Below, one piece after another: positions 1 through 64,000 of a stretch of 64,000 nt of DNA. The stretch is from the NCBI GenBank assembly GCA_001567485.1, contig JZRA01000016.1, positions 1-64,000 on the forward strand. The letters are read 5' to 3'. A program made the translations under genes and the position numbers. The notes under the pieces are model-generated. The model was not told the origin of the DNA, searched no databases, and was given only the letters and a program-made list of their open reading frames with translations. How positions within the stretch are numbered: position 1 is the first letter of the stretch; the number at the start of each line of letters is the position of its first letter. This stretch comes from Chloroflexi bacterium OLB13 (GTDB taxonomy: Bacteria; Chloroflexota; Anaerolineae; Aggregatilineales; Phototrophicaceae).

Positions 1-2891
1 CGGTGAACTGCCGTCAGATCCTGCACCGTGAACGTGAACGCGGACGTCGGCGCGTTGGGCAGCGGGGCAGACACCGACACCTGCTGCTCGCTGAAGTTCG
101 AGCCGCCGGCGTTAGCGACCGTCAGGCGGACGGTGTACGTGCCATCGACCGCGTAGGCATGTGCCGGATTCTGGTCGGTGGACGTTGTGCCGTCGCCGAA
201 ATCCCACTGCCATGTGTCGATCTGACCGGTCGAAAGATCGGTGAACTGCACGTCGAGGTTGTTCACCGTGAAGGTGAACGCGGACGTCGGCGCGTCGGGC
301 AGCGGAGCCGTGACCGTAACGTCCTGTCCGCTGCGGTCGTTACCACCGGCATTCGTCACCGTAAGGCGCACGCGGTAAGTACCTGCCGCGGCGAAGGTGT
401 GCGTCGGGTTCTGTTCGTTCGAAGACGCCCCGTCACCGAATTCCCACGCCCACGAGAAGATACCTTCGCCGGTCGACTGATCGGTGAGCGTCACCGTCAA
501 ATCTTGAACCGAGAAACTGAACGCAGAAACCGGCGGGGCAGGCGGAGGAGCCGTAACTGTCACGGGCAGGCTGAAGCTGTCCGCTCCACCCGCGTTCGAT
601 ACGATCAGCTCGACAGTGTATGTCCCTGCGGCGGCGAACGTATGCGACGGGCTAGATTCGGAAGAAGTCTGCCCGTCCCCGAAATTCCACGACGTGGAGT
701 CGATCTGGCCGGTCGACGTGTTCGTGAACTGTGCGGTGAGGTTATCGACCGTGACTTCGAAGCTCGCTTCTGGCGCGGGCGGCAGCGGCTCGGAAACCGT
801 CAAGTTCTGAGTCGCTTCACTCTGTACACCATCTTGCGAGGTGACGACAAGGCGCACCTCATACGTGCCCGCCTGACCATACGTGTGCGACGGATTCTGG
901 TCGGTGCTGGAGCCGCCGTCGCCAAACGACCAGTTCCACGATGCCAGATTGCCTGTAGAACGATCTTGGAACGCGACGCCAAGCCCCGGCGGATCGGTGA
1001 GGTTGACCACTTCAAACGCCGCTTGCACACGATCCGTCACCGTAATCGTGCGCGTCGCGCTGCTCGCTGGACCACCGGGGCCGACCACGGTCAGGATAAC
1101 CGTGTAGGTGCCGTTTTCCTCGTAGGTGTGGAATACGATCGGCTCGTTGGTCGCCAGCGACTCGCCATCGCCGAAGTCCCAGTTAGACTGGATGTCGTCG
1201 CCTGATGACAGGTTGTTGAACTGAACATCCAGCGGGGCAGAACCTTCTTCCGGCGACACGTTGAAATCAGCACTGGGCGGCGCCAGCGGACGGGTCACGC
1301 TGATGTCGGCTTCAGCGGTATCGGACAGTCCATCCGGGCCAAGCGCCGTGAGCCGTACCCGATACGTTCCGGGGCTGGTGTAGGTATGCGTTGGGGCCTC
1401 GGCCTGATCGATCGGCGTCCCGTCACCAAAGTCCCACCGGTAGCCGGACACATCGCCGCTCGTGAAGTTCTGGAACGTCACGATAAGCGGTGCATCGCCC
1501 GATGTCGGGTTGGCGGTAAAGCGCGCCTCAGGAGCCTGCGGCGCACGCGTAACCGTGACCGTGCCCGTAAGACTCGCCGTGCCGCCCGGACCATTGACGG
1601 TCAGGCGCACCGTGTACACACCCGGATTCACGAACTGATGAATCGGGTTTTGGTCCGTGCTGGTCGTGCCGTCACCGAATTCCCAGAGCCGCGATGTGAT
1701 TTGGCCCTGTGATGTGTCGGTGTATTGGATCGACAGCGGCGCGATACCGCCGGTGTTGGTCGGCGTGAAGTTCGCCTGTGGCGGCGGCACCTGCGGGTTC
1801 GAGACGGTCACGACACTGTGAGCGCGGCCCGTCCCACCCGGCCCGCGTACACGCAGCGAGATATTGTACGTGCCTTCTGTCGTGAATACCTTACGTGGGC
1901 TGCGCTCGTTGGACGTGGTGCCATCACCGAAGTCCCAACGCCAGCTATCAATCGTGCCGGTGGATCGATCCGTGAACTGCACGGTAAGCGGTGAAGGCCC
2001 GCTAACCGCACTCTGTTCATACATCGCGACCGGCGGGTTGGTGTTGACGGTGATGATCTGCGATACGTTCGACTGCCCACCCGGGCCAACCACGGTCAGC
2101 TTCACTTCATACTCGCCAGCCGCGCGGAACACATGCACCGGGCTGATCTCGGCGCTGCTGCTGCCATCGCCGAACGACCAGTTGTAACCGGAGATTTGCC
2201 CGGTTGAGCGATTGGTGAACCGGACAACCAGCGGCGCCTCGCCGGAGGTGCGATCTTGCGTAAAGGCGGCAATCGGGCGGGGTATCGACGGGGTATGGGT
2301 CGGCACCGGCGTCGGAATCGCATTCTGCACTCGGATGTTGTTCACGACCGTCTGTGGATTACTGCCGTCGCGCAGGTAAACCCGCAGCCGAAGCTGGTAA
2401 CTGCCGTCCGGGATTGTGTTCGTCGACCAAATGCCGAGAACACCGTTGAGCACCGGGAATTGGCGCGGGCCGCCAATGGCGTACCAAAGATTGCCGGGGT
2501 TCGGATCCGGGCCGTATTCCAGTTGATACTGCAAGAAATTCGGGTGGATGGCCGACCCTAGCACCTGCACATTGCTGGTCACCACGTTGCCGGGGATTGG
2601 CGACAGGAGTACGATGCTTATCGTCGACGGTGTTGCTGTCGGTATCACAGAAATCGCCGTCGGTGGAATGATCGCAATTGAAGTCGGCGGCCCAACCTGT
2701 GTAAGCACGGGCAGCGTCGTGACACTTACGGACGTCGGTACACTGCTCGTGACCTGCGCCGATAGGGTAGGGGTAGAGGTTGGTACGGGAGTGAGTTGAG
2801 TCTCTTCCGGGCCGCCCGTTAAGTTACATGCTGCTGCCACTACGGCAAGCGCGGTCAACACGATCAACACTAGAACTCTTCGAGTGACCAT
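1..2891 (-). CDS. Multi-PKD-domain lipoprotein (partial, C-terminus off window)
   Basis: Starts at an ATG at 2891 with GAGAGG eight bases upstream and runs off the left edge, leaving about 963 residues. Residues 1-22 are a lipoprotein signal peptide ending in the lipobox VAAAC (Cys22). A Thr/Pro/Ser-rich stalk follows to about residue 75, then an Ig-like beta-sandwich (about 80-185) and at least nine complete PKD domains of 80-90 residues. Each PKD unit carries the W-x-FGDG turn followed by an SPxH-type strand. Repeats nearest the window edge are most alike, suggesting recent tandem duplication. PKD arrays are usually rigid extracellular spacers or adhesion/carbohydrate-binding modules, so this is probably a long surface-anchored protein. 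Any catalytic domain would lie outside the window. The + strand is also open for long stretches here, but the PKD motifs fix the coding strand. Confidence 0.93.
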   Translation of the reverse strand, partial: MVTRRVLVLIVLTALAVVAAACNLTGGPEETQLTPVPTSTPTLSAQVTSSVPTSVSVTTLPVLTQVGPPTSIAIIPPTAISVIPTATPSTISIVLLSPIPGNVVTSNVQVLGSAIHPNFLQYQLEYGPDPNPGNLWYAIGGPRQFPVLNGVLGIWSTNTIPDGSYQLRLRVYLRDGSNPQTVVNNIRVQNAIPTPVPTHTPSIPRPIAAFTQDRTSGEAPLVVRFTNRSTGQISGYNWSFGDGSSSAEISPVHVFRAAGEYEVKLTVVGPGGQSNVSQIITVNTNPPVAMYEQSAVSGPSPLTVQFTDRSTGTIDSWRWDFGDGTTSNERSPRKVFTTEGTYNISLRVRGPGGTGRAHSVVTVSNPQVPPPQANFTPTNTGGIAPLSIQYTDTSQGQITSRLWEFGDGTTSTDQNPIHQFVNPGVYTVRLTVNGPGGTASLTGTVTVTRAPQAPEARFTANPTSGDAPLIVTFQNFTSGDVSGYRWDFGDGTPIDQAEAPTHTYTSPGTYRVRLTALGPDGLSDTAEADISVTRPLAPPSADFNVSPEEGSAPLDVQFNNLSSGDDIQSNWDFGDGESLATNEPIVFHTYEENGTYTVILTVVGPGGPASSATRTITVTDRVQAAFEVVNLTDPPGLGVAFQDRSTGNLASWNWSFGDGGSSTDQNPSHTYGQAGTYEVRLVVTSQDGVQSEATQNLTVSEPLPPAPEASFEVTVDNLTAQFTNTSTGQIDSTSWNFGDGQTSSESSPSHTFAAAGTYTVELIVSNAGGADSFSLPVTVTAPPPAPPVSAFSFSVQDLTVTLTDQSTGEGIFSWAWEFGDGASSNEQNPTHTFAAAGTYRVRLTVTNAGGNDRSGQDVTVTAPLPDAPTSAFTFTVNNLDVQFTDLSTGQIDTWQWDFGDGTTSTDQNPAHAYAVDGTYTVRLTVANAGGSNFSEQQVSVSAPLPNAPTSAFTFTVQDLTAVH

Positions 2892-3088
2892 AAGTGTGTC
2901 CTCTCAAGGCGGATTCGTAGACTACCCATAGTAATATGATAACGCACGCCAAGCGAACGACACGACAGCGGGCTGACGGTTGACCTATGATTGATCTTCA
3001 ATTGGGCGGCTTTGGCGGTTTTGACCACAGCCTATTATCATTGATGGACAGACTCATCGCGCCGGCAATCACAGTGGGCTAATTCGCA

Positions 3089-6019
3089 GTGTCGACCGTT
3101 CGAAACTTAGCACGAGGGTTGCTCGTTTTACTCACGATACTCGCCACAGTCGTTTGCGTAAGCATCGTGAGTTCTGCGCGTCTGAGTGAACCAAACGACG
3201 TGCAGCGCACGATCCTGTACGGCGTTCTCATCCTGTTCGCGTATGCGATCCCGGTTCAACTACAGTCGCTCCGGCTGAGCGTCGGTCATGTGTTCGTGCT
3301 CGTTGGGTTGCTCAGTGCGAGCGGTAGCGGCGTCGACTCAATGATGATCGCTGCCGCCATCTCCACCTTGATCGGCACTGCCGTTCACTTGACGCTCATG
3401 CAGCGGCGCGATACGAGCGCATTGCGAGATTGGCCCAAGTTGGCAGCGCCCACCGTGGGCGTTATCTTGAGCGCCTACTGTTTTGTCACACTCTTCCGGC
3501 AGGTCGCGGGGATTGAACTGACGGCGCCGATCAGCACGGCCTCGGCTGAGCACTTCGGTGCCCTGATCCTCTCTAGTCTCGTCTTTCTGGTCGTCTACTC
3601 CGGCGCGTACCTGCTGCTCAGACTGGATGCGCTGCGCTCAGACGAGTCGCTAATCCGCGAACTGCCGCCGATCGTGGTCGTGCTGGCGCTTCCCCTTCCG
3701 TTAGCAATCCTTGGGGGCGAGATCGCAACACAGCTGGGAACCATCGCCGAACTCGTATTTGCGTACGGCGCGATGCTCATCGTGATCGCGCTCAGCGGGC
3801 TTGGCCGAGCGGAACAGAAGCTGCGCGATGATCTCAAGGTTCAGCAGTCGCTGGCCGTGCAGAATACGATGCTGGTGGCCGATCAGGATTCGCAGATCAA
3901 CCAGATGTCGCTGCTCAACGAGGTCGTCGCGACGCTCAGCGGGACGCTGTCTCCGGACACGCTCGTCGATCACATTATTTCATGCGCTTCCGTGCTGACC
4001 GGCGCGGCGGGCTATGCCGTGTATCTGAACTGGAACGACCAGTATCTATTGGCGCGGGCGGTCGGCCTTGCCGATGTTGAGTTTGCAGCGATCCCCGTGC
4101 CCTTGGTGTCACTTCAGCCGGACGAGGCCGATCGTTTCGACGCACGTCCATTGATCGTCTCGGACATCGCCAAAGACCCGCGCGCTGAGATGCTTCGGAA
4201 TGCCGGGATTCATCGCAAGCAGCGATCCGTGATCGAGTTCCCGCTGGTGGCAGGCGGCGCTGTTCTCGGTGTACTCGCGCTGTATTTCACACACTCCATC
4301 GATCCTAACGACCGCCGGCTTGAAGTCCTCCGTGCATTCACGACGCAGGCGGCGCAGTCACTGTACAACGCCCGGCAGTATGTCGAGGCCAACGAAGCGT
4401 TCCAGCGCAACGCAGAGCGCCTGATGACACTGGCGGTCTTGAGCCGGTCGCTGTCATCCTCGGTAGACGTCGGGAGCATGTGCGAGCAGGTGCTCGACGA
4501 GGTGCTATCGGTGACGGATGCCGAGACCGGTTTGCTTGTGCTGCTGGACGACATTGCTTCGACGCCGCAGATCGGCGCAGCACGCGGCATCGAGGACGCA
4601 CAGACCCAGTTCGCAAGCGTCATCGCGGCGCTGCGGCAGATCGACCCGGCCAGCGGCGCGTTTGTTATCCGGCGGGATATGCACACCGTCGGTATGCCGC
4701 CGTTTCTCACCGAGGACTCCAATGCGCTGTTGATCGTACCGATGGTGCAAGCGAGTTTCTTGTTTGGCGTGATCTGGCTTGAACACAGTTCGCCAAGCGG
4801 GTTCGGCGCGGAGGATATCCGGTTTGTCGAGCAGATAAGCAACCAAGCTGTGATCGCGCTTGAGAACGGCCGCATGTTCCAGCGGCGGGAAGCGGATCGC
4901 GAACGGCTCGTCCGCCTGCTGGACACCATGGTCGAAGGCATCATGATGATCGACCGTCAAGGGGACGTTGTACTGGCTAACCCACGGATGTCGATGGTCG
5001 GGCTGGTGTCCGAGGATCTGCTCCATACGAATTTCCTTGAACTTCTCGAAGTTGAAGGTTTGATGTTCGCCGAGCGTGTCGGTTTCACATCGCGCGAGGA
5101 AGCGGTCGCCTTTGTGCTGCACATGGACTCGTATACAGAACAGCACGAGGCCACAACGTACAATGTCGCACTGCCCAATGGTTCCCAGCGCGCCGTAGAA
5201 CGCCGAATCGTTCCGGTGAGCAGTTCGGACAGGGCATCGCTCGGCTTAATGCTGGTGTTCTACGACCGAACCGCGCAGCAGGAGCTTGAGCGGTCACGGG
5301 AAGAACTCACCAACATGATCATCCACGACCTGAGAAGTCCGCTCACTGCCGTAACCACCAGTCAGCGTCTGCTCAATGAGATGATCCCGAAAGAGAGTCC
5401 ATACTGGTCAGTCGTGGAGTCCGCGACCGGGATAAGCCGCAGGGCAGTCAAGAAGATTCTCAACAGGGTGGATTCGCTGCTTGATATCGCGAAGATGCAA
5501 AGCGGCGGCATGCTCGTAGAACGCAGAAGCACGGACTTTGGAGAAATTGCGCGCTCGGTGATCGAAGAGCTTGCGCCGCTGGCAAAAGAGCTTGACATCG
5601 AGGTTGCGCTAATCGGCGACGGAGACATTCCCAATATCGACGTCGACTCCGACAAGATTGAACGTGTGATGCTCAACTTCATCGACAACGCGCTCAAATA
5701 CAGCTCAAAACACTCTCAGGTCTCGATCCACTGCTTCCCTCACGCGGAGGCTGATGGGTTCATCCGTATTGAGGTGCGCGATCAGGGGCCTGGCATTCCT
5801 GAAAACTACAAGTCGCGCCTGTTCGACGGTTTTGTGCAGGTGGAGGGCCGCCGAAGCGCACGGGGAGGTGTCGGTCTCGGTTTAACGTTCGCCAAATTGA
5901 CGATCGAGGCGCACGGAGGGCGTGTATGGATTGAGGATAATCCGGGTGGGGGCAGCATCTTTGCGTTTACCTTGCCGACGGCATCCACGCCACAACACAC
6001 AGCGGTTTCCGAACAATGA
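3089..6019 (+). CDS. Membrane sensor histidine kinase with two GAF domains and a PAS domain
   Basis: A 976-residue hybrid-free histidine kinase. Residues 1-250 hold about seven hydrophobic membrane segments and no large periplasmic loop, followed by a short coiled coil. Two GAF domains (about 270-420 and 440-600) and a PAS-like domain (about 610-725) precede the dimerisation/phosphoacceptor domain with H-box IIHDLRSPLTAV (His746). The HATPase domain follows (about 850-965) with N-box FIDNALKYS, G1 DQGPGIPE and G2 GGVGLGL. It should autophosphorylate and signal to the OmpR-type regulator encoded 46 bases downstream. The start is a GTG without a strong ribosome binding site, so the N-terminus is uncertain by a few residues. 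Ligands are unknown. Confidence 0.92.
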   Translation: MSTVRNLARGLLVLLTILATVVCVSIVSSARLSEPNDVQRTILYGVLILFAYAIPVQLQSLRLSVGHVFVLVGLLSASGSGVDSMMIAAAISTLIGTAVHLTLMQRRDTSALRDWPKLAAPTVGVILSAYCFVTLFRQVAGIELTAPISTASAEHFGALILSSLVFLVVYSGAYLLLRLDALRSDESLIRELPPIVVVLALPLPLAILGGEIATQLGTIAELVFAYGAMLIVIALSGLGRAEQKLRDDLKVQQSLAVQNTMLVADQDSQINQMSLLNEVVATLSGTLSPDTLVDHIISCASVLTGAAGYAVYLNWNDQYLLARAVGLADVEFAAIPVPLVSLQPDEADRFDARPLIVSDIAKDPRAEMLRNAGIHRKQRSVIEFPLVAGGAVLGVLALYFTHSIDPNDRRLEVLRAFTTQAAQSLYNARQYVEANEAFQRNAERLMTLAVLSRSLSSSVDVGSMCEQVLDEVLSVTDAETGLLVLLDDIASTPQIGAARGIEDAQTQFASVIAALRQIDPASGAFVIRRDMHTVGMPPFLTEDSNALLIVPMVQASFLFGVIWLEHSSPSGFGAEDIRFVEQISNQAVIALENGRMFQRREADRERLVRLLDTMVEGIMMIDRQGDVVLANPRMSMVGLVSEDLLHTNFLELLEVEGLMFAERVGFTSREEAVAFVLHMDSYTEQHEATTYNVALPNGSQRAVERRIVPVSSSDRASLGLMLVFYDRTAQQELERSREELTNMIIHDLRSPLTAVTTSQRLLNEMIPKESPYWSVVESATGISRRAVKKILNRVDSLLDIAKMQSGGMLVERRSTDFGEIARSVIEELAPLAKELDIEVALIGDGDIPNIDVDSDKIERVMLNFIDNALKYSSKHSQVSIHCFPHAEADGFIRIEVRDQGPGIPENYKSRLFDGFVQVEGRRSARGGVGLGLTFAKLTIEAHGGRVWIEDNPGGGSIFAFTLPTASTPQHTAVSEQ

Positions 6020-6065
6020 TATGGTTGTCATGACACTGCCGATCGAAGCCAGATAGGTGCGACTG

Positions 6066-6749
6066 ATGAAAGTCTTAATCGTTGACGACGAAATGGTGAT
6101 TGGCGAAGCGCTTTCGACCCGACTGCGGAACGATCACTTTGAAGTCCAGACACGATATAACGGTCAGGACGCGTTGAAGACCTATGAACTTTGGGGGCCT
6201 GATCTCGTCGTGCTTGATATCGTGATGCCCGGCGAACTTAGCGGCCTCGACGTCTGCCGGCGTATTCGTGACTCATCCGATGTGCCGATCATGCTGATGT
6301 CTGCACAGGCGATCACCGAGGAAGACATTGTCGAGGGGCTGCAGGCCGGCGCCGACGAGTATTTGGTCAAGCCGGTGCGGCTGAACGAGTTCTCGGCCCG
6401 TATTCAAGCCCTTCTCCGACGCGCATCGCCGGTGTCGGCCGATTACGACGATGGTTACTTGAGCGTCGATCCGCAGCGGCGGCACGTGCGGGTGCAGGGG
6501 AGGCGTGTCCACCTGACGCCAACCGAGTTCAAGCTCTTGATCGTCCTGCTTGAGAACGCAGGCCGCGTGGTTCATCAGCGTGATCTGCTCGAACAGGTTT
6601 GGGGGCATGAATACATCGACGACAAGTATTACCCGCGCGTATACATCAGCCAGCTGCGCCGCAAGATCGAACCAGACGCCGGAAGCCCGCGTTATATCCT
6701 GACCGAGCACCGCATCGGTTATCGGTTTGAGAAACATCTGCCAAAGTGA
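6066..6749 (+). CDS. OmpR/PhoB-family response regulator
   Basis: A 227-residue two-domain regulator. The receiver (1-120) has the acidic pair Asp7-Asp8, phosphoacceptor Asp51 in VVLDIVMPG and the conserved Lys of LVKPV. The C-terminal winged helix (about 130-225) has the family signature LTPTEFKLLIVLLENAG and a DNA-recognition helix ending VYISQLRRKIE. I place the start at ATG 6066, six bases after AGGTG. An upstream in-frame GTG at 6057 would overlap that ribosome binding site and is less likely. It lies between two membrane histidine kinases (46 bases after the first, 19 before the second) in one apparent operon, so either or both may phosphorylate it. Target promoters are unknown. Confidence 0.95.
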   Translation: MKVLIVDDEMVIGEALSTRLRNDHFEVQTRYNGQDALKTYELWGPDLVVLDIVMPGELSGLDVCRRIRDSSDVPIMLMSAQAITEEDIVEGLQAGADEYLVKPVRLNEFSARIQALLRRASPVSADYDDGYLSVDPQRRHVRVQGRRVHLTPTEFKLLIVLLENAGRVVHQRDLLEQVWGHEYIDDKYYPRVYISQLRRKIEPDAGSPRYILTEHRIGYRFEKHLPK

Positions 6750-6768
6750 CGGTACGGCAGTTTAGCGG

Positions 6769-9009
6769 ATGATTGACTCCACGATCGTCACAATCGTCCT
6801 TGACGGCGTGGTGCTTGCACTCACATTCTCGTTCGTCCTGCTGCTGATCTGGCACAACCTGAGCAAGCGGCACATCGCGCTCTTGGTGACGCTGCTCGCG
6901 CTGGTCGTCGCGTGGAACCTCGGTTCTATCATCACCAAACTGGCCGATCAGTTCGCCCTCGGCAGCACTATTGTGTCGGCCGCTGCCGTCGTACACGATG
7001 CGGGTTTCGCTGCGTCAAGCGTGGCGTTCTATGCGTTTGCCTCGTCGCTCACTGGAACGCGCGCCGCGCCGCTGCTTCGCGCCGCGTGGCTGGGCATCGG
7101 CGCGGTGGTCATCGCACGGTTGATGTTCTCACCGCTGGTGCTCGTCGAATCGGGGCAGACGACCGCGCAGCTCTCTCCCTTGCCCATGCTGCTGTTCTTC
7201 GCCTACAGCATGTTTGGCGTGTATCAACTCTTCGCGAATCGGCGCAAGCTGACGTCGCCCACGATCCTGAGCGGTGCAGCGTTGTTTGTCGTGGGGCAGG
7301 GCTTGACGTTTGCGAATCCCGCGCTCGGGATTGTCACGATCTCAACAAATCTATGCTCCGGTGGCCTTCTCCTGATGACGATTGGCGTTATCCGGCGCGA
7401 GATCATCCGTCCTCTCGCCGAACGCGAGCAGCAGATCGCCGCACTGCACAGCCTGAGCAAAGAGATCGCTGGACAGCCACAACTTGACGAGGTACTTGGT
7501 CAGATCGCGCTTCAGGCGACGAACTGGATCGGCGGCGATGCTGCCGGCGTCTTTCTGCGTGATGACGACCAGTTGTATCTCGCGGCGACATACAACCTGC
7601 CGTCGTCTTACCGTGGTTTGAAGATGTCAATCGACAATGGTGTATGCGGGCAGACCGTCCGATCGGAAAAGGCGCAGCTTATCGAAAACTACGGACGCGA
7701 CTGGCGCTTCGAACCCGATCTCCCGCTGGCGGATCGCGCCTTCGGCTCATTCACGGCGGTGCCTCTGACGTATCAGGGTTCGGTTGCCGGCGTGCTTTTT
7801 GTCGTGTCCGGTCATCAGGGCCGTATGTTTCGCTCAGACGATGTATTCCGGCTTGAGCTGCTTGCGCCACAGGCAGCCGTCGCTATCGCGTACAGCGCAC
7901 TTCTCGATCAACAGCAGCGGCTCCTGCGCCAGATTGAAGCTAACAGCGCACAGCTTGAGTCGCTTCTACTCAGCACCGAAAATCCCGTGATAGCGGTAGA
8001 TCGCCGCCTGAACGTGCTGTTTGCAAACCCCGCGGCCCTGAACCTCCTTGATGTCGAGCAAGACACCGACGTAAGCAGGATCCGAATTCCGGCCCAGTAT
8101 TTTCCGCCGTCGCTCAAAGCATTGGCGCGCGATTTGCAACTGTTCAAGGTTCACGAGTACGAAATCGGCCTCGATTCGGTCACGTACCAGTGCCACGTCG
8201 CACGACTGGGCAAGATACGCCATGAAGGGTGGGTCGCCGTCATGCACGATGTGAGCCGGCTCAAGGAACTTGATCGAATGAAGGGCGAGATGATCCGCAT
8301 GGTCAGTCACGACCTGAAGAATCCGCTGATGGGCGCGATGTTGAACGTCGACCTTCTACGTACACGTGAGGACGCGGCGCTGAACGACTCACTCGATGCG
8401 CTTGATCGTCAGTTGGATCGCATGGATCGCATCATTCGCGGCGTGTTAGACCTTGAACGGATTCGTACGGGGCGGCTGCAACGGCTGCCTCATGAGGTGT
8501 ATCCGATCGTGACGAAAGTGATTCAAGACCTCGACCGGACTCGGCTGGACAAGGGAGTATCTATCACCAATGCAGTCGATCCCGCGTTGATCCTTGAGGT
8601 CGACGGCGATCAATTCGAACGGGCCTTATCGAACCTCGTCGAAAATGCGATCAAGTTCTCAGAGCAGGGCAGCAGGGTCACAGTAGAAAGTGAGGTTCGC
8701 GAGTCTGATCGGCAGATCGCGATCCACGTGAAAGACACAGGGATCGGGATACCGGCTGAGATTCAGAGTCAAGTTTTCGACCGATTTTTCCGCGGCCGGC
8801 AGCGCGGCTTCGAACACGTCAGTGGAAGCGGCCTTGGATTGGCGCTGGTCAAGGCGATCATGGAACTGCACACCGGTGCGGTCTCGCTGAAAAGCGTAGA
8901 AGGGCAGGGGAGCTGCTTTACCTTGCTTTTCGGGATGACGGAAAGTGCGCGGCTGACTTCAAGTGAACAGTCCGGGCGGGCGCTTGGCCCGCCCGAAACA
9001 CGCGACTAA
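6769..9009 (+). CDS. Membrane sensor histidine kinase with GAF and PAS domains
   Basis: A 746-residue histidine kinase. About seven N-terminal membrane helices (1-215) resemble the 7TM sensor modules of bacterial kinases. They are followed by a GAF domain (about 235-380), a PAS-like segment (about 390-500), HisKA with the H-box MVSHDLKNPLMG (His514) and a HATPase domain with NLVENAIKFS, DTGIGIP and GSGLGLALV. It is the third gene of the kinase-regulator-kinase unit, 19 bases after the response regulator. Architecture differs from the first kinase (one GAF instead of two), so the pair probably sense different inputs. The stop codon overlaps the convergent SCP2-like gene by four bases. Confidence 0.93.
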   Translation: MIDSTIVTIVLDGVVLALTFSFVLLLIWHNLSKRHIALLVTLLALVVAWNLGSIITKLADQFALGSTIVSAAAVVHDAGFAASSVAFYAFASSLTGTRAAPLLRAAWLGIGAVVIARLMFSPLVLVESGQTTAQLSPLPMLLFFAYSMFGVYQLFANRRKLTSPTILSGAALFVVGQGLTFANPALGIVTISTNLCSGGLLLMTIGVIRREIIRPLAEREQQIAALHSLSKEIAGQPQLDEVLGQIALQATNWIGGDAAGVFLRDDDQLYLAATYNLPSSYRGLKMSIDNGVCGQTVRSEKAQLIENYGRDWRFEPDLPLADRAFGSFTAVPLTYQGSVAGVLFVVSGHQGRMFRSDDVFRLELLAPQAAVAIAYSALLDQQQRLLRQIEANSAQLESLLLSTENPVIAVDRRLNVLFANPAALNLLDVEQDTDVSRIRIPAQYFPPSLKALARDLQLFKVHEYEIGLDSVTYQCHVARLGKIRHEGWVAVMHDVSRLKELDRMKGEMIRMVSHDLKNPLMGAMLNVDLLRTREDAALNDSLDALDRQLDRMDRIIRGVLDLERIRTGRLQRLPHEVYPIVTKVIQDLDRTRLDKGVSITNAVDPALILEVDGDQFERALSNLVENAIKFSEQGSRVTVESEVRESDRQIAIHVKDTGIGIPAEIQSQVFDRFFRGRQRGFEHVSGSGLGLALVKAIMELHTGAVSLKSVEGQGSCFTLLFGMTESARLTSSEQSGRALGPPETRD

Positions 9010-9326
9010 AGCGCGAACATACTCTGCATCTTGATTCCCAAGCCCATATCACCCTGAACCTTCAGTTTTCCCATCATGAAGGCGTTGATGACCGAGGTCT
9101 TTCCAGCCGCGACGTCAAGCCACGTATCCGCGGTCGATTTGATCGTGATCTTGGGGTTCTCGGCAGCGCCTTCACCGGCGACCACCTTACCATCGGCTAC
9201 TTTGACCCAGTAAAGGCCGCCGTTTTCGCCGCTGAAATCAAACTGAATGACGGCGTCCACGCCCATCGCCTTGTCAGGCTTAAAGCGTGCTACCATCTGC
9301 TCGAACACGGATGACAAGTCAGTCAT
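9006..9326 (-). CDS. SCP2 sterol-carrier-like domain protein
   Basis: A 106-residue single-domain protein of the SCP2/sterol-carrier fold. The evidence is the pattern of an N-terminal helix, a beta sheet containing VIQFDFSG and GGLYWVKVADGKV, the segment NPKITIKSTADTWLDVAAGK, and the closing MGKLKVQGDMGLGIKM. Proteins of this size are small cytoplasmic lipid or hydrophobic-ligand binders; the ligand is not known. I start it at ATG 9326, nine bases after AGGAG. An in-frame GTG at 9332 would sit too close to that site. It is convergent with the upstream kinase operon and divergent from the beta-propeller gene at 9428. Confidence 0.9.
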   Translation of the reverse strand: MTDLSSVFEQMVARFKPDKAMGVDAVIQFDFSGENGGLYWVKVADGKVVAGEGAAENPKITIKSTADTWLDVAAGKTSVINAFMMGKLKVQGDMGLGIKMQSMFAL

Positions 9327-9358
9327 CTTCACTGGCTCCTAATCTGTCGTTCCAATGA

Positions 9359-9385
9359 TTGCTATAACGATGCGGGTAGTATACT
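9359..9385 (+). promoter_or_regulatory. Possible sigma-70 promoter of the 9428 gene
   Basis: TTGCTA (9359-9364) and a perfect-looking TATACT (9380-9385) are separated by 15 bases, a little short. The -10 lies about 40 bases before the ATG at 9428. Inference from sequence only. Confidence 0.4.
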
Positions 9386-9427
9386 CGCAAAGTCCGCGCC
9401 ACCCAAGACTGACGCGAGGATGATGTG

Positions 9428-10729
9428 ATGCGTGTATATCTGCGCATTCTTACAGTCGTATGGTTGCTGGCACTCAGTGCTTTGACCGGTGCACAGGACG
9501 CATCCGATCTGTTTGGGCAGGGTGTGATCGCATACATCGGCACGGATCATAACGTCTATATTCTGCGGCCCGGAATCGACGAACATCCAACAGCGCTCAC
9601 CTCGGACAGCGCACGCAACCGGCGGTATGTCTTTCCGACATGGTCGACGGATGACCGACTCGCGTTCTTCTGCTGCGATCTCACGTTTTCCGACAATTTC
9701 GTGTTGCAGGTGTTCGTCGCATCATCCGACCTGACCGCGGCAAAACTGCTGTATGAGGCGGAGAACGAAGGTTATACCTATGCCTACTGGTCACCCAGCG
9801 CCTGCGACGAAGGATCGATCTGCCGTGATCTCGCGGTTTTGGTGACGCGGCTCAGCGACACGTTCAAGGTGGAGCTGATCCGGCAGTCTGATGGGATGGT
9901 ATCGGTTCGCACGGCAGGTACCGGCGCGCCCTTCTACTTTAGCTGGAACGGCGACGGGCATCGGATGTTGTGGCATCGAAACAACCGGCAGGTATCACTC
10001 TTCGACACCGCGTCCAGTGCAGAAGCGAGCGATCTTTCCGTCGTGCCCAACGGGTTTCAGGCGCCAGCTTGGGCGCCGACCGGGGACAAAGCCGCTCTCG
10101 TTCTCGCCGAGGGGCAGACGCAGACGAATGCCCTCGTTATCATCGACGGAGACAGCCAGACCGTTCTCGTGCGGGGGATTCCGCAATTCGTGCGGGGATT
10201 TCCCAATACAGTCGCGATGAGCTGGTCACCAGATGGAAAGTACATCGCATATCGTGCGGTGAACCGGCTTGGGGCCAGCACACTGCTCGTCGTTGATGTC
10301 GAGACGGCCCAACTTACGGTAAGTTCTGATGATCTTGACGTCCTCGCCTTCTTTTGGTCGCCAGATAGCAAAAAGATCGCCTACATCACGCCGGGAACAC
10401 AAGGAGAACCAAGCGCAAACGGCGGTATTGTGACCCGGATTCAGGACGCGCCGGCCCCTATCTTCACGTGGTCGATCCTTGACGTTGAAAACGAGACCGA
10501 GACCGACCTTGCGACCTTCATCCCGACATCGAGCATGTTGTATTTCCTCGCCTATTTCGACCAGTTTTCACAGAGTCACCGGGTTTGGTCACCGGATGGG
10601 CGACACCTTACGTATGCCGAGCAGGTCGAAGGCGCTCCGTCATTAATCTCCGTCCTTGACACACAGTCAGACCGTCCAGTAGTTTGGAACCCGGCACACG
10701 GTGAATTCTCGACTTGGAGCTTCAATTAG
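9428..10729 (+). CDS. Secreted TolB/WD40-like beta-propeller protein
   Basis: A 433-residue exported protein. The first 24 residues form a signal peptide ending near LTGAQDA. The rest is a beta-propeller of the TolB/PD40 type: repeated blades contain WSPDGKYIAYR, FWSPDSKKIAYITPG and WSPDGRHLTYAEQ. Such propellers are commonly periplasmic or surface scaffolds; no catalytic residues are evident. The start is ATG 9428 preceded by GAGGATG. The next gene, a LysM peptidase, begins three bases after the stop, so the propeller, peptidase and SH3b protein are probably co-transcribed and act together at the cell envelope. Confidence 0.88.
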   Translation: MRVYLRILTVVWLLALSALTGAQDASDLFGQGVIAYIGTDHNVYILRPGIDEHPTALTSDSARNRRYVFPTWSTDDRLAFFCCDLTFSDNFVLQVFVASSDLTAAKLLYEAENEGYTYAYWSPSACDEGSICRDLAVLVTRLSDTFKVELIRQSDGMVSVRTAGTGAPFYFSWNGDGHRMLWHRNNRQVSLFDTASSAEASDLSVVPNGFQAPAWAPTGDKAALVLAEGQTQTNALVIIDGDSQTVLVRGIPQFVRGFPNTVAMSWSPDGKYIAYRAVNRLGASTLLVVDVETAQLTVSSDDLDVLAFFWSPDSKKIAYITPGTQGEPSANGGIVTRIQDAPAPIFTWSILDVENETETDLATFIPTSSMLYFLAYFDQFSQSHRVWSPDGRHLTYAEQVEGAPSLISVLDTQSDRPVVWNPAHGEFSTWSFN

Positions 10730-10732
10730 CCC

Positions 10733-12292
10733 TTGAAACGTGTTGCATTTGGATTGATCGTCCTTCTCGCTGCGGCCTGCACCAACGCGCCGGAGTCACG
10801 CGTTGTCTTTGTCACGGCGACACCAAGCATCATCCCCCCCGACGCACCGACAGATGCTCAACCTCCAGTCGTGACGGTTGGCACAGCTGATCCCGCCGAT
10901 ACGGCGGCCACCTTGGCAAGCGGAGGACTTCAACTCGCGTCCGCTTCACAGGAAACGCGTGTCCACACCGTGAACGCCGGTGAAACCCTATTTGCCATCG
11001 CAGAGCAGTACGAAACGACCGTGGATACCCTTGTTGAACTCAACCAACTGGAGAATCCAGACCTCTTGTTCGTTGGACAGCAGCTGCGCGTTCCCGGCGG
11101 GCCAACCCTGATTACGCCATCAGTTCAGCTCTTGCCCGTGGGCAGTCTTGTGCGCGGCCCCGCCAGCCCACGGCAGTCAGCCGGGTTGACAGCACGTTTC
11201 TCCGGCTACTTCGCTGGCCTTACAGAACCTGTCGAAGACCGTACGGCGACCGGTGATCGCGTAATGCATTCGCTGTCGGCGGCACAGATCATTGACCGGG
11301 TGGCTGTTGAAAACAGTGTCGATCCGCGCGTGCTGCTGGCGACGCTGGAATATCGAGCCGGGTGGATCACGCAATCAAACCCGGCTAACGTTCGTGAGCC
11401 ACTCGTAGACATTGAGGACTCGCTTCCCGTCAACCGCACCGGTTTGTATCGGCAGGTCTCATGGCTCGCCAACGAGTTGAATCGTGGCTACTACCAACAC
11501 AAGTACGGCGATCTAACAATTCTCGAGCTTGATGGTGGCATACGCCTCCAGATCGATCCCAGTTTGAACTCCGAAACCGTGGCGATACTGCGCGCCCTAT
11601 CGTTGGGTAGAACCGCTGCCGACTGGTTAGCTGACGTCAGCCTGTCGGGTTGGTATGCGACATACATTCAACTTTTTGGTGAACCTCAGTCGATAGATGA
11701 TGCACTCTGGATACAACCTGTAAGACTGGCGCTGCCGTTTACACGCGGGGAGACATGGCTGTTCACGGGCGGGCCCCACGGCGGGTGGGGTTCAGGCAGC
11801 GCGTGGTCTGCGCTCGATTTCGCACCGCCGGATGAGTCGAACGACGACCTGTGCTACATCTCGGAATTTCCGGCTCGCGCCTCAGCCGACGGGGTTATTG
11901 CGTATCGGGATACCGGAACGCTGATTCTAGATCTCGATGGCGACGGTGACGAACGCACTGGATGGACACTGTTCTACCTGCACCTGACCACGGACAGCAT
12001 GCCTCCACTGGGCACCCGCGTCACGGCCGGTGATCCGCTCGGTTTCCCCTCGTGCGAAGGCGGTGTATCGACGGCGACGCACCTTCACATCGCCCGCCGG
12101 TACAACGGCGAGTGGATCCCTGCGGACTGTTCGGCGTGTGCTGGCGGTTCTGCGTTTAGCTTCACCTTAGGCGGCTGGGAAAGTGTAGGTCTCGCAGGTC
12201 AAGAATATCAGGGCAGGCTCGTCCGGGGTGTGGACGAGCGTGTAGCAGAACAAACTCGAACCGATCCGATCAACAGAGTTACCCATGACTAG
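10733..12292 (+). CDS. LysM lipoprotein with lysozyme-like segment and LasA-type M23 endopeptidase domain
   Basis: A 519-residue lipoprotein starting at TTG 10733, with lipobox LAAAC at residues 12-16. After a Thr/Pro-rich linker, a LysM domain (about 78-122) has the signature HTVNAGETLFAIAEQY and GQQLRVP. The middle (about 155-340) includes a stretch DPRVLLATLEYRAG that resembles the start of lysozyme-like transglycosylase folds. The C-terminal M23 domain has zinc ligands His349 and Asp362 with exactly 12 residues between them, plus HLH at 450-452. That H-x12-D spacing is known from LasA/beta-lytic peptidases (M23A), not the usual HxxxD of LytM (M23B). The likely role is peptide-crosslink cleavage in cell walls, its own or those of other cells. 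The 3' end overlaps the SH3b gene by eight bases. Confidence 0.85.
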   Translation: MKRVAFGLIVLLAAACTNAPESRVVFVTATPSIIPPDAPTDAQPPVVTVGTADPADTAATLASGGLQLASASQETRVHTVNAGETLFAIAEQYETTVDTLVELNQLENPDLLFVGQQLRVPGGPTLITPSVQLLPVGSLVRGPASPRQSAGLTARFSGYFAGLTEPVEDRTATGDRVMHSLSAAQIIDRVAVENSVDPRVLLATLEYRAGWITQSNPANVREPLVDIEDSLPVNRTGLYRQVSWLANELNRGYYQHKYGDLTILELDGGIRLQIDPSLNSETVAILRALSLGRTAADWLADVSLSGWYATYIQLFGEPQSIDDALWIQPVRLALPFTRGETWLFTGGPHGGWGSGSAWSALDFAPPDESNDDLCYISEFPARASADGVIAYRDTGTLILDLDGDGDERTGWTLFYLHLTTDSMPPLGTRVTAGDPLGFPSCEGGVSTATHLHIARRYNGEWIPADCSACAGGSAFSFTLGGWESVGLAGQEYQGRLVRGVDERVAEQTRTDPINRVTHD

Positions 12293-13085
12293 AAACCCCT
12301 CATCATCAAAGCGGTTTGCCACGTTTGCGACCGCTTCCATGGCACTCTTGCTGTTGGTTGGGCCAGCCGCGGCGCAGGTGGAGCCAACACCGATTGTCGT
12401 ACAGCTTGCGACGGCCACGCCGCTTCCAGTACTCGGCGCCCCTTCGCCGACGCCAGTTGTCCCCGATCCAACCGCGACCGAAATTGGGCCGACGCAGATC
12501 GAGGCGCTATCGAGTGTCAATGTACGTGCAGAAGCTTCGACCGAAGCGGCTCGCCTCGGACTCATCGTCCCCGGTGAGCGATATGCGGCGACCGGCCGCT
12601 ATTTCCGTTGGATCCAGTTTCGTTATCCTAACTCGCCGTCTGGTTATGGGTGGGTGTATGACGAACTCGTTCAGATCATCGGCGATCCCAGCCTCATCCC
12701 GGATTTGTCCGTCTCACAGGCCCCCACCGATCCGCTTGTGGCGGCGGCGACTCAGACAGCAGCAGCAATCGTCTCGCAGCCCGGTGGCGATCTGACCGCG
12801 ACGGCGAACGCGCGCGTGCTATCCGGCCCGGTCGGCGTTGATCCAAACGCAACAGCGGCCGACGTTCTCGTCGATGCTCAGGGAATCGAACGCCTCCCGA
12901 CATTCACGCCTGTACCGAACATCGACGAAGACATCGCCGCCGCGTCCGTTCAGCCCACAGCCACGACCGAGCCGTCGCTCCTGCCGATCGCACTCGAACC
13001 GGGTGGGGTTCCACCGCTAGTGCCAATCGTCGTCCTTATCGGCTCCGGCATGCTTGGACTGATCCTCAGTTTCCGGCGGCGTTAG
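12285..13085 (+). CDS. Membrane-anchored SH3b domain protein
   Basis: A 266-residue protein with an N-terminal signal peptide (cleavage near AAAQ, residue 30) and a Pro/Thr linker. One bacterial SH3 domain (about 75-130) has SSVNVRAEAST and GYGWVYDELVQ. A long low-complexity Ala/Thr/Pro stalk follows, then a C-terminal hydrophobic helix ending in LSFRRR that should anchor the protein in the membrane. SH3b domains usually bind peptidoglycan peptides. The ATG lies inside the end of the LysM peptidase gene (8-base overlap), so translation is probably coupled. I infer that the propeller, peptidase and this protein form a wall-remodelling set. Confidence 0.85.
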   Translation: MTRNPSSSKRFATFATASMALLLLVGPAAAQVEPTPIVVQLATATPLPVLGAPSPTPVVPDPTATEIGPTQIEALSSVNVRAEASTEAARLGLIVPGERYAATGRYFRWIQFRYPNSPSGYGWVYDELVQIIGDPSLIPDLSVSQAPTDPLVAAATQTAAAIVSQPGGDLTATANARVLSGPVGVDPNATAADVLVDAQGIERLPTFTPVPNIDEDIAAASVQPTATTEPSLLPIALEPGGVPPLVPIVVLIGSGMLGLILSFRRR

Positions 13086-13155
13086 CCGGATGTGGCATTG
13101 AATCACGCGCGATTGTCCGTATCATTGCAGCCATTCTCCGTTACAAGGTTGCATC

Positions 13156-14484
13156 ATGTCGTTTTCGCTCGATGGATTCAAAGCGCATCTGTCTGCTGCC
13201 GGCTACGTTCATCGTGATACGCCGCTGTTGGAACGATCCGATCTCTACTCGACAAAGGGCGGCGACCGCGTAATCTCGCGCCTGCTGACGCTCAATCATC
13301 ATGGGGTCGAATACGCGTTGCGCCCGGAGTTCACCGCTTCCGCCGTGCGCGGCTATGGCGCTGCGTCTGACGCTGTCGTACGATGGCAGTTCGGCGGCCC
13401 GGTATTCTCGGATCTGTTCGCAGTCGCGGATCGTCCGTTTCAGCGTGAGAGCGTTGGGGCCGAGCTTATCGGTTTCAACGGGCCGGGTGCGGATAGCGAG
13501 ATCATCGGTCTGACTGCGTCGGGTTTGCTTGCACAAGGGATTTCCGACTTCACGATTGCAATCGGCCATGCGGGCCTATCGCGGGTTCTCATCGAACGCT
13601 TCACGACCGATCCCGAACTAGTCCAACTTCTGCTTAACCAATGTGACACACTCCGGCTTGAGGACGGATTCAAAGTGGCAGTTGGCCGTGTAAACGATTA
13701 TTTGGCCGTACGTTCACATGAAGTCCACAGTGTGGAACCAGCGCTTGAGTACATTGATGCCCGATCTTTGGATGCATACATCGCCGGCCGGCGGCGGCGG
13801 GATATTCAGGATCGATTGGCGGAAAAACGCCGGCGCGCGGCGAGCGCCAGCGCCGTTATGAGCGCGCTGGAATTCCTCGCTGAATGGGTCACGATACGTT
13901 CAACGGCGTCAACCGCACTAGCACAGATTTATCAGCTGGGTGACGATAACCCGGCGGTTGCAGGAATCGCCGCCGATTTGCGGACGACACTGGACTTGCT
14001 CGATGTTTACGGTATCCCATCTGGCGCGATCCTCCTCCAGCCGCATCTGAACCGGATTTGGGAGTATTACAGCGGCATCGTGTTTGAGTTCCAGTCAGCC
14101 GATGGATTATCGTTAGGCGGCGGGGGCCGCTATGACGGGCTGGTGCGCCTGCTCGGTGGGAAAGAATCGCCGGCCGTCGGGTTTCAGCTCAATGTCGACG
14201 CACTAACAGCAAAATACGGGGTGTCGGCCTCAAGCACGGCGGTGACCCATGTACAGGGATCGCGTGCCGCGGCCCCGAACCTCGTGTGGTGGGCGTGTGC
14301 GCTTCGAGAGCGTGGCATCACCGCAGTCCTCGATGAGTACACGCCAGATACGCAGATCGGCGCTGACCATGCCGTGGTGATCCATTCCGAGTCGGGTGAC
14401 GCCATGTATGCAGGAAGCACCTATACACGGACAGATATTGAGGAATTGTGCGCGGCTATTGTTGGACACAAATCGCATGGATGA
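13156..14484 (+). CDS. hisZ: ATP phosphoribosyltransferase regulatory subunit HisZ (HisRS-like)
   Basis: A 442-residue class II aminoacyl-tRNA-synthetase-like protein. It retains motif-2-like YALRPEFTASAVRGYG, the HisRS-A segment EYYSGIVFEFQ and motif-3-like GGGGRYDGLVRLLGG. It is followed directly by hisG with an 8-base overlap. HisZ paralogues of HisRS lack tRNA charging and serve as the regulatory subunit of ATP phosphoribosyltransferase, the first step of histidine synthesis. The hisG linkage favours HisZ over a true HisRS. The start ATG follows AAGG by seven bases. The C-terminal 75 residues are not a well-formed anticodon-binding domain by eye. Confidence 0.87.
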   Translation: MSFSLDGFKAHLSAAGYVHRDTPLLERSDLYSTKGGDRVISRLLTLNHHGVEYALRPEFTASAVRGYGAASDAVVRWQFGGPVFSDLFAVADRPFQRESVGAELIGFNGPGADSEIIGLTASGLLAQGISDFTIAIGHAGLSRVLIERFTTDPELVQLLLNQCDTLRLEDGFKVAVGRVNDYLAVRSHEVHSVEPALEYIDARSLDAYIAGRRRRDIQDRLAEKRRRAASASAVMSALEFLAEWVTIRSTASTALAQIYQLGDDNPAVAGIAADLRTTLDLLDVYGIPSGAILLQPHLNRIWEYYSGIVFEFQSADGLSLGGGGRYDGLVRLLGGKESPAVGFQLNVDALTAKYGVSASSTAVTHVQGSRAAAPNLVWWACALRERGITAVLDEYTPDTQIGADHAVVIHSESGDAMYAGSTYTRTDIEELCAAIVGHKSHG

Positions 14485-15493
14485 TCGCGTTCTACTAGCA
14501 CTTCCCAGCAAAGGCGCCATCGCTGAGCCAACGCTGAACTTCTTGCGTGACGCCGGACTGCGAGTCGATAAGCCTAACGAGCGGCAGTACGTCGGTTCAG
14601 TGCCGGCGATTTCGGGCTTGTCGGTGCTTTTTCAGCGTGTGAAGGACGTTGTGTATAAGGTCGCAGACGGCACGGTGCAGCTAGGCATCACCGGATTAGA
14701 TGTTGTACGCGAGAACCCGAGCGATGAGATCGTGCTGCTGCATCCGGAGCTTGGCTACGGTCATTGTCAGCTTGTCGTCGCGGTGCCTGAGGACTGGGTT
14801 GACGTCACGACCATGACGGATCTTGTTGAGATCGCGTCCGACTTTCGCCGCCTGTATGGGCGGACGATGCGTGTAGCAACGACGTATGCGCACATGACAC
14901 GGGACTACTTCCATGCGCGCGGCCTGCATTACTTCACCCTGGTGAAAGCTGAAGGAGCGATTGAGGCGGCGCCCACGATCGGATATGCGGATATCATCGT
15001 CGATCTGGTTCAAACCGGGACAACCCTGCGCGAGAATCATTTGCGGCCGCTTTCAGACGGCACAATCGTTGAGGCGCAAGCGTGCTTGATCGCCAACCGC
15101 ACCGCGTTGAAAAGCTCGCCTCATGCGCTGAAGGTCGCACAGCACATGCTTGAGTTCATCGACGCGGCGCTGCTTGGGCGACGGTATCGTCAATTGACCG
15201 TCAACATCCGCGGCGTCAGCCCGGAGGATGTCGCGGCGAAGGTCAGTGGTTCGGAACTTACGCGCGGGCTGCGTGGGCCGACCATCGCGCCGATTTTCGG
15301 AGTCGCACAAAGCGAGCAGGCGGACTCTTGGTATACGGTGACTCTCAACGTTGAAGCGCACCATGTGCTGGAGGCGGTGACTCATTTGCGTTCCGTGGGC
15401 AGCTCCGAGATTGTCGTCAGCCCGGTCAACGCGATCTTTCTGAATGAGAGTCACAGCTTTCAGTGCGTCCTCAACGAACTGGGCCTAGCGTAG
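14477..15493 (+). CDS. hisG: ATP phosphoribosyltransferase HisG, apparently long form
   Basis: Catalyses ATP + PRPP to phosphoribosyl-ATP, the committed step of histidine synthesis. The start ATG 14477 lies inside the end of hisZ; MDDRVLLALPSKGAI matches the family N-terminus. The PRPP-binding segment VDLVQTGTTLRENHLR is present. At 338 residues it is much longer than the roughly 200-230-residue short HisG that normally depends on HisZ. Residues from about 250 (YRQLTVNIRG onward, ending VVSPVNAIFLNES) look like the ACT-like C-terminal regulatory domain of long HisG. Having both a long HisG and HisZ is unusual. The last nine bases overlap the convergent kinase-fold gene. Confidence 0.93.
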   Translation: MDDRVLLALPSKGAIAEPTLNFLRDAGLRVDKPNERQYVGSVPAISGLSVLFQRVKDVVYKVADGTVQLGITGLDVVRENPSDEIVLLHPELGYGHCQLVVAVPEDWVDVTTMTDLVEIASDFRRLYGRTMRVATTYAHMTRDYFHARGLHYFTLVKAEGAIEAAPTIGYADIIVDLVQTGTTLRENHLRPLSDGTIVEAQACLIANRTALKSSPHALKVAQHMLEFIDAALLGRRYRQLTVNIRGVSPEDVAAKVSGSELTRGLRGPTIAPIFGVAQSEQADSWYTVTLNVEAHHVLEAVTHLRSVGSSEIVVSPVNAIFLNESHSFQCVLNELGLA

Positions 15494-16720
15494 ATCGTCT
15501 GAAATCTCTGCGAGCAGGCGATCCAATCGCGAAGCGCCATCCGCGGTCTCGCTGCCAAACTCCACACAATGCGACAGGCCGAGAAGAGCGATCTCAGGCC
15601 GAAACGTCGTCAGGTTCATCGTCAAGAGCGGACAGCACATGAGCGCCAACCTGAGACGCTCGGCCCAGCGCGGAGACAGACTACCTTCAGCATGCAGCCG
15701 GTGAACGATGGGGCGCAGGCAGTGTTCAATCTTGCTTGACCAGAACATCGCACGTAGTGGATTCAAGCTGTAGTTATGGGTGACGATCCACGTGTCACCC
15801 GTAACATCGAGGTGAATCTGAAGTGTTTGCGCTTCTTCGTCAGGGAAGTACATCCACATCGCATACGCGTTGTGATACAACGGCTTGACGAGGTCGAGCA
15901 GCGGATCATGCCGGCCGGCAAACGCCGGGTCGAAGTACGTCAGTCCCCCGGCGGAGTAAAAGACGTTGCCATTGTGTGCATCGCCATGTCCTATGATCGA
16001 CGGCCCGGATTGAGCAGGGTTGAGCATAGCAATCGCGCGTGTTACCAGTTCTTGCAGTGTCGCCGTGAATTCATGCCCATTGATGACCCAGCGACGGGAT
16101 AACAGCGTCGCGGCGTCAACTGTCATTCCGGGGACATGAACCTGTACATCGACGCCATAAAAGCGATCGAACCGGCCGCCCGTTAACCGATGCCAGAAAA
16201 GTTGGTGGATCGGCGCACTCTTGTGCGTCTCCGCGCCGACGTAGGAGAGCGAGTCACAGTAGCGCTCGTACAACGCACGATCTTCCGCCGCTTGTGCATC
16301 ACCTAAGGCCCGTGCCAATTCGCCACCAAAGTTCTGCCGGCGCTCGATATCGCGCGCGACGTCAAACACGGGAGGATCGTGGATGATCGGATATACCAGA
16401 AGCTGCTGCCCGTCGCGTGTCGAGGAGTACAGCGGCCGAATCACCGGATAGGCTGCATCCGCTAAGAGCGCGGCGTTGTAGTACTCGCTGATCGCGCTGT
16501 CCTGTTCCACATGCGTCTTAAAGAACAGGCGCCGGCCATCAGAGGCCGTCAGAAATCCATTGAACGAGTTCAGTGACGTCGCTTGGGGACGCAGTTCCAA
16601 ACCCGTTACTCCCAAGTCAGGAAACAGCCGGCCAATGACATCGAGAAGCAGCGCTTCCGCTGCTGGTTTGTCCTCGAACTGAAGGCGTTGAATCCGGACA
16701 AGCGCTTCCGACCCGTGCAC
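15485..16720 (-). CDS. Aminoglycoside-phosphotransferase-fold kinase of unknown substrate
   Basis: A 411-residue protein of the APH/choline-kinase fold. The Brenner-type catalytic loop IIGHGDAHNGNVF contains the catalytic Asp and Asn, and the metal-binding segment YFDPAFAGRHDPLLDLV follows. An N-terminal lobe lysine is probably the one in RRLFFKTH. The substrate cannot be read from sequence; the family includes small-molecule, sugar and antibiotic kinases. It starts at GTG 16720, two bases after the stop of the HisD-like gene, and closes the leftward unit pheA-asd-sqdB-hisD-like-kinase. The tight linkage suggests a metabolic rather than a resistance role. The 3' end overlaps hisG by nine bases. 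Confidence 0.82.
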   Translation of the reverse strand: MHGSEALVRIQRLQFEDKPAAEALLLDVIGRLFPDLGVTGLELRPQATSLNSFNGFLTASDGRRLFFKTHVEQDSAISEYYNAALLADAAYPVIRPLYSSTRDGQQLLVYPIIHDPPVFDVARDIERRQNFGGELARALGDAQAAEDRALYERYCDSLSYVGAETHKSAPIHQLFWHRLTGGRFDRFYGVDVQVHVPGMTVDAATLLSRRWVINGHEFTATLQELVTRAIAMLNPAQSGPSIIGHGDAHNGNVFYSAGGLTYFDPAFAGRHDPLLDLVKPLYHNAYAMWMYFPDEEAQTLQIHLDVTGDTWIVTHNYSLNPLRAMFWSSKIEHCLRPIVHRLHAEGSLSPRWAERLRLALMCCPLLTMNLTTFRPEIALLGLSHCVEFGSETADGASRLDRLLAEISDDLR

Positions 16721-16722
16721 GC

Positions 16723-18033
16723 TTAGAAGCCCATGATCTCGTTACGCTTGCGGATCGCCATCGCATGCGCAGGGAAATCTTCGTAGTCCGCGAGTGTGGC
16801 GACGGCCTCACGCAGCGCGTCGTATCCATCGCGCGAGAGGTAGCCGATTCCCGACCGCTTCAAGAAATCCCAGACACTTACCGACGAGTACGTCCGCGCG
16901 AACCCGCCTGTGGGGAGAATGGCATTCAGGCCAAGCGCATAGTTCGCCGCTGGGATAGGCGTCATCGGCCCCAACAGTATCTCGCCGGCGTTCTCGATAC
17001 GATTGAGCGTGACGAACGGCTCTGCGGTAAGCAGTTCAAGGTGCTCAGGCGCGTATTCATTCGTGAACGCAATGGACTCGGCGAGGCTGTTTGTGAGCAT
17101 CACGCCGCCGTAACTTCCCAGAACCTTCGTCACGAATGCGCGCCGCCATTCCGGAAGTTCAGCGATGTAGCCGGGAAGTAGTTCAAGGACTGCGTTCGCG
17201 ACCTGCTCGCTGTGCGTGACGACCAGCGCTGCCGAATCCGGGCCATGTTCTGCCTCGACGAGCAGATCCAAGGCGACGAGACGTGGGTCGGCATGCTCAT
17301 CGGCAAGAATGATCGACTCACTTGGGCCAGCCGGCAGTCCGACGTCGAACGTGCCGTACAATAGGCGTTTCGCGGCCGACACATAGCTGCTTCCGGGGCC
17401 GACAACCTTATCCACGCGAGGTAGGGTGGCCGTTCCGTAGGCAAGCGCGGCGATTGCCTGCATGCCGCCAACCGCGTACACCTCGCTCACGCCAGCGACC
17501 TCTGCGGCTACCAGCGCGGCAGGATCGGGCTTGCCGTCCGGCGCAGGGGGTGTGACGACCACGACCCGCTTTACGCCAGCAACGATGGCCGGAACGCTCA
17601 ACATCAACATGACGGATGGAAACGCGCCTTTGCCGCGCGGCACATACAGCCCGACGCTCGTCACGGGCGTCACTTTTTCACCCGCCATGATGCCCGGCTT
17701 CACCTCGGTGAACCACATCGGTTCGGGCATCTGGTGCTCATGAAACTCGCGAATGTTGTCATGCGCCAATTCGATCGCGGCGATAACGTCCGCCGGAACT
17801 GCTTCGCGTGCTGCCTTAAATTGCTCGGCCGTTACCCGAAGATTGGCAGCAGTGAATTCGGGAGCATCGAACTTGCGCGCATATTCCACGACAGCGTCGT
17901 CTCCGCGCTCGCGAATAGCGGCGACGACCTGCTGGGCGAGGGGAAGCAGATCAGCGATATCTTGCTCCGAGCGGCGCATGACCAACGCGCGCTCTTCTGC
18001 ACTCATGCTGCTCAGTCTCCGCATTTTGATCAT
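16723..18033 (-). CDS. Histidinol dehydrogenase family protein with altered metal site
   Basis: A 436-residue HisD-fold NAD-dependent dehydrogenase. The family segments PRGKGAFPSVMLML, VGPGSSYVSAAKR, EAEHGPDSAALV and EYAPEHLELL are all present. True HisD binds zinc through Gln259, His262, Asp360 and His419 (E. coli numbering), and His367 contacts substrate. Here the aligned positions read Glu260, His263, Asn364 and a C-terminal His (FPAHAM), and NHVLPT has become NAILPT (Ala371). The Glu-His catalytic pair in APEHL is kept. So a true histidinol dehydrogenase is doubtful, and a different alcohol or sugar-alcohol substrate is possible. I choose ATG 18033, 11 bases after AAGGA; the open frame extends further upstream, but those codons lack family similarity. 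It lies 40 bases after sqdB. Confidence 0.88.
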   Translation of the reverse strand: MIKMRRLSSMSAEERALVMRRSEQDIADLLPLAQQVVAAIRERGDDAVVEYARKFDAPEFTAANLRVTAEQFKAAREAVPADVIAAIELAHDNIREFHEHQMPEPMWFTEVKPGIMAGEKVTPVTSVGLYVPRGKGAFPSVMLMLSVPAIVAGVKRVVVVTPPAPDGKPDPAALVAAEVAGVSEVYAVGGMQAIAALAYGTATLPRVDKVVGPGSSYVSAAKRLLYGTFDVGLPAGPSESIILADEHADPRLVALDLLVEAEHGPDSAALVVTHSEQVANAVLELLPGYIAELPEWRRAFVTKVLGSYGGVMLTNSLAESIAFTNEYAPEHLELLTAEPFVTLNRIENAGEILLGPMTPIPAANYALGLNAILPTGGFARTYSSVSVWDFLKRSGIGYLSRDGYDALREAVATLADYEDFPAHAMAIRKRNEIMGF

Positions 18034-18073
18034 GGGTGTGTGTGTCCTTGTTTGAATACGCTGACGTAACGTG

Positions 18074-19228
18074 TCAGCTCCATTGGATCGACGGCCGCAT
18101 ATTCTGAGCGTAAGGTTCGATCCGCGACCGATGCACGCGCACGTCTTCCAGCATTCCCCGAACAACTTGGGTGAGATGATCGTGCGGTTCATAACCGAGC
18201 CGGACAAGATGTTCCCGATCGGGTTGATAGAAGTGTTCCTCACACTCTGAACGTGGGTTCGCGAGGTGTTCGATCTGCGCCGGCATGCCAAGCGCGGTAG
18301 CTTCCTGCTTCACGACGTCTGCGAGTGCCGAGATTGAGTAGGTGTACTCGAACTGATTGAAGACCCGATACTCGCCGCGATTGGGAGGATTCAGCAAGGC
18401 GAGTTCGAGGCAGCGCAACGAATCGGACAGCGGGAGAAATCCGCGCGTCTGCGAGCCAGACCCATAGATCGTCAAGGGGCAGTCGATCACGGCCTGACAA
18501 ACAAACCGGTTGATGGCCGTTCCAAAGCATTCGTCAAAGTCGAGGCGCGTTGCAAATCGCTCATCTGGAGGCGTGCGATCGGTGCGCGTCCCGTAGACGA
18601 CCCCTTGCATGACGTCGGTAATGCGCAGCCCCCACGTTTTCGCGGCGAATAGCGCATTATGCGAGTCATGCACCTTGCTGAGGTGGTAGATACTGCCGGC
18701 TTGTCGGGGAAAAGGGAGGATATCCTTGCGCCCACGGAACTCGACCTCGAAGAAGCCCTCCGGGATCGCGATGTTGGGCGTTCCGTATTCTCCCATCGTG
18801 CCGAGTTTGAGCAGGTGCGCGTCGGGGCACGCCGCCCTCATCGCCCACAGCAAGTTCAAGCTGCCGATCACATTGTTGTGCTGCGTGAGCGCGGCGTGTT
18901 CAGCATCGCGCATCGAATACGCCGCCGACGGAATCTCGCCGAGATGTACGATCGCGTCTGGCACCATCTCGCCGAGGATCGCCACAAGACGTTCGTAGTC
19001 GAGCAGGGACGTTTCATAGAACGTGATCGGTCGAGAGTAGCAGGCTTCGAACGCGCTGGCGCGGTCGGCCCAGTCGGCGATGGGAATGGCTGAGATTGAC
19101 CCCATTTCCTGCACTGCCTTTCGGCGCAGGAAATTGTCGACTCCGCAAACCGTGTGGCCGGCTGCTGCGAGCCACTGAGCAAGCGGCCATCCCAAATAGC
19201 CGTCAACCCCGAGGATAAGTACGTTCAT
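18074..19228 (-). CDS. sqdB: UDP-sulfoquinovose synthase (SQD1/SqdB-like)
   Basis: A 384-residue extended short-chain dehydrogenase with N-terminal NAD-binding GVDGYLGWPLA. The distinctive SQD1 segments are all recognisable: GTMGEYGTPNIAIPEG, YHLSKVHDSHN with the YxxxK pair replaced in the usual SQD1 manner, MQGVVYGTRTD, GSGSQTRGFLPL and GEYRVFNQF. SQD1 converts UDP-glucose plus sulfite to UDP-sulfoquinovose, the headgroup donor for the sulfolipid SQDG. In some archaea a homologue supplies sulfoquinovose for protein glycans. No SqdX/SQD2 glycosyltransferase is visible in the window. It lies between asd and the HisD-like gene in a leftward operon (27- and 40-base gaps). Confidence 0.88.
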   Translation of the reverse strand: MNVLILGVDGYLGWPLAQWLAAAGHTVCGVDNFLRRKAVQEMGSISAIPIADWADRASAFEACYSRPITFYETSLLDYERLVAILGEMVPDAIVHLGEIPSAAYSMRDAEHAALTQHNNVIGSLNLLWAMRAACPDAHLLKLGTMGEYGTPNIAIPEGFFEVEFRGRKDILPFPRQAGSIYHLSKVHDSHNALFAAKTWGLRITDVMQGVVYGTRTDRTPPDERFATRLDFDECFGTAINRFVCQAVIDCPLTIYGSGSQTRGFLPLSDSLRCLELALLNPPNRGEYRVFNQFEYTYSISALADVVKQEATALGMPAQIEHLANPRSECEEHFYQPDREHLVRLGYEPHDHLTQVVRGMLEDVRVHRSRIEPYAQNMRPSIQWS

Positions 19229-19255
19229 CGCGCAGTTTACGCGTGCCCAATACGC

Positions 19256-20326
19256 CTAGTTCGGCCGGAACGAGTCGATATAGCCGCGCCGGGCAAGCAG
19301 TTCGGCGTTCTGAATGCTTGAGCCGGCCGCGCCTCGAATCGTATTGTGCGACAGCGCGAAATACTTGTAGCCCAGCAGCGGACAGTCGCGAAGGCGGCCG
19401 ACCGCGGTCGCCATGCCCGCGCCAATCATCCGGTCACGACGCGGCTGTGGACGATCGTGCTGTTCCAGATACACCACCGGCAGGGCAGGGGAGCTGGGCA
19501 AACTCGCGACTTCGGGACTTCCCCGGAAGCACGCCCACGCCTCACGGATTTGCGCGTGTGTCGGCCGTTCCTCAAGCTCGACAGAAACATGCACCAGATG
19601 GCCGTCAAGCACCGGCACACGCGTACAGGATGCGCCAATCCGTGTATCGAGCGGCGTGATCTGCTCGCCGTCGAACGTACCCAGCATCTTGAGCGTTTCG
19701 GTCTCCAGCTTTTCCTCATCGCCGCTCACATACGGAATGACGTTGTCGATCATATCCATCGACGGGACGCCCGGATAACCCGCGCCGCTAATCGCCTGCT
19801 GGCTGACCACGTGCACTCGTTTTACACCGAACTGCCGGAGCGGCGCCAGCGTCATCACCACCGGCATCGCGGTGCAGTTAGAATTCGCGATCAACGCCCC
19901 TGTGCTCCAGCCACGTGTGGCGCGCTGCCGGTCAAGCAAGGCGACATGGTCACCATTCACCTCTGCAAGCAGTAAGGGAACGTCTGGAGTCATCCGATAT
20001 GCCGACGCGTTTGTGCATACGATCTTGCCTTGCGCCGCGAGCTTCGGCTCTAGTTCGACGGCAGCCTCTTTGGGAAGCGCGGAAAAGACCAGCGGACTGG
20101 ACACCGCACCGCCTAGAAGCTGCACGACAAGTTCTCCAACACGCGAGGGAGGGCCTCCATCAAGCACCCAGTTCGCCGCCTCACGATAGGGCTTGCCCGC
20201 GCTGCGCTCTGACGCAAAAAGTTCACGCACCTCGAACCACGGATGATCCTCGAGCAGTTGGATAAATCGCTGGCCGACAGCGCCTGTCGCGCCGAGAATT
20301 GCCACCGGGAGCTTACCGTTGTCCAC
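19256..20326 (-). CDS. asd: Aspartate-semialdehyde dehydrogenase
   Basis: A 356-residue enzyme of the archaeal/fungal-type ASADH group, reducing aspartyl phosphate to aspartate semialdehyde for lysine, threonine and methionine synthesis. It has N-terminal AILGATGAVGQRFI for NADP, the active-site Cys in IANSNCTAMPV, the segment QAISGAGYPGVPS, and the conserved Arg/His of ASCTRVPVLDGHLVHV. The start is GTG 20326 with AAAGGA five bases upstream. It lies 31 bases after pheA and 27 before sqdB, so it belongs to the same transcript. Confidence 0.93.
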   Translation of the reverse strand: MDNGKLPVAILGATGAVGQRFIQLLEDHPWFEVRELFASERSAGKPYREAANWVLDGGPPSRVGELVVQLLGGAVSSPLVFSALPKEAAVELEPKLAAQGKIVCTNASAYRMTPDVPLLLAEVNGDHVALLDRQRATRGWSTGALIANSNCTAMPVVMTLAPLRQFGVKRVHVVSQQAISGAGYPGVPSMDMIDNVIPYVSGDEEKLETETLKMLGTFDGEQITPLDTRIGASCTRVPVLDGHLVHVSVELEERPTHAQIREAWACFRGSPEVASLPSSPALPVVYLEQHDRPQPRRDRMIGAGMATAVGRLRDCPLLGYKYFALSHNTIRGAAGSSIQNAELLARRGYIDSFRPN

Positions 20327-20357
20327 GTGATTCCTTTCTCACAGGATACTGATGAGG

Positions 20358-21194
20358 TTAGATACCGACTGAATCGTTCCGCACGGCGGGATAGCTGCCC
20401 AGCATCTTCACAAACGATGCCCGGAAGAGCAGCTTTGCGAGGACTTCCTGACAAGCGGCGTCCTGCCAGTACCCCTCGAAGTCGAGGAAGAACACTGGCT
20501 CCCACGGACGATTGCGCCTCGGACGGCTTTCGATCTTGGTCAAGTTCAGGCCACGGCTGGCGAACTCTCCGAGACAGTCGTACAGCGCACTGGGACGGTT
20601 GCGGGTAGCGAATACAAGCGAGGTCTTGTTGTACTCACCACGTTCCGGGGCATCATGGCCTAACACGAAGAACCGCGTGAAGTTGAACTTCACATCTTCG
20701 ATGTCATGGTCGAGTGCCGTCAGACCATACAGTTCGCCGGCGAGTTTGCTGGCAATCGCGGCCGTGCCTTGTTCGAGTGTACCGGCAAGCTCACGCGCCG
20801 AGCCGGCGGTATCATACTTGGGAACCGCCTCAAAATTGTGGCGGCGCAAATACGACTCGCATTGGGCTAACGCTTGCGGATGCGATTGCACACGCTTGAC
20901 ATCCTGAAACGTCGTGCCTGCCGGTGCAAGAAGCGAGTGATGAACGTGCAGAATAATCTCCGCTTGAATGAGTAAATCGGAGTCCATCAGTAGTTCGTAT
21001 GCTTGGCTTACAGCTCCTGCAAGCGCATTCTCTACGGGAAGCACAGCCAGATCCACACGCTGCCGATGGATCGCGTCGAACACGTCGCCTAACAACGGGC
21101 AAGGGACAGTCTGCACGTCGTCGCCAAAATGCTGCCGAATTGCTTGCTCAGAGTAGGCGCCGTGAACTCCTTGGAAGGCGACTTTCAGTGACAA
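20358..21194 (-). CDS. pheA: Prephenate dehydratase
   Basis: A 278-residue monofunctional prephenate dehydratase, which converts prephenate to phenylpyruvate in phenylalanine synthesis. The catalytic domain (1-180) includes FQGVHGAYSEQA and the signature NFTRFFVLG with the essential Thr. The C-terminal ACT domain (about 190-270) carries the Phe-binding motif LTKIESRP, so feedback inhibition by phenylalanine is expected. No chorismate mutase domain is fused. The start appears to be TTG 21194. It heads the leftward unit and shares a divergent control region with the Fe-S carrier gene. Confidence 0.93.
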   Translation of the reverse strand: MSLKVAFQGVHGAYSEQAIRQHFGDDVQTVPCPLLGDVFDAIHRQRVDLAVLPVENALAGAVSQAYELLMDSDLLIQAEIILHVHHSLLAPAGTTFQDVKRVQSHPQALAQCESYLRRHNFEAVPKYDTAGSARELAGTLEQGTAAIASKLAGELYGLTALDHDIEDVKFNFTRFFVLGHDAPERGEYNKTSLVFATRNRPSALYDCLGEFASRGLNLTKIESRPRRNRPWEPVFFLDFEGYWQDAACQEVLAKLLFRASFVKMLGSYPAVRNDSVGI

Positions 21195-21249
21195 TCTACA
21201 CGTCCGTATCTGTGAGGGTAGGGAAGGCTACCCGGCGGTAAGCGGGGTC

Positions 21250-21278
21250 ATAGTATCAGGCTGAGGGAGGAATTTCAA
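21250..21278 (-). promoter_or_regulatory. Predicted sigma-70 promoter of the pheA unit
   Basis: On the minus strand, TTGAAA (21278-21273) and TACTAT (21255-21250) are 17 bases apart, about 55 bases before the pheA start. It is back-to-back with a + strand promoter at 21317. Confidence 0.55.
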
Positions 21279-21316
21279 TCCACTTCGGTCAAAGTGGACA
21301 TACGCTCCAATTATGA

Positions 21317-21346
21317 TTGACGTTTCATTGCGTGCGTGGCTACAAT
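21317..21346 (+). promoter_or_regulatory. Predicted sigma-70 promoter of the Fe-S carrier gene
   Basis: TTGACG (21317-21322) and TACAAT (21341-21346) are 18 bases apart, 33 bases before the ATG at 21379. Both elements are near consensus. Confidence 0.6.
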
Positions 21347-21378
21347 TGCCGCAGGTAAGGGATTGAGAGGCGTACCCC

Positions 21379-21813
21379 ATGGTCGACTTTTTCACACCGG
21401 ATGTTGAGTCCGAAGCCAGCAGCGCAGATGCCCCGATGCTCATTGTCACACCGACGGCAGCCCAGACCGTACGCGACCTGCTGGTACAGCGCCAGATTCC
21501 AGATCATGTGCTGCGGGTATTCGTGCAGGGCGGTGGCTGTTCGGGCATGCAGTACGGTATGGCCTTTGAAGCCGCGCCAGAATCATCGGATGTGGTTGTG
21601 GAGGTTGAGGGCACACGATTTGTTGTCGATCCGATCAGCATGCAGATGCTTCAGGGCGCAACGATCGATTTCGTTGACAGTTTGATGGGCGGTGGATTCC
21701 GGATCGAGAATCCCAACGCCGTGTCATCCTGTGGATGCGGTCACAGCTTCCACACCGCAGACTCCGACGATGACTCCGGTGAATCGTGTTCATGCGGCTG
21801 CGGGTGCCATTAG
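21379..21813 (+). CDS. erpA: A-type iron-sulfur carrier (IscA/ErpA/HesB family)
   Basis: A 144-residue A-type carrier that passes Fe-S clusters to apoproteins. The three ligand cysteines are present in the usual places: GGGCSGMQYG, then SSCGCGHSF. Family core segments include ITPTAAQTV-like VTPTAAQTVRDLL and VDPISMQMLQGATIDFVDSLMGGGF. Two oddities stand out: a 20-residue N-terminal extension, and a C-terminal tail after the CGC motif that is acidic and then Cys/His-rich (SCSCGCGCH). The gene symbol is family-level; no isc or suf genes are next to it. An inverted repeat after the stop may terminate it. Confidence 0.9.
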   Translation: MVDFFTPDVESEASSADAPMLIVTPTAAQTVRDLLVQRQIPDHVLRVFVQGGGCSGMQYGMAFEAAPESSDVVVEVEGTRFVVDPISMQMLQGATIDFVDSLMGGGFRIENPNAVSSCGCGHSFHTADSDDDSGESCSCGCGCH

Positions 21814-21840
21814 TTTCGACAGTTCGTTGACTCAAACAGC

Positions 21841-21883
21841 AATCGGCACGAAAACCTGTGATGTTGGGATTTTCGTGCCGATT
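21841..21883 (+). terminator. Strong hairpin after erpA (probable intrinsic terminator)
   Basis: A perfect 14-base inverted repeat: AATCGGCACGAAAA at 21841-21854 and its complement at 21870-21883, with a 15-base loop. It starts 28 bases after the erpA stop. The 3' arm begins with TTTT, but the T-run after the stem is short, so attenuator or operator roles remain possible. Confidence 0.6.
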
Positions 21884-21950
21884 TGTCTTGGAGTACCATA
21901 TTACTCCTGATAATGTCTCTTATCACAGACAAACCAGTGTTTATGGGCCT

Positions 21951-22556
21951 ATGGACGAATATCCGATACCTGCGTCAGATGCCACCACAGAAATTGTCAT
22001 TAAAAATTCGCGCTTCATCAGCATGATTAAACGCTGCGATAGCGTTGAATCTGCGCGCACGGCGATTGCGGAGATCAAGAAGCAGCATCCCAACGCGAAC
22101 CACCACGTTTACGCATTTCGGATCGGATCAGGCAATTCGGTGCAAGAAGGTCTTTCGGACGATGGCGAACCCTCTGGCACCGCCGGCCAGCCGGTCATGA
22201 GCGTCCTGCGTGGCAGCGCAATCGGTGACGCACTTATCGTCGTCGTTCGCTACTTTGGCGGCACAAAGCTTGGAACCGGCGGACTCGTACGCGCATACAC
22301 CGAGTCCGCCGCTGAGGCTCTCAAACACTGCGCTACGATCCTCAAGGTCACGAAGTCCCGCGTTACCATAGAGATCGGCTATGCGCAGTTCGATCGCATC
22401 CAGCGCGTACTCGCAGAGTACGGTGCGGAGATCATGGACACCCGATTCGAGCAATCCGTCACATTGACTGCCGAGATCGCGACACGCGGTGTAAATAACC
22501 TGATCGACGCACTCCGCGAATCGACCGGCGGGTCAGCACGTATAGACATGGACTAA
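21951..22556 (+). CDS. YigZ/IMPACT family protein
   Basis: A 201-residue protein of the IMPACT/YigZ family. The N-terminal domain (1-115) has the family core AYRIGSG-like YAFRIGSG, then QEGLSDDGEPSGTAGQPVM and VVRYFGGTKLGTGGLVRAY. A C-terminal ferredoxin-like domain follows (about 130-200). Bacterial members are implicated in translation-related stress or proline peptide metabolism, but the biochemical role is not settled. ATG 21951 is chosen because the family N-terminus begins there; an upstream extension would run through the terminator hairpin. A possible promoter TTGGAG (21888) / TAATGT (21911), 17 bases apart, lies between. Its stop overlaps the convergent TPR gene by four bases. Confidence 0.9.
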   Translation: MDEYPIPASDATTEIVIKNSRFISMIKRCDSVESARTAIAEIKKQHPNANHHVYAFRIGSGNSVQEGLSDDGEPSGTAGQPVMSVLRGSAIGDALIVVVRYFGGTKLGTGGLVRAYTESAAEALKHCATILKVTKSRVTIEIGYAQFDRIQRVLAEYGAEIMDTRFEQSVTLTAEIATRGVNNLIDALRESTGGSARIDMD

Positions 22557-24511
22557 TCCGTATCGTCAGCGGCCATGTCACGCGTAAGCTGCACCACCCC
22601 TTGATTGTACGGAGACAGTGTGTGGGCTTGCCGCAAGAATACTTTTGCTCCGTCAACATCACCCAGCAAGTACGTAATGCGGGCGGCACGCACAAGGCTC
22701 GGCACATGTTGCGGATCAGCGGCAAGCGCCCGCTCGACATAATCAAGCGCCACCGAAAGATCCTCGTCGTCAATCAGCAAGTCCGTAAGTTCGTTCAAGA
22801 GCTGCGGGACATCACCAACCTGCTTGTGGGCCTCTAGCAGCACCTCCAACGCCGTGGATGGTTCTTCCTGATTCGCGTAGGCCCGGGCCAGCACGATATA
22901 GCCTTCCAAGTAGTCGGGAGCATGTTCGACGAGCCATTCGAGAAATTCCAAATCGCGTTCAGTCGCCTCGCGCCCTGCTGCGATACGGTCGGCAAGTTCG
23001 GAAAAAAGTTGTTCAGCCCCCCTACTCTCGCTGTACGCCGCGATCAACTGAATCTCGCCACGCTCCGGGCCGCTTTCGCTTAGTTTGGCAGCCGTAAGCG
23101 CGGCTTGTTTCGCCTCGCTGAGATGGCCGGCATGATACGCCGCAAACGCGTAATTTCGCCACACGCGGGCGCTGGCTTCCGGCGTGTTTGCCGCCTGTTC
23201 CGCAGGTGCGACGGCACGTTCGAAGTCGTCACGGACAAGCAGCGCAGAGAGCGCAGCATCGGCCAGTCTGCCTGCCCTATCCTCTTGCGATAGCCGCGAG
23301 AAATACTCCCAGACCACCTCACTATCGACATCAACGGCGCCTTGAACAAGCAGGAACAGTGTCGTGAGACGATCTTGCTGGTCTGTGGACGCGCGGAGTG
23401 CACGCTCGAGTGCTTCAAGCGCTTCAACGTCCGCCTCGGCGCTCCCGTCGCCGAAAGCGGACTGATCGACCACCTCTAACTCATGATGAGCGATCAACTG
23501 CTGCCCGTAGGCCCGCAGCAGTTCCGGATCATCAGGCCGCTGTTCGAGCGCACTTTGAAGCGTAGCGATAGCCAAGTCGGGCCGCCGCGCAGCACCATAC
23601 ACCCGTGCAAGCGCCAACCATGTTGAGACGGGAGCCATTTCGACGCCTCCGACGGCTGCTTCAAGCAGTTCGATCGCGAGCCGTATTCCTCCGCGCTGCG
23701 CTAAACTCGCCGCGACCCAGTCCGCAGCCGAACGCCAGTGTGGCAGCGCCATCACATCTTCCGAAAGTCGCTGGAGATCGACCACTTCAAACCAGTCCGC
23801 GACGTTTAATGCCGCCGCAATCACGACGACCGTCTCGGCTTCAGACAGCCCCAGCTGTGCCTCTTGAATAAGTGCGAAATCGCTTCCTAAGCCTTGTGCC
23901 AGCGCCTCCTGATTCACGCGGAACATCGCGGCAACGTGCTGTATCGTCGCCTCAGAAATGCCCCCGTCGGCAGCCATATCCGACGATGCACCATCGCTGC
24001 TTTCCTCAGCAGCGGCATAACGCGCGATCTGTTCAGCCGCCTGCATCAAGGAACGCAGCGTAACGCCGTCGCCGATTCTGATGGCTGCGACCTCGCGCGC
24101 TTCATCGAGATCCAACAGGGTGACAGTCGTGCCTGTCTCTGAATCAACGGAACGTCCACTCAGAACAACTTCATAGCTAACACCGGCCTCCTCAAAGGCG
24201 CCGCTGTCACCGCCAAGCTCCGCGAACTCCGATTTGAGCGCGGCCGGGATGTTCACACACGGCACAACCCGCACCCCCTCCAAACGTGCAGCCAGCGCCG
24301 CGATCGCGCACAGCACCCCTTCGGTCAAGGGATGAGATGTCTCCATCGTAGAAGTGGTGAACACCACAATCGAATCCGGCTGCTCCGGCCGATCATCATG
24401 AATCGCGACGGTCGCTCCGAAGATCGCCGACATATCGCGCCGGCCCAGCGGAGACTGGCCCCGCCAAGCATCACCCAGAAGCGCGGACACGTACTCCGCA
24501 AAACTCAGCAT
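22553..24511 (-). CDS. Large TPR-repeat protein
   Basis: A 652-residue cytoplasmic protein with no signal peptide. Its N-terminal 200 residues have no family I recognise; they include a segment about taxon-typical response to stimuli, DDRPEQPDSIVVFTTSTMET. The remainder contains tetratricopeptide repeats, clearest at LARVYGAARRPDLAIATLQSALEQ and the last two units (about 560-640), VALDYVERALAADPQHVPSLV. TPRs mediate protein-protein contacts; partners are unknown. The start is ATG 24511, seven bases after GGAAGAG. It is downstream of the secreted SH3b gene on the same strand (78-base gap). Confidence 0.82.
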   Translation of the reverse strand: MLSFAEYVSALLGDAWRGQSPLGRRDMSAIFGATVAIHDDRPEQPDSIVVFTTSTMETSHPLTEGVLCAIAALAARLEGVRVVPCVNIPAALKSEFAELGGDSGAFEEAGVSYEVVLSGRSVDSETGTTVTLLDLDEAREVAAIRIGDGVTLRSLMQAAEQIARYAAAEESSDGASSDMAADGGISEATIQHVAAMFRVNQEALAQGLGSDFALIQEAQLGLSEAETVVVIAAALNVADWFEVVDLQRLSEDVMALPHWRSAADWVAASLAQRGGIRLAIELLEAAVGGVEMAPVSTWLALARVYGAARRPDLAIATLQSALEQRPDDPELLRAYGQQLIAHHELEVVDQSAFGDGSAEADVEALEALERALRASTDQQDRLTTLFLLVQGAVDVDSEVVWEYFSRLSQEDRAGRLADAALSALLVRDDFERAVAPAEQAANTPEASARVWRNYAFAAYHAGHLSEAKQAALTAAKLSESGPERGEIQLIAAYSESRGAEQLFSELADRIAAGREATERDLEFLEWLVEHAPDYLEGYIVLARAYANQEEPSTALEVLLEAHKQVGDVPQLLNELTDLLIDDEDLSVALDYVERALAADPQHVPSLVRAARITYLLGDVDGAKVFLRQAHTLSPYNQGVVQLTRDMAADDTD

Positions 24512-24588
24512 GTGCGTTCTCTTCCTTACAACAAATGCGCCCTGCCACTTACCGGCAAGGCGCATCCACTCACGAATGAAGTTCGATG

Positions 24589-25983
24589 TCAGTGTACAAC
24601 CGGAATCGCTGCCGTGTTGCCCACTATCGTCACCAAATCACGCTGTACCCAGCCGTTGCCGATCGACGTCGCAACCTGAATCCACAAGGAATCTTCGGTG
24701 CGGCCAAGCACAGTCAACTCGCCCGGCCCCGGCAGCGTGCCTACAACGCCCAACGTGAGATTGGGCGCAGCGTACACAGTCAATGTGTAGCGAAACGTCC
24801 CGATGGGTTTAGCAGTCTCACCGGCGGTATCCCGAATGATCGGAAGGCTGCGCCCATCGCCGCGGAACAGCGCGTATTCGATATTCAGCCAACCCAGCCC
24901 GAAATCTCCGTGCACTTGATACCATACGCCGTCTGGAGCGACACCCACCACTGGAAGCCGCGTTCCACCCGGCACGGTTGCGACCGACGAGTACTGAGCG
25001 CCTGCGCCAGAGCGGATGTTGAGATAACCGGTGTTCACCACTACATACGGCCCTGAGACGACGGGCGGACTGATGAAGCCCCCCTCGCTTCGCCCATCGT
25101 CCGATCCACTTACCTGTGCCGATGATGTGCATGGGGGTTTCGCAACCGTATTCTCATCACGAACTGCGATTGCCGTCCCGTCGATCCAACCCACGGCCCC
25201 GCTCTGAAGTTCAAGCTTATACAGCTCGCCGACGCGATCCAGCAAGTAGGCTTCGTGATTGTTCGCCAACCCAACACCATCGGTGCCTGAGCCATCCGGC
25301 CCGCGCTGGAGCGTGACATCACGGGTCACTCTCACGATGGTGAATCCGCATCCGTATGGACGGAACAGGACTTTGCTCTGTTCGACCCAGCCCGCAAGTT
25401 GAGGATTAAATTCCAGCTTCACCCACGCAATGCCATCCGCAAAGGTTGCGTCGAGCACCCGATAGATTGCGCCATCAGATGCGTTCGCGTCCCCCACCCG
25501 AAGCCCGTTCTGAGCTGGAGTCAGGCGGATCGTGTGGCTGTCCAAAATGGATGCGCCCCACAACCGGCCAGAGGCGAACCCGGCATCCGCTGAACTGTCG
25601 TCTGAGCCTGTGGAGCCGGAGAACTCAGGCCGTGGCGCAGACTCCACGACCGGCGGAGCCGACACCACCGGCACGAACTCGAAGTTCCCGCGTGGCAACG
25701 TGAACTGTACGTTGACCCAACCCAATCCCGCCGGGGTGGATACTTGCAGCCACGATCCGTCCGCCGAGATCCCCATGACCTGCAGTGTCGTGCCGCCGAC
25801 CACCGTGATCAGGATGGTGTACTGGGCACCCGGGCCGGTGCGTACGTTCAGGAAACTGGTATTCACCACGGCAACCGGCGTCGCGTATTGAGCTTGCTGC
25901 TGAACCGGCGCGGCGGCCGCAGCGCCAACAAAGATCGCAAAGAACGCAAAGACCAACACTAGGCGCAACACGCGATGCATCAT
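24589..25983 (-). CDS. Secreted protein with three or more SH3b domains
   Basis: A 464-residue exported protein. The start is ATG 25983, six bases after a perfect AAGGAGG. The signal peptide ends near AAAAAPV (residue 26). SH3b domains are recognisable at about 35-100 (VNTSFLNVRTGPGAQYTIL, GLGWVNVQF), about 300-370 (VNTGYLNIRSGAGAQYSSV, GLGWLNIEY) and about 390-455 (GNGWVQRDLV). A more divergent SH3-like pair lies between (about 170-280). The first two are close enough to suggest duplication. Likely a peptidoglycan-binding envelope protein. It is divergent from the L,D-transpeptidase gene, suggesting joint wall functions. Confidence 0.88.
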   Translation of the reverse strand: MMHRVLRLVLVFAFFAIFVGAAAAAPVQQQAQYATPVAVVNTSFLNVRTGPGAQYTILITVVGGTTLQVMGISADGSWLQVSTPAGLGWVNVQFTLPRGNFEFVPVVSAPPVVESAPRPEFSGSTGSDDSSADAGFASGRLWGASILDSHTIRLTPAQNGLRVGDANASDGAIYRVLDATFADGIAWVKLEFNPQLAGWVEQSKVLFRPYGCGFTIVRVTRDVTLQRGPDGSGTDGVGLANNHEAYLLDRVGELYKLELQSGAVGWIDGTAIAVRDENTVAKPPCTSSAQVSGSDDGRSEGGFISPPVVSGPYVVVNTGYLNIRSGAGAQYSSVATVPGGTRLPVVGVAPDGVWYQVHGDFGLGWLNIEYALFRGDGRSLPIIRDTAGETAKPIGTFRYTLTVYAAPNLTLGVVGTLPGPGELTVLGRTEDSLWIQVATSIGNGWVQRDLVTIVGNTAAIPVVH

Positions 25984-26062
25984 TACAGGCCTCCTTGCCC
26001 TTCCGATCCAATGCAGCTCGCCGTCTAACAAATGAAGACGGGAATTTACGTCTCTTGTGCGT

Positions 26063-26091
26063 AGTATAAAGATTGTTGTCTCGATGGGCAA
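26063..26091 (-). promoter_or_regulatory. Predicted sigma-70 promoter of the triple-SH3b gene
   Basis: On the minus strand, TTGCCC (26091-26086) and TATACT (26068-26063) are exactly 17 bases apart. The transcript would have a 5' leader of about 75 bases before the ATG at 25983. Confidence 0.6.
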
Positions 26092-26210
26092 ATTAAGGCG
26101 TCGCGCAAGCGTAGTACAAACGTCGTTGGCGCGTGCCACAGGCGACATCCAAACATCGCTCATCTGTAGCTATGCTGAATGAAGTACACTGATCTCATGG
26201 ATATCACAGC

Positions 26211-27305
26211 ATGAACACAGATCAAATGCTCCGCATGTCTTTTGGTCGGCAGGCCCTCATCGCCACTGTGTTGGCGCTGATTTGGGCGGTTAGCGCGACA
26301 GCCACATTTGCCGACGACACGGTTGTCGACACATGCAGCGTGGGCGTCGACTGTGAAGACGATGACCTCGGATTGAGTCTAGAAGAAATCGAGCTTCATC
26401 CATCCCCGGCCGTGCAGCAGATTTACGCGGACGACAGCATCCTGTTCGACCGGCGGTATCGTCGCGTTACAGCGGCAACCCAGTTCTTCGATGCACCAAA
26501 CGGATCCCCGACGGACGCGCTCGATTCGGGTTTCAATTTCGTCACGCTCACCAACGAGGAAGGCGGCTGGGCGCGAACAAGCAATGGGAAGTGGCTGCCC
26601 GGCGATACGCTTTCAACCGAGGTTGCTACATCGAGGTTCGCAGGCGTGCGCCTCACTGGTGATACCCTGCCCTATCCGGTTGCGTGGCTTCTCGTTCATG
26701 TGCGCCCCAGTATCACACCCGGCGGCCCGGACAACAGCGATGTCCCGGTTCTCCTGCGATACACAACCGTCTACCTCTACGATTCTGTGCGCGTAGACGA
26801 TTGGGTCTGGTATCAGATCGGCTATCAGCAGTGGGTCAAACAAACGCAAGTGGCTGTCATCAAGCCTATCGAACGACCTGTGGATGTGGATACAGAGCGT
26901 TGGGTCAGTGTTGATCTCTATGAGCAGGTGTTGATCGCATACGAACAGGACACGCCGGTCTTTGCAACGCTGGTATCAAGCGGTATGTCGGAGTGGCCGA
27001 CCAACGAAGGCTTATTCCACGTGTACGTGCGCTATCCGCGGACGATCATGGCCGGCGCGTATGGTCAGCCCGATTTCTACTATCTTCAGGAAGTACCGTG
27101 GACGATGTATTTCGATGACGATATCGCGCTCCACGGCGCATACTGGCATGATGGCTTCGGTTATCGCCGCAGCCACGGCTGTGTGAACCTGTCGATCACC
27201 GACGCGAAGCTGCTGTACGATTGGTCATCAACCGAGTTCGATTACTCGGTTCCTGAAGATGTAGGCCCGGCTGTATACGTCTACTCAAGTGGGATTTACC
27301 GCTAA
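26211..27305 (+). CDS. L,D-transpeptidase (YkuD domain)
   Basis: A 364-residue exported enzyme with an N-terminal signal peptide (about 1-35). The C-terminal YkuD domain (about 235-360) carries the full active-site signature IALHGAYWHDGFG then RRSHGCVNLS, with catalytic Cys324. L,D-transpeptidases make 3-3 crosslinks in peptidoglycan or attach proteins to it. The middle third (residues 75-215) is not a recognised LysM or peptidoglycan-binding domain; it may be SH3-like. It is divergent from the SH3b gene and convergent, with a two-base gap, with the frameshifted kinase gene. Confidence 0.92.
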   Translation: MNTDQMLRMSFGRQALIATVLALIWAVSATATFADDTVVDTCSVGVDCEDDDLGLSLEEIELHPSPAVQQIYADDSILFDRRYRRVTAATQFFDAPNGSPTDALDSGFNFVTLTNEEGGWARTSNGKWLPGDTLSTEVATSRFAGVRLTGDTLPYPVAWLLVHVRPSITPGGPDNSDVPVLLRYTTVYLYDSVRVDDWVWYQIGYQQWVKQTQVAVIKPIERPVDVDTERWVSVDLYEQVLIAYEQDTPVFATLVSSGMSEWPTNEGLFHVYVRYPRTIMAGAYGQPDFYYLQEVPWTMYFDDDIALHGAYWHDGFGYRRSHGCVNLSITDAKLLYDWSSTEFDYSVPEDVGPAVYVYSSGIYR

Positions 27306-27307
27306 GG

Positions 27308-28953
27308 TCAGTGCGATGCCGGAAAGGTTATCGTGAAGACGGTGCCCTTTCCGGCGTGTGTCTCGACATCGATTTTTCCGCTGTGGCTCTGCACGATTCC
27401 GTAAGTGACGAATAGGCCGAGGCCGCTCCCACCATGCTTGCTCGTGGAGAATGGATCGAACAACCGGTGCATCATCTCATCCGGGATCCCGGCGCTGTGT
27501 CCCTGAATGCGACCGAGACGGTATGATCGTGGGCAAACGTTGAAATCGTCAGCAACCCGCCCTCGCCCATCGCCTCATTCGCGTTCAGAGCAAGGTTGAT
27601 GAAAACTTGCGTCAATGCATCTGGATTGCCTTCGATCGACGGGACAGGATGCAGATCGAGTTCGATACGTTTTCCCGCTTGAGCGAAGGATTTCCGAGTC
27701 AGGTCAAGCACGGCCTCAGCGATCTCATTGAGATTCACCGGTACAAACGTTTCGTTGTCGCCCTGATTGCCGACGTTGTACTCCAACAAACGCTGAACCA
27801 ACCGCTTGATCCGGTCGACGCTCTCAAGAGTCGTGACAACCATGTCTTCTTCAACGGGCCGGCGCAGCTGAATATCCTCGAGGATGCCCTCCAAATTGAT
27901 CTTGATCGGCAGCAGCGGGTTATTGATTTCGTGCGCGATTCCCGCCGCAAGCCGGCCAACGGACGCTAACTTTTCCGCCTGAATGAGCTGCGACTGCGCG
28001 GATTGCAGTTCACGCGTACGCTCGTCGACCTTTTGCTCCAAATGGCGGGCATAGTCCATCTGAATGCGGTAAAGTTCCGCGTTTCTCAAGGCGAGATTGG
28101 CCTGCCGTGCCAACCCCTCGAACAATTGAATACTCTGGTTATCTAATGGTTCAACGGAAAAGCCGATCAATAACGACGAGATTTCTTTGTTATCGAGGTA
28201 ATTCAACGGGATAACGAGTGCCTGCGTCGCCCACTTTTCCGCAACTACGGCGACAACTGCAATCGCCGTGACATCCAGCTGTGCGAGGTTCGAGGTGATC
28301 CATCGCATAGCACGCTTCTCAACAGGGGGTGGATTGATGCGAACCCCGGCGATTGAAGATGTTCTGCGTGAGATGTTGACCAGCGCGCCCGCCGCGATCG
28401 GGAGCGCATCCTGCATAAGCGACAGGATCAAACCGAACAGCGCCTCTCCGTCATCATGATGTTGATTGAGCGCCTCGCTGATGCGCAGAAGCACCTCGAG
28501 ATCGCGCGTCCTTCGCTGCAATGCGAGTTCAAGCCGCCGTGCACGGATCTTCGTCTCTGCGCGGGCCAGCAGCTCACGAGGATGCACGGGTTTGCGCATC
28601 GAATCGTCAGCGCCTAGCTCCAGCCCCTGCAGAACATCAGGCCAATCGGTCGCTGACGTCAAGAGAAACGTCGGGATTTGGGCCGTGGTGGGGTTTTCCC
28701 GCAGCCGGCGCAAGATATCGAAGCCAGAGACACGACCCAGACGCGGCTCAATGATAATCAGGTCGGGGATTCGCTCCTCAATCGCAGCAAAGAGCGCTGT
28801 GTCAGACTGCGCCGTCCTAACGCTGTAGCCTTCGCGCTCGAATACCCCTTTGAGAAGATGAGACGTAACGATCTCCGCATCGGCGATCAAAATCTCAGGA
28901 AGTCCGTTGGTGACCATTGATGCGGGCAGCGCCGACGTCGTCGTAAATGCCAT
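27308..28953 (-). pseudogene. Receiver-GAF-histidine kinase, interrupted by one frameshift
   Basis: Start ATG 28953. A receiver-like domain (about 20-135) is followed by a GAF domain (about 160-330), a coiled coil, HisKA with LAAGIAHEINNPLLP and a HATPase domain. The reading frame breaks at about 27485-27492, just after DTAPG in the G1 box. Restoring one G in the run CCGGG gives IPDEMMHRLFDPFSTSKHG, GSGLGLFVTYG and a normal C-terminus, stopping at 27308. This is either a pseudogene or a one-base consensus error; I favour the latter. The receiver is atypical: the phosphoacceptor position reads IIIEPRLG (Glu for Asp) and the acidic pair is Asp-Ala. It has no membrane segment. Confidence 0.82.
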
Positions 28954-28983
28954 GGGTTCAAGATACCTATAAACGCTAGACGT

Positions 28984-29012
28984 ATAGTAATGATGTCGCC
29001 AAGTTCTAGCAA
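28984..29012 (-). promoter_or_regulatory. Predicted sigma-70 promoter of the receiver-kinase gene
   Basis: On the minus strand, TTGCTA (29012-29007) and TACTAT (28989-28984) are 17 bases apart. The -10 lies about 30 bases before ATG 28953. Confidence 0.55.
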
Positions 29013-29072
29013 CGCACACCAAACACTTGAATGATAGAATACTCCGATCGTACATCAAATCGCGAAACAGAG

Positions 29073-30272
29073 ATGTCAAGCATCCTTCGTTCCCTTGCTG
29101 CTGGCGTTGTCGGCGGAGTATTTATCGCGGTGGTCTTTTCGGCGGGATTCTTTGTGCGCGATTTGCTGCCTTCACCGTCTCAGGTGAGCGCAGGCGGGCC
29201 GTTTCCGCTGTTGCAGGATGTGATCTCAATCGTTGAAACAACCTATCTTCGAGGCTCACCGGATGAGACCACAACACAGTACTCTGCTATTCGGGGATAT
29301 CTGAGCGGGCTTGGCGACCCTGCGACGTATTTTGTCGAGCCGCCCGCGACCCAAGTGGAATCCGATGCGCTCGCAGGAGTGTACGGCGGGATCGGCGTGC
29401 GGATACATACGACGACGACTGGTGAGTTTCGACTCACGCCATTTGCGGACAGCCCGGCCGAGGAAGCCGGCATCCACGATGGAGATCTGTTAATCAAGAT
29501 CGACGGGACAGCGGTTGAGAAGGGCACGCCGATCTCAGCGATCGACGTTCGCCTGCGTGGAGAAGTGACCGAAGGAAACGGGGTCGACCTCGAGGTGACA
29601 CGCCGGGGAAACCCGATGTCATTTTTCGTCCCTTTCGATGTCATTATCGTTCCCTCTGTGACGTATCGCATTCTGGATGAGGACGAGCATCTCGGCTACA
29701 TTCAGATCACCGATTTTACAAATCGCACCCCAGCGGAACTCCGCGATGCTATCAGTTCGCTAAGGAAACAAAATGCGTTGGCGGTCATTGTCGATCTCCG
29801 GAACAACGGCGGTGGCCTACTCCAAGAAGCGCTAACTGTTGCCGGCGAGTTCATTGACGACGGTCTGCTCCTGACGGAGCGCCAGCGTGCGAATGAGAAG
29901 GAATATCAGGATACCGAAGGCGGCGCATTGACTGACCTGCCGTTGGTCGTCCTTGTAAACGACGGAACCGCAAGTGCAGCGGAAGTTGTTGCCGGCGCGA
30001 TTCGAGATTATCAACGCGGCATGCTGATCGGTCAGCAAACGTACGGCAAGGGAACGATCCAGCAGATCATCCAGCTCGCCGACAAGTCATCGGTTCATGT
30101 GACATTCGCGGAGTGGCTGACGCCGCTCGGCAATACGATCGAGGGGATTGGCCTAACGCCCGACATCGTGATGATCCCGTCGAGCGATGGCGCGGATGTC
30201 GAACTCGCAGAAGCGATACGACAACTTCAATCCAGTATCACACCCAGCGTAACCACCGCACAGGATGGCTAA
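29073..30272 (+). CDS. S41 family C-terminal processing peptidase
   Basis: A carboxyl-terminal processing protease of about 399 residues, with one N-terminal membrane-spanning signal anchor (about 6-25). A PDZ domain (about 100-180) contains GGIGVRI and AGIHDGDLLIKIDG. The S41 catalytic core has the segment VDLRNNGGGLL, the catalytic Ser in NDGTASAAEVVAGA and the catalytic Lys in QQTYGKGTIQ. Such proteases cleave the C-termini of exported proteins outside the membrane. I choose ATG 29073 because a signal anchor then starts close to the N-terminus; an in-frame ATG at 29031 adds 14 polar residues, and neither has a clear ribosome binding site. smpB begins eight bases after the stop. Confidence 0.92.
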   Translation: MSSILRSLAAGVVGGVFIAVVFSAGFFVRDLLPSPSQVSAGGPFPLLQDVISIVETTYLRGSPDETTTQYSAIRGYLSGLGDPATYFVEPPATQVESDALAGVYGGIGVRIHTTTTGEFRLTPFADSPAEEAGIHDGDLLIKIDGTAVEKGTPISAIDVRLRGEVTEGNGVDLEVTRRGNPMSFFVPFDVIIVPSVTYRILDEDEHLGYIQITDFTNRTPAELRDAISSLRKQNALAVIVDLRNNGGGLLQEALTVAGEFIDDGLLLTERQRANEKEYQDTEGGALTDLPLVVLVNDGTASAAEVVAGAIRDYQRGMLIGQQTYGKGTIQQIIQLADKSSVHVTFAEWLTPLGNTIEGIGLTPDIVMIPSSDGADVELAEAIRQLQSSITPSVTTAQDG

Positions 30273-30280
30273 CACACCTT

Positions 30281-30748
30281 ATGACTGACAACCGCAAGAT
30301 CGTCGCTCGAAATCGTAAAGCGATGCATGACTATCAGCTGTTGGACTCGTTCGAGGCTGGCCTCGTGCTTTCCGGCGTCGAGATTAAGTCAATACGCGCC
30401 AATCTCGTCAATCTACAGGATGGTTGGGTACAGGTCATTGGCGACGAACTGTGGCTTATGGGTGTCCACATCACCCCGTATAAGCAGGCCAGCATGTTCG
30501 ATCGGCTTGATCCGCGCCGTCCCCGCAAACTGCTCATGCACCGGAAAGAGATCAACCGGCTCATCTCACGGGTCAATGAGAAAGGCCTCACGCTCATCCC
30601 GACCCAGATCTACCTGAAAAACGGCCGAGCTAAGATAGAGATCGCGCTAGCACGCGGGCGCAAGCAGTACGACAAGCGCGATCAGATCGCCAAGCGTGAA
30701 TCCGATTTGCAGCTTCGGCGCGCACTACGGGAACGTACTCACGAGTAG
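30281..30748 (+). CDS. smpB: SsrA-binding protein SmpB
   Basis: A 155-residue SmpB, which brings tmRNA to stalled ribosomes for trans-translation. Diagnostic segments: NRKAMHDYQLLDSFEAGLVLSG begins the OB-fold (shown here in part as HDYQLLDSFEAG), then GVEIKSIR, NLVNLQDGWV and HRKEINRL. The basic C-terminal tail GRKQYDKRDQIAKRESD is also present. The start ATG 30281 fits the family N-terminus; the open frame extends further upstream inside the S41 gene. No tmRNA gene is visible nearby. Linkage to the S41 protease (eight-base gap) suggests joint transcription. Confidence 0.96.
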   Translation: MTDNRKIVARNRKAMHDYQLLDSFEAGLVLSGVEIKSIRANLVNLQDGWVQVIGDELWLMGVHITPYKQASMFDRLDPRRPRKLLMHRKEINRLISRVNEKGLTLIPTQIYLKNGRAKIEIALARGRKQYDKRDQIAKRESDLQLRRALRERTHE

Positions 30749-30751
30749 CGC

Positions 30752-30779
30752 TTGACACCGAGGGTGAGACTGCTATACT
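30752..30779 (+). promoter_or_regulatory. Predicted sigma-70 promoter of tRNA-Glu
   Basis: Consensus TTGACA (30752-30757) and TATACT (30774-30779) are 16 bases apart. The tRNA 5' end is 13 bases after the -10. Confidence 0.8.
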
Positions 30780-30791
30780 TCTGAAGCGTCC

Positions 30792-30863
30792 GCCCCATTC
30801 GTCTAGCGGTCAGGACGTGGCCCTCTCAAGGCCAAAACAGGGGTTCGATTCCCCTATGGGGCA
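30792..30863 (+). tRNA. tRNA-Glu (anticodon CTC)
   Basis: 72 bases folding as a cloverleaf. The acceptor stem GCCCCAT pairs with ATGGGGC. The T-arm has GGTTCGATTCC, and the anticodon stem TGGCC/GGCCA encloses loop CTCTCAA with anticodon CTC, reading GAG. The discriminator is A and CCA is not encoded. Confidence 0.97.
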
Positions 30864-30869
30864 CACGGT

Positions 30870-30899
30870 AACCGGCTTCCTTTCTAGGACGCCGGTTTT
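30870..30899 (+). terminator. Intrinsic terminator after tRNA-Glu
   Basis: Stem AACCGGC (30870-30876) pairs with GCCGGTT (30891-30897) around a 14-base loop and is followed by a short T-run. It begins seven bases after the tRNA. Confidence 0.75.
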
Positions 30900-31001
30900 G
30901 CGTTAGCGTACAAGCCCTACCCCAGCGCTGAGCACGGCGGCCGGAATGGACAGTTGCGCCAAATGCGGCCGGTATAGTACACATAGGTTTGTAGATCGAT
31001 G

Positions 31002-31015
31002 TACCTGAACAGGTA
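31002..31015 (+). promoter_or_regulatory. Palindrome over the iolC ribosome binding site
   Basis: TACCTG-AA-CAGGTA (31002-31015) ends six bases before the iolC ATG at 31022 and includes the AGG of its ribosome binding site. It could be an operator for a repressor of the inositol genes, or an RNA hairpin that hides the site. TATAGT at 30973-30978 may be the -10 box upstream. Inference only. Confidence 0.4.
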
Positions 31016-31021
31016 GTTACC

Positions 31022-32023
31022 ATGCCGCTCGACCTGCTGTGTATGGGGCGCAGTTCTATCGACCTCTATTCCAAAGATCTCGGCGCACCCTTTGAAGAAA
31101 TCACCCAGTTTGCGGCTTATGTCGGCGGTTCACCGACCAACATCGCTGTCGGTGCGCGCCGGCTTGGCCTCAATTCTGGAATTCTTACCGCCGTTGGGAA
31201 CGACCCTGTCGGCCAATTCATCATCCATTTTCTACAGACCGAAGGTTTCGACACGTCATTCATTCCGGTGAAGGCTGAGCGCCGCTCAAGCGCCGTATTG
31301 CTCGGGATTCAACCGCCCGACCGGTTCCCGTTGGTGTTTTATCGTTCCAACAACGCCGATATCGCGCTGACCATCGACGATGTGCTGAAGTCCCCTGTCG
31401 ACCAGTGTGGACTTTTCCAGTTCGCCGGCACGAACCTGTCGAGCGAGTCGAGCCGAAGCGCAACCCTCTACGCGGCTGAAATCGCCCGCAAACACGGCGC
31501 CAAGATCGTACTCGACATCGATTTTAGGCCGGATCAATGGCATGACATACGGGCATTCGGCGTCAGCATTAGATCGGCTTTGCACCTGGTCGATTTCGTG
31601 ATTGGCACCGAAGACGAGTTCAACGCGGCGGCGCTGGTTGATGCGTCTGGCGTACAGGTCACTCACTCGCAGATGTCCGACGCGCACGTTGCCGTCCAAG
31701 GTAACGCCGTACAACAGATGCTTACCGCAGGCCCAAGCGTAGCTGTTCAGAAGACCGGCGCGAAAGGCTGCCAGCTTCATTTTGCCGATGGTGCGACGAG
31801 AGATGTCCCCGGCTTCCCGGTCGAGATCGTGAATATTCTAGGGGCCGGAGACGCCTTTGGCGCAGGTCTCTTGTACGGCATTTCACAGGGCTGGGACTGG
31901 TATCGCTCAGCACGTCTTGGCAACGCGTGCGGCGCCATTCTAGTTACGCAGCATGGATGCGCTGAGTTCATGCCAACAATGGCGCAGGTGCTCGATTTCG
32001 CCAGTACGTATGGGGGTCTCTAA
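31022..32023 (+). CDS. iolC: 5-dehydro-2-deoxygluconokinase IolC
   Basis: A 333-residue PfkB-family kinase that phosphorylates 2-deoxy-5-keto-D-gluconate at O6 in myo-inositol catabolism. Evidence: N-terminal CMGRSSIDLYSKDLG and AAYVGGSPTNIAVGARRLG, typical of IolC rather than other PfkB sugar kinases, and a catalytic-base motif NILGAGDAFGAGLLYG. It is the first of three genes iolC-iolB-iolD on this strand. The stop and the iolB ATG share one base (TAATG), so translation is coupled. Confidence 0.93.
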   Translation: MPLDLLCMGRSSIDLYSKDLGAPFEEITQFAAYVGGSPTNIAVGARRLGLNSGILTAVGNDPVGQFIIHFLQTEGFDTSFIPVKAERRSSAVLLGIQPPDRFPLVFYRSNNADIALTIDDVLKSPVDQCGLFQFAGTNLSSESSRSATLYAAEIARKHGAKIVLDIDFRPDQWHDIRAFGVSIRSALHLVDFVIGTEDEFNAAALVDASGVQVTHSQMSDAHVAVQGNAVQQMLTAGPSVAVQKTGAKGCQLHFADGATRDVPGFPVEIVNILGAGDAFGAGLLYGISQGWDWYRSARLGNACGAILVTQHGCAEFMPTMAQVLDFASTYGGL

Positions 32024-32889
32024 TGCAAGCAAAATCACCGCTGCTCATCCAGCCGACCCGGTTGACCTCGACGGGAGTCATCGTCTCCGTCACGCCTCAG
32101 CAGGCTGGATGGTCGTTGCTCGATGTCAAGGTTCTACGCTTAAAGCCGGGCGACACACATCATCTAAGCACCACGAACAGTGAACTGGGCTGCATTATCC
32201 AGCACGGGCGTATCAAGGTCAGCGTGAACGGCGGATCTCCAGAGACGTTGGGCCGGAGAACCAGCGTATTCGAGGATAAACCGTATGCGCTCTACCTCTC
32301 GACGAACATGGATGCCCGGCTCAGCGCGCTTGACGATGTTGAGCTTGCGATCTGTTCTGTGCCTGCGGCCACATCCAATCCCTATGCAATCGTGCGGCCT
32401 GAGGACTGCGCGGTCGAACTTCGCGGTGGCGATAATGCGTCACGACAGATCGTGAGCGTGTTTCCACCGGGATTCCAGTGTGAGAAACTTGTCTGTGTCG
32501 AGGTCTATACTCCGAGTGGAAATTGGTCGAGTTATCCACCGCACAAACATGATCGCCACACGGTACGGCCAGACGGCACTATCGCCGAAGCAGACCTCGA
32601 GGAGACATATTTCTACCGCTTCGACCGGCCCGATGGCTTTGCGTATCAGCGTGTTTACACATCCGATAAACGGCTTGACGAGTTGGTACGTGCCACCGAC
32701 TACAGCATCGTATTGGTTCCGGAAGGCTATCACCCTGTCGTAAGTGGTGTCGGATCCACTACCTATTACCTGAACTTCCTCGCTGGATCGGCACAGTCAC
32801 TCGCGAATACGGATGACCCCGAATACACGTGGATCAAATCGACACTCGGCCCGCTTGACCCCCGACTGCCGATCGTTCCTCGCCGCTAA
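32023..32889 (+). CDS. iolB: 5-deoxy-glucuronate isomerase IolB
   Basis: A 288-residue double cupin that isomerises 5-deoxy-glucuronate to 2-deoxy-5-keto-gluconate. The conserved segment NWSSYPPHKHDRH carries the metal-binding histidines. EETYFYRFDRPDGFAYQRVY and YHPVVSGVGSTTYYLNFLAG are also IolB landmarks. Its start overlaps the iolC stop by one base. It supplies the substrate of IolC. Confidence 0.94.
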   Translation: MQAKSPLLIQPTRLTSTGVIVSVTPQQAGWSLLDVKVLRLKPGDTHHLSTTNSELGCIIQHGRIKVSVNGGSPETLGRRTSVFEDKPYALYLSTNMDARLSALDDVELAICSVPAATSNPYAIVRPEDCAVELRGGDNASRQIVSVFPPGFQCEKLVCVEVYTPSGNWSSYPPHKHDRHTVRPDGTIAEADLEETYFYRFDRPDGFAYQRVYTSDKRLDELVRATDYSIVLVPEGYHPVVSGVGSTTYYLNFLAGSAQSLANTDDPEYTWIKSTLGPLDPRLPIVPRR

Positions 32890-32921
32890 CACGCACACTA
32901 CGTCACAGGATCGAAACGACC

Positions 32922-34805
32922 ATGAACTCGATCGAGCTAACAACAGCGCAGGCCATCATCTCTTTTCTCTCCAACCAGTATGTCGAGCGTGACGGCCAGC
33001 GCAACCCGTTCTTTGCGGGATGTTGGGGCATTTTCGGGCACGGAAATGTCGCAGGAATCGGCCAAGCACTTGAACAATTCGCATCGGTGTTCCCGTATTT
33101 CCAGAGCAAGAATGAACAGGCACAGGTGCACATCGCAGCAGCGTTCGCAAAGGCGAGTAATCGGCTGCGCACATTTGCTGTAACTTCATCCATCGGCCCC
33201 GGCGCGACCAACATGCTGACAGGGGCCGCAGCTGCGACGATCAACCGGCTGCCGGTTCTGCTGCTCCCCGGTGACATCTTCGTCGAGCGTGTTCAGGCCC
33301 CGGTTCTGCAGCAGCTAGAAGTACCCTATTCGCAAGACATCTCAGTCAACGACTGCTTCAAACCGGTTTCCCGTTACTGGGATCGCATCTCCCGTCCCGA
33401 ACAGCTCCTGACTGCGCTGCCTGAAGCGATGCGGGTCTTGACCTCACCAGCAGAAACCGGCGCCGTGACGCTCAGCTTGCCGCAGGATGTACAGACGTAC
33501 GCTCATCATTTCCCTGCCGCATTCTTTGAGCCTCGCACATGGATAATCCCGCGCAACCGAGCAGATCGATCCATGATCGACTATGCAGCACACATCCTCA
33601 TGAGCGCCGCTCGCCCGGTCATCATCGCGGGAGGAGGTGTCCATTTCTCCCAAGCGACAGCGACACTCGCATCGTTCGCGGAGCGACACGGCATACCGGT
33701 TGTCGAGACTCAAGCTGGAAAAGGGGCGCTGCCGTTCGACGCACGCATGGCGATGGGTGCGGCCGGCGCGACGGGCACGTCCGCAGCAGTCGCGCTGATG
33801 CGTAATGCGGATGTTGTGTTTGCCATCGGGACACGCTTGTCTGACTTTACGACGGCCTCAAAGACAGCGTTTCAGCATCCCAACGTGAAGTTCATCGGCA
33901 TCAACGTCGTGGAGATGGACGCCTACAAACACAATGCCCTCCCGCTCATCGGTGATGCACGTGCGGTTCTCGAAGACCTGACCGAACGGCTTGGCGATTG
34001 GCAGACTGCACCCTCATACCAGTCCGACGCGACACAGCTCGCAGCCCAATGGAACGATGAAGTCCAGCGCATCTACGACATCCGTCACGGGCCACCTATG
34101 AGCCAAGGCGAGGTAATCGGCATGTTGAACGAGTTAACCGATCCTTCGGATGTCATCATTTGCGCGGCTGGCAGCTTGCCCGGCGACCTCCACAAACTAT
34201 GGCGTACCCGCAGCGACCGGGGATACCACCTTGAATACGGGTACTCGACGATGGGTTACGAGATCCCTGCCGGCCTTGGCGTAAAATTGGCCCTACCCGA
34301 CCGTGATGCTATCGTCGTCGTAGGTGACGGCTCGTACCTCATGATGCACACCGAACTCGTCACTATGGTTCAGGAGCGCATCAAGGTGATTATCGTGATG
34401 CTCGACAATTCAGGTTTTGCCAGTATCGGTGGCCTGTCGCAAAGCGTCGGCAGCGAAGGTTTCGGCACCGAGTACCGGCGTCGTTCTGCGTCAGGCCGTT
34501 ACGATGCCGAGACGCTGGCGATTGATTTTGCCGCGAATATGCGGTCGCTCGGAGTCCGTGTCATCGAAGCTGATAGCCACGACACCTTTGCCTCGGCGAT
34601 TGCGGAAGCAAAGCGACACGATGGCGGCCCGGTGGCAATCGTGACCCGCACTGACCGCAACGCGCGTGTACCGGGCAGCGACGCGTGGTGGGATGTCGCC
34701 GTCGCTGAAGTGTCGGACAAACCCGCGGTTCAGGACGCGCGTAAGGAATATCTGGAAAAGAAGCGGTTGCAGCGCGCCTATTTCCCGCCGACAAAGCCGG
34801 GATAG
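32922..34805 (+). CDS. iolD: 3D-(3,5/4)-trihydroxycyclohexane-1,2-dione hydrolase IolD
   Basis: A 627-residue thiamine-diphosphate enzyme that opens the inositol-derived ring dione to 5-deoxy-glucuronate, the substrate of IolB. The N-terminal pyrimidine-binding domain includes GCWGIFGHGNVAGIGQ, a marker of IolD. The ThDP motif is VVGDGSYLMMHTELVT then LDNSGFASIGGL. Length matches the family. It starts 32 bases after iolB, and its 3' end overlaps the convergent LacD-like aldolase by 28 bases. Confidence 0.94.
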   Translation: MNSIELTTAQAIISFLSNQYVERDGQRNPFFAGCWGIFGHGNVAGIGQALEQFASVFPYFQSKNEQAQVHIAAAFAKASNRLRTFAVTSSIGPGATNMLTGAAAATINRLPVLLLPGDIFVERVQAPVLQQLEVPYSQDISVNDCFKPVSRYWDRISRPEQLLTALPEAMRVLTSPAETGAVTLSLPQDVQTYAHHFPAAFFEPRTWIIPRNRADRSMIDYAAHILMSAARPVIIAGGGVHFSQATATLASFAERHGIPVVETQAGKGALPFDARMAMGAAGATGTSAAVALMRNADVVFAIGTRLSDFTTASKTAFQHPNVKFIGINVVEMDAYKHNALPLIGDARAVLEDLTERLGDWQTAPSYQSDATQLAAQWNDEVQRIYDIRHGPPMSQGEVIGMLNELTDPSDVIICAAGSLPGDLHKLWRTRSDRGYHLEYGYSTMGYEIPAGLGVKLALPDRDAIVVVGDGSYLMMHTELVTMVQERIKVIIVMLDNSGFASIGGLSQSVGSEGFGTEYRRRSASGRYDAETLAIDFAANMRSLGVRVIEADSHDTFASAIAEAKRHDGGPVAIVTRTDRNARVPGSDAWWDVAVAEVSDKPAVQDARKEYLEKKRLQRAYFPPTKPG

Positions 34806-35764
34806 TCACGGAACCAGTCGGTATCGCCGTTGGGCCGTCCTGTGCGATCCCAGAACGGTACTCCATGCTGCTTCACGATTGCCGCAAGTTCGGAGAGGTC
34901 TGAACGGGCCTTTCCGTGCAGCACGCGTATGCGGCCGTCCTGTCCTACCGCTTTGACCGCAGGGTTCCATAACGCACGGCCGACCATGATCCCACTGCAT
35001 CCAGCTTGGCACGCAGCCGATACCTGCTGTTTGAACGTGGCGCTGTCTACGCCGCCGCTCAGCAGCACCCACGGTATCTCGCCGCACGCCTCATTGACGA
35101 TGCCGAGCGCATCATCCCACTGCCAGAGCGAGTTATCCGAGTTATCGCGAACAGGAAACTCGATCTTGAGGATATCCACGCCACAGTCAACCATCGCACG
35201 CAGCATTGAGACCGTATGACGAAGCCGCACCTTGAGGTCATGCCCGTCCTCACCCGGCAGATCAAACAAGATCGGTTCAAGGAACAGCGGTAGATCGAAC
35301 CTGCTGCACACACCTGCCAATAGACTGATGAGTCGCAGTCGTTCGCCCGCCGTGCCTGCAAGCGGGTGGAAGTAGATCAAGAGCTTGATCCCGCTCAGGC
35401 CGGCGCGCTTGGCTTTCTCGACATTCCAATCCGGGATGAATTGAATCTCGCGCTCGCTCGGGTGCTGCTGATAGTTGGTGACTTCAAGCGGCGCGATCAG
35501 GCCGGGGGTGGACGAAAGCATTCCCGACGCGATTCCCTGCCCGACGACCAGCGATGGATCGCCCAGAATACCTGAGCATTGATCTCCTAATGCCTGAATT
35601 ACGTCTCGCTTGAACTCCCCCACCTCACGATCATCGACCGGCACGCCGCGTGCGGCTGAGAGGGCATCACGCAGATTCGCCCGGTGATCAATAGCGAGCA
35701 CCATGAAGTGACCATCGCGAGTTGCACACTGCGTGAGATGCCTAAACTTGCCGATCGAGATCAT
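34778..35764 (-). CDS. LacD-like class I aldolase, probable inositol-pathway aldolase
   Basis: A 328-residue (beta/alpha)8 protein resembling tagatose-1,6-bisphosphate aldolase (LacD). Evidence: VLAIDHRANLRDAL, GLSGIKLLIYFHP, the Schiff-base lysine in VDILKIEFPV, and WVLLSGGVDSATF. Some Actinobacteria carry a related aldolase-fold protein near inositol genes. The pathway needs an aldolase for 2-deoxy-5-keto-gluconate 6-phosphate. No IolJ (class II) gene is present here, so this protein is the best candidate; that assignment is inference. It is encoded convergently to iolD and divergently from iolG. Confidence 0.82.
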   Translation of the reverse strand: MISIGKFRHLTQCATRDGHFMVLAIDHRANLRDALSAARGVPVDDREVGEFKRDVIQALGDQCSGILGDPSLVVGQGIASGMLSSTPGLIAPLEVTNYQQHPSEREIQFIPDWNVEKAKRAGLSGIKLLIYFHPLAGTAGERLRLISLLAGVCSRFDLPLFLEPILFDLPGEDGHDLKVRLRHTVSMLRAMVDCGVDILKIEFPVRDNSDNSLWQWDDALGIVNEACGEIPWVLLSGGVDSATFKQQVSAACQAGCSGIMVGRALWNPAVKAVGQDGRIRVLHGKARSDLSELAAIVKQHGVPFWDRTGRPNGDTDWFRDYPGFVGGK

Positions 35765-35779
35765 GTCGAGGGCCTTGTT

Positions 35780-35809
35780 TTGCGAGTCTGTATGGCACGT
35801 AAGTATAAT
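35780..35809 (+). promoter_or_regulatory. Predicted sigma-70 promoter of the iolG unit
   Basis: TTGCGA (35780-35785) and a consensus TATAAT (35804-35809) are 18 bases apart, 38 bases before the iolG ATG, in the divergent gap with the aldolase gene. Confidence 0.65.
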
Positions 35810-35847
35810 TCCAGCAAGAACTTATTCAACCCAGCAAGAGGTTGGGC

Positions 35848-36861
35848 ATGACCATCCGGTTCGGTGTAATAGGTGCAGGGCGAATTGGCAGGATTCACGC
35901 GGACAATATCGCAACGCGTGTTCGAAATGCAGAACTGCTTTGGATCGCAGATATCAATCTCACGGCAGCAGACGCCCTTGCTGCCCGTTTTCACGAGGTC
36001 TCTGCGACCGATGAATACAAGCGCATCTTAGACGATCCACGCGTTGATGCCATCTTGATTGCATCAGCTACCCCTACCCATGCGGACATCATCGTCGAGG
36101 CGGCAGAAGCTGGCAAGCACATCTTCTGCGAGAAGCCTATCGACTACAGCTTGAGCCGAATAGATCGTGCGCTGCATGCTGTCGAGAATGCCGATGTCAG
36201 ATTGCAGATTGGATTCAACCGGCGATTCGATTCGAACCATCGTCGCGTTCGTCAGGCGATCATGAACGGTGAGATCGGTGATCCGCACCGCGTGCATATC
36301 ATAAGCCGGGATCCATCTCCTCCTCCGATTGAGTACGTCAAGGTCTCAGGGGGTATGTTCTTTGACATGACCATCCATGACTTCGATATGGCTCGTTTTC
36401 TCACAGGCAGCGAGGCGGAAGAGATCTTCGCAGTTGGCGGCGTTATGGTTGATCCCGCGATTGGCGAGGCCGGCGATCTTGACACCGCCGTGATCGTGAT
36501 GCGCTTCGCCAACGGCGTCCTTGTCACGATCGACAACAGCAGGCGCGCAGTGTACGGCTACGATCAGCGCGTCGAAGTGTTCGGAAGCGGCGGAAGCGTC
36601 TATACCGAGAATCTCTACGCCAATCAAGCCCACATCCAGACCACGCAAGGCGTCTGGCGCGATTTGCCGCTTCACTTCTTCCTTGAGCGGTACGAAAACA
36701 GCTTCATCACTGAGTTGAACGAGTTCACGCAGGCTCTGTTGAGCGACACCCCTGTCCCCGTTTCCGGCCTCGACGGGCGGGCGCCCGTTGTAATGGCGAT
36801 GGCTGCAAAGAAGTCAGTGGAACTCAACCGCCCGGTCAAGGTCACGGAAATCGAGGGGTGA
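35848..36861 (+). CDS. iolG: myo-Inositol 2-dehydrogenase IolG (Gfo/Idh/MocA family)
   Basis: A 337-residue NAD-dependent dehydrogenase. The N-terminal Rossmann motif is VIGAGRIGRIHADN. The conserved Lys lies in FCEKPIDYS, and the catalytic Asp/His in FDMTIHDFDMARFL. These and the length match IolG. It oxidises myo-inositol to scyllo-inosose, the first catabolic step. ATG 35848 follows AGAGG by seven bases; an upstream TTG at 35842 is less likely. Its stop is next to the start of the MaoC-like gene. iolE, encoding the next enzyme, is absent from the window. Confidence 0.9.
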   Translation: MTIRFGVIGAGRIGRIHADNIATRVRNAELLWIADINLTAADALAARFHEVSATDEYKRILDDPRVDAILIASATPTHADIIVEAAEAGKHIFCEKPIDYSLSRIDRALHAVENADVRLQIGFNRRFDSNHRRVRQAIMNGEIGDPHRVHIISRDPSPPPIEYVKVSGGMFFDMTIHDFDMARFLTGSEAEEIFAVGGVMVDPAIGEAGDLDTAVIVMRFANGVLVTIDNSRRAVYGYDQRVEVFGSGGSVYTENLYANQAHIQTTQGVWRDLPLHFFLERYENSFITELNEFTQALLSDTPVPVSGLDGRAPVVMAMAAKKSVELNRPVKVTEIEG

Positions 36862-36863
36862 TC

Positions 36864-37343
36864 GTGGCGGGAACTGAGGATCATGGGTTCGATCATCTCA
36901 ACAAACTGGTCGATCAGGAGTTAGGCCCGACCGCGTGGCACACGATCACTCAAGCGGACATCAACGCATTTGCAGACACGACAGGCGACGCTCAGTGGAT
37001 TCACGTCGACGTCGAGCGTGCCAAAGCCGAAAGTCCTTACGGAAGCACCATCGCCCATGGGTTTCTCACGCTGTCACTCATCTCAAAGTTTCTCTTTGAG
37101 GTTGACATATTCCCTCGATCCGCGAAACAGATCATCAACTATGGCCTTGATCGCGCACGTTTCATCTCGCCAGTTCGCGCTGGCGAACGGGTACGCGCCC
37201 GGATTCGCGTGCAGGGCGTACAAGAGAGAGCGGATGGTTCCACGCTCGTAAAGTGTCAAGCGACAGTCGAGATCGAGAATTCGAGTCGCCCCGCCCTTGT
37301 CGCGGAGGTGTTGAACCTGCTCGCGCCAGTTTCTAAGGAGTAG
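36864..37343 (+). CDS. MaoC-like (R)-specific enoyl-CoA hydratase
   Basis: A 159-residue single hot-dog domain protein. The hydratase 2 motif is visible: ADTTGDAQWIHVD with the catalytic Asp and His, followed by GSTIAHGFLTLSL. Such proteins hydrate trans-2-enoyl-CoA to (R)-3-hydroxyacyl-CoA. I start it at GTG 36864, five bases after GAGGGG; the earlier GTG 36858 would overlap that site. It is joined to iolG and to the acyl-CoA ligase seven bases downstream. Confidence 0.86.
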   Translation: MAGTEDHGFDHLNKLVDQELGPTAWHTITQADINAFADTTGDAQWIHVDVERAKAESPYGSTIAHGFLTLSLISKFLFEVDIFPRSAKQIINYGLDRARFISPVRAGERVRARIRVQGVQERADGSTLVKCQATVEIENSSRPALVAEVLNLLAPVSKE

Positions 37344-37350
37344 TAGCGGA

Positions 37351-38871
37351 ATGAACGTTGGAAGCCTGATCACACATCATGCACAGTATCGCCCGTCGCA
37401 TCTTGCCGTTGTCGTCGAGGACGTGCGTCTATCCTTCTTTGAACTCAATCAGCGCGTAAACCGGCTTGCGAACGGCTTCATCGCGTTGGGCATCGGCAAG
37501 GGTGACAAGATCGCCACGCTGTTGGGCAACTGCCTCGAACTGATGGAAGTGTACTGGGCTGCCGCCAAGATCGGCGCCGTGACAGTCCCGCTTAGTCCGC
37601 TGCTGCGCGGTCGTGGTCTCGTCACGCTCATCAACGACTCCGACACCAAGATCATTGTGACAAGCCCGTCGCAGAAAGCTGAGATTGAGGCGATTCGGGG
37701 CGATCTACCGGGAATCGTCAATGGCGGCTTGATCTTGATCGGTGCAGAGTCGGAACCACCGTACACTGCGTATCACTCGTGGGTCAACACCTTCTCGACC
37801 GACGAGCCACCCTTGGTCGATATTGAAGACAGCGACCCGTTTAACATTGTCTACTCCAGCGGAACCACCGGCCTGCCAAAAGGGATCGTCCTGACGCATT
37901 ATGTTCGTGCCGCTTATGGAGCGCAGTTCAGCACCGCATTCCGAATCTTGCCTGAAAGCGTCATCCTTCATACGGGCGCACTGGTATTCAATGGCGCATT
38001 CCTCACGTTCATGCCGCACATGTTCCTCGGCGCGACGTACATTCTTCACAAGCAGTTCGACGTCACGAGTTTGATCGAGACGATCTTCCGTGAACGCGTG
38101 ACGCACATCATGATGGTGCCGAGTCAAATCGTCGCCTTGCTCAACTCGCCTCAGTATGATCCGGCTAAGCTCTCAAGCCTACAAATGATTGGATCGGTCG
38201 GAGCGCCCCTGATGCACCGCTTCAAGGAGCAGCTGAACCACGACCTCCCCGGCCGTTTCTACGAACTCTACGGGCTGACCGAAGGCTTCATGACGATCCT
38301 CGATCCAACGCATCCCGTGTCTAAGCTGGACTCCGTTGGCGTGCCGCCAGTGCTTATGGATCTCAAGATCGTCGATGATTCAGGCGTCCTTGTCGGCCCC
38401 GGTCAGGTTGGCGAAATTGTCGGCCGTGGGCCGATGCTGATGGCCGGCTATTACAAACGGCCCGATCTGACTGCTCAGGCTGTGCGGGATGGATGGCTGT
38501 TTTCCGGCGATCTCGGCTATGTAGATGAGGATGGCTTTCTCTATCTCGTCGACCGCAAGAAGGACATGATCATTTCCGGCGGGGTCAACGTTTACCCGCG
38601 CGACATCGAAGAAGTCGCTGTCCAGCATCCTGCGGTCAAGGAAGTGGCGGTATACGGCGTCCCTTCCGACAAGTGGGGTGAAACGCCTGTCGCCGCGGTA
38701 ACGCTGAAGTCTCCCGATCTCGTCACTGCCGACCAGCTGAAAGACTGGATCAACGAACGCGTCGAAGCCCGCTATCAGCGAGTCAGCGCCGTGCGGATCG
38801 TGGACGACTTCCCGCGCAGCGCTGCCGGCAAGACTCTGAAGCGATTACTGCGGGACTCCGAACCGAACTAG
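37351..38871 (+). CDS. AMP-forming acyl-CoA ligase
   Basis: A 506-residue member of the ANL superfamily that activates a carboxylic acid to an acyl-AMP and then a CoA thioester. The P-loop is YSSGTTGLPKGIVLTH, followed by YGLTEG, the hinge segment GDLGYVDEDGFLYLVDRKKD and the C-terminal catalytic lysine in RSAAGKTLKRLL. Chain-length specificity cannot be read. It is the last gene of the iolG-maoC-ligase unit and convergent with the CLC gene (13-base gap). Confidence 0.9.
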   Translation: MNVGSLITHHAQYRPSHLAVVVEDVRLSFFELNQRVNRLANGFIALGIGKGDKIATLLGNCLELMEVYWAAAKIGAVTVPLSPLLRGRGLVTLINDSDTKIIVTSPSQKAEIEAIRGDLPGIVNGGLILIGAESEPPYTAYHSWVNTFSTDEPPLVDIEDSDPFNIVYSSGTTGLPKGIVLTHYVRAAYGAQFSTAFRILPESVILHTGALVFNGAFLTFMPHMFLGATYILHKQFDVTSLIETIFRERVTHIMMVPSQIVALLNSPQYDPAKLSSLQMIGSVGAPLMHRFKEQLNHDLPGRFYELYGLTEGFMTILDPTHPVSKLDSVGVPPVLMDLKIVDDSGVLVGPGQVGEIVGRGPMLMAGYYKRPDLTAQAVRDGWLFSGDLGYVDEDGFLYLVDRKKDMIISGGVNVYPRDIEEVAVQHPAVKEVAVYGVPSDKWGETPVAAVTLKSPDLVTADQLKDWINERVEARYQRVSAVRIVDDFPRSAAGKTLKRLLRDSEPN

Positions 38872-38884
38872 CGGATTACGGGGC

Positions 38885-40885
38885 TTACCGATTCCCCGTA
38901 AGGCGTTCAAGATCTTGTTCGACGCTGGGATCGGCAACGATCGACAACACGTCGCCCGGCTTCAGTTCTGTACTACCGTGTGGCACGATGAGCCGGCTCG
39001 CGCGCGTAACCGATGCAACGACGCATTCTGGGGGCCATTTCACGTCTTTGATGAACATCCCACGAATGGGAGCGTTTTCGCGTACCTTGAGTTCATAGAC
39101 ATGCCCGCCGGTTAAGTGACTCAGGCGAACTCGCTCTGCGACGTGTTGATCCTCGATCTTGCGCGATACGGCGATGTTGTACGCGCGCAACACGCCATGT
39201 CGCCCGATAAAGCCGACAACCTCGCTTGTCCCTCGCTTCACGACAGGCAGCCGGCCGACGTCCCGCGCGCTCATGATCCGAATCGCCGTCCAGAGATCGT
39301 CCTCGGGATACGTGACAGCGAGGTTCCTGCTACAGATGTCTCCGACGGTGAGCGTCGCTGTTGGGTTGAGTTCATACGCGCGCTGCAAGTCGGAGAGCGT
39401 CACGATCCCGACAAGTCGATCATTCTCGTCTAGCACGCACAGCGAGTTGGTATGCTTGAGCCGGAGCGTATCACGCAGCTCGACCAGCGTGGCATCTGCA
39501 CGAATGGTGGGCGCCGGCGACACCATCGCCTCCGATACGTGGACGCCCTGCATCATGTCGATCTCACGTCCGGGCTGCAGCCGTACCCCCTGCCGTACTA
39601 AGGCAATCGCATAAATCCCGAGCTTCTCAAATCGATCAGCGATGAGGATGCAGACGATTGTCGTCAGCATAATCGGCAGGATGAGGCGATAGTCGTTGGT
39701 TAGCTCGAACACCATCATAATCGCGGTGATCGGCGCTCGCAGGATGGCCGCGAGCATGCCGGCCATTCCAGCAATCGCGTAGGACTGGGGATTACCCGCT
39801 TCTGGCCCGATCAGGCTGTTGGCAATCTGCCCGAACGCCGCCCCGGCCATCGTTCCAGAAAACAGCGAGGGCGCGAAGATGCCGCCGACAAACCCGCCGC
39901 CGAGCGAAATGACGTCCGTAATGACTTTGAATCCGCACAGAATAAGCAGAAACCCGACATCGAAATTTGCGACACCTTCGAGCACCGCATTCATCGGATC
40001 ACGTCCAATGCCGAGGGCCTGCGGGACAAATACGCCGAGAACGCCGACAACTGCACCCGCCAAGGCGGTGCGAACCGGCCGGGGCAGCATCTTTAACTTG
40101 TGCCAGAAATCGTACTGCCAGTATAAGCCGCGCACATGAGCCACGGCGATCAGCGCGATCACAATCCCGAGTGGAACGAACAGCACAAGCTCAATCGGCC
40201 CGCCGAGCTGATAGTTGAACGGCCCCATTTCGACATGTGGATCGAGCGCCTGTGTCATCGCAGACGACACTACCGCTGCAAGGATCACAACACTCAACGA
40301 GCCAGCCGCATACGCGTTGTTGAGAATCACCTCAAGCGCGAAGAATACGCCCGCAATCGGCGCCTTGAACGCCGCCGCAATACCTGCCGCCGCACCAGCC
40401 GCGACAAGCAGACGAACCCCGTCCTCACGCATGCCGATCATAACGCCGAGCCACGATCCGAGGTTTGACCCGATCTGCACGCTTGGATCTTCTGGGCCGG
40501 CGGAGGCGCCCGCACCGAGCGAAATTGCGGAGGCAAGCGCCTTAGCAGGCATCTTGCGAAATGGGAGCCGTCCACCAGACAGCGCAACCGACTCGATCAC
40601 CCCCGCAACGCCATGCTGCCGTTCATGTCCAACGGCGCGCTCCATGATAAAGCCGACGATGAGGCCCGCCACGGCAAGGACGACTATGCCCGCGGCAGCG
40701 CCCAATACCGGCCCAAGCGCGTGGATAATGGGTTGTGTACCGTGTTCGTGGATGATCTCGATCGTCACGCGATAAACACGCACGCCGACCGCGGCAGCCG
40801 CGCCGAGTCCAAAGGCGACGAACAGCAACCCCAATCCTTGTGAAGCCTGCAATCGCCTCAGCAAGTAAGTCATCGAGTTAGTCAA
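38885..40885 (-). CDS. CLC-family chloride channel/transporter with CBS and TrkA-C domains
   Basis: A 666-residue membrane protein. The CLC core (1-430) has about 10-11 membrane helices. The gating-glutamate region reads SAGPEDPSVQIG, where CLCs usually have GxEGP, and the anion-site segment GGIFAPSLF is kept. The GSGIP serine motif is not recognisable. A CBS pair (about 450-570) contains VSEAMVSPAPTIRADATL and VGIVTLSDLQRAY, and a TrkA-C/RCK-C domain (about 590-665) ends the protein. The cytoplasmic domains suggest nucleotide control of anion transport. Channel versus proton antiporter cannot be decided by eye. Confidence 0.9.
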   Translation of the reverse strand: MTNSMTYLLRRLQASQGLGLLFVAFGLGAAAAVGVRVYRVTIEIIHEHGTQPIIHALGPVLGAAAGIVVLAVAGLIVGFIMERAVGHERQHGVAGVIESVALSGGRLPFRKMPAKALASAISLGAGASAGPEDPSVQIGSNLGSWLGVMIGMREDGVRLLVAAGAAAGIAAAFKAPIAGVFFALEVILNNAYAAGSLSVVILAAVVSSAMTQALDPHVEMGPFNYQLGGPIELVLFVPLGIVIALIAVAHVRGLYWQYDFWHKLKMLPRPVRTALAGAVVGVLGVFVPQALGIGRDPMNAVLEGVANFDVGFLLILCGFKVITDVISLGGGFVGGIFAPSLFSGTMAGAAFGQIANSLIGPEAGNPQSYAIAGMAGMLAAILRAPITAIMMVFELTNDYRLILPIMLTTIVCILIADRFEKLGIYAIALVRQGVRLQPGREIDMMQGVHVSEAMVSPAPTIRADATLVELRDTLRLKHTNSLCVLDENDRLVGIVTLSDLQRAYELNPTATLTVGDICSRNLAVTYPEDDLWTAIRIMSARDVGRLPVVKRGTSEVVGFIGRHGVLRAYNIAVSRKIEDQHVAERVRLSHLTGGHVYELKVRENAPIRGMFIKDVKWPPECVVASVTRASRLIVPHGSTELKPGDVLSIVADPSVEQDLERLTGNR

Positions 40886-40906
40886 TGCAGAGTGCGTTCT
40901 CGTAGG

Positions 40907-41967
40907 TTAAGGGATCACGGCAATCCGCGAGCGCAGTGCGGCTTCGTCAATTTCACCGGCCGCAAACGCGCGCGCATCATCGCTGCTGATACCGACGTAT
41001 CGAATCAGCGCGTTGTTGGCGTTGCAATCTACGAAACGCACCGCTAAGCCGCCAACGCCGTCCGGGATCTGCGATCCGGCCGTGCCGAGCGCCGTTATCA
41101 CATCCGGAATCTGCGACCGCAGCGATCCGGCATCGGTGCACACATCAGCAACCGCCGTGTTCCCAAGCGGAGTCTGCACCTGAACTTCCGATCCGGGTAC
41201 GACAGCGAATCCGCTCAATGTCGATTCAACGAGCGCAATCTGCGACACAGCCGTTTCTGCGCTGCTGGGCTCCTCAGTGGGAGAAGCAGCCGATTCAGTT
41301 GGAGTCTCACCTGATGCCTCCGTTGGCCCCTCGGTTGGAGACTCGGTAGGCATCTCCGTGGGCGCGTCCGTAGCCGTTTCAAGTGTTTCGGTGGGTTCGC
41401 CTGTCGCCGGTGTGTTGGTATCTGTTTCAACAACTTGAGGTGTAACGGTGTCCGTACCGCCCACCCCAACGCTGCCGGGCGTTTCCGACGCGTCAGCGAC
41501 AGCAGTCGCCGCCTGCTCCCCTTCACCGCCCAGCCGCGGGAGCAGCAAGGCAAGCGCAGCGACGACGATAAGCAGCACGACCACCGCCACCAGCCATGTC
41601 GAATCCGGCTTCCAGAGGAACGTACCTGTACCGTAGCCGGTTTGGCTGAACTTGGCTTTGGTTGATCTGCGGCGAATGATCGTATCGGCTTTGCCGGCTC
41701 GGATGGCGCAGGTTCGATATCGAACGCGGTCGCCTCGTCAATCAATGCCTGAGCATTGGGGTACTTGGGGTCGAGCTTTATGACGGTTTCAAGAGCCTTA
41801 AGGCCCTGCGACGCATCAGAAACGGCGTGCGCATAAAGCCACCAACCGTCGGGATCGTTAGGATGGTCGACGAGATAGGCCGAGAGAATGTCCCTCGCAC
41901 GGGCGAGTTCGTCCGCCTGTATCGCTTCGTAGGCGGCACGAAGTTCATCACCGGATACTTCCGTCAT
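40907..41967 (-). pseudogene. TPR-like single-pass membrane protein, interrupted by one frameshift
   Basis: Starts at ATG 41967 with AGGAGA nine bases upstream. An N-terminal TPR-like helical domain (about 1-85) has GWWLYAHAVSD and LETVIKLDPKYPNAQAL. The frame breaks near 41688; adding one G within AAGCC makes it run on as KADTIIRRRSTKAKFS. Then come a single membrane helix (WLVAVVVLLIVVAALALLL), a long Pro/Thr/Glu-rich external stalk with PTE repeats, and a C-terminal domain (about 220-345) of unknown function ending at 40907. The two halves are individually open and match one protein, so a one-base error or recent mutation is likely. No role is assignable. Confidence 0.78.
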
Positions 41968-42057
41968 GTGACCAGTTCTCCTGCTAGGGAGCAATAAGGC
42001 AAGTCACGGTAGAGTGTAAACGCACACTCACGCGATCGCAACTTAATTAAAGACACG

Positions 42058-42083
42058 GACCCATATCTGTATTGATATGGGTC
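42058..42083 (-). terminator. Intrinsic terminator after tRNA-Leu
   Basis: A perfect 10-base inverted repeat, GACCCATATC (42058-42067) and GATATGGGTC (42074-42083), six-base loop. In the minus direction it begins seven bases after the tRNA and is followed by a short run of T residues. Confidence 0.75.
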
Positions 42084-42089
42084 GTCGTG

Positions 42090-42171
42090 TGCCCCGGAGA
42101 GGACTCGAACCTCCACCCCGTGAAGGACATGGCCCTCAACCATGCGCGTCTGCCAATTCCGCCACCGGGGC
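42090..42171 (-). tRNA. tRNA-Leu (anticodon GAG)
   Basis: 82 bases on the minus strand, with acceptor GCCCCGG pairing with CCGGGGC. The anticodon stem CATGG/CCATG encloses loop TTGAGGG with anticodon GAG, reading CTC. An extended variable arm (GTCCTTCACGGGG region) marks a class II tRNA. The discriminator is A and CCA is not encoded. Confidence 0.97.
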
Positions 42172-42188
42172 ATATTGCATTGGAGGTC

Positions 42189-42217
42189 AGTATATCGGTA
42201 AGCTAGACGCCGGTCAA
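42189..42217 (-). promoter_or_regulatory. Predicted sigma-70 promoter of tRNA-Leu
   Basis: On the minus strand, TTGACC (42217-42212) and TATACT (42194-42189) are exactly 17 bases apart, with the -10 ending about 18 bases before the tRNA. Confidence 0.8.
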
Positions 42218-42267
42218 TAGAGAACAGAACGCAGCCGGTGATCCCGGAGTTGGAATGTGGGAATCCT

Positions 42268-43286
42268 ATGATCATTGCAGTTGACGCGATGGGAACAGAC
42301 GCTTGTCCCGTCGCAGATGTTCACGGCGCCGTGCTCGCGGCGCGAGAGCGTGGCCTTCACGTCGTACTCACGGGTGACGAAACGGCGATCAAGCGCGAGC
42401 TTGCCAAGTACAATACAACAGGACTAACAATCGATATCGTCCACGCGCCGCAGGCGATCACGATGCACGACAAGCCCAGCGTCATCGGCAAAGGCAAGCC
42501 GGACTCATCGATGCACATCGCGCTCAAAATGGTCAAAGACAAACAAGCCGATGCCTTTGTGACGATGGGTAACACCGGGGCCGCGCACGCTGTCGCGATG
42601 CTCCACACAGTCGGGCGAATCCGGGGCGTCAAACGGCCCGCGCTTTCCGCCGTGTTTCCCGTGTTTGGACATCCCGTCATCTTCACGGATATCGGCGCGA
42701 ATGCTGACGCGAAGCCGGAGTGGATGGTACAGTTCGCGCTCATGGGCGCAATTTACGCCGAACGTGCACTAGGGACATCATCCAACCCGCGCATTGGCTT
42801 GCTGTCAAACGGCGAAGAAGAGGGCAAAGGGAACACGCTGATCCGCGAAACGGCCGAGATTCTGGCCCGTCTCCCGCTCAATTTCGTGGGCAACGTCGAA
42901 CCTAAGCAGGTCTTCCACAATCAGGCCGACGTTGTCGTTAGCGATGGTTTCGTCGGCAACATTCTGCTCAAAACCTACGAAGCGGGGACACGATACCTTT
43001 CTGAGCATATCCGTCGTACAATTCGCGCTAACATCGTTTGGACGTTAGCCGGCGCGGTGTTACGGCCAGCATTCGGTCGCGTCCGCACCAAGATCGACAC
43101 GACCGAGGTCGGAGGCGCGCCCCTATTGGGCGTCGACGGTGTTGTCATTATCGGCCATGGAAGCTCAAACGAAATTGCAGTACGAAACGCGGTCTTCCAA
43201 GCTGAGCGTGCAGTAAGCGGAGATATCGTCAACCACATCCGGCAGCGCTCCCCGAGGTTATGGCGCTGCTCGAAAGTGTACCCTAG
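42268..43286 (+). CDS. plsX: Phosphate acyltransferase PlsX, C-terminus displaced by a frameshift
   Basis: PlsX converts acyl-ACP to acyl phosphate for phospholipid synthesis. The start ATG 42268 gives MIIAVDAMGTDACP, the family N-terminus. Core segments MGNTGAAHAVAML, FTDIGANADAKPEW, LLSNGEEEGKG and VVSDGFVGNILLKTYE are intact. As written, the frame slips at the C-run 43250-43253 and continues into the next gene for an unrelated tail, ending at 43353. Adding one C gives PEVMALLESVP and a stop at 43284-43286, right before the next gene's GGAGGG. I give the corrected end; the loss affects only the last dozen residues. It is divergent from tRNA-Leu. Confidence 0.9.
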
Positions 43287-43297
43287 GAGGGTTTGGT

Positions 43298-44557
43298 ATG
43301 GACCTGCTGCGAAGAGGTCGGCCACGGGTAGTCATCACCGGTATGGGGGCTGAGACGGCCCTCGGCCCTGTTAAACAACTCTGGGAGAACCTGCTAGCGG
43401 GGCGTTCCGGCATCCGCAATATCGAGACCATCGATACCGAACACATTTCGGTGAAGATCGCTGCTGAGGTTCGCGATTTCGATCCATCGAAGTACGTGGA
43501 CGCCAAGGAGGCGCGACGCATGGGACGCGCTTCGCAGTTGGCCGTCTCGGCCGCCCATCAAGCGCTCGAAGATGCCGGTCTCGACGTTGAGACGGTCGAA
43601 AGCCAATCAGATCGTGTTGGCGTGGTGGTCGGCACGACACTCGGATCGCACGAGCTGTCAACCGGCGCAACCTTCGATTTCCGGACATACTGGCGCAAGC
43701 CGAATCCGTTGGCGATGGTCAATTCGCTGCCGAATATGCCGGCACACTACATCAGCAAAGTGCTGCGCGCGCTCGGCCCGCTCACCACGCCATCGACGGC
43801 CTGCGCTGCCGGAACCCAGTCGATTGGCGAGGCTTCGGAATTGATTCGAGCCGGGCGCGCCGATTACGTCGTGACCGGAGGCGTAGAGGCGATTCTGCAG
43901 GATTATACTATCGCCGGCTTTACCGCCATGACCGCGCTCGCGACGGAATACAACGATGAGCCGGACAAAGCAAGCCGCCCCTTTGACAAGAACCGTTCAG
44001 GGTTCGTCATTGGGGAAGGCGCCGCGATTGTGATCATCGAGTCATTAGCCAACGCGCTCCGGCGTGGCGCGCGCATCTACGCTGAAATCCTCGGCCATGC
44101 TTCCTCCTCAGATGGATATCACGTCGCTGCCCTAGACCCGACGGCCAGCGGTGCAACACGGTCGATGAAGTGGGCTATCGAGGATGCGCGAATCAATCCG
44201 GAGAAGATCGCGTACATCAACGCTCATGGCACGTCGACTCCCACCAATGACGTGATGGAGACGACCGCCATTAAGCGGGCAATCGGCGAACACGCCTATA
44301 ACACGTGGGTTAGCTCTACCAAGAGTATGCTTGGGCATGCCTTTGGCGCATCCGGCGCTATCGAGGCTATCGTAACCGCCCTCTCACTCTTCACGCAGAA
44401 AGTCCACCCCACCATCAATTACGAAACCCCTGACCCGGAGTGTGATCTCGACTATGTGCCGAATACGGCGCGCGACGCACACGGACTGGATATCGCGCTG
44501 ACTAACAGCTTCGGCCTCGGCGGACAGAATGCCACGTTAGTCATGGGCCGCGTCTAG
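43298..44557 (+). CDS. fabF: 3-oxoacyl-ACP synthase II (FabF)
   Basis: A 419-residue KAS II condensing enzyme of fatty acid elongation. The catalytic triad is visible: Cys in TPSTACAAGTQSI, His in INAHGTSTPTND, and His in MLGHAFGASG. The ATG at 43298 follows GGAGGG by seven bases. It lies 11 bases after the corrected plsX stop; the usual fabH, fabD, fabG and acpP genes are not between them. Close family members act in polyketide synthesis, but the plsX linkage supports a housekeeping role. Confidence 0.93.
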   Translation: MDLLRRGRPRVVITGMGAETALGPVKQLWENLLAGRSGIRNIETIDTEHISVKIAAEVRDFDPSKYVDAKEARRMGRASQLAVSAAHQALEDAGLDVETVESQSDRVGVVVGTTLGSHELSTGATFDFRTYWRKPNPLAMVNSLPNMPAHYISKVLRALGPLTTPSTACAAGTQSIGEASELIRAGRADYVVTGGVEAILQDYTIAGFTAMTALATEYNDEPDKASRPFDKNRSGFVIGEGAAIVIIESLANALRRGARIYAEILGHASSSDGYHVAALDPTASGATRSMKWAIEDARINPEKIAYINAHGTSTPTNDVMETTAIKRAIGEHAYNTWVSSTKSMLGHAFGASGAIEAIVTALSLFTQKVHPTINYETPDPECDLDYVPNTARDAHGLDIALTNSFGLGGQNATLVMGRV

Positions 44558-44672
44558 CCTGCTCACGGCGGCAGGTTCGCTAGAACCTCGGTGTACTTCC
44601 GAACCTGCCGCTTGCCGATCCGACGGTTTATCAAGTAATGTCGGGGCATGTAAACGTTGAGGAGGCCCATGC

Positions 44673-45932
44673 GTGTCGGCGCTGAGTACAATCCGCGCGC
44701 TGCTTGACCAAGGACAAGTCAAGAAAGCGGAAATCGCAATCGCAAAAGAGCTGCGTGCTGACTCACATGGCATAGCGCCACACGACCTCTTGACTCTCCG
44801 TGCTCGCGCCAAGTTGTATACGTCACGGCCTGAGGGCGCCATCGACGACCTCACCCGTGCTCGCGCACTTGACCCGACCATCGCGCAAGATCCTGAATGG
44901 CTAGAAGTACTCGCTGACAGCCATTTATCGCGATTCGAACTGTCGGCTGTGGGGCTGGTCGAGCGCGTGGATATACAGCAGGCCGAGACCCTGTACCGTT
45001 CACTCCTAGTGGATTATCCCGATTATCGGAATATCGGTTGGATTGCGTATCAACTGGGACGACTGCTGGCGATCAAGAACTTGCCCGACGACGCCATGGC
45101 AATGTTCAAGCAGGCCCAACTCAGCCGATCTGTCGTAGACGCCCTGCCCGCTTACTGCCTCGAACGGATGGGATATATCGAATTCTACGAGTATCGCCAT
45201 ATTCAGCGGGCGCTCGACTATCTTGACCTCGCGTTCCGTGCATACCCCACCCACGAGGATCGCGGTTGGCTCGTACAGCTCTATCTGCTGCGGGGACGGA
45301 TCCTGCGTGACTCGCATCGTCTTGCTGAAGCTACCGAAGCAGCAGAGACCGCGTTGAAGATGAGCGCATCGATACGCAAAGCCTCACGCAGCCTTCAGCG
45401 GGAGACGCTGTTCACCGCGTGCGAAATCCTGTCCCGGTCTGCGGGGGGCGAGAAACGGGTGGTCGAACTCGTTGAGCAGTTCTTCGAGTTGTCCCGCCGG
45501 CCGCAAGGTATTGATGTCACGTGGTCACGCGCATACGAAATGCTCGCAGATGCGCTCGCGTCGCTCGGTCGCTATGAGCGAGCCGTCGACGCGTATCTGG
45601 CTGCGCTTCAGTACAACCCCTACCATCCGTGGGAAGTGTCTATCTTGTATCGAACCGCTGCCGCCTACTATCAGCATGGCGATTATCAGCGTGCATTGAA
45701 CGCTCTAGTTCATGGATTAGATGTCGCGCGTGCTGAAAATCAGGCCGTCGATTTTCGTCACTACGATCTCTTGGGCAACGCACACTACGCATTAGGCAAC
45801 TATCCCGAGGCCGTAGCGGCATACGATCAAGCGCTTCAGCTGGTCCCGCGTTCCGACGCCATCGTAGACAAAATCCTCCATTACCGCGCGTTTGCTCTTG
45901 AGAAGGGATCGCACAACCCTGTGACAGGCTAG
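44673..45932 (+). CDS. TPR-repeat protein
   Basis: A 419-residue cytoplasmic protein built mostly of tetratricopeptide repeats. Clear units are AYEMLADALASLGRYERAVDAYLAALQ (read in part as ALASLGRYERAVDAYLAAL), AAAYYQHGDYQRALNALV and NAHYALGNYPEAVAAYDQALQ. GTG 44673 is the start: GAGGAGG lies seven bases before it. An ATG at 44669 is in another frame and stops after about a dozen codons. Partners are unknown. It stands 115 bases after fabF with no clear terminator between. Confidence 0.85.
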   Translation: MSALSTIRALLDQGQVKKAEIAIAKELRADSHGIAPHDLLTLRARAKLYTSRPEGAIDDLTRARALDPTIAQDPEWLEVLADSHLSRFELSAVGLVERVDIQQAETLYRSLLVDYPDYRNIGWIAYQLGRLLAIKNLPDDAMAMFKQAQLSRSVVDALPAYCLERMGYIEFYEYRHIQRALDYLDLAFRAYPTHEDRGWLVQLYLLRGRILRDSHRLAEATEAAETALKMSASIRKASRSLQRETLFTACEILSRSAGGEKRVVELVEQFFELSRRPQGIDVTWSRAYEMLADALASLGRYERAVDAYLAALQYNPYHPWEVSILYRTAAAYYQHGDYQRALNALVHGLDVARAENQAVDFRHYDLLGNAHYALGNYPEAVAAYDQALQLVPRSDAIVDKILHYRAFALEKGSHNPVTG

Positions 45933-45992
45933 TGTCGCAGGTTACAATGTGCTTCAATAGCAGAAGAGTGTTGGCGAGTTTGAGCGCAGTTC

Positions 45993-47363
45993 ATGGTAGA
46001 ACCCATAGCAGTCATCGGTGGCGGTCTTGCTGGGTCTGAGGCGGCGTGGCAGCTCGCTCAGCGCGGCCATACCGTTACACTCTACGAGATGCGGCCGATA
46101 CGATCAACCGGTGCGCACGTCAGCGATCGGCTCGCCGAGCTGGTTTGTTCAAATTCGCTCGGCTCGAATTTGCCGGATCGCGCGACAGGCGTGCTGCTCA
46201 ACGAACTTCGCAAGCTGAAGTCGCTGCTTATCGAAGCGGCTGAATCGAGCGCCGTGCCGGCGGGTGGCGCGCTTGCCGTCGATCGCGTGCTGTTTGCCGA
46301 GTACGTTACATCCGCACTCACAAGTCATCCTAACATTAGGCTCGTCCGCGACGAAGTGACGACCATCCCTGCTGGCCCCGCGATCATTGCCACTGGCCCG
46401 CTGACTTCACCTGCATTGGCACAGGCGCTGATCGCGCTCACCGGAGAAGAGCATCTCTACTTCTACGACGCGATCTCCCCTATCGTAACGGCCGAGTCAA
46501 TTGATATGTCGATCGCCTTTCGGGCCAGCCGCTATGGCCGCGGGGAGGACGATTACATCAACTGCCCAATGAACGCAGACGAGTATGCAGCGTTCGTTGA
46601 GGCCGTGCGTAACGCCGAAACCAGCTCACTGCGCGATTTCGAACGCGAGGATCCGCACTTCTTCGAGGGCTGCGTCCCTATCGAGCAGTTGGCGAAGCGC
46701 GGAGACGATACGCTGGCCTATGGGCCGATGCGCCCGGTCGGCCTGCGTGACCCGCGAACCGGTAAGCGTCCTACCGCCGTGGTTCAGCTGCGCCGGGACA
46801 ATATCGCCGGGAGCCTCTACAACATCGTCGGGTTCCAGACCAATATCAAGTGGGGCGCGCAAGAGCAAATCCTTCGCCTGATTCCGGGGCTGGCAGACGC
46901 TGAATTCGTTCGTATGGGACAAATGCATCGCAACACGTTCGTGAATTCGCCCAAACTCCTGCATTCGACGATGCAGCTGAGAACGCGCGAGAATCTGTAT
47001 TTGGCAGGCCAGATTACGGGCATCGAGGGTTACGCCGGGAATATCGCCACAGGCTTATTGGCGGCGATAAACCTCCACCGATCCCTACTCGGTATGGAGC
47101 CGTTGGTGCTGCCTATCACGACGATGATCGGCGCGCTTGCACATTACATCTCCAGCGCCGAGCCGAAACACTTCCAGCCGATGAAGGCGAACTTTGGCAT
47201 CCTTCCAGAACTTGACGAGCGTATTAAGGGCAAGCGCGACCGCTACGCCGCGTATGCCGAGCGGGCCGGCGCCGACCTCGATCAATGCATCCGAACAGCA
47301 CGTGATCCGCACCTCGTGTACGACGTCCCTGACAGCCCTGTTTCTGTAACACACGCACCTTGA
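45993..47363 (+). CDS. trmFO: Folate-dependent tRNA (uracil-54-C5)-methyltransferase TrmFO
   Basis: A 456-residue FAD enzyme that uses methylenetetrahydrofolate to make ribothymidine at tRNA position 54. Evidence: FAD-binding [16 protein letters not shown], the TrmFO marker [10 protein letters not shown], then [28 protein letters not shown] and [16 protein letters not shown]. Length matches the family (about 440-460). The context, between a TPR gene and an aminotransferase 13 bases downstream, does not add to the function. Confidence 0.96.
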
Positions 47364-47376
47364 AAGGCGCATTGAC

Positions 47377-48551
47377 ATGACTCAACCGGCAAACCGTCTT
47401 GACCGCCTCCCCGCTTATGTGTTTGCAGTGATCGGGGATCGGTTGCGGGCGATGCAGGCTGCTGGCGTTGACGTGATTCGACTGGACATTGGCAGCCCTG
47501 ATGCTCCACCTCCAGACCACGTGATCCAGAGACTAGGGCAAGCCGCGCTCGACCCGACGATACACGGCTATTCAGGCTATCGGGGGCATCCTGCGTTTCG
47601 GCAGCCATCGCGCGTTATTACAAGCGGCGCTTCGGCGTGACGATCAACCCCGATACGGAGGTGCTGCCTCTATTGGGGAGCAAAGAAGGCATCGTCAACC
47701 TCACCCTCGCCTACTGTGATACCGGAGACGCCGTCCTGATTCCGTCGGTCGGTTATCCGTCCTACATGCAGAGCGCGCGGCTCGCTGGTTCGGACATCGA
47801 ATGGGTGCCGGTTGATGTCGAGAACGGTTATCTCGCCGATCTGTCCCGGGTGAGCGATGCTGCCGCGCAGCGGTCAAAGCTCCTCTGGCTCAATTATCCG
47901 AACAATCCGACCGGGGCGGTCGCGCCATTCGACTATCTCCAAGACGCTGTTGCGTGGAGCGCGTCCCGCGATGTCCTTCTTGCGTTCGATAATCCGTATT
48001 GCGAAGTCACTTTCGACGGCTACGTTGCACCGAGCATCATGCAGGTCGATGGCGCGAAGGATACGGCGATCGAGTTCATCTCACTGTCAAAGAGCCACAA
48101 CATGGCTGGCTGGCGACTGGGCGCCGCTGTGGGCAGCAAGCAGACCATCGACACCCTGCTCAAGGTGAAAAGCAATTTCGACAGCGGGCATTTCAACGCG
48201 ATCTATCTTGCAGGTCAGGCTGCGCTCGACGACACGCCTCAATCGTGGATCGACGCCCGTAATCACGTGTATCAACTGCGCCGCGACAAGCTCATGGCCG
48301 CGCTGCCAGAAATCGGTCTACGGGGCGATCTTCCGAAGGCTACGCTCTATGTCTGGGCAACCCCGGACAAACTCAACGCCTCGGATTATGTCGAAAAAGC
48401 GCTGGTCGAAGCCCACGTGTCGCTGGCGGGCGGTGCAGCGTACGGCCCGGATGGAACAGATTGGATCCGATTCAGCATCGGCGTGCCGGATGACCAGTTT
48501 GACGACGCCATCCGACGGCTAAAGGAGTGGTACTCAGCAAAATATGCCTAG
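47377..48551 (+). pseudogene. Class I/II aminotransferase, split by one frameshift
   Basis: A fold-type I PLP aminotransferase of the aspartate/LL-diaminopimelate type, written as two overlapping frames. The first part (47377 onward) reaches GYSGYRGHPAFRQ; the second continues AIARYYKRRFGVTIN, then LLGSKEGIVNL, NYPNNPTG and the PLP lysine in ISLSKSHNMAGWRLG. Adding one G at 47604/47605 (CAG-GCC for CAGCC) joins them into a protein of about 391 residues. With all catalytic motifs intact, a consensus error is more likely than gene decay. The specific amino donor is not assignable; a DapL-like enzyme would fit lysine synthesis. Its end overlaps hflX by eight bases. Confidence 0.83.
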
Positions 48552-49863
48552 TATGCACGAGGTCGTGCGATTTGAAGCTGAACGGGCCGTTCTCGTCGCC
48601 GCAATGGAGCACCGTTCGCGTCCACTTATGTCGATGCAGGATTCGCTGGCCGAGCTAGCGCTGCTCGCTTCCACGGCGGGGATCGACGTGGTAGGTCAGA
48701 CAACGCAAGTCCTGCGTCAGATTGAGCCGGCAACATACATCGGCTCAGGGAAACTCGAAGAGGTTCGAGATTTGCTGGTCGCAGCAGACGCTCGGGTCGT
48801 CATCTTTGACGACGAGCTTTCACCCCGACATCAGCGCGAGATTGAAGAGCGTTTGCGCCCGTCTGTCCCAGAAGTCAAGGTCATCGACCGTTCGGCCCTG
48901 ATCCTCGACATCTTCGCGCAGCACGCTCAAACACGCGAAGGTTCGCTTCAGGTTGAGCTGGCGCAGTACGAATATCGCCTGCCCCGCCTGACCCGTCAAT
49001 GGACACACCTCGCCCGTCAAGGTGGTGGCAAGGGATCGGCAGCCGGTGTTGGGCTTCGCGGTCCCGGTGAAACGCAGCTGGAAGTTGACCGGCGCGAAAT
49101 GGCACGCAAAATCGGCAAACTGAAGCAAGAGCTGGAGATCGTGCGCGGCCACCGCGGAAGACAGCGCAGTCAGCGATCGCGCTCAGGCGTGCCTGTTGTG
49201 GCGCTGGTCGGCTACACCAACGCCGGCAAATCGACACTGCTGAATGCTCTGACCGACGCGCAGGCCTTCGTGGCCGATCAGCTTTTCGCAACGCTGGATC
49301 CGACAACCCGCAAACTAGAGCTGCCCTCAGGCCGTCAAGCCGTGTTGACCGATACCGTCGGCTTCATCCAGAAGCTGCCCACCACGCTGATTGCAGCGTT
49401 TCGTGCTACGCTCGAAGAGGTCGCCGAGGCGGATCTACTGCTTCACCTGATCGACGTTACACATCCGAACGCGGCCGAGCACTTCGAAGCCGTTGAGGAC
49501 ACGCTTGCCGAGATAGACGTTCCGCCGATTCCGCGCATACTCGTTTACAACAAAGCAGATCAATGGCACGGTACCGAACTGCCATTCGACGCTCAAGCTA
49601 TCGGGTATTCGTCTGCAGTCCTCATCAGCGCGATCACAGGACGCGGGCTAGACGACCTGCGTGAAGCTATCGATCACGGCTTAGCGACCGCCTCGCGCAC
49701 GTTGCAGCTTCGCTTCCCCTATAACCGCGGTGATCTGGTTTCGCTCGCTTATGAAAACGCGACGGTGCTTGCGCGGGAAGACAAAGCAGATGGGGTACAC
49801 TTGACGGCGCGGATGCCCGCGGTGTTCGCCGAGCAGATGAAGGAACACGAGGTTAGATCATGA
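48544..49863 (+). CDS. hflX: GTPase HflX
   Basis: A 439-residue ribosome-associated GTPase that can split stalled or hibernating ribosomes. The N-terminal HflX domain includes PATYIGSGKLEEV and VIFDDELSPRHQREIEE. A linker with GKGSAAGVGLRGPGETQ precedes the G domain: G1 GYTNAGKSTLLNAL, G3 DTVGFI, G4 NKAD. Length matches the family. It is translationally linked to the aminotransferase upstream and to the small membrane protein downstream, with overlaps on both sides. Confidence 0.95.
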   Translation: MPSMHEVVRFEAERAVLVAAMEHRSRPLMSMQDSLAELALLASTAGIDVVGQTTQVLRQIEPATYIGSGKLEEVRDLLVAADARVVIFDDELSPRHQREIEERLRPSVPEVKVIDRSALILDIFAQHAQTREGSLQVELAQYEYRLPRLTRQWTHLARQGGGKGSAAGVGLRGPGETQLEVDRREMARKIGKLKQELEIVRGHRGRQRSQRSRSGVPVVALVGYTNAGKSTLLNALTDAQAFVADQLFATLDPTTRKLELPSGRQAVLTDTVGFIQKLPTTLIAAFRATLEEVAEADLLLHLIDVTHPNAAEHFEAVEDTLAEIDVPPIPRILVYNKADQWHGTELPFDAQAIGYSSAVLISAITGRGLDDLREAIDHGLATASRTLQLRFPYNRGDLVSLAYENATVLAREDKADGVHLTARMPAVFAEQMKEHEVRS

Positions 49864-50105
49864 GAAGGCTGGACAGTTCCCGACGTCTCGGACGCATGAT
49901 CGATCTGGCGTCATCCAGTTTGGCCCGACGCCGTGGACTCCCCGTAATTATCGGTATTCTGCTGGTTGCCGTCGCCTTGATTATCGACCTCGTGGGCTAT
50001 GCTTCGAACTCTCGTGCCCTGCAAATCACTGGGACGATCATCCACAGCGTTGGCGTGTTGTTCGCACTCGTCGGCTTGACGCTCGCGACACCGCTCGGCA
50101 AGTAA
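49860..50105 (+). CDS. Small two-helix membrane protein, unknown function
   Basis: An 81-residue protein whose ATG overlaps the hflX stop (ATGA). Residues 1-25 are basic and residues 27-46 and 55-77 are hydrophobic, so two membrane helices are likely with a short loop. I recognise no family. Coupling to hflX suggests they are co-expressed. It ends one base before the convergent propeller gene. Confidence 0.68.
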   Translation: MRRLDSSRRLGRMIDLASSSLARRRGLPVIIGILLVAVALIIDLVGYASNSRALQITGTIIHSVGVLFALVGLTLATPLGK

Positions 50106-50106
50106 G

Positions 50107-51063
50107 TCAATTCTGGGCCTGTGGATCGAGGCTGGCCCAATAGATTTCCGGCCTGAACAGCGTGTGAACGAAAATGCGCCGATCCTCGGAGATGGTGAGA
50201 CCGGCTAGCGGCGCCGACAGATCGGTGTATAACACAAGCTCCACCTGATCGTTATCACAGCCACCATTCTCGGCGCACTCACCGGGCATCACCCGCCCAA
50301 CAACGCCGCGCACCCCGATGGCGTAGGCAAAGTACAGATAGCCGTCAGACCCCATCGTGATATTCGCCACGTTTTGCAGTCCGCGCACCAGCGGCTGCAT
50401 GACGGCCTCACTTCCGCTCTCGACGGCTTCACGATCCAGCCACTCGATCGCTCTGCGCGAACTGCCGCTGTTGGCGACGTACACACGCTCATCATCCACC
50501 GTCACGCCGGTCGGCGAGCGCAGTTCAGCGGCAATCGTCGTGACCTCCCCCGTGCGCGTCACCCGCATCAACGTATTCGCGCCCAAACTGGTCATCAGGA
50601 ACGAGTCGTCGTCGAACACCGTGATTCCCCACGGCGTTTCGAGGTCACTGGCCGACGGCTTTGGAGAACGCATCTGATCGACTTCAAGCAAGCGACTGGT
50701 GTCGCTATCCGGCACCCATATCCGGGGGCGATCCGACGTGCCCTGCTCGACGACAAGGGTATGACTATTACGAACGCCGCTGATGAACGTCTCGGTCGAG
50801 CCAGTCATACTGTCGACTTCGTAGATCGTCCAATCCCCCGTGCAGATGACGTACAGAAAGCCGTTAAACCACTGCATGCCGTTCGGACGCTGCACGTTTC
50901 CCGTAATGACGGTCAGGTCTTCTTGCGTTAGTACCTCGAATGGCGCTTCGGTCTGTGCATTCCCAGACTCGACCGTTGTCGTTTCGGTTGGTGTAACTAC
51001 AGGTGAAGGCGTCGTTTGATACAGGGCCGCGAGAAACGCAGCGATAACCCCTAGGATCACCAT
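50107..51063 (-). CDS. Extracytoplasmic SMP-30/NHL-like beta-propeller protein
   Basis: A 318-residue protein with an N-terminal hydrophobic signal anchor (about 1-15) and a Thr/Pro/Glu linker. The remainder is a six-bladed propeller of the SMP-30/NHL type: VQRPNGMQWFNGFLYV, TPWGITVFDDDSFL, SPTGVTVDDERVYVANS and VANITMGSDGYLYF. No catalytic residues can be assigned. It is the last gene of the leftward unit decarboxylase-site-2 protease-HEAT-propeller, 17 bases after the HEAT gene. The start ATG follows AGAGGAG. Confidence 0.8.
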   Translation of the reverse strand: MVILGVIAAFLAALYQTTPSPVVTPTETTTVESGNAQTEAPFEVLTQEDLTVITGNVQRPNGMQWFNGFLYVICTGDWTIYEVDSMTGSTETFISGVRNSHTLVVEQGTSDRPRIWVPDSDTSRLLEVDQMRSPKPSASDLETPWGITVFDDDSFLMTSLGANTLMRVTRTGEVTTIAAELRSPTGVTVDDERVYVANSGSSRRAIEWLDREAVESGSEAVMQPLVRGLQNVANITMGSDGYLYFAYAIGVRGVVGRVMPGECAENGGCDNDQVELVLYTDLSAPLAGLTISEDRRIFVHTLFRPEIYWASLDPQAQN

Positions 51064-51080
51064 TCAGTCTGGCTCCTCTG

Positions 51081-52061
51081 TTACTTGTCGTCCGACGCAT
51101 CGAATCCGGGAATCATGCCATCGGCAGCATTTGCGCTGTCTAGCGCGTCTTCGATGACGTCAAGCAGATCGTCGTCCTCATCTGCGCTCGCGCGCTCGGC
51201 AAGGGCTTCAAGCACTCGGATAGCCTCTTTGCCGCCGATCTCTCCCAGCGACCAGATCGCTGCTCCGGCGAGCTGTCGTTCTTCTGCGAGCGCGATCTCC
51301 GACAGCAGGCGAACGGCTTCGGTAAGCTCAAGCTCGCCGGCAGCACGCGCCGCTTCGAACCGATCCTCAATTGTTCCGCGTTCCAGTTCGTGCAGCACAT
51401 GATCACGCCAGCGCGAATCGCTGCTTGCGCCCATCGCAAAGATCGACGCGGTCTTGAGCACCGGCTCACCAGATTCGTACGCTTTCAGGATTTGTTGAGG
51501 AACCTGCGGATGGCTGCTGTAACCCAGCGATTCAATCGCGCGTGTCCGTGCAAGTAGACTGTCGTCGCTCAACACTACGTGTAGCAGATAGTCAACAATC
51601 GCGTCGTTGAGCGCGGTGTCGAGCTTGTCAAGTTCACCTTCGAGAACGAAAGTTCCCAGCGCACGAATAGCGGCAGCGCGAACAATCTCCGCCTCGTCGT
51701 TTTGGGCCATATCAAGAAGCAGCGCGGCATGGCGGCCGCTCGTTACATGCACACACAGATCGATCGCGAGACTGCGGATATCCGCGTCATGATCGTCCAG
51801 CGCCATGATGCCGAGCAGCGAAAAATCGGTGGCAAAGTCCGATTCGCCGGCTTCGATGAGCGCGGTCATCAGATCGCGCTTTACCTCTACCGACAACGAC
51901 TCCCAAACCGGGTACATGTCGATGATCTGCGAGGGAAGCAGTTCGCTTAGCCCCTGCACGATCACTGGAGGGATCATCTGCCCCGGTTCAAGCTGCACGA
52001 CCAGCGCGAGTGTTTGTGTGAAATTAGGCCCAACCGGGCGGATTTCGTCTTTCAGTCCCAT
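51081..52061 (-). CDS. HEAT-repeat protein
   Basis: A 326-residue all-helical protein with HEAT/PBS-lyase-like repeats: EIVRAAAIRALGTFV, RTRAIESLGYSSHPQV, LAGAAIWSLGEIGGKEAIRVLEAL (in part AAIWSLGEIGGKEA). Its first 80 residues differ from the repeats. It is acidic and cytoplasmic. HEAT proteins are scaffolds; no partner is evident, but it lies nine bases after the site-2 protease gene and 17 before the propeller gene, so these three are probably made together. Confidence 0.87.
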   Translation of the reverse strand: MGLKDEIRPVGPNFTQTLALVVQLEPGQMIPPVIVQGLSELLPSQIIDMYPVWESLSVEVKRDLMTALIEAGESDFATDFSLLGIMALDDHDADIRSLAIDLCVHVTSGRHAALLLDMAQNDEAEIVRAAAIRALGTFVLEGELDKLDTALNDAIVDYLLHVVLSDDSLLARTRAIESLGYSSHPQVPQQILKAYESGEPVLKTASIFAMGASSDSRWRDHVLHELERGTIEDRFEAARAAGELELTEAVRLLSEIALAEERQLAGAAIWSLGEIGGKEAIRVLEALAERASADEDDDLLDVIEDALDSANAADGMIPGFDASDDK

Positions 52062-52070
52062 TCTGTCGTT

Positions 52071-53555
52071 CTACCTCGGAAGTAGGTTGAGTATGGGGTC
52101 GCGGATATCCTGTACGATGACCACGATCCCGATTGCGAGCAGGAAGAGCATCCCGATTATCATAATCGCTTCCTCGCGGCGCTGCGACAGCGGCTTACCG
52201 CGCAGAATTTCGATCACGATGAACAGGATTCGGCCCCCATCCAACGGCGGCAGTGGCAGCAAATTCGTCAGGCCGAGGGCGATATTGACCAACGCGACAA
52301 AACTGAGGATGCGCGTTGGCGAGCCGGTCTCGATGCTGTCTTGGAGGAAGGAGCCGCCGATCTGGCTAATGCCTAGGATGCTGATTACACGGCCTTCCTC
52401 AGGCGCGGCAGTACCTGACAGCAGCCGCGCTGGAAGACCGAGGATCGCATCAAGAACGTTGCGAATTTCGGAGACACCATAGGCGATTGCCTCTGGCAGC
52501 GCCAAAGGCACGCTCTTCGTTAGTGGGCCGGCCGAATAGAGGCTTGCGCCCAATCCCGTGGAAAACACGTCTACCGTCACTCCCGCACCGAGATATCCCT
52601 GTCCGGGCGCAGGGTTGATACGCGGTGTGACCTCAAGCGTTACCTCGGCGTCGCCCCGAACCACGGTCAGCGGCACGGCTGAACCCGCGCTCTCTTCGTT
52701 AATCTCCTGAAGGATGCGGAATGGATCGCTGCTCGTTTGCAAATCGACCCCGCCGATCCCAATAATCGCATCTCTGAGCTGCAGCCCTGCCATATACGCG
52801 GGCGAGTTGAGCTGGATCGATTCGACCACAAGCCGGCTTCGAAAGTCTCGAAGCGCCGCACGCTGCTCAGGGCTGAAGGTCAGTTCGATCTCACGACGTT
52901 CAAACGGCCCATCATCGACCGGACGTAGCAAGACACCCAATACGACGGGCTGAGTCTCCGATTCGACGGCGGTCAAGAGATCATCTAACGACTGATATGG
53001 CGCTCCGTTCACCGTCTCGATGACGAACTCTTGCCCGCCAGCAATTGCGTAAAGCGGGCTTTCAGAAGTCACGTTTCCCACGACGTACGCCTCGCCAATC
53101 GGTTGATCGACACCAATCAAGCCGATGACCACAAACACTAAGAGCGCCGCTAGGACGTTCGCAATCGCCCCTGCTGCCATGAACACGATCCGGCTTAGGG
53201 GCTTGGCTTCGTTTACAGTCCGGATCTTGGCAGGCATCCGGCCCGGCTCTAGTGCTGCAAGCTCTGCACGCGCGGCCTCAGTCTCCGCTTCGCTCAGAGT
53301 CTTGATCATGTCCTCGCCAAGCGGCCGGACAAACCCGCCTAGTGGGATCAAGTTGAGCGTGAAATCGGTCTCGCGCCACCGGAACAGCCGCGCAATTTTC
53401 GGCGGGTATCCAATCCCGAACTCGAGGATCGTGATACCGACTGCCTTTGCTGCGAGCAGATGTCCAAACTCATGCACGATCACCGCTGGGATCAACACAA
53501 GCCCGAACGCCACCAGTGACGATAGAAGGTCGCTTTTGAGGAGAAAATCAAACAT
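52071..53555 (-). CDS. Site-2 (M50, RseP-like) membrane protease
   Basis: A 494-residue intramembrane metalloprotease. The zinc motif is IVHEFGHLLAAKAVG in the first helix, and the third metal ligand lies in LPLPPLDGGRIL near residue 450. Four or more membrane helices and two PDZ-like regions between them fit RseP. A long central insert (about 90-330) has segments QLRDAIIGIGG and RDFRSRLVVES. Such proteases cut anti-sigma factors or signal peptides in the membrane. The neighbours are a HEAT protein and an external propeller. The isoprenoid decarboxylase gene ends 104 bases upstream, so it may not be on the same transcript. Confidence 0.9.
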   Translation of the reverse strand: MFDFLLKSDLLSSLVAFGLVLIPAVIVHEFGHLLAAKAVGITILEFGIGYPPKIARLFRWRETDFTLNLIPLGGFVRPLGEDMIKTLSEAETEAARAELAALEPGRMPAKIRTVNEAKPLSRIVFMAAGAIANVLAALLVFVVIGLIGVDQPIGEAYVVGNVTSESPLYAIAGGQEFVIETVNGAPYQSLDDLLTAVESETQPVVLGVLLRPVDDGPFERREIELTFSPEQRAALRDFRSRLVVESIQLNSPAYMAGLQLRDAIIGIGGVDLQTSSDPFRILQEINEESAGSAVPLTVVRGDAEVTLEVTPRINPAPGQGYLGAGVTVDVFSTGLGASLYSAGPLTKSVPLALPEAIAYGVSEIRNVLDAILGLPARLLSGTAAPEEGRVISILGISQIGGSFLQDSIETGSPTRILSFVALVNIALGLTNLLPLPPLDGGRILFIVIEILRGKPLSQRREEAIMIIGMLFLLAIGIVVIVQDIRDPILNLLPR

Positions 53556-53659
53556 GGACAGACCTGTGGCGGTAAGCTGCCTTTCTGTGATCGGTGCACG
53601 AAGTATACCGGAACAATCGGCTGACTCGTGCGTGAGATCCCCATACGTTCATCGGTTGT

Positions 53660-54655
53660 TCAGCCTACGACCAATGCGGGGCCACCTGCGCCAGCCCGAA
53701 GTGTTGTGTGTACGCATCCGAGGGATCTTACGCGGCTCTCGACTTCGTCCGCATCCTCCGATGTCGTGATGCAGTGTACATTTGGCCCAGCATCGAGCGT
53801 GTAGCACACATTCAACCCTTCCGCTCGCCAACGCCGGACAGCCGACATAAGTTCAAGCGAACCGGGCAGCCAATAAAACAACGGCGGAGTGCTGGTCATC
53901 ATCACTGCGTGCATCATATCGGAGTCATGCTCCACGACTCGTGCGAGCCGCGAAAAGTCACGGTCAAGCAGGGCTGCACGGCATATATCGATCCTACTGG
54001 TCGCCGTTGCAACACGCTCTCTCTGAAACTCGCTGGTCGATGCAACAGCATGGCCCTCACGTGATCCAACGTCCTTGTGAACTTCAGAAACCACCGCAAC
54101 GACGTCGACGATATCCCAGTGATCCGGCCCAGCGATGCTGAACGCAAACGACGACTGATGGGTTCCGCCGGCTGCCCACTCTACATATCCGCCCGGCACA
54201 GACCGCGACGCAGAACCCGATCCTAGCCGCGCAAGGGCGCTCAGTTCGTGTTCCGGTAACTCAAGGCCTGCGGCGGAAACTGCCGCAACGGTCAGCGCAG
54301 CAAACGACGATGCGGACGATGCGATTCCCGCGCCCATCGGGAAGTTGTTCCGCGACTCCACCTCTACTTTACCCGTCAGCCCAAGCCGTTCACGCAGTTG
54401 GTCGACATGGCGGACGACGCGATCCAGCGCCGGGCCGGTGGTCGGCTGTCCATTGAGGATCAGACGATCGCGATCCGCGTCATTGAACCACGTTACCCGC
54501 GTTTCGGTGTATAGACCGTCGAGGTTCATGCTGAGTGAGCCATTTGACGGGATGCGAAGTCGCTCGTCGGCATTGCCCCAGTATTTGATAAACGCGATAT
54601 TTGGATGAGCACGCGCGATCGCGGTACCGTTCACTGCAACCAATTCCCTAGACAA
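53660..54655 (-). CDS. Mevalonate-(di)phosphate decarboxylase family protein, probably phosphomevalonate decarboxylase
   Basis: A 331-residue GHMP-fold decarboxylase. Family motifs are IAFIKYWGNADERLRIP, the ATP-loop FPMGAGIASSASSFAA, SGSASRSVPGGYVEW and the catalytic Asp in TLDAGPNVH. Classical diphosphomevalonate decarboxylases usually read KYWGK where this reads KYWGN. The cluster has mevalonate kinase and isopentenyl phosphate kinase, and no phosphomevalonate kinase is visible, which supports decarboxylation of mevalonate 5-phosphate as known for Roseiflexus. Substrate choice is inference; a classical mevalonate diphosphate decarboxylase is the alternative. It diverges from the rightward isoprenoid genes. 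Confidence 0.85.
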   Translation of the reverse strand: MSRELVAVNGTAIARAHPNIAFIKYWGNADERLRIPSNGSLSMNLDGLYTETRVTWFNDADRDRLILNGQPTTGPALDRVVRHVDQLRERLGLTGKVEVESRNNFPMGAGIASSASSFAALTVAAVSAAGLELPEHELSALARLGSGSASRSVPGGYVEWAAGGTHQSSFAFSIAGPDHWDIVDVVAVVSEVHKDVGSREGHAVASTSEFQRERVATATSRIDICRAALLDRDFSRLARVVEHDSDMMHAVMMTSTPPLFYWLPGSLELMSAVRRWRAEGLNVCYTLDAGPNVHCITTSEDADEVESRVRSLGCVHTTLRAGAGGPALVVG

Positions 54656-54670
54656 GACGAAACGTCAGCA

Positions 54671-54698
54671 TTGTACCGGAATCGCCCTCAGATATAAT
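54671..54698 (+). promoter_or_regulatory. Predicted sigma-70 promoter of the rightward isoprenoid genes
   Basis: TTGTAC (54671-54676) and consensus TATAAT (54693-54698) are 16 bases apart, 42 bases before the start at 54741. Confidence 0.65.
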
Positions 54699-54740
54699 CC
54701 CTTTCTGATAAAGCGCTCGATACCGCGAGAGGATCACCGG

Positions 54741-55631
54741 TTGCATGTCCTGATTGCACTGATTCGAACGATGCGACCCAAGCAGTGGACGAAGAACGTC
54801 CTGTTTGTGTATCCCGCATTGATTGCCGATGGTCAGCTGTTTCTGGCCGTTCCGTTTCTACGCGCAACCGCAGCATGCGCATTGTTGTGCTTGATCGCGG
54901 GCGCGGTCTACATCCTCAACGATCTGGTTGACATCGAAAGCGACCGGCAGCATCCACGCAAACGACTGCGCCCCCTACCCTCCGGCGAACTTCCAATGTC
55001 GATTGCGCGCGGGGCCGCGGTTTTGTTTCCGCTTGCCGGGTTGATCTGCGCCTATTTAATCGACTGGCGCTTGAGCGTTGTCCTCGGCACGTACTATGTC
55101 CTTCAGTTGTTCTACATCTTCTGGCTCAAGCACGTCGTGCTCGTCGATATCATGGCGCTAACGGCCGGATTCGTCCTGCGCGTCGTGGCCGGCGTTGTGG
55201 TCATCGAAGTCACTCAGTTCTCGCCATGGCTGTATGTGTGCATGGGCCTACTCGCGATGTTTCTTTCCGTCGCCAAGCGGCGGCAAGAACTGATTCTCTT
55301 GGGGGATGATGCGGCCGCCATCAGAAAGACATACGGCGACTATTCGCTGCCCCTTCTCGACGAACTTCTCCGAATCACGGCGACAAGCACATTTATCGCG
55401 TACACGCTGTACACAATCGAGACACCATCGCCTTTACTGGCGCGAACCAACCTCGCGCTCGCCACAGTGCCTTTCGTGATGTACGGCTTGTTCCGTTACC
55501 TTTACCTCATCTACGTCAGGGGGGAGAGCGCGCCGCCTGACGAGGTTCTGCTCAAAGACCGCGCGCTCCAAATCGATATCGCGCTGTATGCAGTGGCGTT
55601 CGCCATCATCCTCTATGTCGTCCCTCAGTGA
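54741..55631 (+). CDS. UbiA-family decaprenyl-phosphate phosphoribosyltransferase-like protein
   Basis: A 296-residue polytopic prenyltransferase with about eight or nine helices. The aspartate-rich motif is ILNDLVDIESDRQHPRKRLRP, and the second motif region is YGDYSLPLLDELLRI. The N-terminus RTMRPKQWTKNVLFVYP is typical of the DPPR-synthase branch, which moves 5-phosphoribosyl onto a polyprenyl phosphate to make the precursor of arabinofuranose donors. The start is TTG 54741, with GAGAGG upstream. It leads the rightward run prenyltransferase-mevalonate kinase-IPK, with 17 bases of overlap to the kinase. Other UbiA substrates cannot be excluded. Confidence 0.86.
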   Translation: MHVLIALIRTMRPKQWTKNVLFVYPALIADGQLFLAVPFLRATAACALLCLIAGAVYILNDLVDIESDRQHPRKRLRPLPSGELPMSIARGAAVLFPLAGLICAYLIDWRLSVVLGTYYVLQLFYIFWLKHVVLVDIMALTAGFVLRVVAGVVVIEVTQFSPWLYVCMGLLAMFLSVAKRRQELILLGDDAAAIRKTYGDYSLPLLDELLRITATSTFIAYTLYTIETPSPLLARTNLALATVPFVMYGLFRYLYLIYVRGESAPPDEVLLKDRALQIDIALYAVAFAIILYVVPQ

Positions 55632-56574
55632 GTCCACGCCTGCCAGCGCGCCCGGCAAGGTGATCCTGCTGGGTGAACATGCCGTCGTATACGGTCAGCC
55701 AGCGATTGCGTTTCCGGTGTCGACGCTGCGGACACGCGTAACCATCCGTGACGCCGCTCAACTTCGCGTTACGTCCGCAATTTGGGATCGCACCTATCAG
55801 ATCGCGGACGCCGCGATGCATGCTGATCCAGTGTATTCAGTCCTCAGCCTGACAGCCGAAGCGCTTGGCGTTCCTATCCCGATTCGCCACTACAACATCG
55901 AATCCGACATTCCGGCGGCCAGTGGCCTCGGCAGTGGCGCGGCCCTTTCAGCAGCGCTTGGACGTGCCGTAGCCGCAGCAGCAGGACTCAACCTCGATCC
56001 CGCGGTGCTCAATAGTGTCGTGTTTGAGGTCGAACGTCTTTATCACGGGACACCGAGCGGCATTGATAATACTGTCGTTGTGTATGAAAAGCCGGTCTAC
56101 TTCGTGCGCGGCCACCCGATCCAGCTTCTGCATGTGCAGGCCGAGTACACGTTCGTCGTGGCCGATACCGGCATCCGCGCCCCCACGCGGGAATCCGTCG
56201 CCGATGTCCGCGCGTTAATGGTGACACAACCTGCTGCAACCACGCGGGCCGTTTCCGCGATAGGAGATCTTGTCGCACGCACGCGTGACGCGCTTGCAGT
56301 GGGCGATGTCACCGCCGTCGGGCGTTGTATGAACTTGAATCACACGCTGCTCCAGCAGCTTACCGTATCATCCCCGGAATTGGATCGGCTTATGCAGGTG
56401 GCAACCGACGCAGGCGCATTAGGAGCAAAGCTCTCAGGCGGCGGGCGCGGTGGAAACATGATCGCACTGGTAAACCCTGAAACCACTTCCACCATCGAGA
56501 TGGCACTGCGTGCGGCTGGAGCGGTACACACTTTTGTCACCGTGCTTCGTGCCGGAATGGAGACCGCGACGTAA
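55615..56574 (+). CDS. mvk: Mevalonate kinase
   Basis: A 319-residue GHMP kinase, phosphorylating mevalonate to mevalonate 5-phosphate. Motifs: ASAPGKVILLGEHAVVYGQPA-type N-terminus (GKVILLGEHAVVYG), the ATP loop IPAASGLGSGAALSAAL, GTPSGIDNTVVVY and the C-terminal KLSGGGRGGNMIAL. ATG 55615 gives the expected N-terminus; the upstream in-frame ATG at 55588 lies within the prenyltransferase gene. Its stop shares a base with the IPK start (TAATG), so the two kinases are translationally coupled. Confidence 0.93.
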   Translation: MSSLSESTPASAPGKVILLGEHAVVYGQPAIAFPVSTLRTRVTIRDAAQLRVTSAIWDRTYQIADAAMHADPVYSVLSLTAEALGVPIPIRHYNIESDIPAASGLGSGAALSAALGRAVAAAAGLNLDPAVLNSVVFEVERLYHGTPSGIDNTVVVYEKPVYFVRGHPIQLLHVQAEYTFVVADTGIRAPTRESVADVRALMVTQPAATTRAVSAIGDLVARTRDALAVGDVTAVGRCMNLNHTLLQQLTVSSPELDRLMQVATDAGALGAKLSGGGRGGNMIALVNPETTSTIEMALRAAGAVHTFVTVLRAGMETAT

Positions 56575-57368
56575 TGACGACTCTGCTCAAACTCGGCGGA
56601 TCGCTGATTACCGATAAGCGCGGGGAGAAAGCGTTCCGTCAAGACGTGATGCGCCGGATCGCCAACGAGGTCGAGCGTGCTGACAACCGTTCTCCGCAGC
56701 GGCTCGTGATCGGCCACGGCAGTGGATCGTTCGGGCATGTGCCGGCGAATAAATACGGCACGATCAACGGTGTGCATTCCGATGATGGGTGGCGCGGCTT
56801 CACGGAGGTCGCTCGTGTCGCATCCGAACTCAACGAACTCGTCACGGGGGAACTGTGGAATGCAGGCTTGCCAGCGATGCGGATCCAACCCTCCGCTTCG
56901 CTCATCGCGCATGATGGCGTGCCCGCGCAGATGGACGTAATGGCGATCAAAGCGGCGCTCGATCACGGCTTGATCCCGGTCGTCCACGGCGATGTGGCAT
57001 TTGATGACGTGCGCGGCGGGACGATCATCTCGACCGAGTCGCTGTTCACATACTTGGCCGGCAGGCTCACGGTGAGGTCGATCATCCTTGCCGGCGAGGT
57101 GCCGGGAGTGCTTGACGACTCCGGACGCGTCATCCCCCAGATCACGCCGGAGAGCGCAGCGACGATAGCGCACAATCTCGGCGGCAGCAGCGGAACCGAC
57201 GTCACAGGAGGGATGCTGACGAAGGTGACGGACATGCTCCGGCTCGTAATCCAGAATCCATCCATACGGATTCACATCATCAACGGGCTGGAAACCGACG
57301 CCGTATTGCATGCACTTCTCGGAGACTACAGCGGCGGCACGGTCATTCATGCCGGCTCAAACGCCTAG
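56574..57368 (+). CDS. ipk: Isopentenyl phosphate kinase
   Basis: A 264-residue amino-acid-kinase-fold enzyme that phosphorylates isopentenyl phosphate to IPP. N-terminal LLKLGGSLITDKRGEK and the IPK-specific glycine-rich segment VIGHGSGSFGHVPANKYG, with its catalytic histidine, separate it from glutamate or aspartate kinases. Further landmarks are VVHGDVAFDD and SGTDVTGGMLTKV. IPK is typical of the archaeal-type mevalonate pathway and is found in some Chloroflexota. The 3' end overlaps the convergent permease gene by 26 bases. Confidence 0.92.
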   Translation: MTTLLKLGGSLITDKRGEKAFRQDVMRRIANEVERADNRSPQRLVIGHGSGSFGHVPANKYGTINGVHSDDGWRGFTEVARVASELNELVTGELWNAGLPAMRIQPSASLIAHDGVPAQMDVMAIKAALDHGLIPVVHGDVAFDDVRGGTIISTESLFTYLAGRLTVRSIILAGEVPGVLDDSGRVIPQITPESAATIAHNLGGSSGTDVTGGMLTKVTDMLRLVIQNPSIRIHIINGLETDAVLHALLGDYSGGTVIHAGSNA

Positions 57369-58125
57369 CCGCGACTGAGAGTCCGCCTACCGCGAGAATA
57401 ATCCCGATCGCCGGCGCGGCGACAACCCACGGCGCAGTCCGGATATCAGCACGTCCGTCCGCGATCATGCTCCCCCACTCCGGCGAAGCAATGTCCCCGG
57501 CGAAACCGAGAAACGACAGCGTCGTAATTAGCAGTAGGTTGGATGCGAACGCGGTGATGGCGTACGCCAACAGCACCGGCCGCGATACCGGCAAGATATG
57601 CACGGCGAGAATCCGCCAGCGGCGCGCGCCGAGCGAGCGGGCAGCCGTAACGTGGAGCTGCTCCGACGTGATGCGGATTTGATCGCGCAGCACGACTGCC
57701 GCCAGCGGCACATGACTTAACCCGGCGGCCACCGCGACCGCAAAACCCGAACGGTCGAGCGCCGTCAATATCACCATCGCGGAGACGACGGAAGGCATAG
57801 ACAGCAGGCTCTCGATCACCAGATCGCCGGCGCGCCTCAGGCTCGGAACTGGCCCAAACGCGGCGAGTCCGCCGAGGAGAGCAGCGCCTGCGAGCGTCAC
57901 GATAAGCGCAATCACGCTGCCGGACATCGTGGGCAAGGCGCCTGCAAGAAGCCGTGCGAGGACGTCTCTGCCGAGGGCGTCCGTACCAAGAAGATGATCG
58001 GCGCTCGGCGGCAAACGCGGCGCAAAGACAAACGTCGCTGTCGGATCTACGGTAAGGAGCGTCGGCAGGACGATCAACATCGCCAGCGCGCCGCCGATTG
58101 CCCACGCCAAAACGCGCCTAGGCAT
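57343..58125 (-). CDS. Peptide/nickel-type ABC transporter permease (DppC-like)
   Basis: A 260-residue inner-membrane permease with five or six helices. The DppC-type loop is HLLGTDALGRDVLARLLAG, and the coupling segment for the ATPase is TAARSLGARRWRILAVHILP. Starts at ATG 58125, inside the end of the DppB-like gene. Third gene of a dppA-dppB-dppC-type unit with overlaps between all three. No ATPase gene follows: the unit ends against IPK. Confidence 0.9.
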   Translation of the reverse strand: MPRRVLAWAIGGALAMLIVLPTLLTVDPTATFVFAPRLPPSADHLLGTDALGRDVLARLLAGALPTMSGSVIALIVTLAGAALLGGLAAFGPVPSLRRAGDLVIESLLSMPSVVSAMVILTALDRSGFAVAVAAGLSHVPLAAVVLRDQIRITSEQLHVTAARSLGARRWRILAVHILPVSRPVLLAYAITAFASNLLLITTLSFLGFAGDIASPEWGSMIADGRADIRTAPWVVAAPAIGIILAVGGLSVAARRLSRHE

Positions 58126-59014
58126 CAAAGTGTCCCGATTCGCCCCTGCCAGATAGTGGACGTGCGATCATCTGCGCGATAACGTACAGACTGGCAACAT
58201 ACAAGACCAAGCCTTGCACGACCGGATAATCACGCCGCATCACACTGTCGATCATCAGCCGCCCAATTCCGCCACGCGTGAACAGCACCTCTGTTACGAC
58301 CGTGCCGCTGAGCAAAAAGCCGATCTGCACGGCGATCAGTCCCATTAACGGCCGGATGGCGTTCGGCATGATGTGAATCCAGAAGACACGACGCGGCGGC
58401 AATCCTTTACCGTGCGCAGTTGTGACAAAACTGCGACGCTCCAGATCAACGATGTTGGCAAGCAGAGGGATCACAATTGTGGCTGCAACGTAGAGCGACA
58501 GCACCGCGGCCGCTGTCACGACATTCTCAACAGAAGATGGGCTAGGAACCCCTAGCACTGCGATTGCCAGCGTACCAGTGATGAACGTCGGCGCGGCAGA
58601 GCCGACAACACACACCAAGTCGATTGCAGGCCGCAGCCGCGGAACGGACGCGCACGCCGCTGCGATCATAATCCAAACGGTCGTGAGAAGCAGACTCATT
58701 GACGCGAGGATCACTGTGCTCGACAGTCGTTCTCCGATCAACTCCAAAACCGATCTGCCGCTGTACAGCGATACGCCAAGATCACCGCGCATGAGGCGGC
58801 CGATATACGTGACGTACTGAATCACAACTGGTTCGTTGAGATCAGCGTAGGCGTCATCAGCTGGCTGGAATACGGCGTTCGACCCGGACTCGACCTGCTG
58901 TGCTCGCAGCGCATTTCCGGGCAGCACACGAATACCGACGAACGCGACGGTCACCGCGACAGCAATCGTCGCTAGCGCGTACGCGGTTCTAGCCGCTAGG
59001 GTCGTAACTCGCAT
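58118..59014 (-). CDS. Peptide/nickel-type ABC transporter permease (DppB-like)
   Basis: A 298-residue permease with about six helices. The DppB-type features are VVIQYVTYIGRLMRGDLGVSL in part (YIGRLMRGDLGVSL), the EAA-type loop TTAHGKGLPPRRVFWIHIMPNAIRPL (in part AHGKGLPPRRVFWIH), and the end EVLFTRGGIGRLMIDSVMRRDYP in part (FTRGGIGRLMIDS). ATG 59014 is likely; it overlaps the dppA-like gene by 26 bases. It should pair with the DppC-like subunit to form the channel. Confidence 0.88.
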   Translation of the reverse strand: MRVTTLAARTAYALATIAVAVTVAFVGIRVLPGNALRAQQVESGSNAVFQPADDAYADLNEPVVIQYVTYIGRLMRGDLGVSLYSGRSVLELIGERLSSTVILASMSLLLTTVWIMIAAACASVPRLRPAIDLVCVVGSAAPTFITGTLAIAVLGVPSPSSVENVVTAAAVLSLYVAATIVIPLLANIVDLERRSFVTTAHGKGLPPRRVFWIHIMPNAIRPLMGLIAVQIGFLLSGTVVTEVLFTRGGIGRLMIDSVMRRDYPVVQGLVLYVASLYVIAQMIARPLSGRGESGHFDA

Positions 59015-60605
59015 TGTAGATAATCGGATACCAGCCATAGACGTCGAAGCGCAGTCCATGCACGCGGCTCGACACGCCGATCAAGTTGACTTTGTTCCGG
59101 ATTGGCAGGATAAGCGCCTGATCCATAATCGCTTGCTGGATCGCGCCGTATCGTTCAGCACGCAGCCCCGGATCAAGCTGCTGCACAGCGTCACGCATCA
59201 GGTTGTCGAACTCCGCATTCGCAAAACCCGTCCAGTTTCGCGCGGCATCGGTCGTGAAGTACGTCCGCAAGAAGGCTGGATCAACCCCATACGACGTGAG
59301 CGACACGAGGTTATAGTCTCCGCTGTCGACAGCGCTGACAAGCGATGGAAAATCTGGCACCGCGACGGGTTCTACACGCACGCCAATGGTGCGCCACTGA
59401 TCCTGTATGACCTGAATGATCTGCCGGTACTCTCCCCATGGAGGCACAAGTACACGCAGTGTCAGGTCACCGTTCGGATCATCCCAATAACCGTTCGCAT
59501 CGGCATCCACAAAGCCCAGCGTAGAGATCAGCGCGCGCGCCTGCTGGACATCGAACTGGTATTGGTCGACTGACACGTCGAGATAAAACTGTACGCCGGG
59601 AGTAAGTGGGCCTTGCGCCGCTGGTGAGAAGCCTTGATAGATGTTATCGACGATCGTCTGTCGATTGAGGCCGATCAACAAAGCCTGCCGAAATGTCGGG
59701 TTGTCCGTGGGAAACTGCCGGATATTGAACAGAAACTGATCGGGCTGACCGGGAATGCGCACCGTCTGAAGGTCGATCACACTGCTGCCGACGACGACCC
59801 GCGCATCGCTCGGCGGTAGTTCGCCGATAACCTGCGCATCTCCCTGCTCCAGCGCGGTCAGGCGCGTGGAGGGATCGGTAAAGAAGCGAAACTCGATCTC
59901 CTCAATCGGGTTCGCGGCGGGCGGCTGATAGAACGGCGGCCCCCACGCATAGTTGGGATTCCGCCGAAGGACGATTCGCTCGTCGGGAATGTATTCGACG
60001 AAAATATACGGCCCCGTTCCGACTTGATTGAACTGGTAGCGTTCGTTCGAATATGTGTTCAGAGCCGCCGGGCTGGCGATTCCCAGATAGAACTGGCTCA
60101 AGCCGTCGAGCAATGGGCTGAACGGCTGAGCAAGAATAATCGAAATCGTGTAGTCGTCAGAGATTTCGTAGCCGGCGTAAGGGCCGAGCAGTCCGAGCGC
60201 CGCTTGAGAACGCGTTTCAGGCGCCGTGATCCGCGCTAATGTGGTTCCGACCGCCGCCGCGTTAAATGGTGTTCCGTCGTGAAAGGTGACACCCTGTTTC
60301 AGTGTGAACGTATACGTCGTCTGATCGGGCGACACCGTCCAAGACTCAGCAAGTCCCGGCACGAATTGCCCGGTGTCTGGATCGCGGTATACGAGGGTGT
60401 CATACACCTGCCGGAGCACGATTCCAATCTCGGATGACTGGTTGACGTGCGGATCGAACCCACTGGGTGACAGTGTCAAGCCGTATACGATCCGGTTGCG
60501 CGACACAACAGGCGATGAGTTGGGCGTGCACGCGGTGGCGCTGATGCAGACCGCCGCGAACGCCAACCAGACAACAAGGTGTTTCCACGGTGCGCGTAGA
60601 GACAT
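58989..60605 (-). CDS. Extracytoplasmic solute-binding lipoprotein (DppA/SBP_bac_5 family)
   Basis: A 538-residue substrate-binding lipoprotein for an ABC importer of peptides or similar solutes. The lipobox is SATAC (Cys26), followed by a Ser/Pro linker. The family-5 signature is visible in TYTFTLKQGVTFHDGTPFNAAAV in part (KQGVTFHDGTPFNAAAV). Further segments are GTGPYIFVEY and ALLIGLNRQTIVDNIYQG. Ligand specificity cannot be read. First gene of the leftward dppA-B-C unit, divergent from the PrsW-like gene. Confidence 0.92.
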   Translation of the reverse strand: MSLRAPWKHLVVWLAFAAVCISATACTPNSSPVVSRNRIVYGLTLSPSGFDPHVNQSSEIGIVLRQVYDTLVYRDPDTGQFVPGLAESWTVSPDQTTYTFTLKQGVTFHDGTPFNAAAVGTTLARITAPETRSQAALGLLGPYAGYEISDDYTISIILAQPFSPLLDGLSQFYLGIASPAALNTYSNERYQFNQVGTGPYIFVEYIPDERIVLRRNPNYAWGPPFYQPPAANPIEEIEFRFFTDPSTRLTALEQGDAQVIGELPPSDARVVVGSSVIDLQTVRIPGQPDQFLFNIRQFPTDNPTFRQALLIGLNRQTIVDNIYQGFSPAAQGPLTPGVQFYLDVSVDQYQFDVQQARALISTLGFVDADANGYWDDPNGDLTLRVLVPPWGEYRQIIQVIQDQWRTIGVRVEPVAVPDFPSLVSAVDSGDYNLVSLTSYGVDPAFLRTYFTTDAARNWTGFANAEFDNLMRDAVQQLDPGLRAERYGAIQQAIMDQALILPIRNKVNLIGVSSRVHGLRFDVYGWYPIIYNASYDPSG

Positions 60606-60682
60606 GGTTCCAGTATCTAGGCGGTTACACTAAAATGGAGCAACTCGATTCTACCATGTCGCGTGGAACCCTCGGAGGCTGA

Positions 60683-61591
60683 TTGTCTACATTTCGTTCT
60701 GGGCTTCTCACGCCGCCTCGCGAAGAGGAAGAACGCAGTCCGTTTCGGCCTGTGTGGCGAAGCCTGATCTTCGAGCAGTACGCGATGTTTGCAATCGTTA
60801 TCGGCACGTTCGCCCTCCAAGTGTTCTTGGGTATTGAACCTCCAAGTAGAATATCGGCGCCGCTCAATGTCCTGTTGGCATTACTTCCCGTATTCTTATG
60901 GCTGATCTGGTCGTATTTTCCGGAACGGCGAGCGCCGCAGCCTCGATCCGGCCTGATTCTGATCTTCCTCATGACTGCGCTGTTCGGGCAGGCCGTTGGC
61001 AGGCCGCTCATCAATGACGTATTTCGTGTCAACGAATGGCTGCCGCTGTCGTCGGCGCTGACACGTATCGCTGGTTACACCGTGACGACCGGCCTCGTAC
61101 AGGTGGGAATCTGCTATCTCGTCATTCGTGCGATTGTCTGGCCAAACCTCATTCGATCACGCTATGACTTCATCGCCTATGGCGCTGTGGCGGCGCTGGG
61201 TTACACACTCGTACCCAATGTCGAATTCGCGACAACGGGTAATCCGCTGGCGTATGTCGTCGCCCTGCATACGGCCGCGCAGGTTGTGACGCTCACCATG
61301 GCGATGATCGTCGTGGGCTATGGCGTATCCGCTGTCACGATTGACAATGTATCAGCACTAGCACAGCCCGTGATCTTTGCGGTGGCAGCAGGCGTTGTCG
61401 GCGCATCGATTCCACTTTTCGGCGGGTTTCTCAACGCATCGTTCTCAGCCGGCGGCACGTCACTACCACGCTACTTGTTCGCCATCCTATTCATCGGGGC
61501 GTTCATGACCGGATTGATCTTCGTGATGCACTTTCTTTACCGCTTCTCCGAGCGCCAATCGGTCGAGCGTCGGCTCGGAACGCCGGAGTAG
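60683..61591 (+). CDS. Polytopic membrane protein resembling PrsW protease but lacking its glutamates
   Basis: A 302-residue integral membrane protein with about eight helices. The segment YDFIAYGAVAALGYTLVPNVEFA matches in pattern the PrsW core (DGIVYGAAVGLGF...EN), and VALHTAAQ resembles the PrsW HALW helix. The catalytic EExxK motif of PrsW is missing: the equivalent position reads QVGICYLVIRA. I therefore infer a possibly inactive PrsW-like protein; unrelated folds are possible. It is the first of three rightward genes with gaps of three and five bases. Confidence 0.65.
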   Translation: MSTFRSGLLTPPREEEERSPFRPVWRSLIFEQYAMFAIVIGTFALQVFLGIEPPSRISAPLNVLLALLPVFLWLIWSYFPERRAPQPRSGLILIFLMTALFGQAVGRPLINDVFRVNEWLPLSSALTRIAGYTVTTGLVQVGICYLVIRAIVWPNLIRSRYDFIAYGAVAALGYTLVPNVEFATTGNPLAYVVALHTAAQVVTLTMAMIVVGYGVSAVTIDNVSALAQPVIFAVAAGVVGASIPLFGGFLNASFSAGGTSLPRYLFAILFIGAFMTGLIFVMHFLYRFSERQSVERRLGTPE

Positions 61592-61594
61592 CTT

Positions 61595-62185
61595 GTGGCT
61601 GCCTATTTCGATGATGTCGACACGACATCACGGCGGGTTCGCTTCGCGCACTATTTCACCATACTCTACATGGTGGCTGCCCTGATCGTTGCGATCGGGC
61701 TTCGCGACACGTCGCTGTTCGCCACAACACGGTTCAGCAACGCGGAAGTTGGCATTGTGGCGTACTACCCGGCAAATTGGCTGCTCGATACGAGCACAAG
61801 CGTTATGCGTGCAACCGACGTTAGCCAGCGCGAATTCAAGACCGTCATCGAGATCTCCGTGCTTCCATTTGGAAGCCGCATGAGCGCGCGCAACATCATC
61901 GATGACTTAACCTTTAAGCGGCGCGAGACCTTGCCTTACTACCGCAGCCTGACGACCTTCCCTTCTCTACTCCGGTCGCAAGATGAGGTGATCGTCAGCG
62001 AGTACACGTTCGTCAGTGCGCTGAACGACCCTTTCCTCGTCTCCGTCCCGACGGTGGTCATCGGTCGCGACGTAGCAATCGAGCGCCGCAATCAGGTCAT
62101 CCTCGTGACGTTTCAAGCGGACGCACGGGTTTATGAAACCGAGTTGGCGGTGTTCGAACGATTCTTGGATACGCTGGAATTCTAG
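61595..62185 (+). CDS. Membrane-anchored protein with PsbP-like extracytoplasmic domain
   Basis: A 196-residue protein starting at GTG 61595, three bases after the upstream stop. Residues 20-40 form a single membrane helix. The outer domain (about 45-196) opens with FSNAEVGIVAYYPANWLLDTS and continues with EFKTVIEISVLPFG, reminiscent of PsbP/Mog1-like folds. That similarity is by eye and weak. Function unknown. It lies between the PrsW-like and protease genes. Confidence 0.65.
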   Translation: MAAYFDDVDTTSRRVRFAHYFTILYMVAALIVAIGLRDTSLFATTRFSNAEVGIVAYYPANWLLDTSTSVMRATDVSQREFKTVIEISVLPFGSRMSARNIIDDLTFKRRETLPYYRSLTTFPSLLRSQDEVIVSEYTFVSALNDPFLVSVPTVVIGRDVAIERRNQVILVTFQADARVYETELAVFERFLDTLEF

Positions 62186-62190
62186 CCGCA

Positions 62191-64000
62191 ATGCTTCGAC
62201 TGATCGCTGCCTTAGTCCTTCTGATCACGCTCGCCGTTGAGTCGGCCGCACAAGTGCCAGCCGTGTCGTTTGACCTTGCTCGTGTGCAGCGCGCAACCGT
62301 CCAGATCATGCAGGCGCGCACAACCGGCGGCAGCACGCAGATCACGTGTGTCAGCTCCGGCAGTTTGATTACACCGACCGGGCTGATCCTGACTAACGCG
62401 CACGGGACAGTTCAGAACGAGAGCTGCGATGGCAACCTTCTGATCGTCGCCATCAGCGTTCGTGACGGCGAACCACCGGTTCCAACGTTTCGAGCGCAGG
62501 TCATTCAGGCCGATGACGGGCTGGATATCGCGCTGCTCCAAATCTCCGCAGAATTGAACGGTCAGCCTATCGACAGCACGTCGCTGAGCCTCCCCTATAC
62601 TGAGGTCGCGCGGCCGGGCGATGTCGCCCTCGACGAGACAGTGTACGTCGTCGGATTCCCCGGCATCGGAGACGACCCAACGGTCGTTGTGCAGGCCAGC
62701 GTGCAAGGATTCACGGCAGAACCACGTGCTGAAAAGTCGTGGCTCAAGGTACGTGCCGTACAGGGCGACGTGACGATCAGCGGCCCCATGTCCGGCGGCG
62801 GCGCCTATAACCGCAGCGGCCAACTCGTCGGCATACCGACGATTGCGCCACTTGTACGCACATCCGATACGAGCAGCTGCATCCAGATTCAGGACACGAA
62901 TCAGGACGGTTTGATCACGCTGCAAGATGCCTGTGTGCCGTTGGGCGGCTCGATCAACACTATCCGCCCGGTTGCCTTTGCACTGCCCCTCATTCAGAGC
63001 GCCCAACTTGGAATCTCGATCCGCACCTCCTCCGAGACTGCACTGGCGAGTTCACCGTTCCCCCAGATTTCAAACCTTTTCTTCGCTCCATCAGTCACCA
63101 ACGGGATGCCGACAACCGTGCTGGCCGACCTGCCCGCCGGCGCGACAAGCCTCTACTTGTTCTTTGACTATCGCGGTATGCGGCCCACGACGGTGTATGA
63201 ACTGCGCGTCGCTGTCGATGGTGTGACAAGCACGGTGTTCAGCCTGCCGCCCGTGCGCTGGAGTGGTGGCGAGGCCGGTCTGTGGTACATCGGGCTTACC
63301 GGTCAAGCCCTACCGAACGGCGAGTACACGTTTATGCTGCTGGTTAACGGACAGGTGTCCGGCGACCCCAAGACGATACAGGTGGGCGGCGGCGCTCAAT
63401 CCCGGCCGACGTTTCGCAGCATCGCCTTTCTTGTCTCTACCGGTGAGAATCAGGCCTTCGGCAATGGCTATATCCTCGGCCGTGGATCGACTGTCACCGC
63501 GCAGTTCACGTACGACAACATGGTCGATGGCATCGAGTGGGCGGGCGTGTGGTACTTCGGCGGGCAGGAACTCGAGCCGCGCGTCGGGGGCCAGTGGAAT
63601 ACCGGTCAAGCTAACGGCTCACAATCGACATCGTTTACCGTTCCGGGCGGACTACTCCCGGGGCGCTATCGGCTGGAGCTGTACATTCAGGGGACATTGA
63701 GTGCGCTGGCCGACTTTACGGTCGCGGGCATCCAAGAGGAGCTGCGTCCGCGTGTGTTCAGCCGGCAGCGCTTCGTCGCGGCCGAAACCCCTGCCGATGC
63801 CATCGGTGCACAGCCTGTCACGTCAGTGACGACCTCTATTCAGCGTCTGTTTGCGGTCTTCGACTGGGAGTCGATCGCAGTTGGAACACTCTGGCAGGTC
63901 ACGATCAGCGTCGATGACCGCGTGCTGTTCGATCGCATCGCACCGTGGACGCTGCCCGAAGATGGCGCTGGATACTGGATTGAACTCACGGCCAACACGG
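62191..64000 (+). CDS. Secreted trypsin-like serine protease (partial, C-terminus off window)
   Basis: At least 603 residues, running off the right edge. The signal peptide ends near VESAAQ (residue 21). A trypsin-like domain (about 25-270) has a plausible triad: His71 in TNAHGTVQ, Asp112 in DDGLDIALLQ and Ser201 in GPMSGGGAYN, where trypsins usually have GNSGGP. An EF-hand/dockerin-like calcium loop DTNQDGLITLQD (235-246), bracketed by Cys230 and Cys248, is inserted after the nucleophile. Beyond residue 280 are repeated beta-sandwich domains of unknown type. Start ATG 62191, five bases after the previous stop. Confidence 0.88.
   Translation, partial: MLRLIAALVLLITLAVESAAQVPAVSFDLARVQRATVQIMQARTTGGSTQITCVSSGSLITPTGLILTNAHGTVQNESCDGNLLIVAISVRDGEPPVPTFRAQVIQADDGLDIALLQISAELNGQPIDSTSLSLPYTEVARPGDVALDETVYVVGFPGIGDDPTVVVQASVQGFTAEPRAEKSWLKVRAVQGDVTISGPMSGGGAYNRSGQLVGIPTIAPLVRTSDTSSCIQIQDTNQDGLITLQDACVPLGGSINTIRPVAFALPLIQSAQLGISIRTSSETALASSPFPQISNLFFAPSVTNGMPTTVLADLPAGATSLYLFFDYRGMRPTTVYELRVAVDGVTSTVFSLPPVRWSGGEAGLWYIGLTGQALPNGEYTFMLLVNGQVSGDPKTIQVGGGAQSRPTFRSIAFLVSTGENQAFGNGYILGRGSTVTAQFTYDNMVDGIEWAGVWYFGGQELEPRVGGQWNTGQANGSQSTSFTVPGGLLPGRYRLELYIQGTLSALADFTVAGIQEELRPRVFSRQRFVAAETPADAIGAQPVTSVTTSIQRLFAVFDWESIAVGTLWQVTISVDDRVLFDRIAPWTLPEDGAGYWIELTANT

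Follow-up and report, generated by a model that had tools for sequence, protein, structure and literature searches.

Within the window, that is, the whole 64,000-nucleotide stretch of DNA analysed here, a decarboxylase gene lies head-to-head with a plus-strand unit that runs from a UbiA-type prenyltransferase through mevalonate kinase to isopentenyl phosphate kinase (54741-57368). The features of the locus are as follows.

52071..53555, minus strand: M50 site-2 protease (RseP), directly downstream of the decarboxylase gene, a conserved neighbour and no pathway enzyme
53660..54655, minus strand: predicted phosphomevalonate decarboxylase (MPD, also written PMD), TTG start, 331 aa, with the GHMP fold and catalytic and specificity residues
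54656..54740, no strand: divergent intergenic region of 85 bp between the two transcription units, from the gene coordinates
54741..55631, plus strand: UbiA-family prenyltransferase (PF01040, 7e-21), nearest to decaprenyl-phosphate phosphoribosyltransferase
55588..56574, plus strand: mevalonate 5-kinase (MVK; TIGR00549, 253 bits, cut-off 163)
56574..57368, plus strand: isopentenyl phosphate kinase (IPK; NF040647, 182 bits, cut-off 120)

All four cluster genes are open frames with family matches far beyond chance in profile searches, confirming the mevalonate kinase, IPK and mevalonate-type decarboxylase that an earlier note, made from the sequence alone, had placed in divergent units. MVK, for which an ATG at 55615 is a possible alternative start, overlaps IPK by one base. 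IPK carries a GSGSFGH motif including the conserved His, and solved isopentenyl phosphate kinases are its nearest structures (best 3k4o, 1.9e-36). The RseP gene begins 104 bp downstream of the decarboxylase and is followed by a HEAT-repeat protein, while a convergent oligopeptide/nickel-type ABC transporter follows IPK. The same cluster order, bounded by the transporter at one end and by RseP and the HEAT protein at the other, could also be found at loci L003 and L004 and largely at L005 and L006, all of them from Chloroflexota MAGs mostly labelled Anaerolineae. The UbiA-family protein, whose best NCBIfam match is decaprenyl-phosphate phosphoribosyltransferase (222 bits), stands outside the mevalonate route proper and is likely a user of polyprenyl phosphate; its gene (54741-55631), which lies beside MVK also in L003-L006 and L045, suggests by its place in the mevalonate unit that these bacteria have a polyprenyl-phosphate sugar donor.

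The decarboxylase matched MVD-like_N (1.5e-56), MDD_C (7.9e-22) and TIGR01240 (259 bits). In the comparison with characterised enzymes that the earlier note had proposed, its top phmmer match in the PDB was 6n0x of Anaerolinea thermophila, gapless over 320 residues at 376 bits; the highest-scoring diphosphomevalonate decarboxylase (MDD), 2hk2, reached 219 bits and other MDDs no more. Of these two, 2hk2 is the S. aureus enzyme (PMC3857490), and 6n0x, though its PDB entry is titled diphosphomevalonate decarboxylase, is the A. thermophila PMD (PMC9254496). The query passes the cut-off of the MDD model TIGR01240 and falls under that of the NCBIfam MPD model NF040704 (205 bits, cut-off 475), so that standard annotation by TIGR01240 will misname such MPDs; for 53660-54655 it would say diphosphomevalonate decarboxylase. 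Weak scores against NF040847 (58 bits) and NF040848 (44 bits) hint at a Thermoplasma-type enzyme, either a mevalonate 3-kinase (M3K) or a bisphosphomevalonate decarboxylase, but they are far under the cut-offs of 560 and 440. Moreover, an ordinary mevalonate 5-kinase adjoins the gene, and the catalytic Asp, which M3K does not have (PMC9254496), is kept, making a Thermoplasma-type activity exceedingly improbable.

Catalytic Asp288 and substrate-binding Arg151 are both retained in the GHMP decarboxylase fold, and Asn28, Arg34 and His202 are identical to 6n0x, where MDDs carry Lys, Ile and Met. Asn28, the last residue of a KYWGN motif, aligns to Lys21 of the S. epidermidis MDD, an MDD/MPD discriminator in Table 4 of Dellas 2013 (PMC3857490). 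With MPDs defined by a non-Lys residue at that position and Arg or Thr at the Ile27 position, the enzyme falls among them, having Arg34 at the latter. His202, a PMD-type His at the MDD Met position, probably corresponds to the conserved PMD histidine named in PMC11052028. Ser occupies the Ser139, Ser141 and Ser192 positions, closer to haloarchaeal enzymes than to the Ala/Ser/Thr of Roseiflexus. Thomas reportedly described the A. thermophila phosphomevalonate decarboxylase in 2019 (PDB 6n0x and 6n0y; engineered 6n0z), and we take 6n0x to be this same enzyme. Engineered residues were read from the sequence differences between 6n0x and 6n0z: in the printed alignment, 6n0z has Lys for the Asn of KYWGN and Met for the His of GHALA. 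At both places the window decarboxylase keeps the native residue, Asn28 and His202.

The earlier note had further proposed that KYWGN, where classical enzymes read KYWGK, may mark the substrate switch. This holds in substance, given the Asn of the A. thermophila MPD and its replacement by Lys in 6n0z; nevertheless, residues other than Asn can also stand in for the Lys, and the KYWG[K/x] discriminator, like the alternative mevalonate pathway and its presence in Chloroflexota, was already published (PMC3857490; PMC11052028; reportedly also Thomas 2019). Among relatives from GTDB genomes (n=71), the Lys21 position is Asn in 67, Arg in 2, Asp in 1 and Lys in 1, and other Chloroflexota enzymes of IPK-bearing genomes also show Gln, Val and Asp. 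KYWGN as a unique MPD marker was thus too narrow and was dropped, Gln, Val, Asp and Leu also occurring in enzymes that accompany IPK. Judged from its sequence, the window decarboxylase probably prefers mevalonate 5-phosphate over the diphosphate.

Pathway membership was then weighed across the genome (4.22 Mb, 148 contigs, 95.5% complete). A PF00288 search returned four GHMP proteins, namely MVK, the decarboxylase, a galactokinase whose gene neighbours galT (contig C62) and a homoserine kinase encoded close to a threonine synthase-like gene (C28), the last two named from sequence and neighbours. None of the four is a phosphomevalonate kinase (PMK), and no PMK was detected in the window or in the rest of this 95.5% complete genome. 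The Gram-positive PMK model gave only sub-threshold matches over the genome, to MVK and the galactokinase; since no control genome passes its cut-off, more weight goes to the GHMP inventory. The earlier note had seen no PMK and had held that one elsewhere in the genome would refute its reading, and this observation was borne out, with every GHMP protein accounted for. The search for the DXP pathway that it had also called for found no DXR over cut-off in the genome, only weak fragments of 35-40 residues at C16:20204 and C127:4862, and no match for IspH. About 13 kb past IPK on the same contig, C16:70811-74334 holds an operon for HMG-CoA reductase (408 bits), a thiolase-domain protein and an archaeal-type HMG-CoA synthase (516 bits), and a type 2 IPP isomerase (Idi-2; 407 bits) is encoded on C37. 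IPK, the upper mevalonate enzymes and an IPP isomerase are therefore present next to an absent PMK and DXP pathway, and neither the Lys of KYWGK nor the PMK of the classical MDD pathway is found here. With HMGR, HMGS, thiolase and Idi-2 in place and no PMK, the isoprenoid pathway is predicted to have all its steps by the alternative route, whereas the classical one is incomplete.

In a classical pathway, the decarboxylase would act on mevalonate diphosphate supplied by an undetected PMK, and IPK would merely recycle isopentenyl phosphate. The automated assignment to the diphosphomevalonate decarboxylase family, over cut-off, would fit this, as would the additional PMD activity, that is, dual specificity, described for Chloroflexota enzymes (PMC11052028). 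However, none of the four GHMP proteins is a PMK, Asn stands in place of the diphosphate-binding Lys, Arg34 and His202 are of MPD type, and IPK occurs in every sampled Chloroflexota genome that has the decarboxylase, so that the classical pathway is highly unlikely here. A hidden PMK as its source of diphosphate was rejected on the GHMP inventory, in which the two other members are the galactokinase and the homoserine kinase; at the stated completeness a gap in the assembly could hide a PMK, but the independent lines of evidence agree. Some use of diphosphate by the decarboxylase is possible, and no enzyme making mevalonate diphosphate was found in the genome.

The co-occurrence was drawn from 121 Chloroflexota genomes, each 90% complete or better. 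The decarboxylase is present in 29 of them and IPK in all of these 29, with IPK lacking a decarboxylase in one further genome, which has 8% contamination. DXR, found in 90 of the 121, is absent from 28 of the 29 decarboxylase genomes, and the single overlap is a marginal 32-bit fragment (Fisher p 4e-27 for the decarboxylase with IPK and 6e-23 against DXR, both uncorrected for phylogeny). Thirteen genomes were reached through individual loci: ten have an Asn/Asp-type enzyme with IPK over cut-off, and three have a Lys/Arg-type enzyme without it (L063, L066 and L070), where a GHMP kinase partly similar to PMK models adjoins the decarboxylase. L063 (5843-6931) and L070 (6022-6999) are mevalonate clusters of Patescibacteria (Levyibacteriota, Gottesmanbacteria), whose decarboxylase homologues have Asn in place of the catalytic Asp (TxNTGQ vs TxDAGP) and Arg at the Lys21 position, with two MVK/PMK-like GHMP kinases alongside, and their genomes have no IPK over cut-off. 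L066 (4916-7005), from an Anaerolineae MAG, combines Lys in KYWGK with Asn at the Ile27 position, a Sulfolobales-like MDD pattern, next to a divergent GHMP kinase and with no IPK over cut-off in its genome, possibly a classical pathway inside Anaerolineae.

The gene neighbourhood offers a further observation. By a crude HExxH criterion, rseP lies directly downstream of MPD at 48 of 70 testable loci in the genome collection (window 52071-53660; L003-L073). These loci were chosen by similarity to the window enzyme and so favour Anaerolineae; when the phylum is sampled evenly, an M50 gene takes that place in 9 of 29. Among the testable Chloroflexota loci of MEP type (L109-L138), the criterion put rseP directly downstream of dxr at 28 of 29. 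For L109, at least, the call came from a spurious motif, but tblastn gave a match to RseP at the expected place there. Since M50 genes directly follow both, MPD seems to hold the position that dxr has elsewhere. It is conceivable, although somewhat short of an even chance, that in Anaerolineae the decarboxylase occupies the dxr slot of MEP-pathway Chloroflexota upstream of rseP, either through an in-place swap of routes or because rseP is co-regulated with isoprenoid supply under either route. HEAT-repeat and NHL-repeat proteins follow rseP on the same strand (window 50107-52061), and many Anaerolineae conserve the gene string MPD-M50-HEAT.

Taken together, it is reasonable to suggest, with a probability of about 0.95, that the cluster supplies the lower steps of the alternative mevalonate pathway of the haloarchaea/Chloroflexota type. 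Carbon would enter from acetyl-CoA through thiolase, archaeal-type HMG-CoA synthase and HMG-CoA reductase, and mevalonate kinase would yield mevalonate 5-phosphate. The decarboxylase could then use ATP to phosphorylate the 3-OH of mevalonate 5-phosphate, with elimination of phosphate and CO2 to give isopentenyl phosphate, which IPK would convert to IPP and the type 2 isomerase, encoded elsewhere in the genome, to DMAPP. The earlier note's proposal that the organism uses a mevalonate 5-phosphate decarboxylase plus IPK is supported as far as sequence goes, by the residues shared with 6n0x and the lack of detectable PMK, DXR and IspH, and both the flux in vivo through this route and the selectivity of the decarboxylase would follow this scheme.

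The alternative route was discovered in Chloroflexota in 2013, with MPD and IPK of R. castenholzii characterised (Dellas 2013, PMC3857490). Roseiflexus castenholzii likewise has IPK and no PMK and shares pathway and phylum with the window, but its decarboxylase is more distant, with Leu77 where the window enzyme has Asn, and Ala201 and Thr255 where it has Ser. The A. thermophila MPD is like the window enzyme in the Asn, Arg and His at the specificity positions and belongs to the same phylum, although the species differs; unlike the window cluster, most Anaerolineae relatives have MVK and IPK apart from the decarboxylase. The phosphomevalonate decarboxylase and IPK of Haloferax volcanii, as far as the account of VanNice 2014 in PMC9254496 goes, share the reaction order, whereas that system is archaeal and the window enzyme scores under the NF040704 cut-off. 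Classical bacterial MDDs (S. aureus 2hk2, E. faecalis 5v2l) share the fold and the catalytic Asp and Arg, but differ at the three discriminating positions, which read Lys, Ile and Met, and are partnered by PMK.

The cluster is a well-supported, ordinary further example of a known pathway, in which one lineage and the compact MPD/MVK/IPK arrangement are new. The bacteria known to make IPP via isopentenyl phosphate thereby gain an Anaerolineae-related lineage whose support across the genome is clean, and the full co-occurrence with IPK and near-full exclusion of DXR among the 121 genomes let the pathway be called in Chloroflexota by a simple rule.
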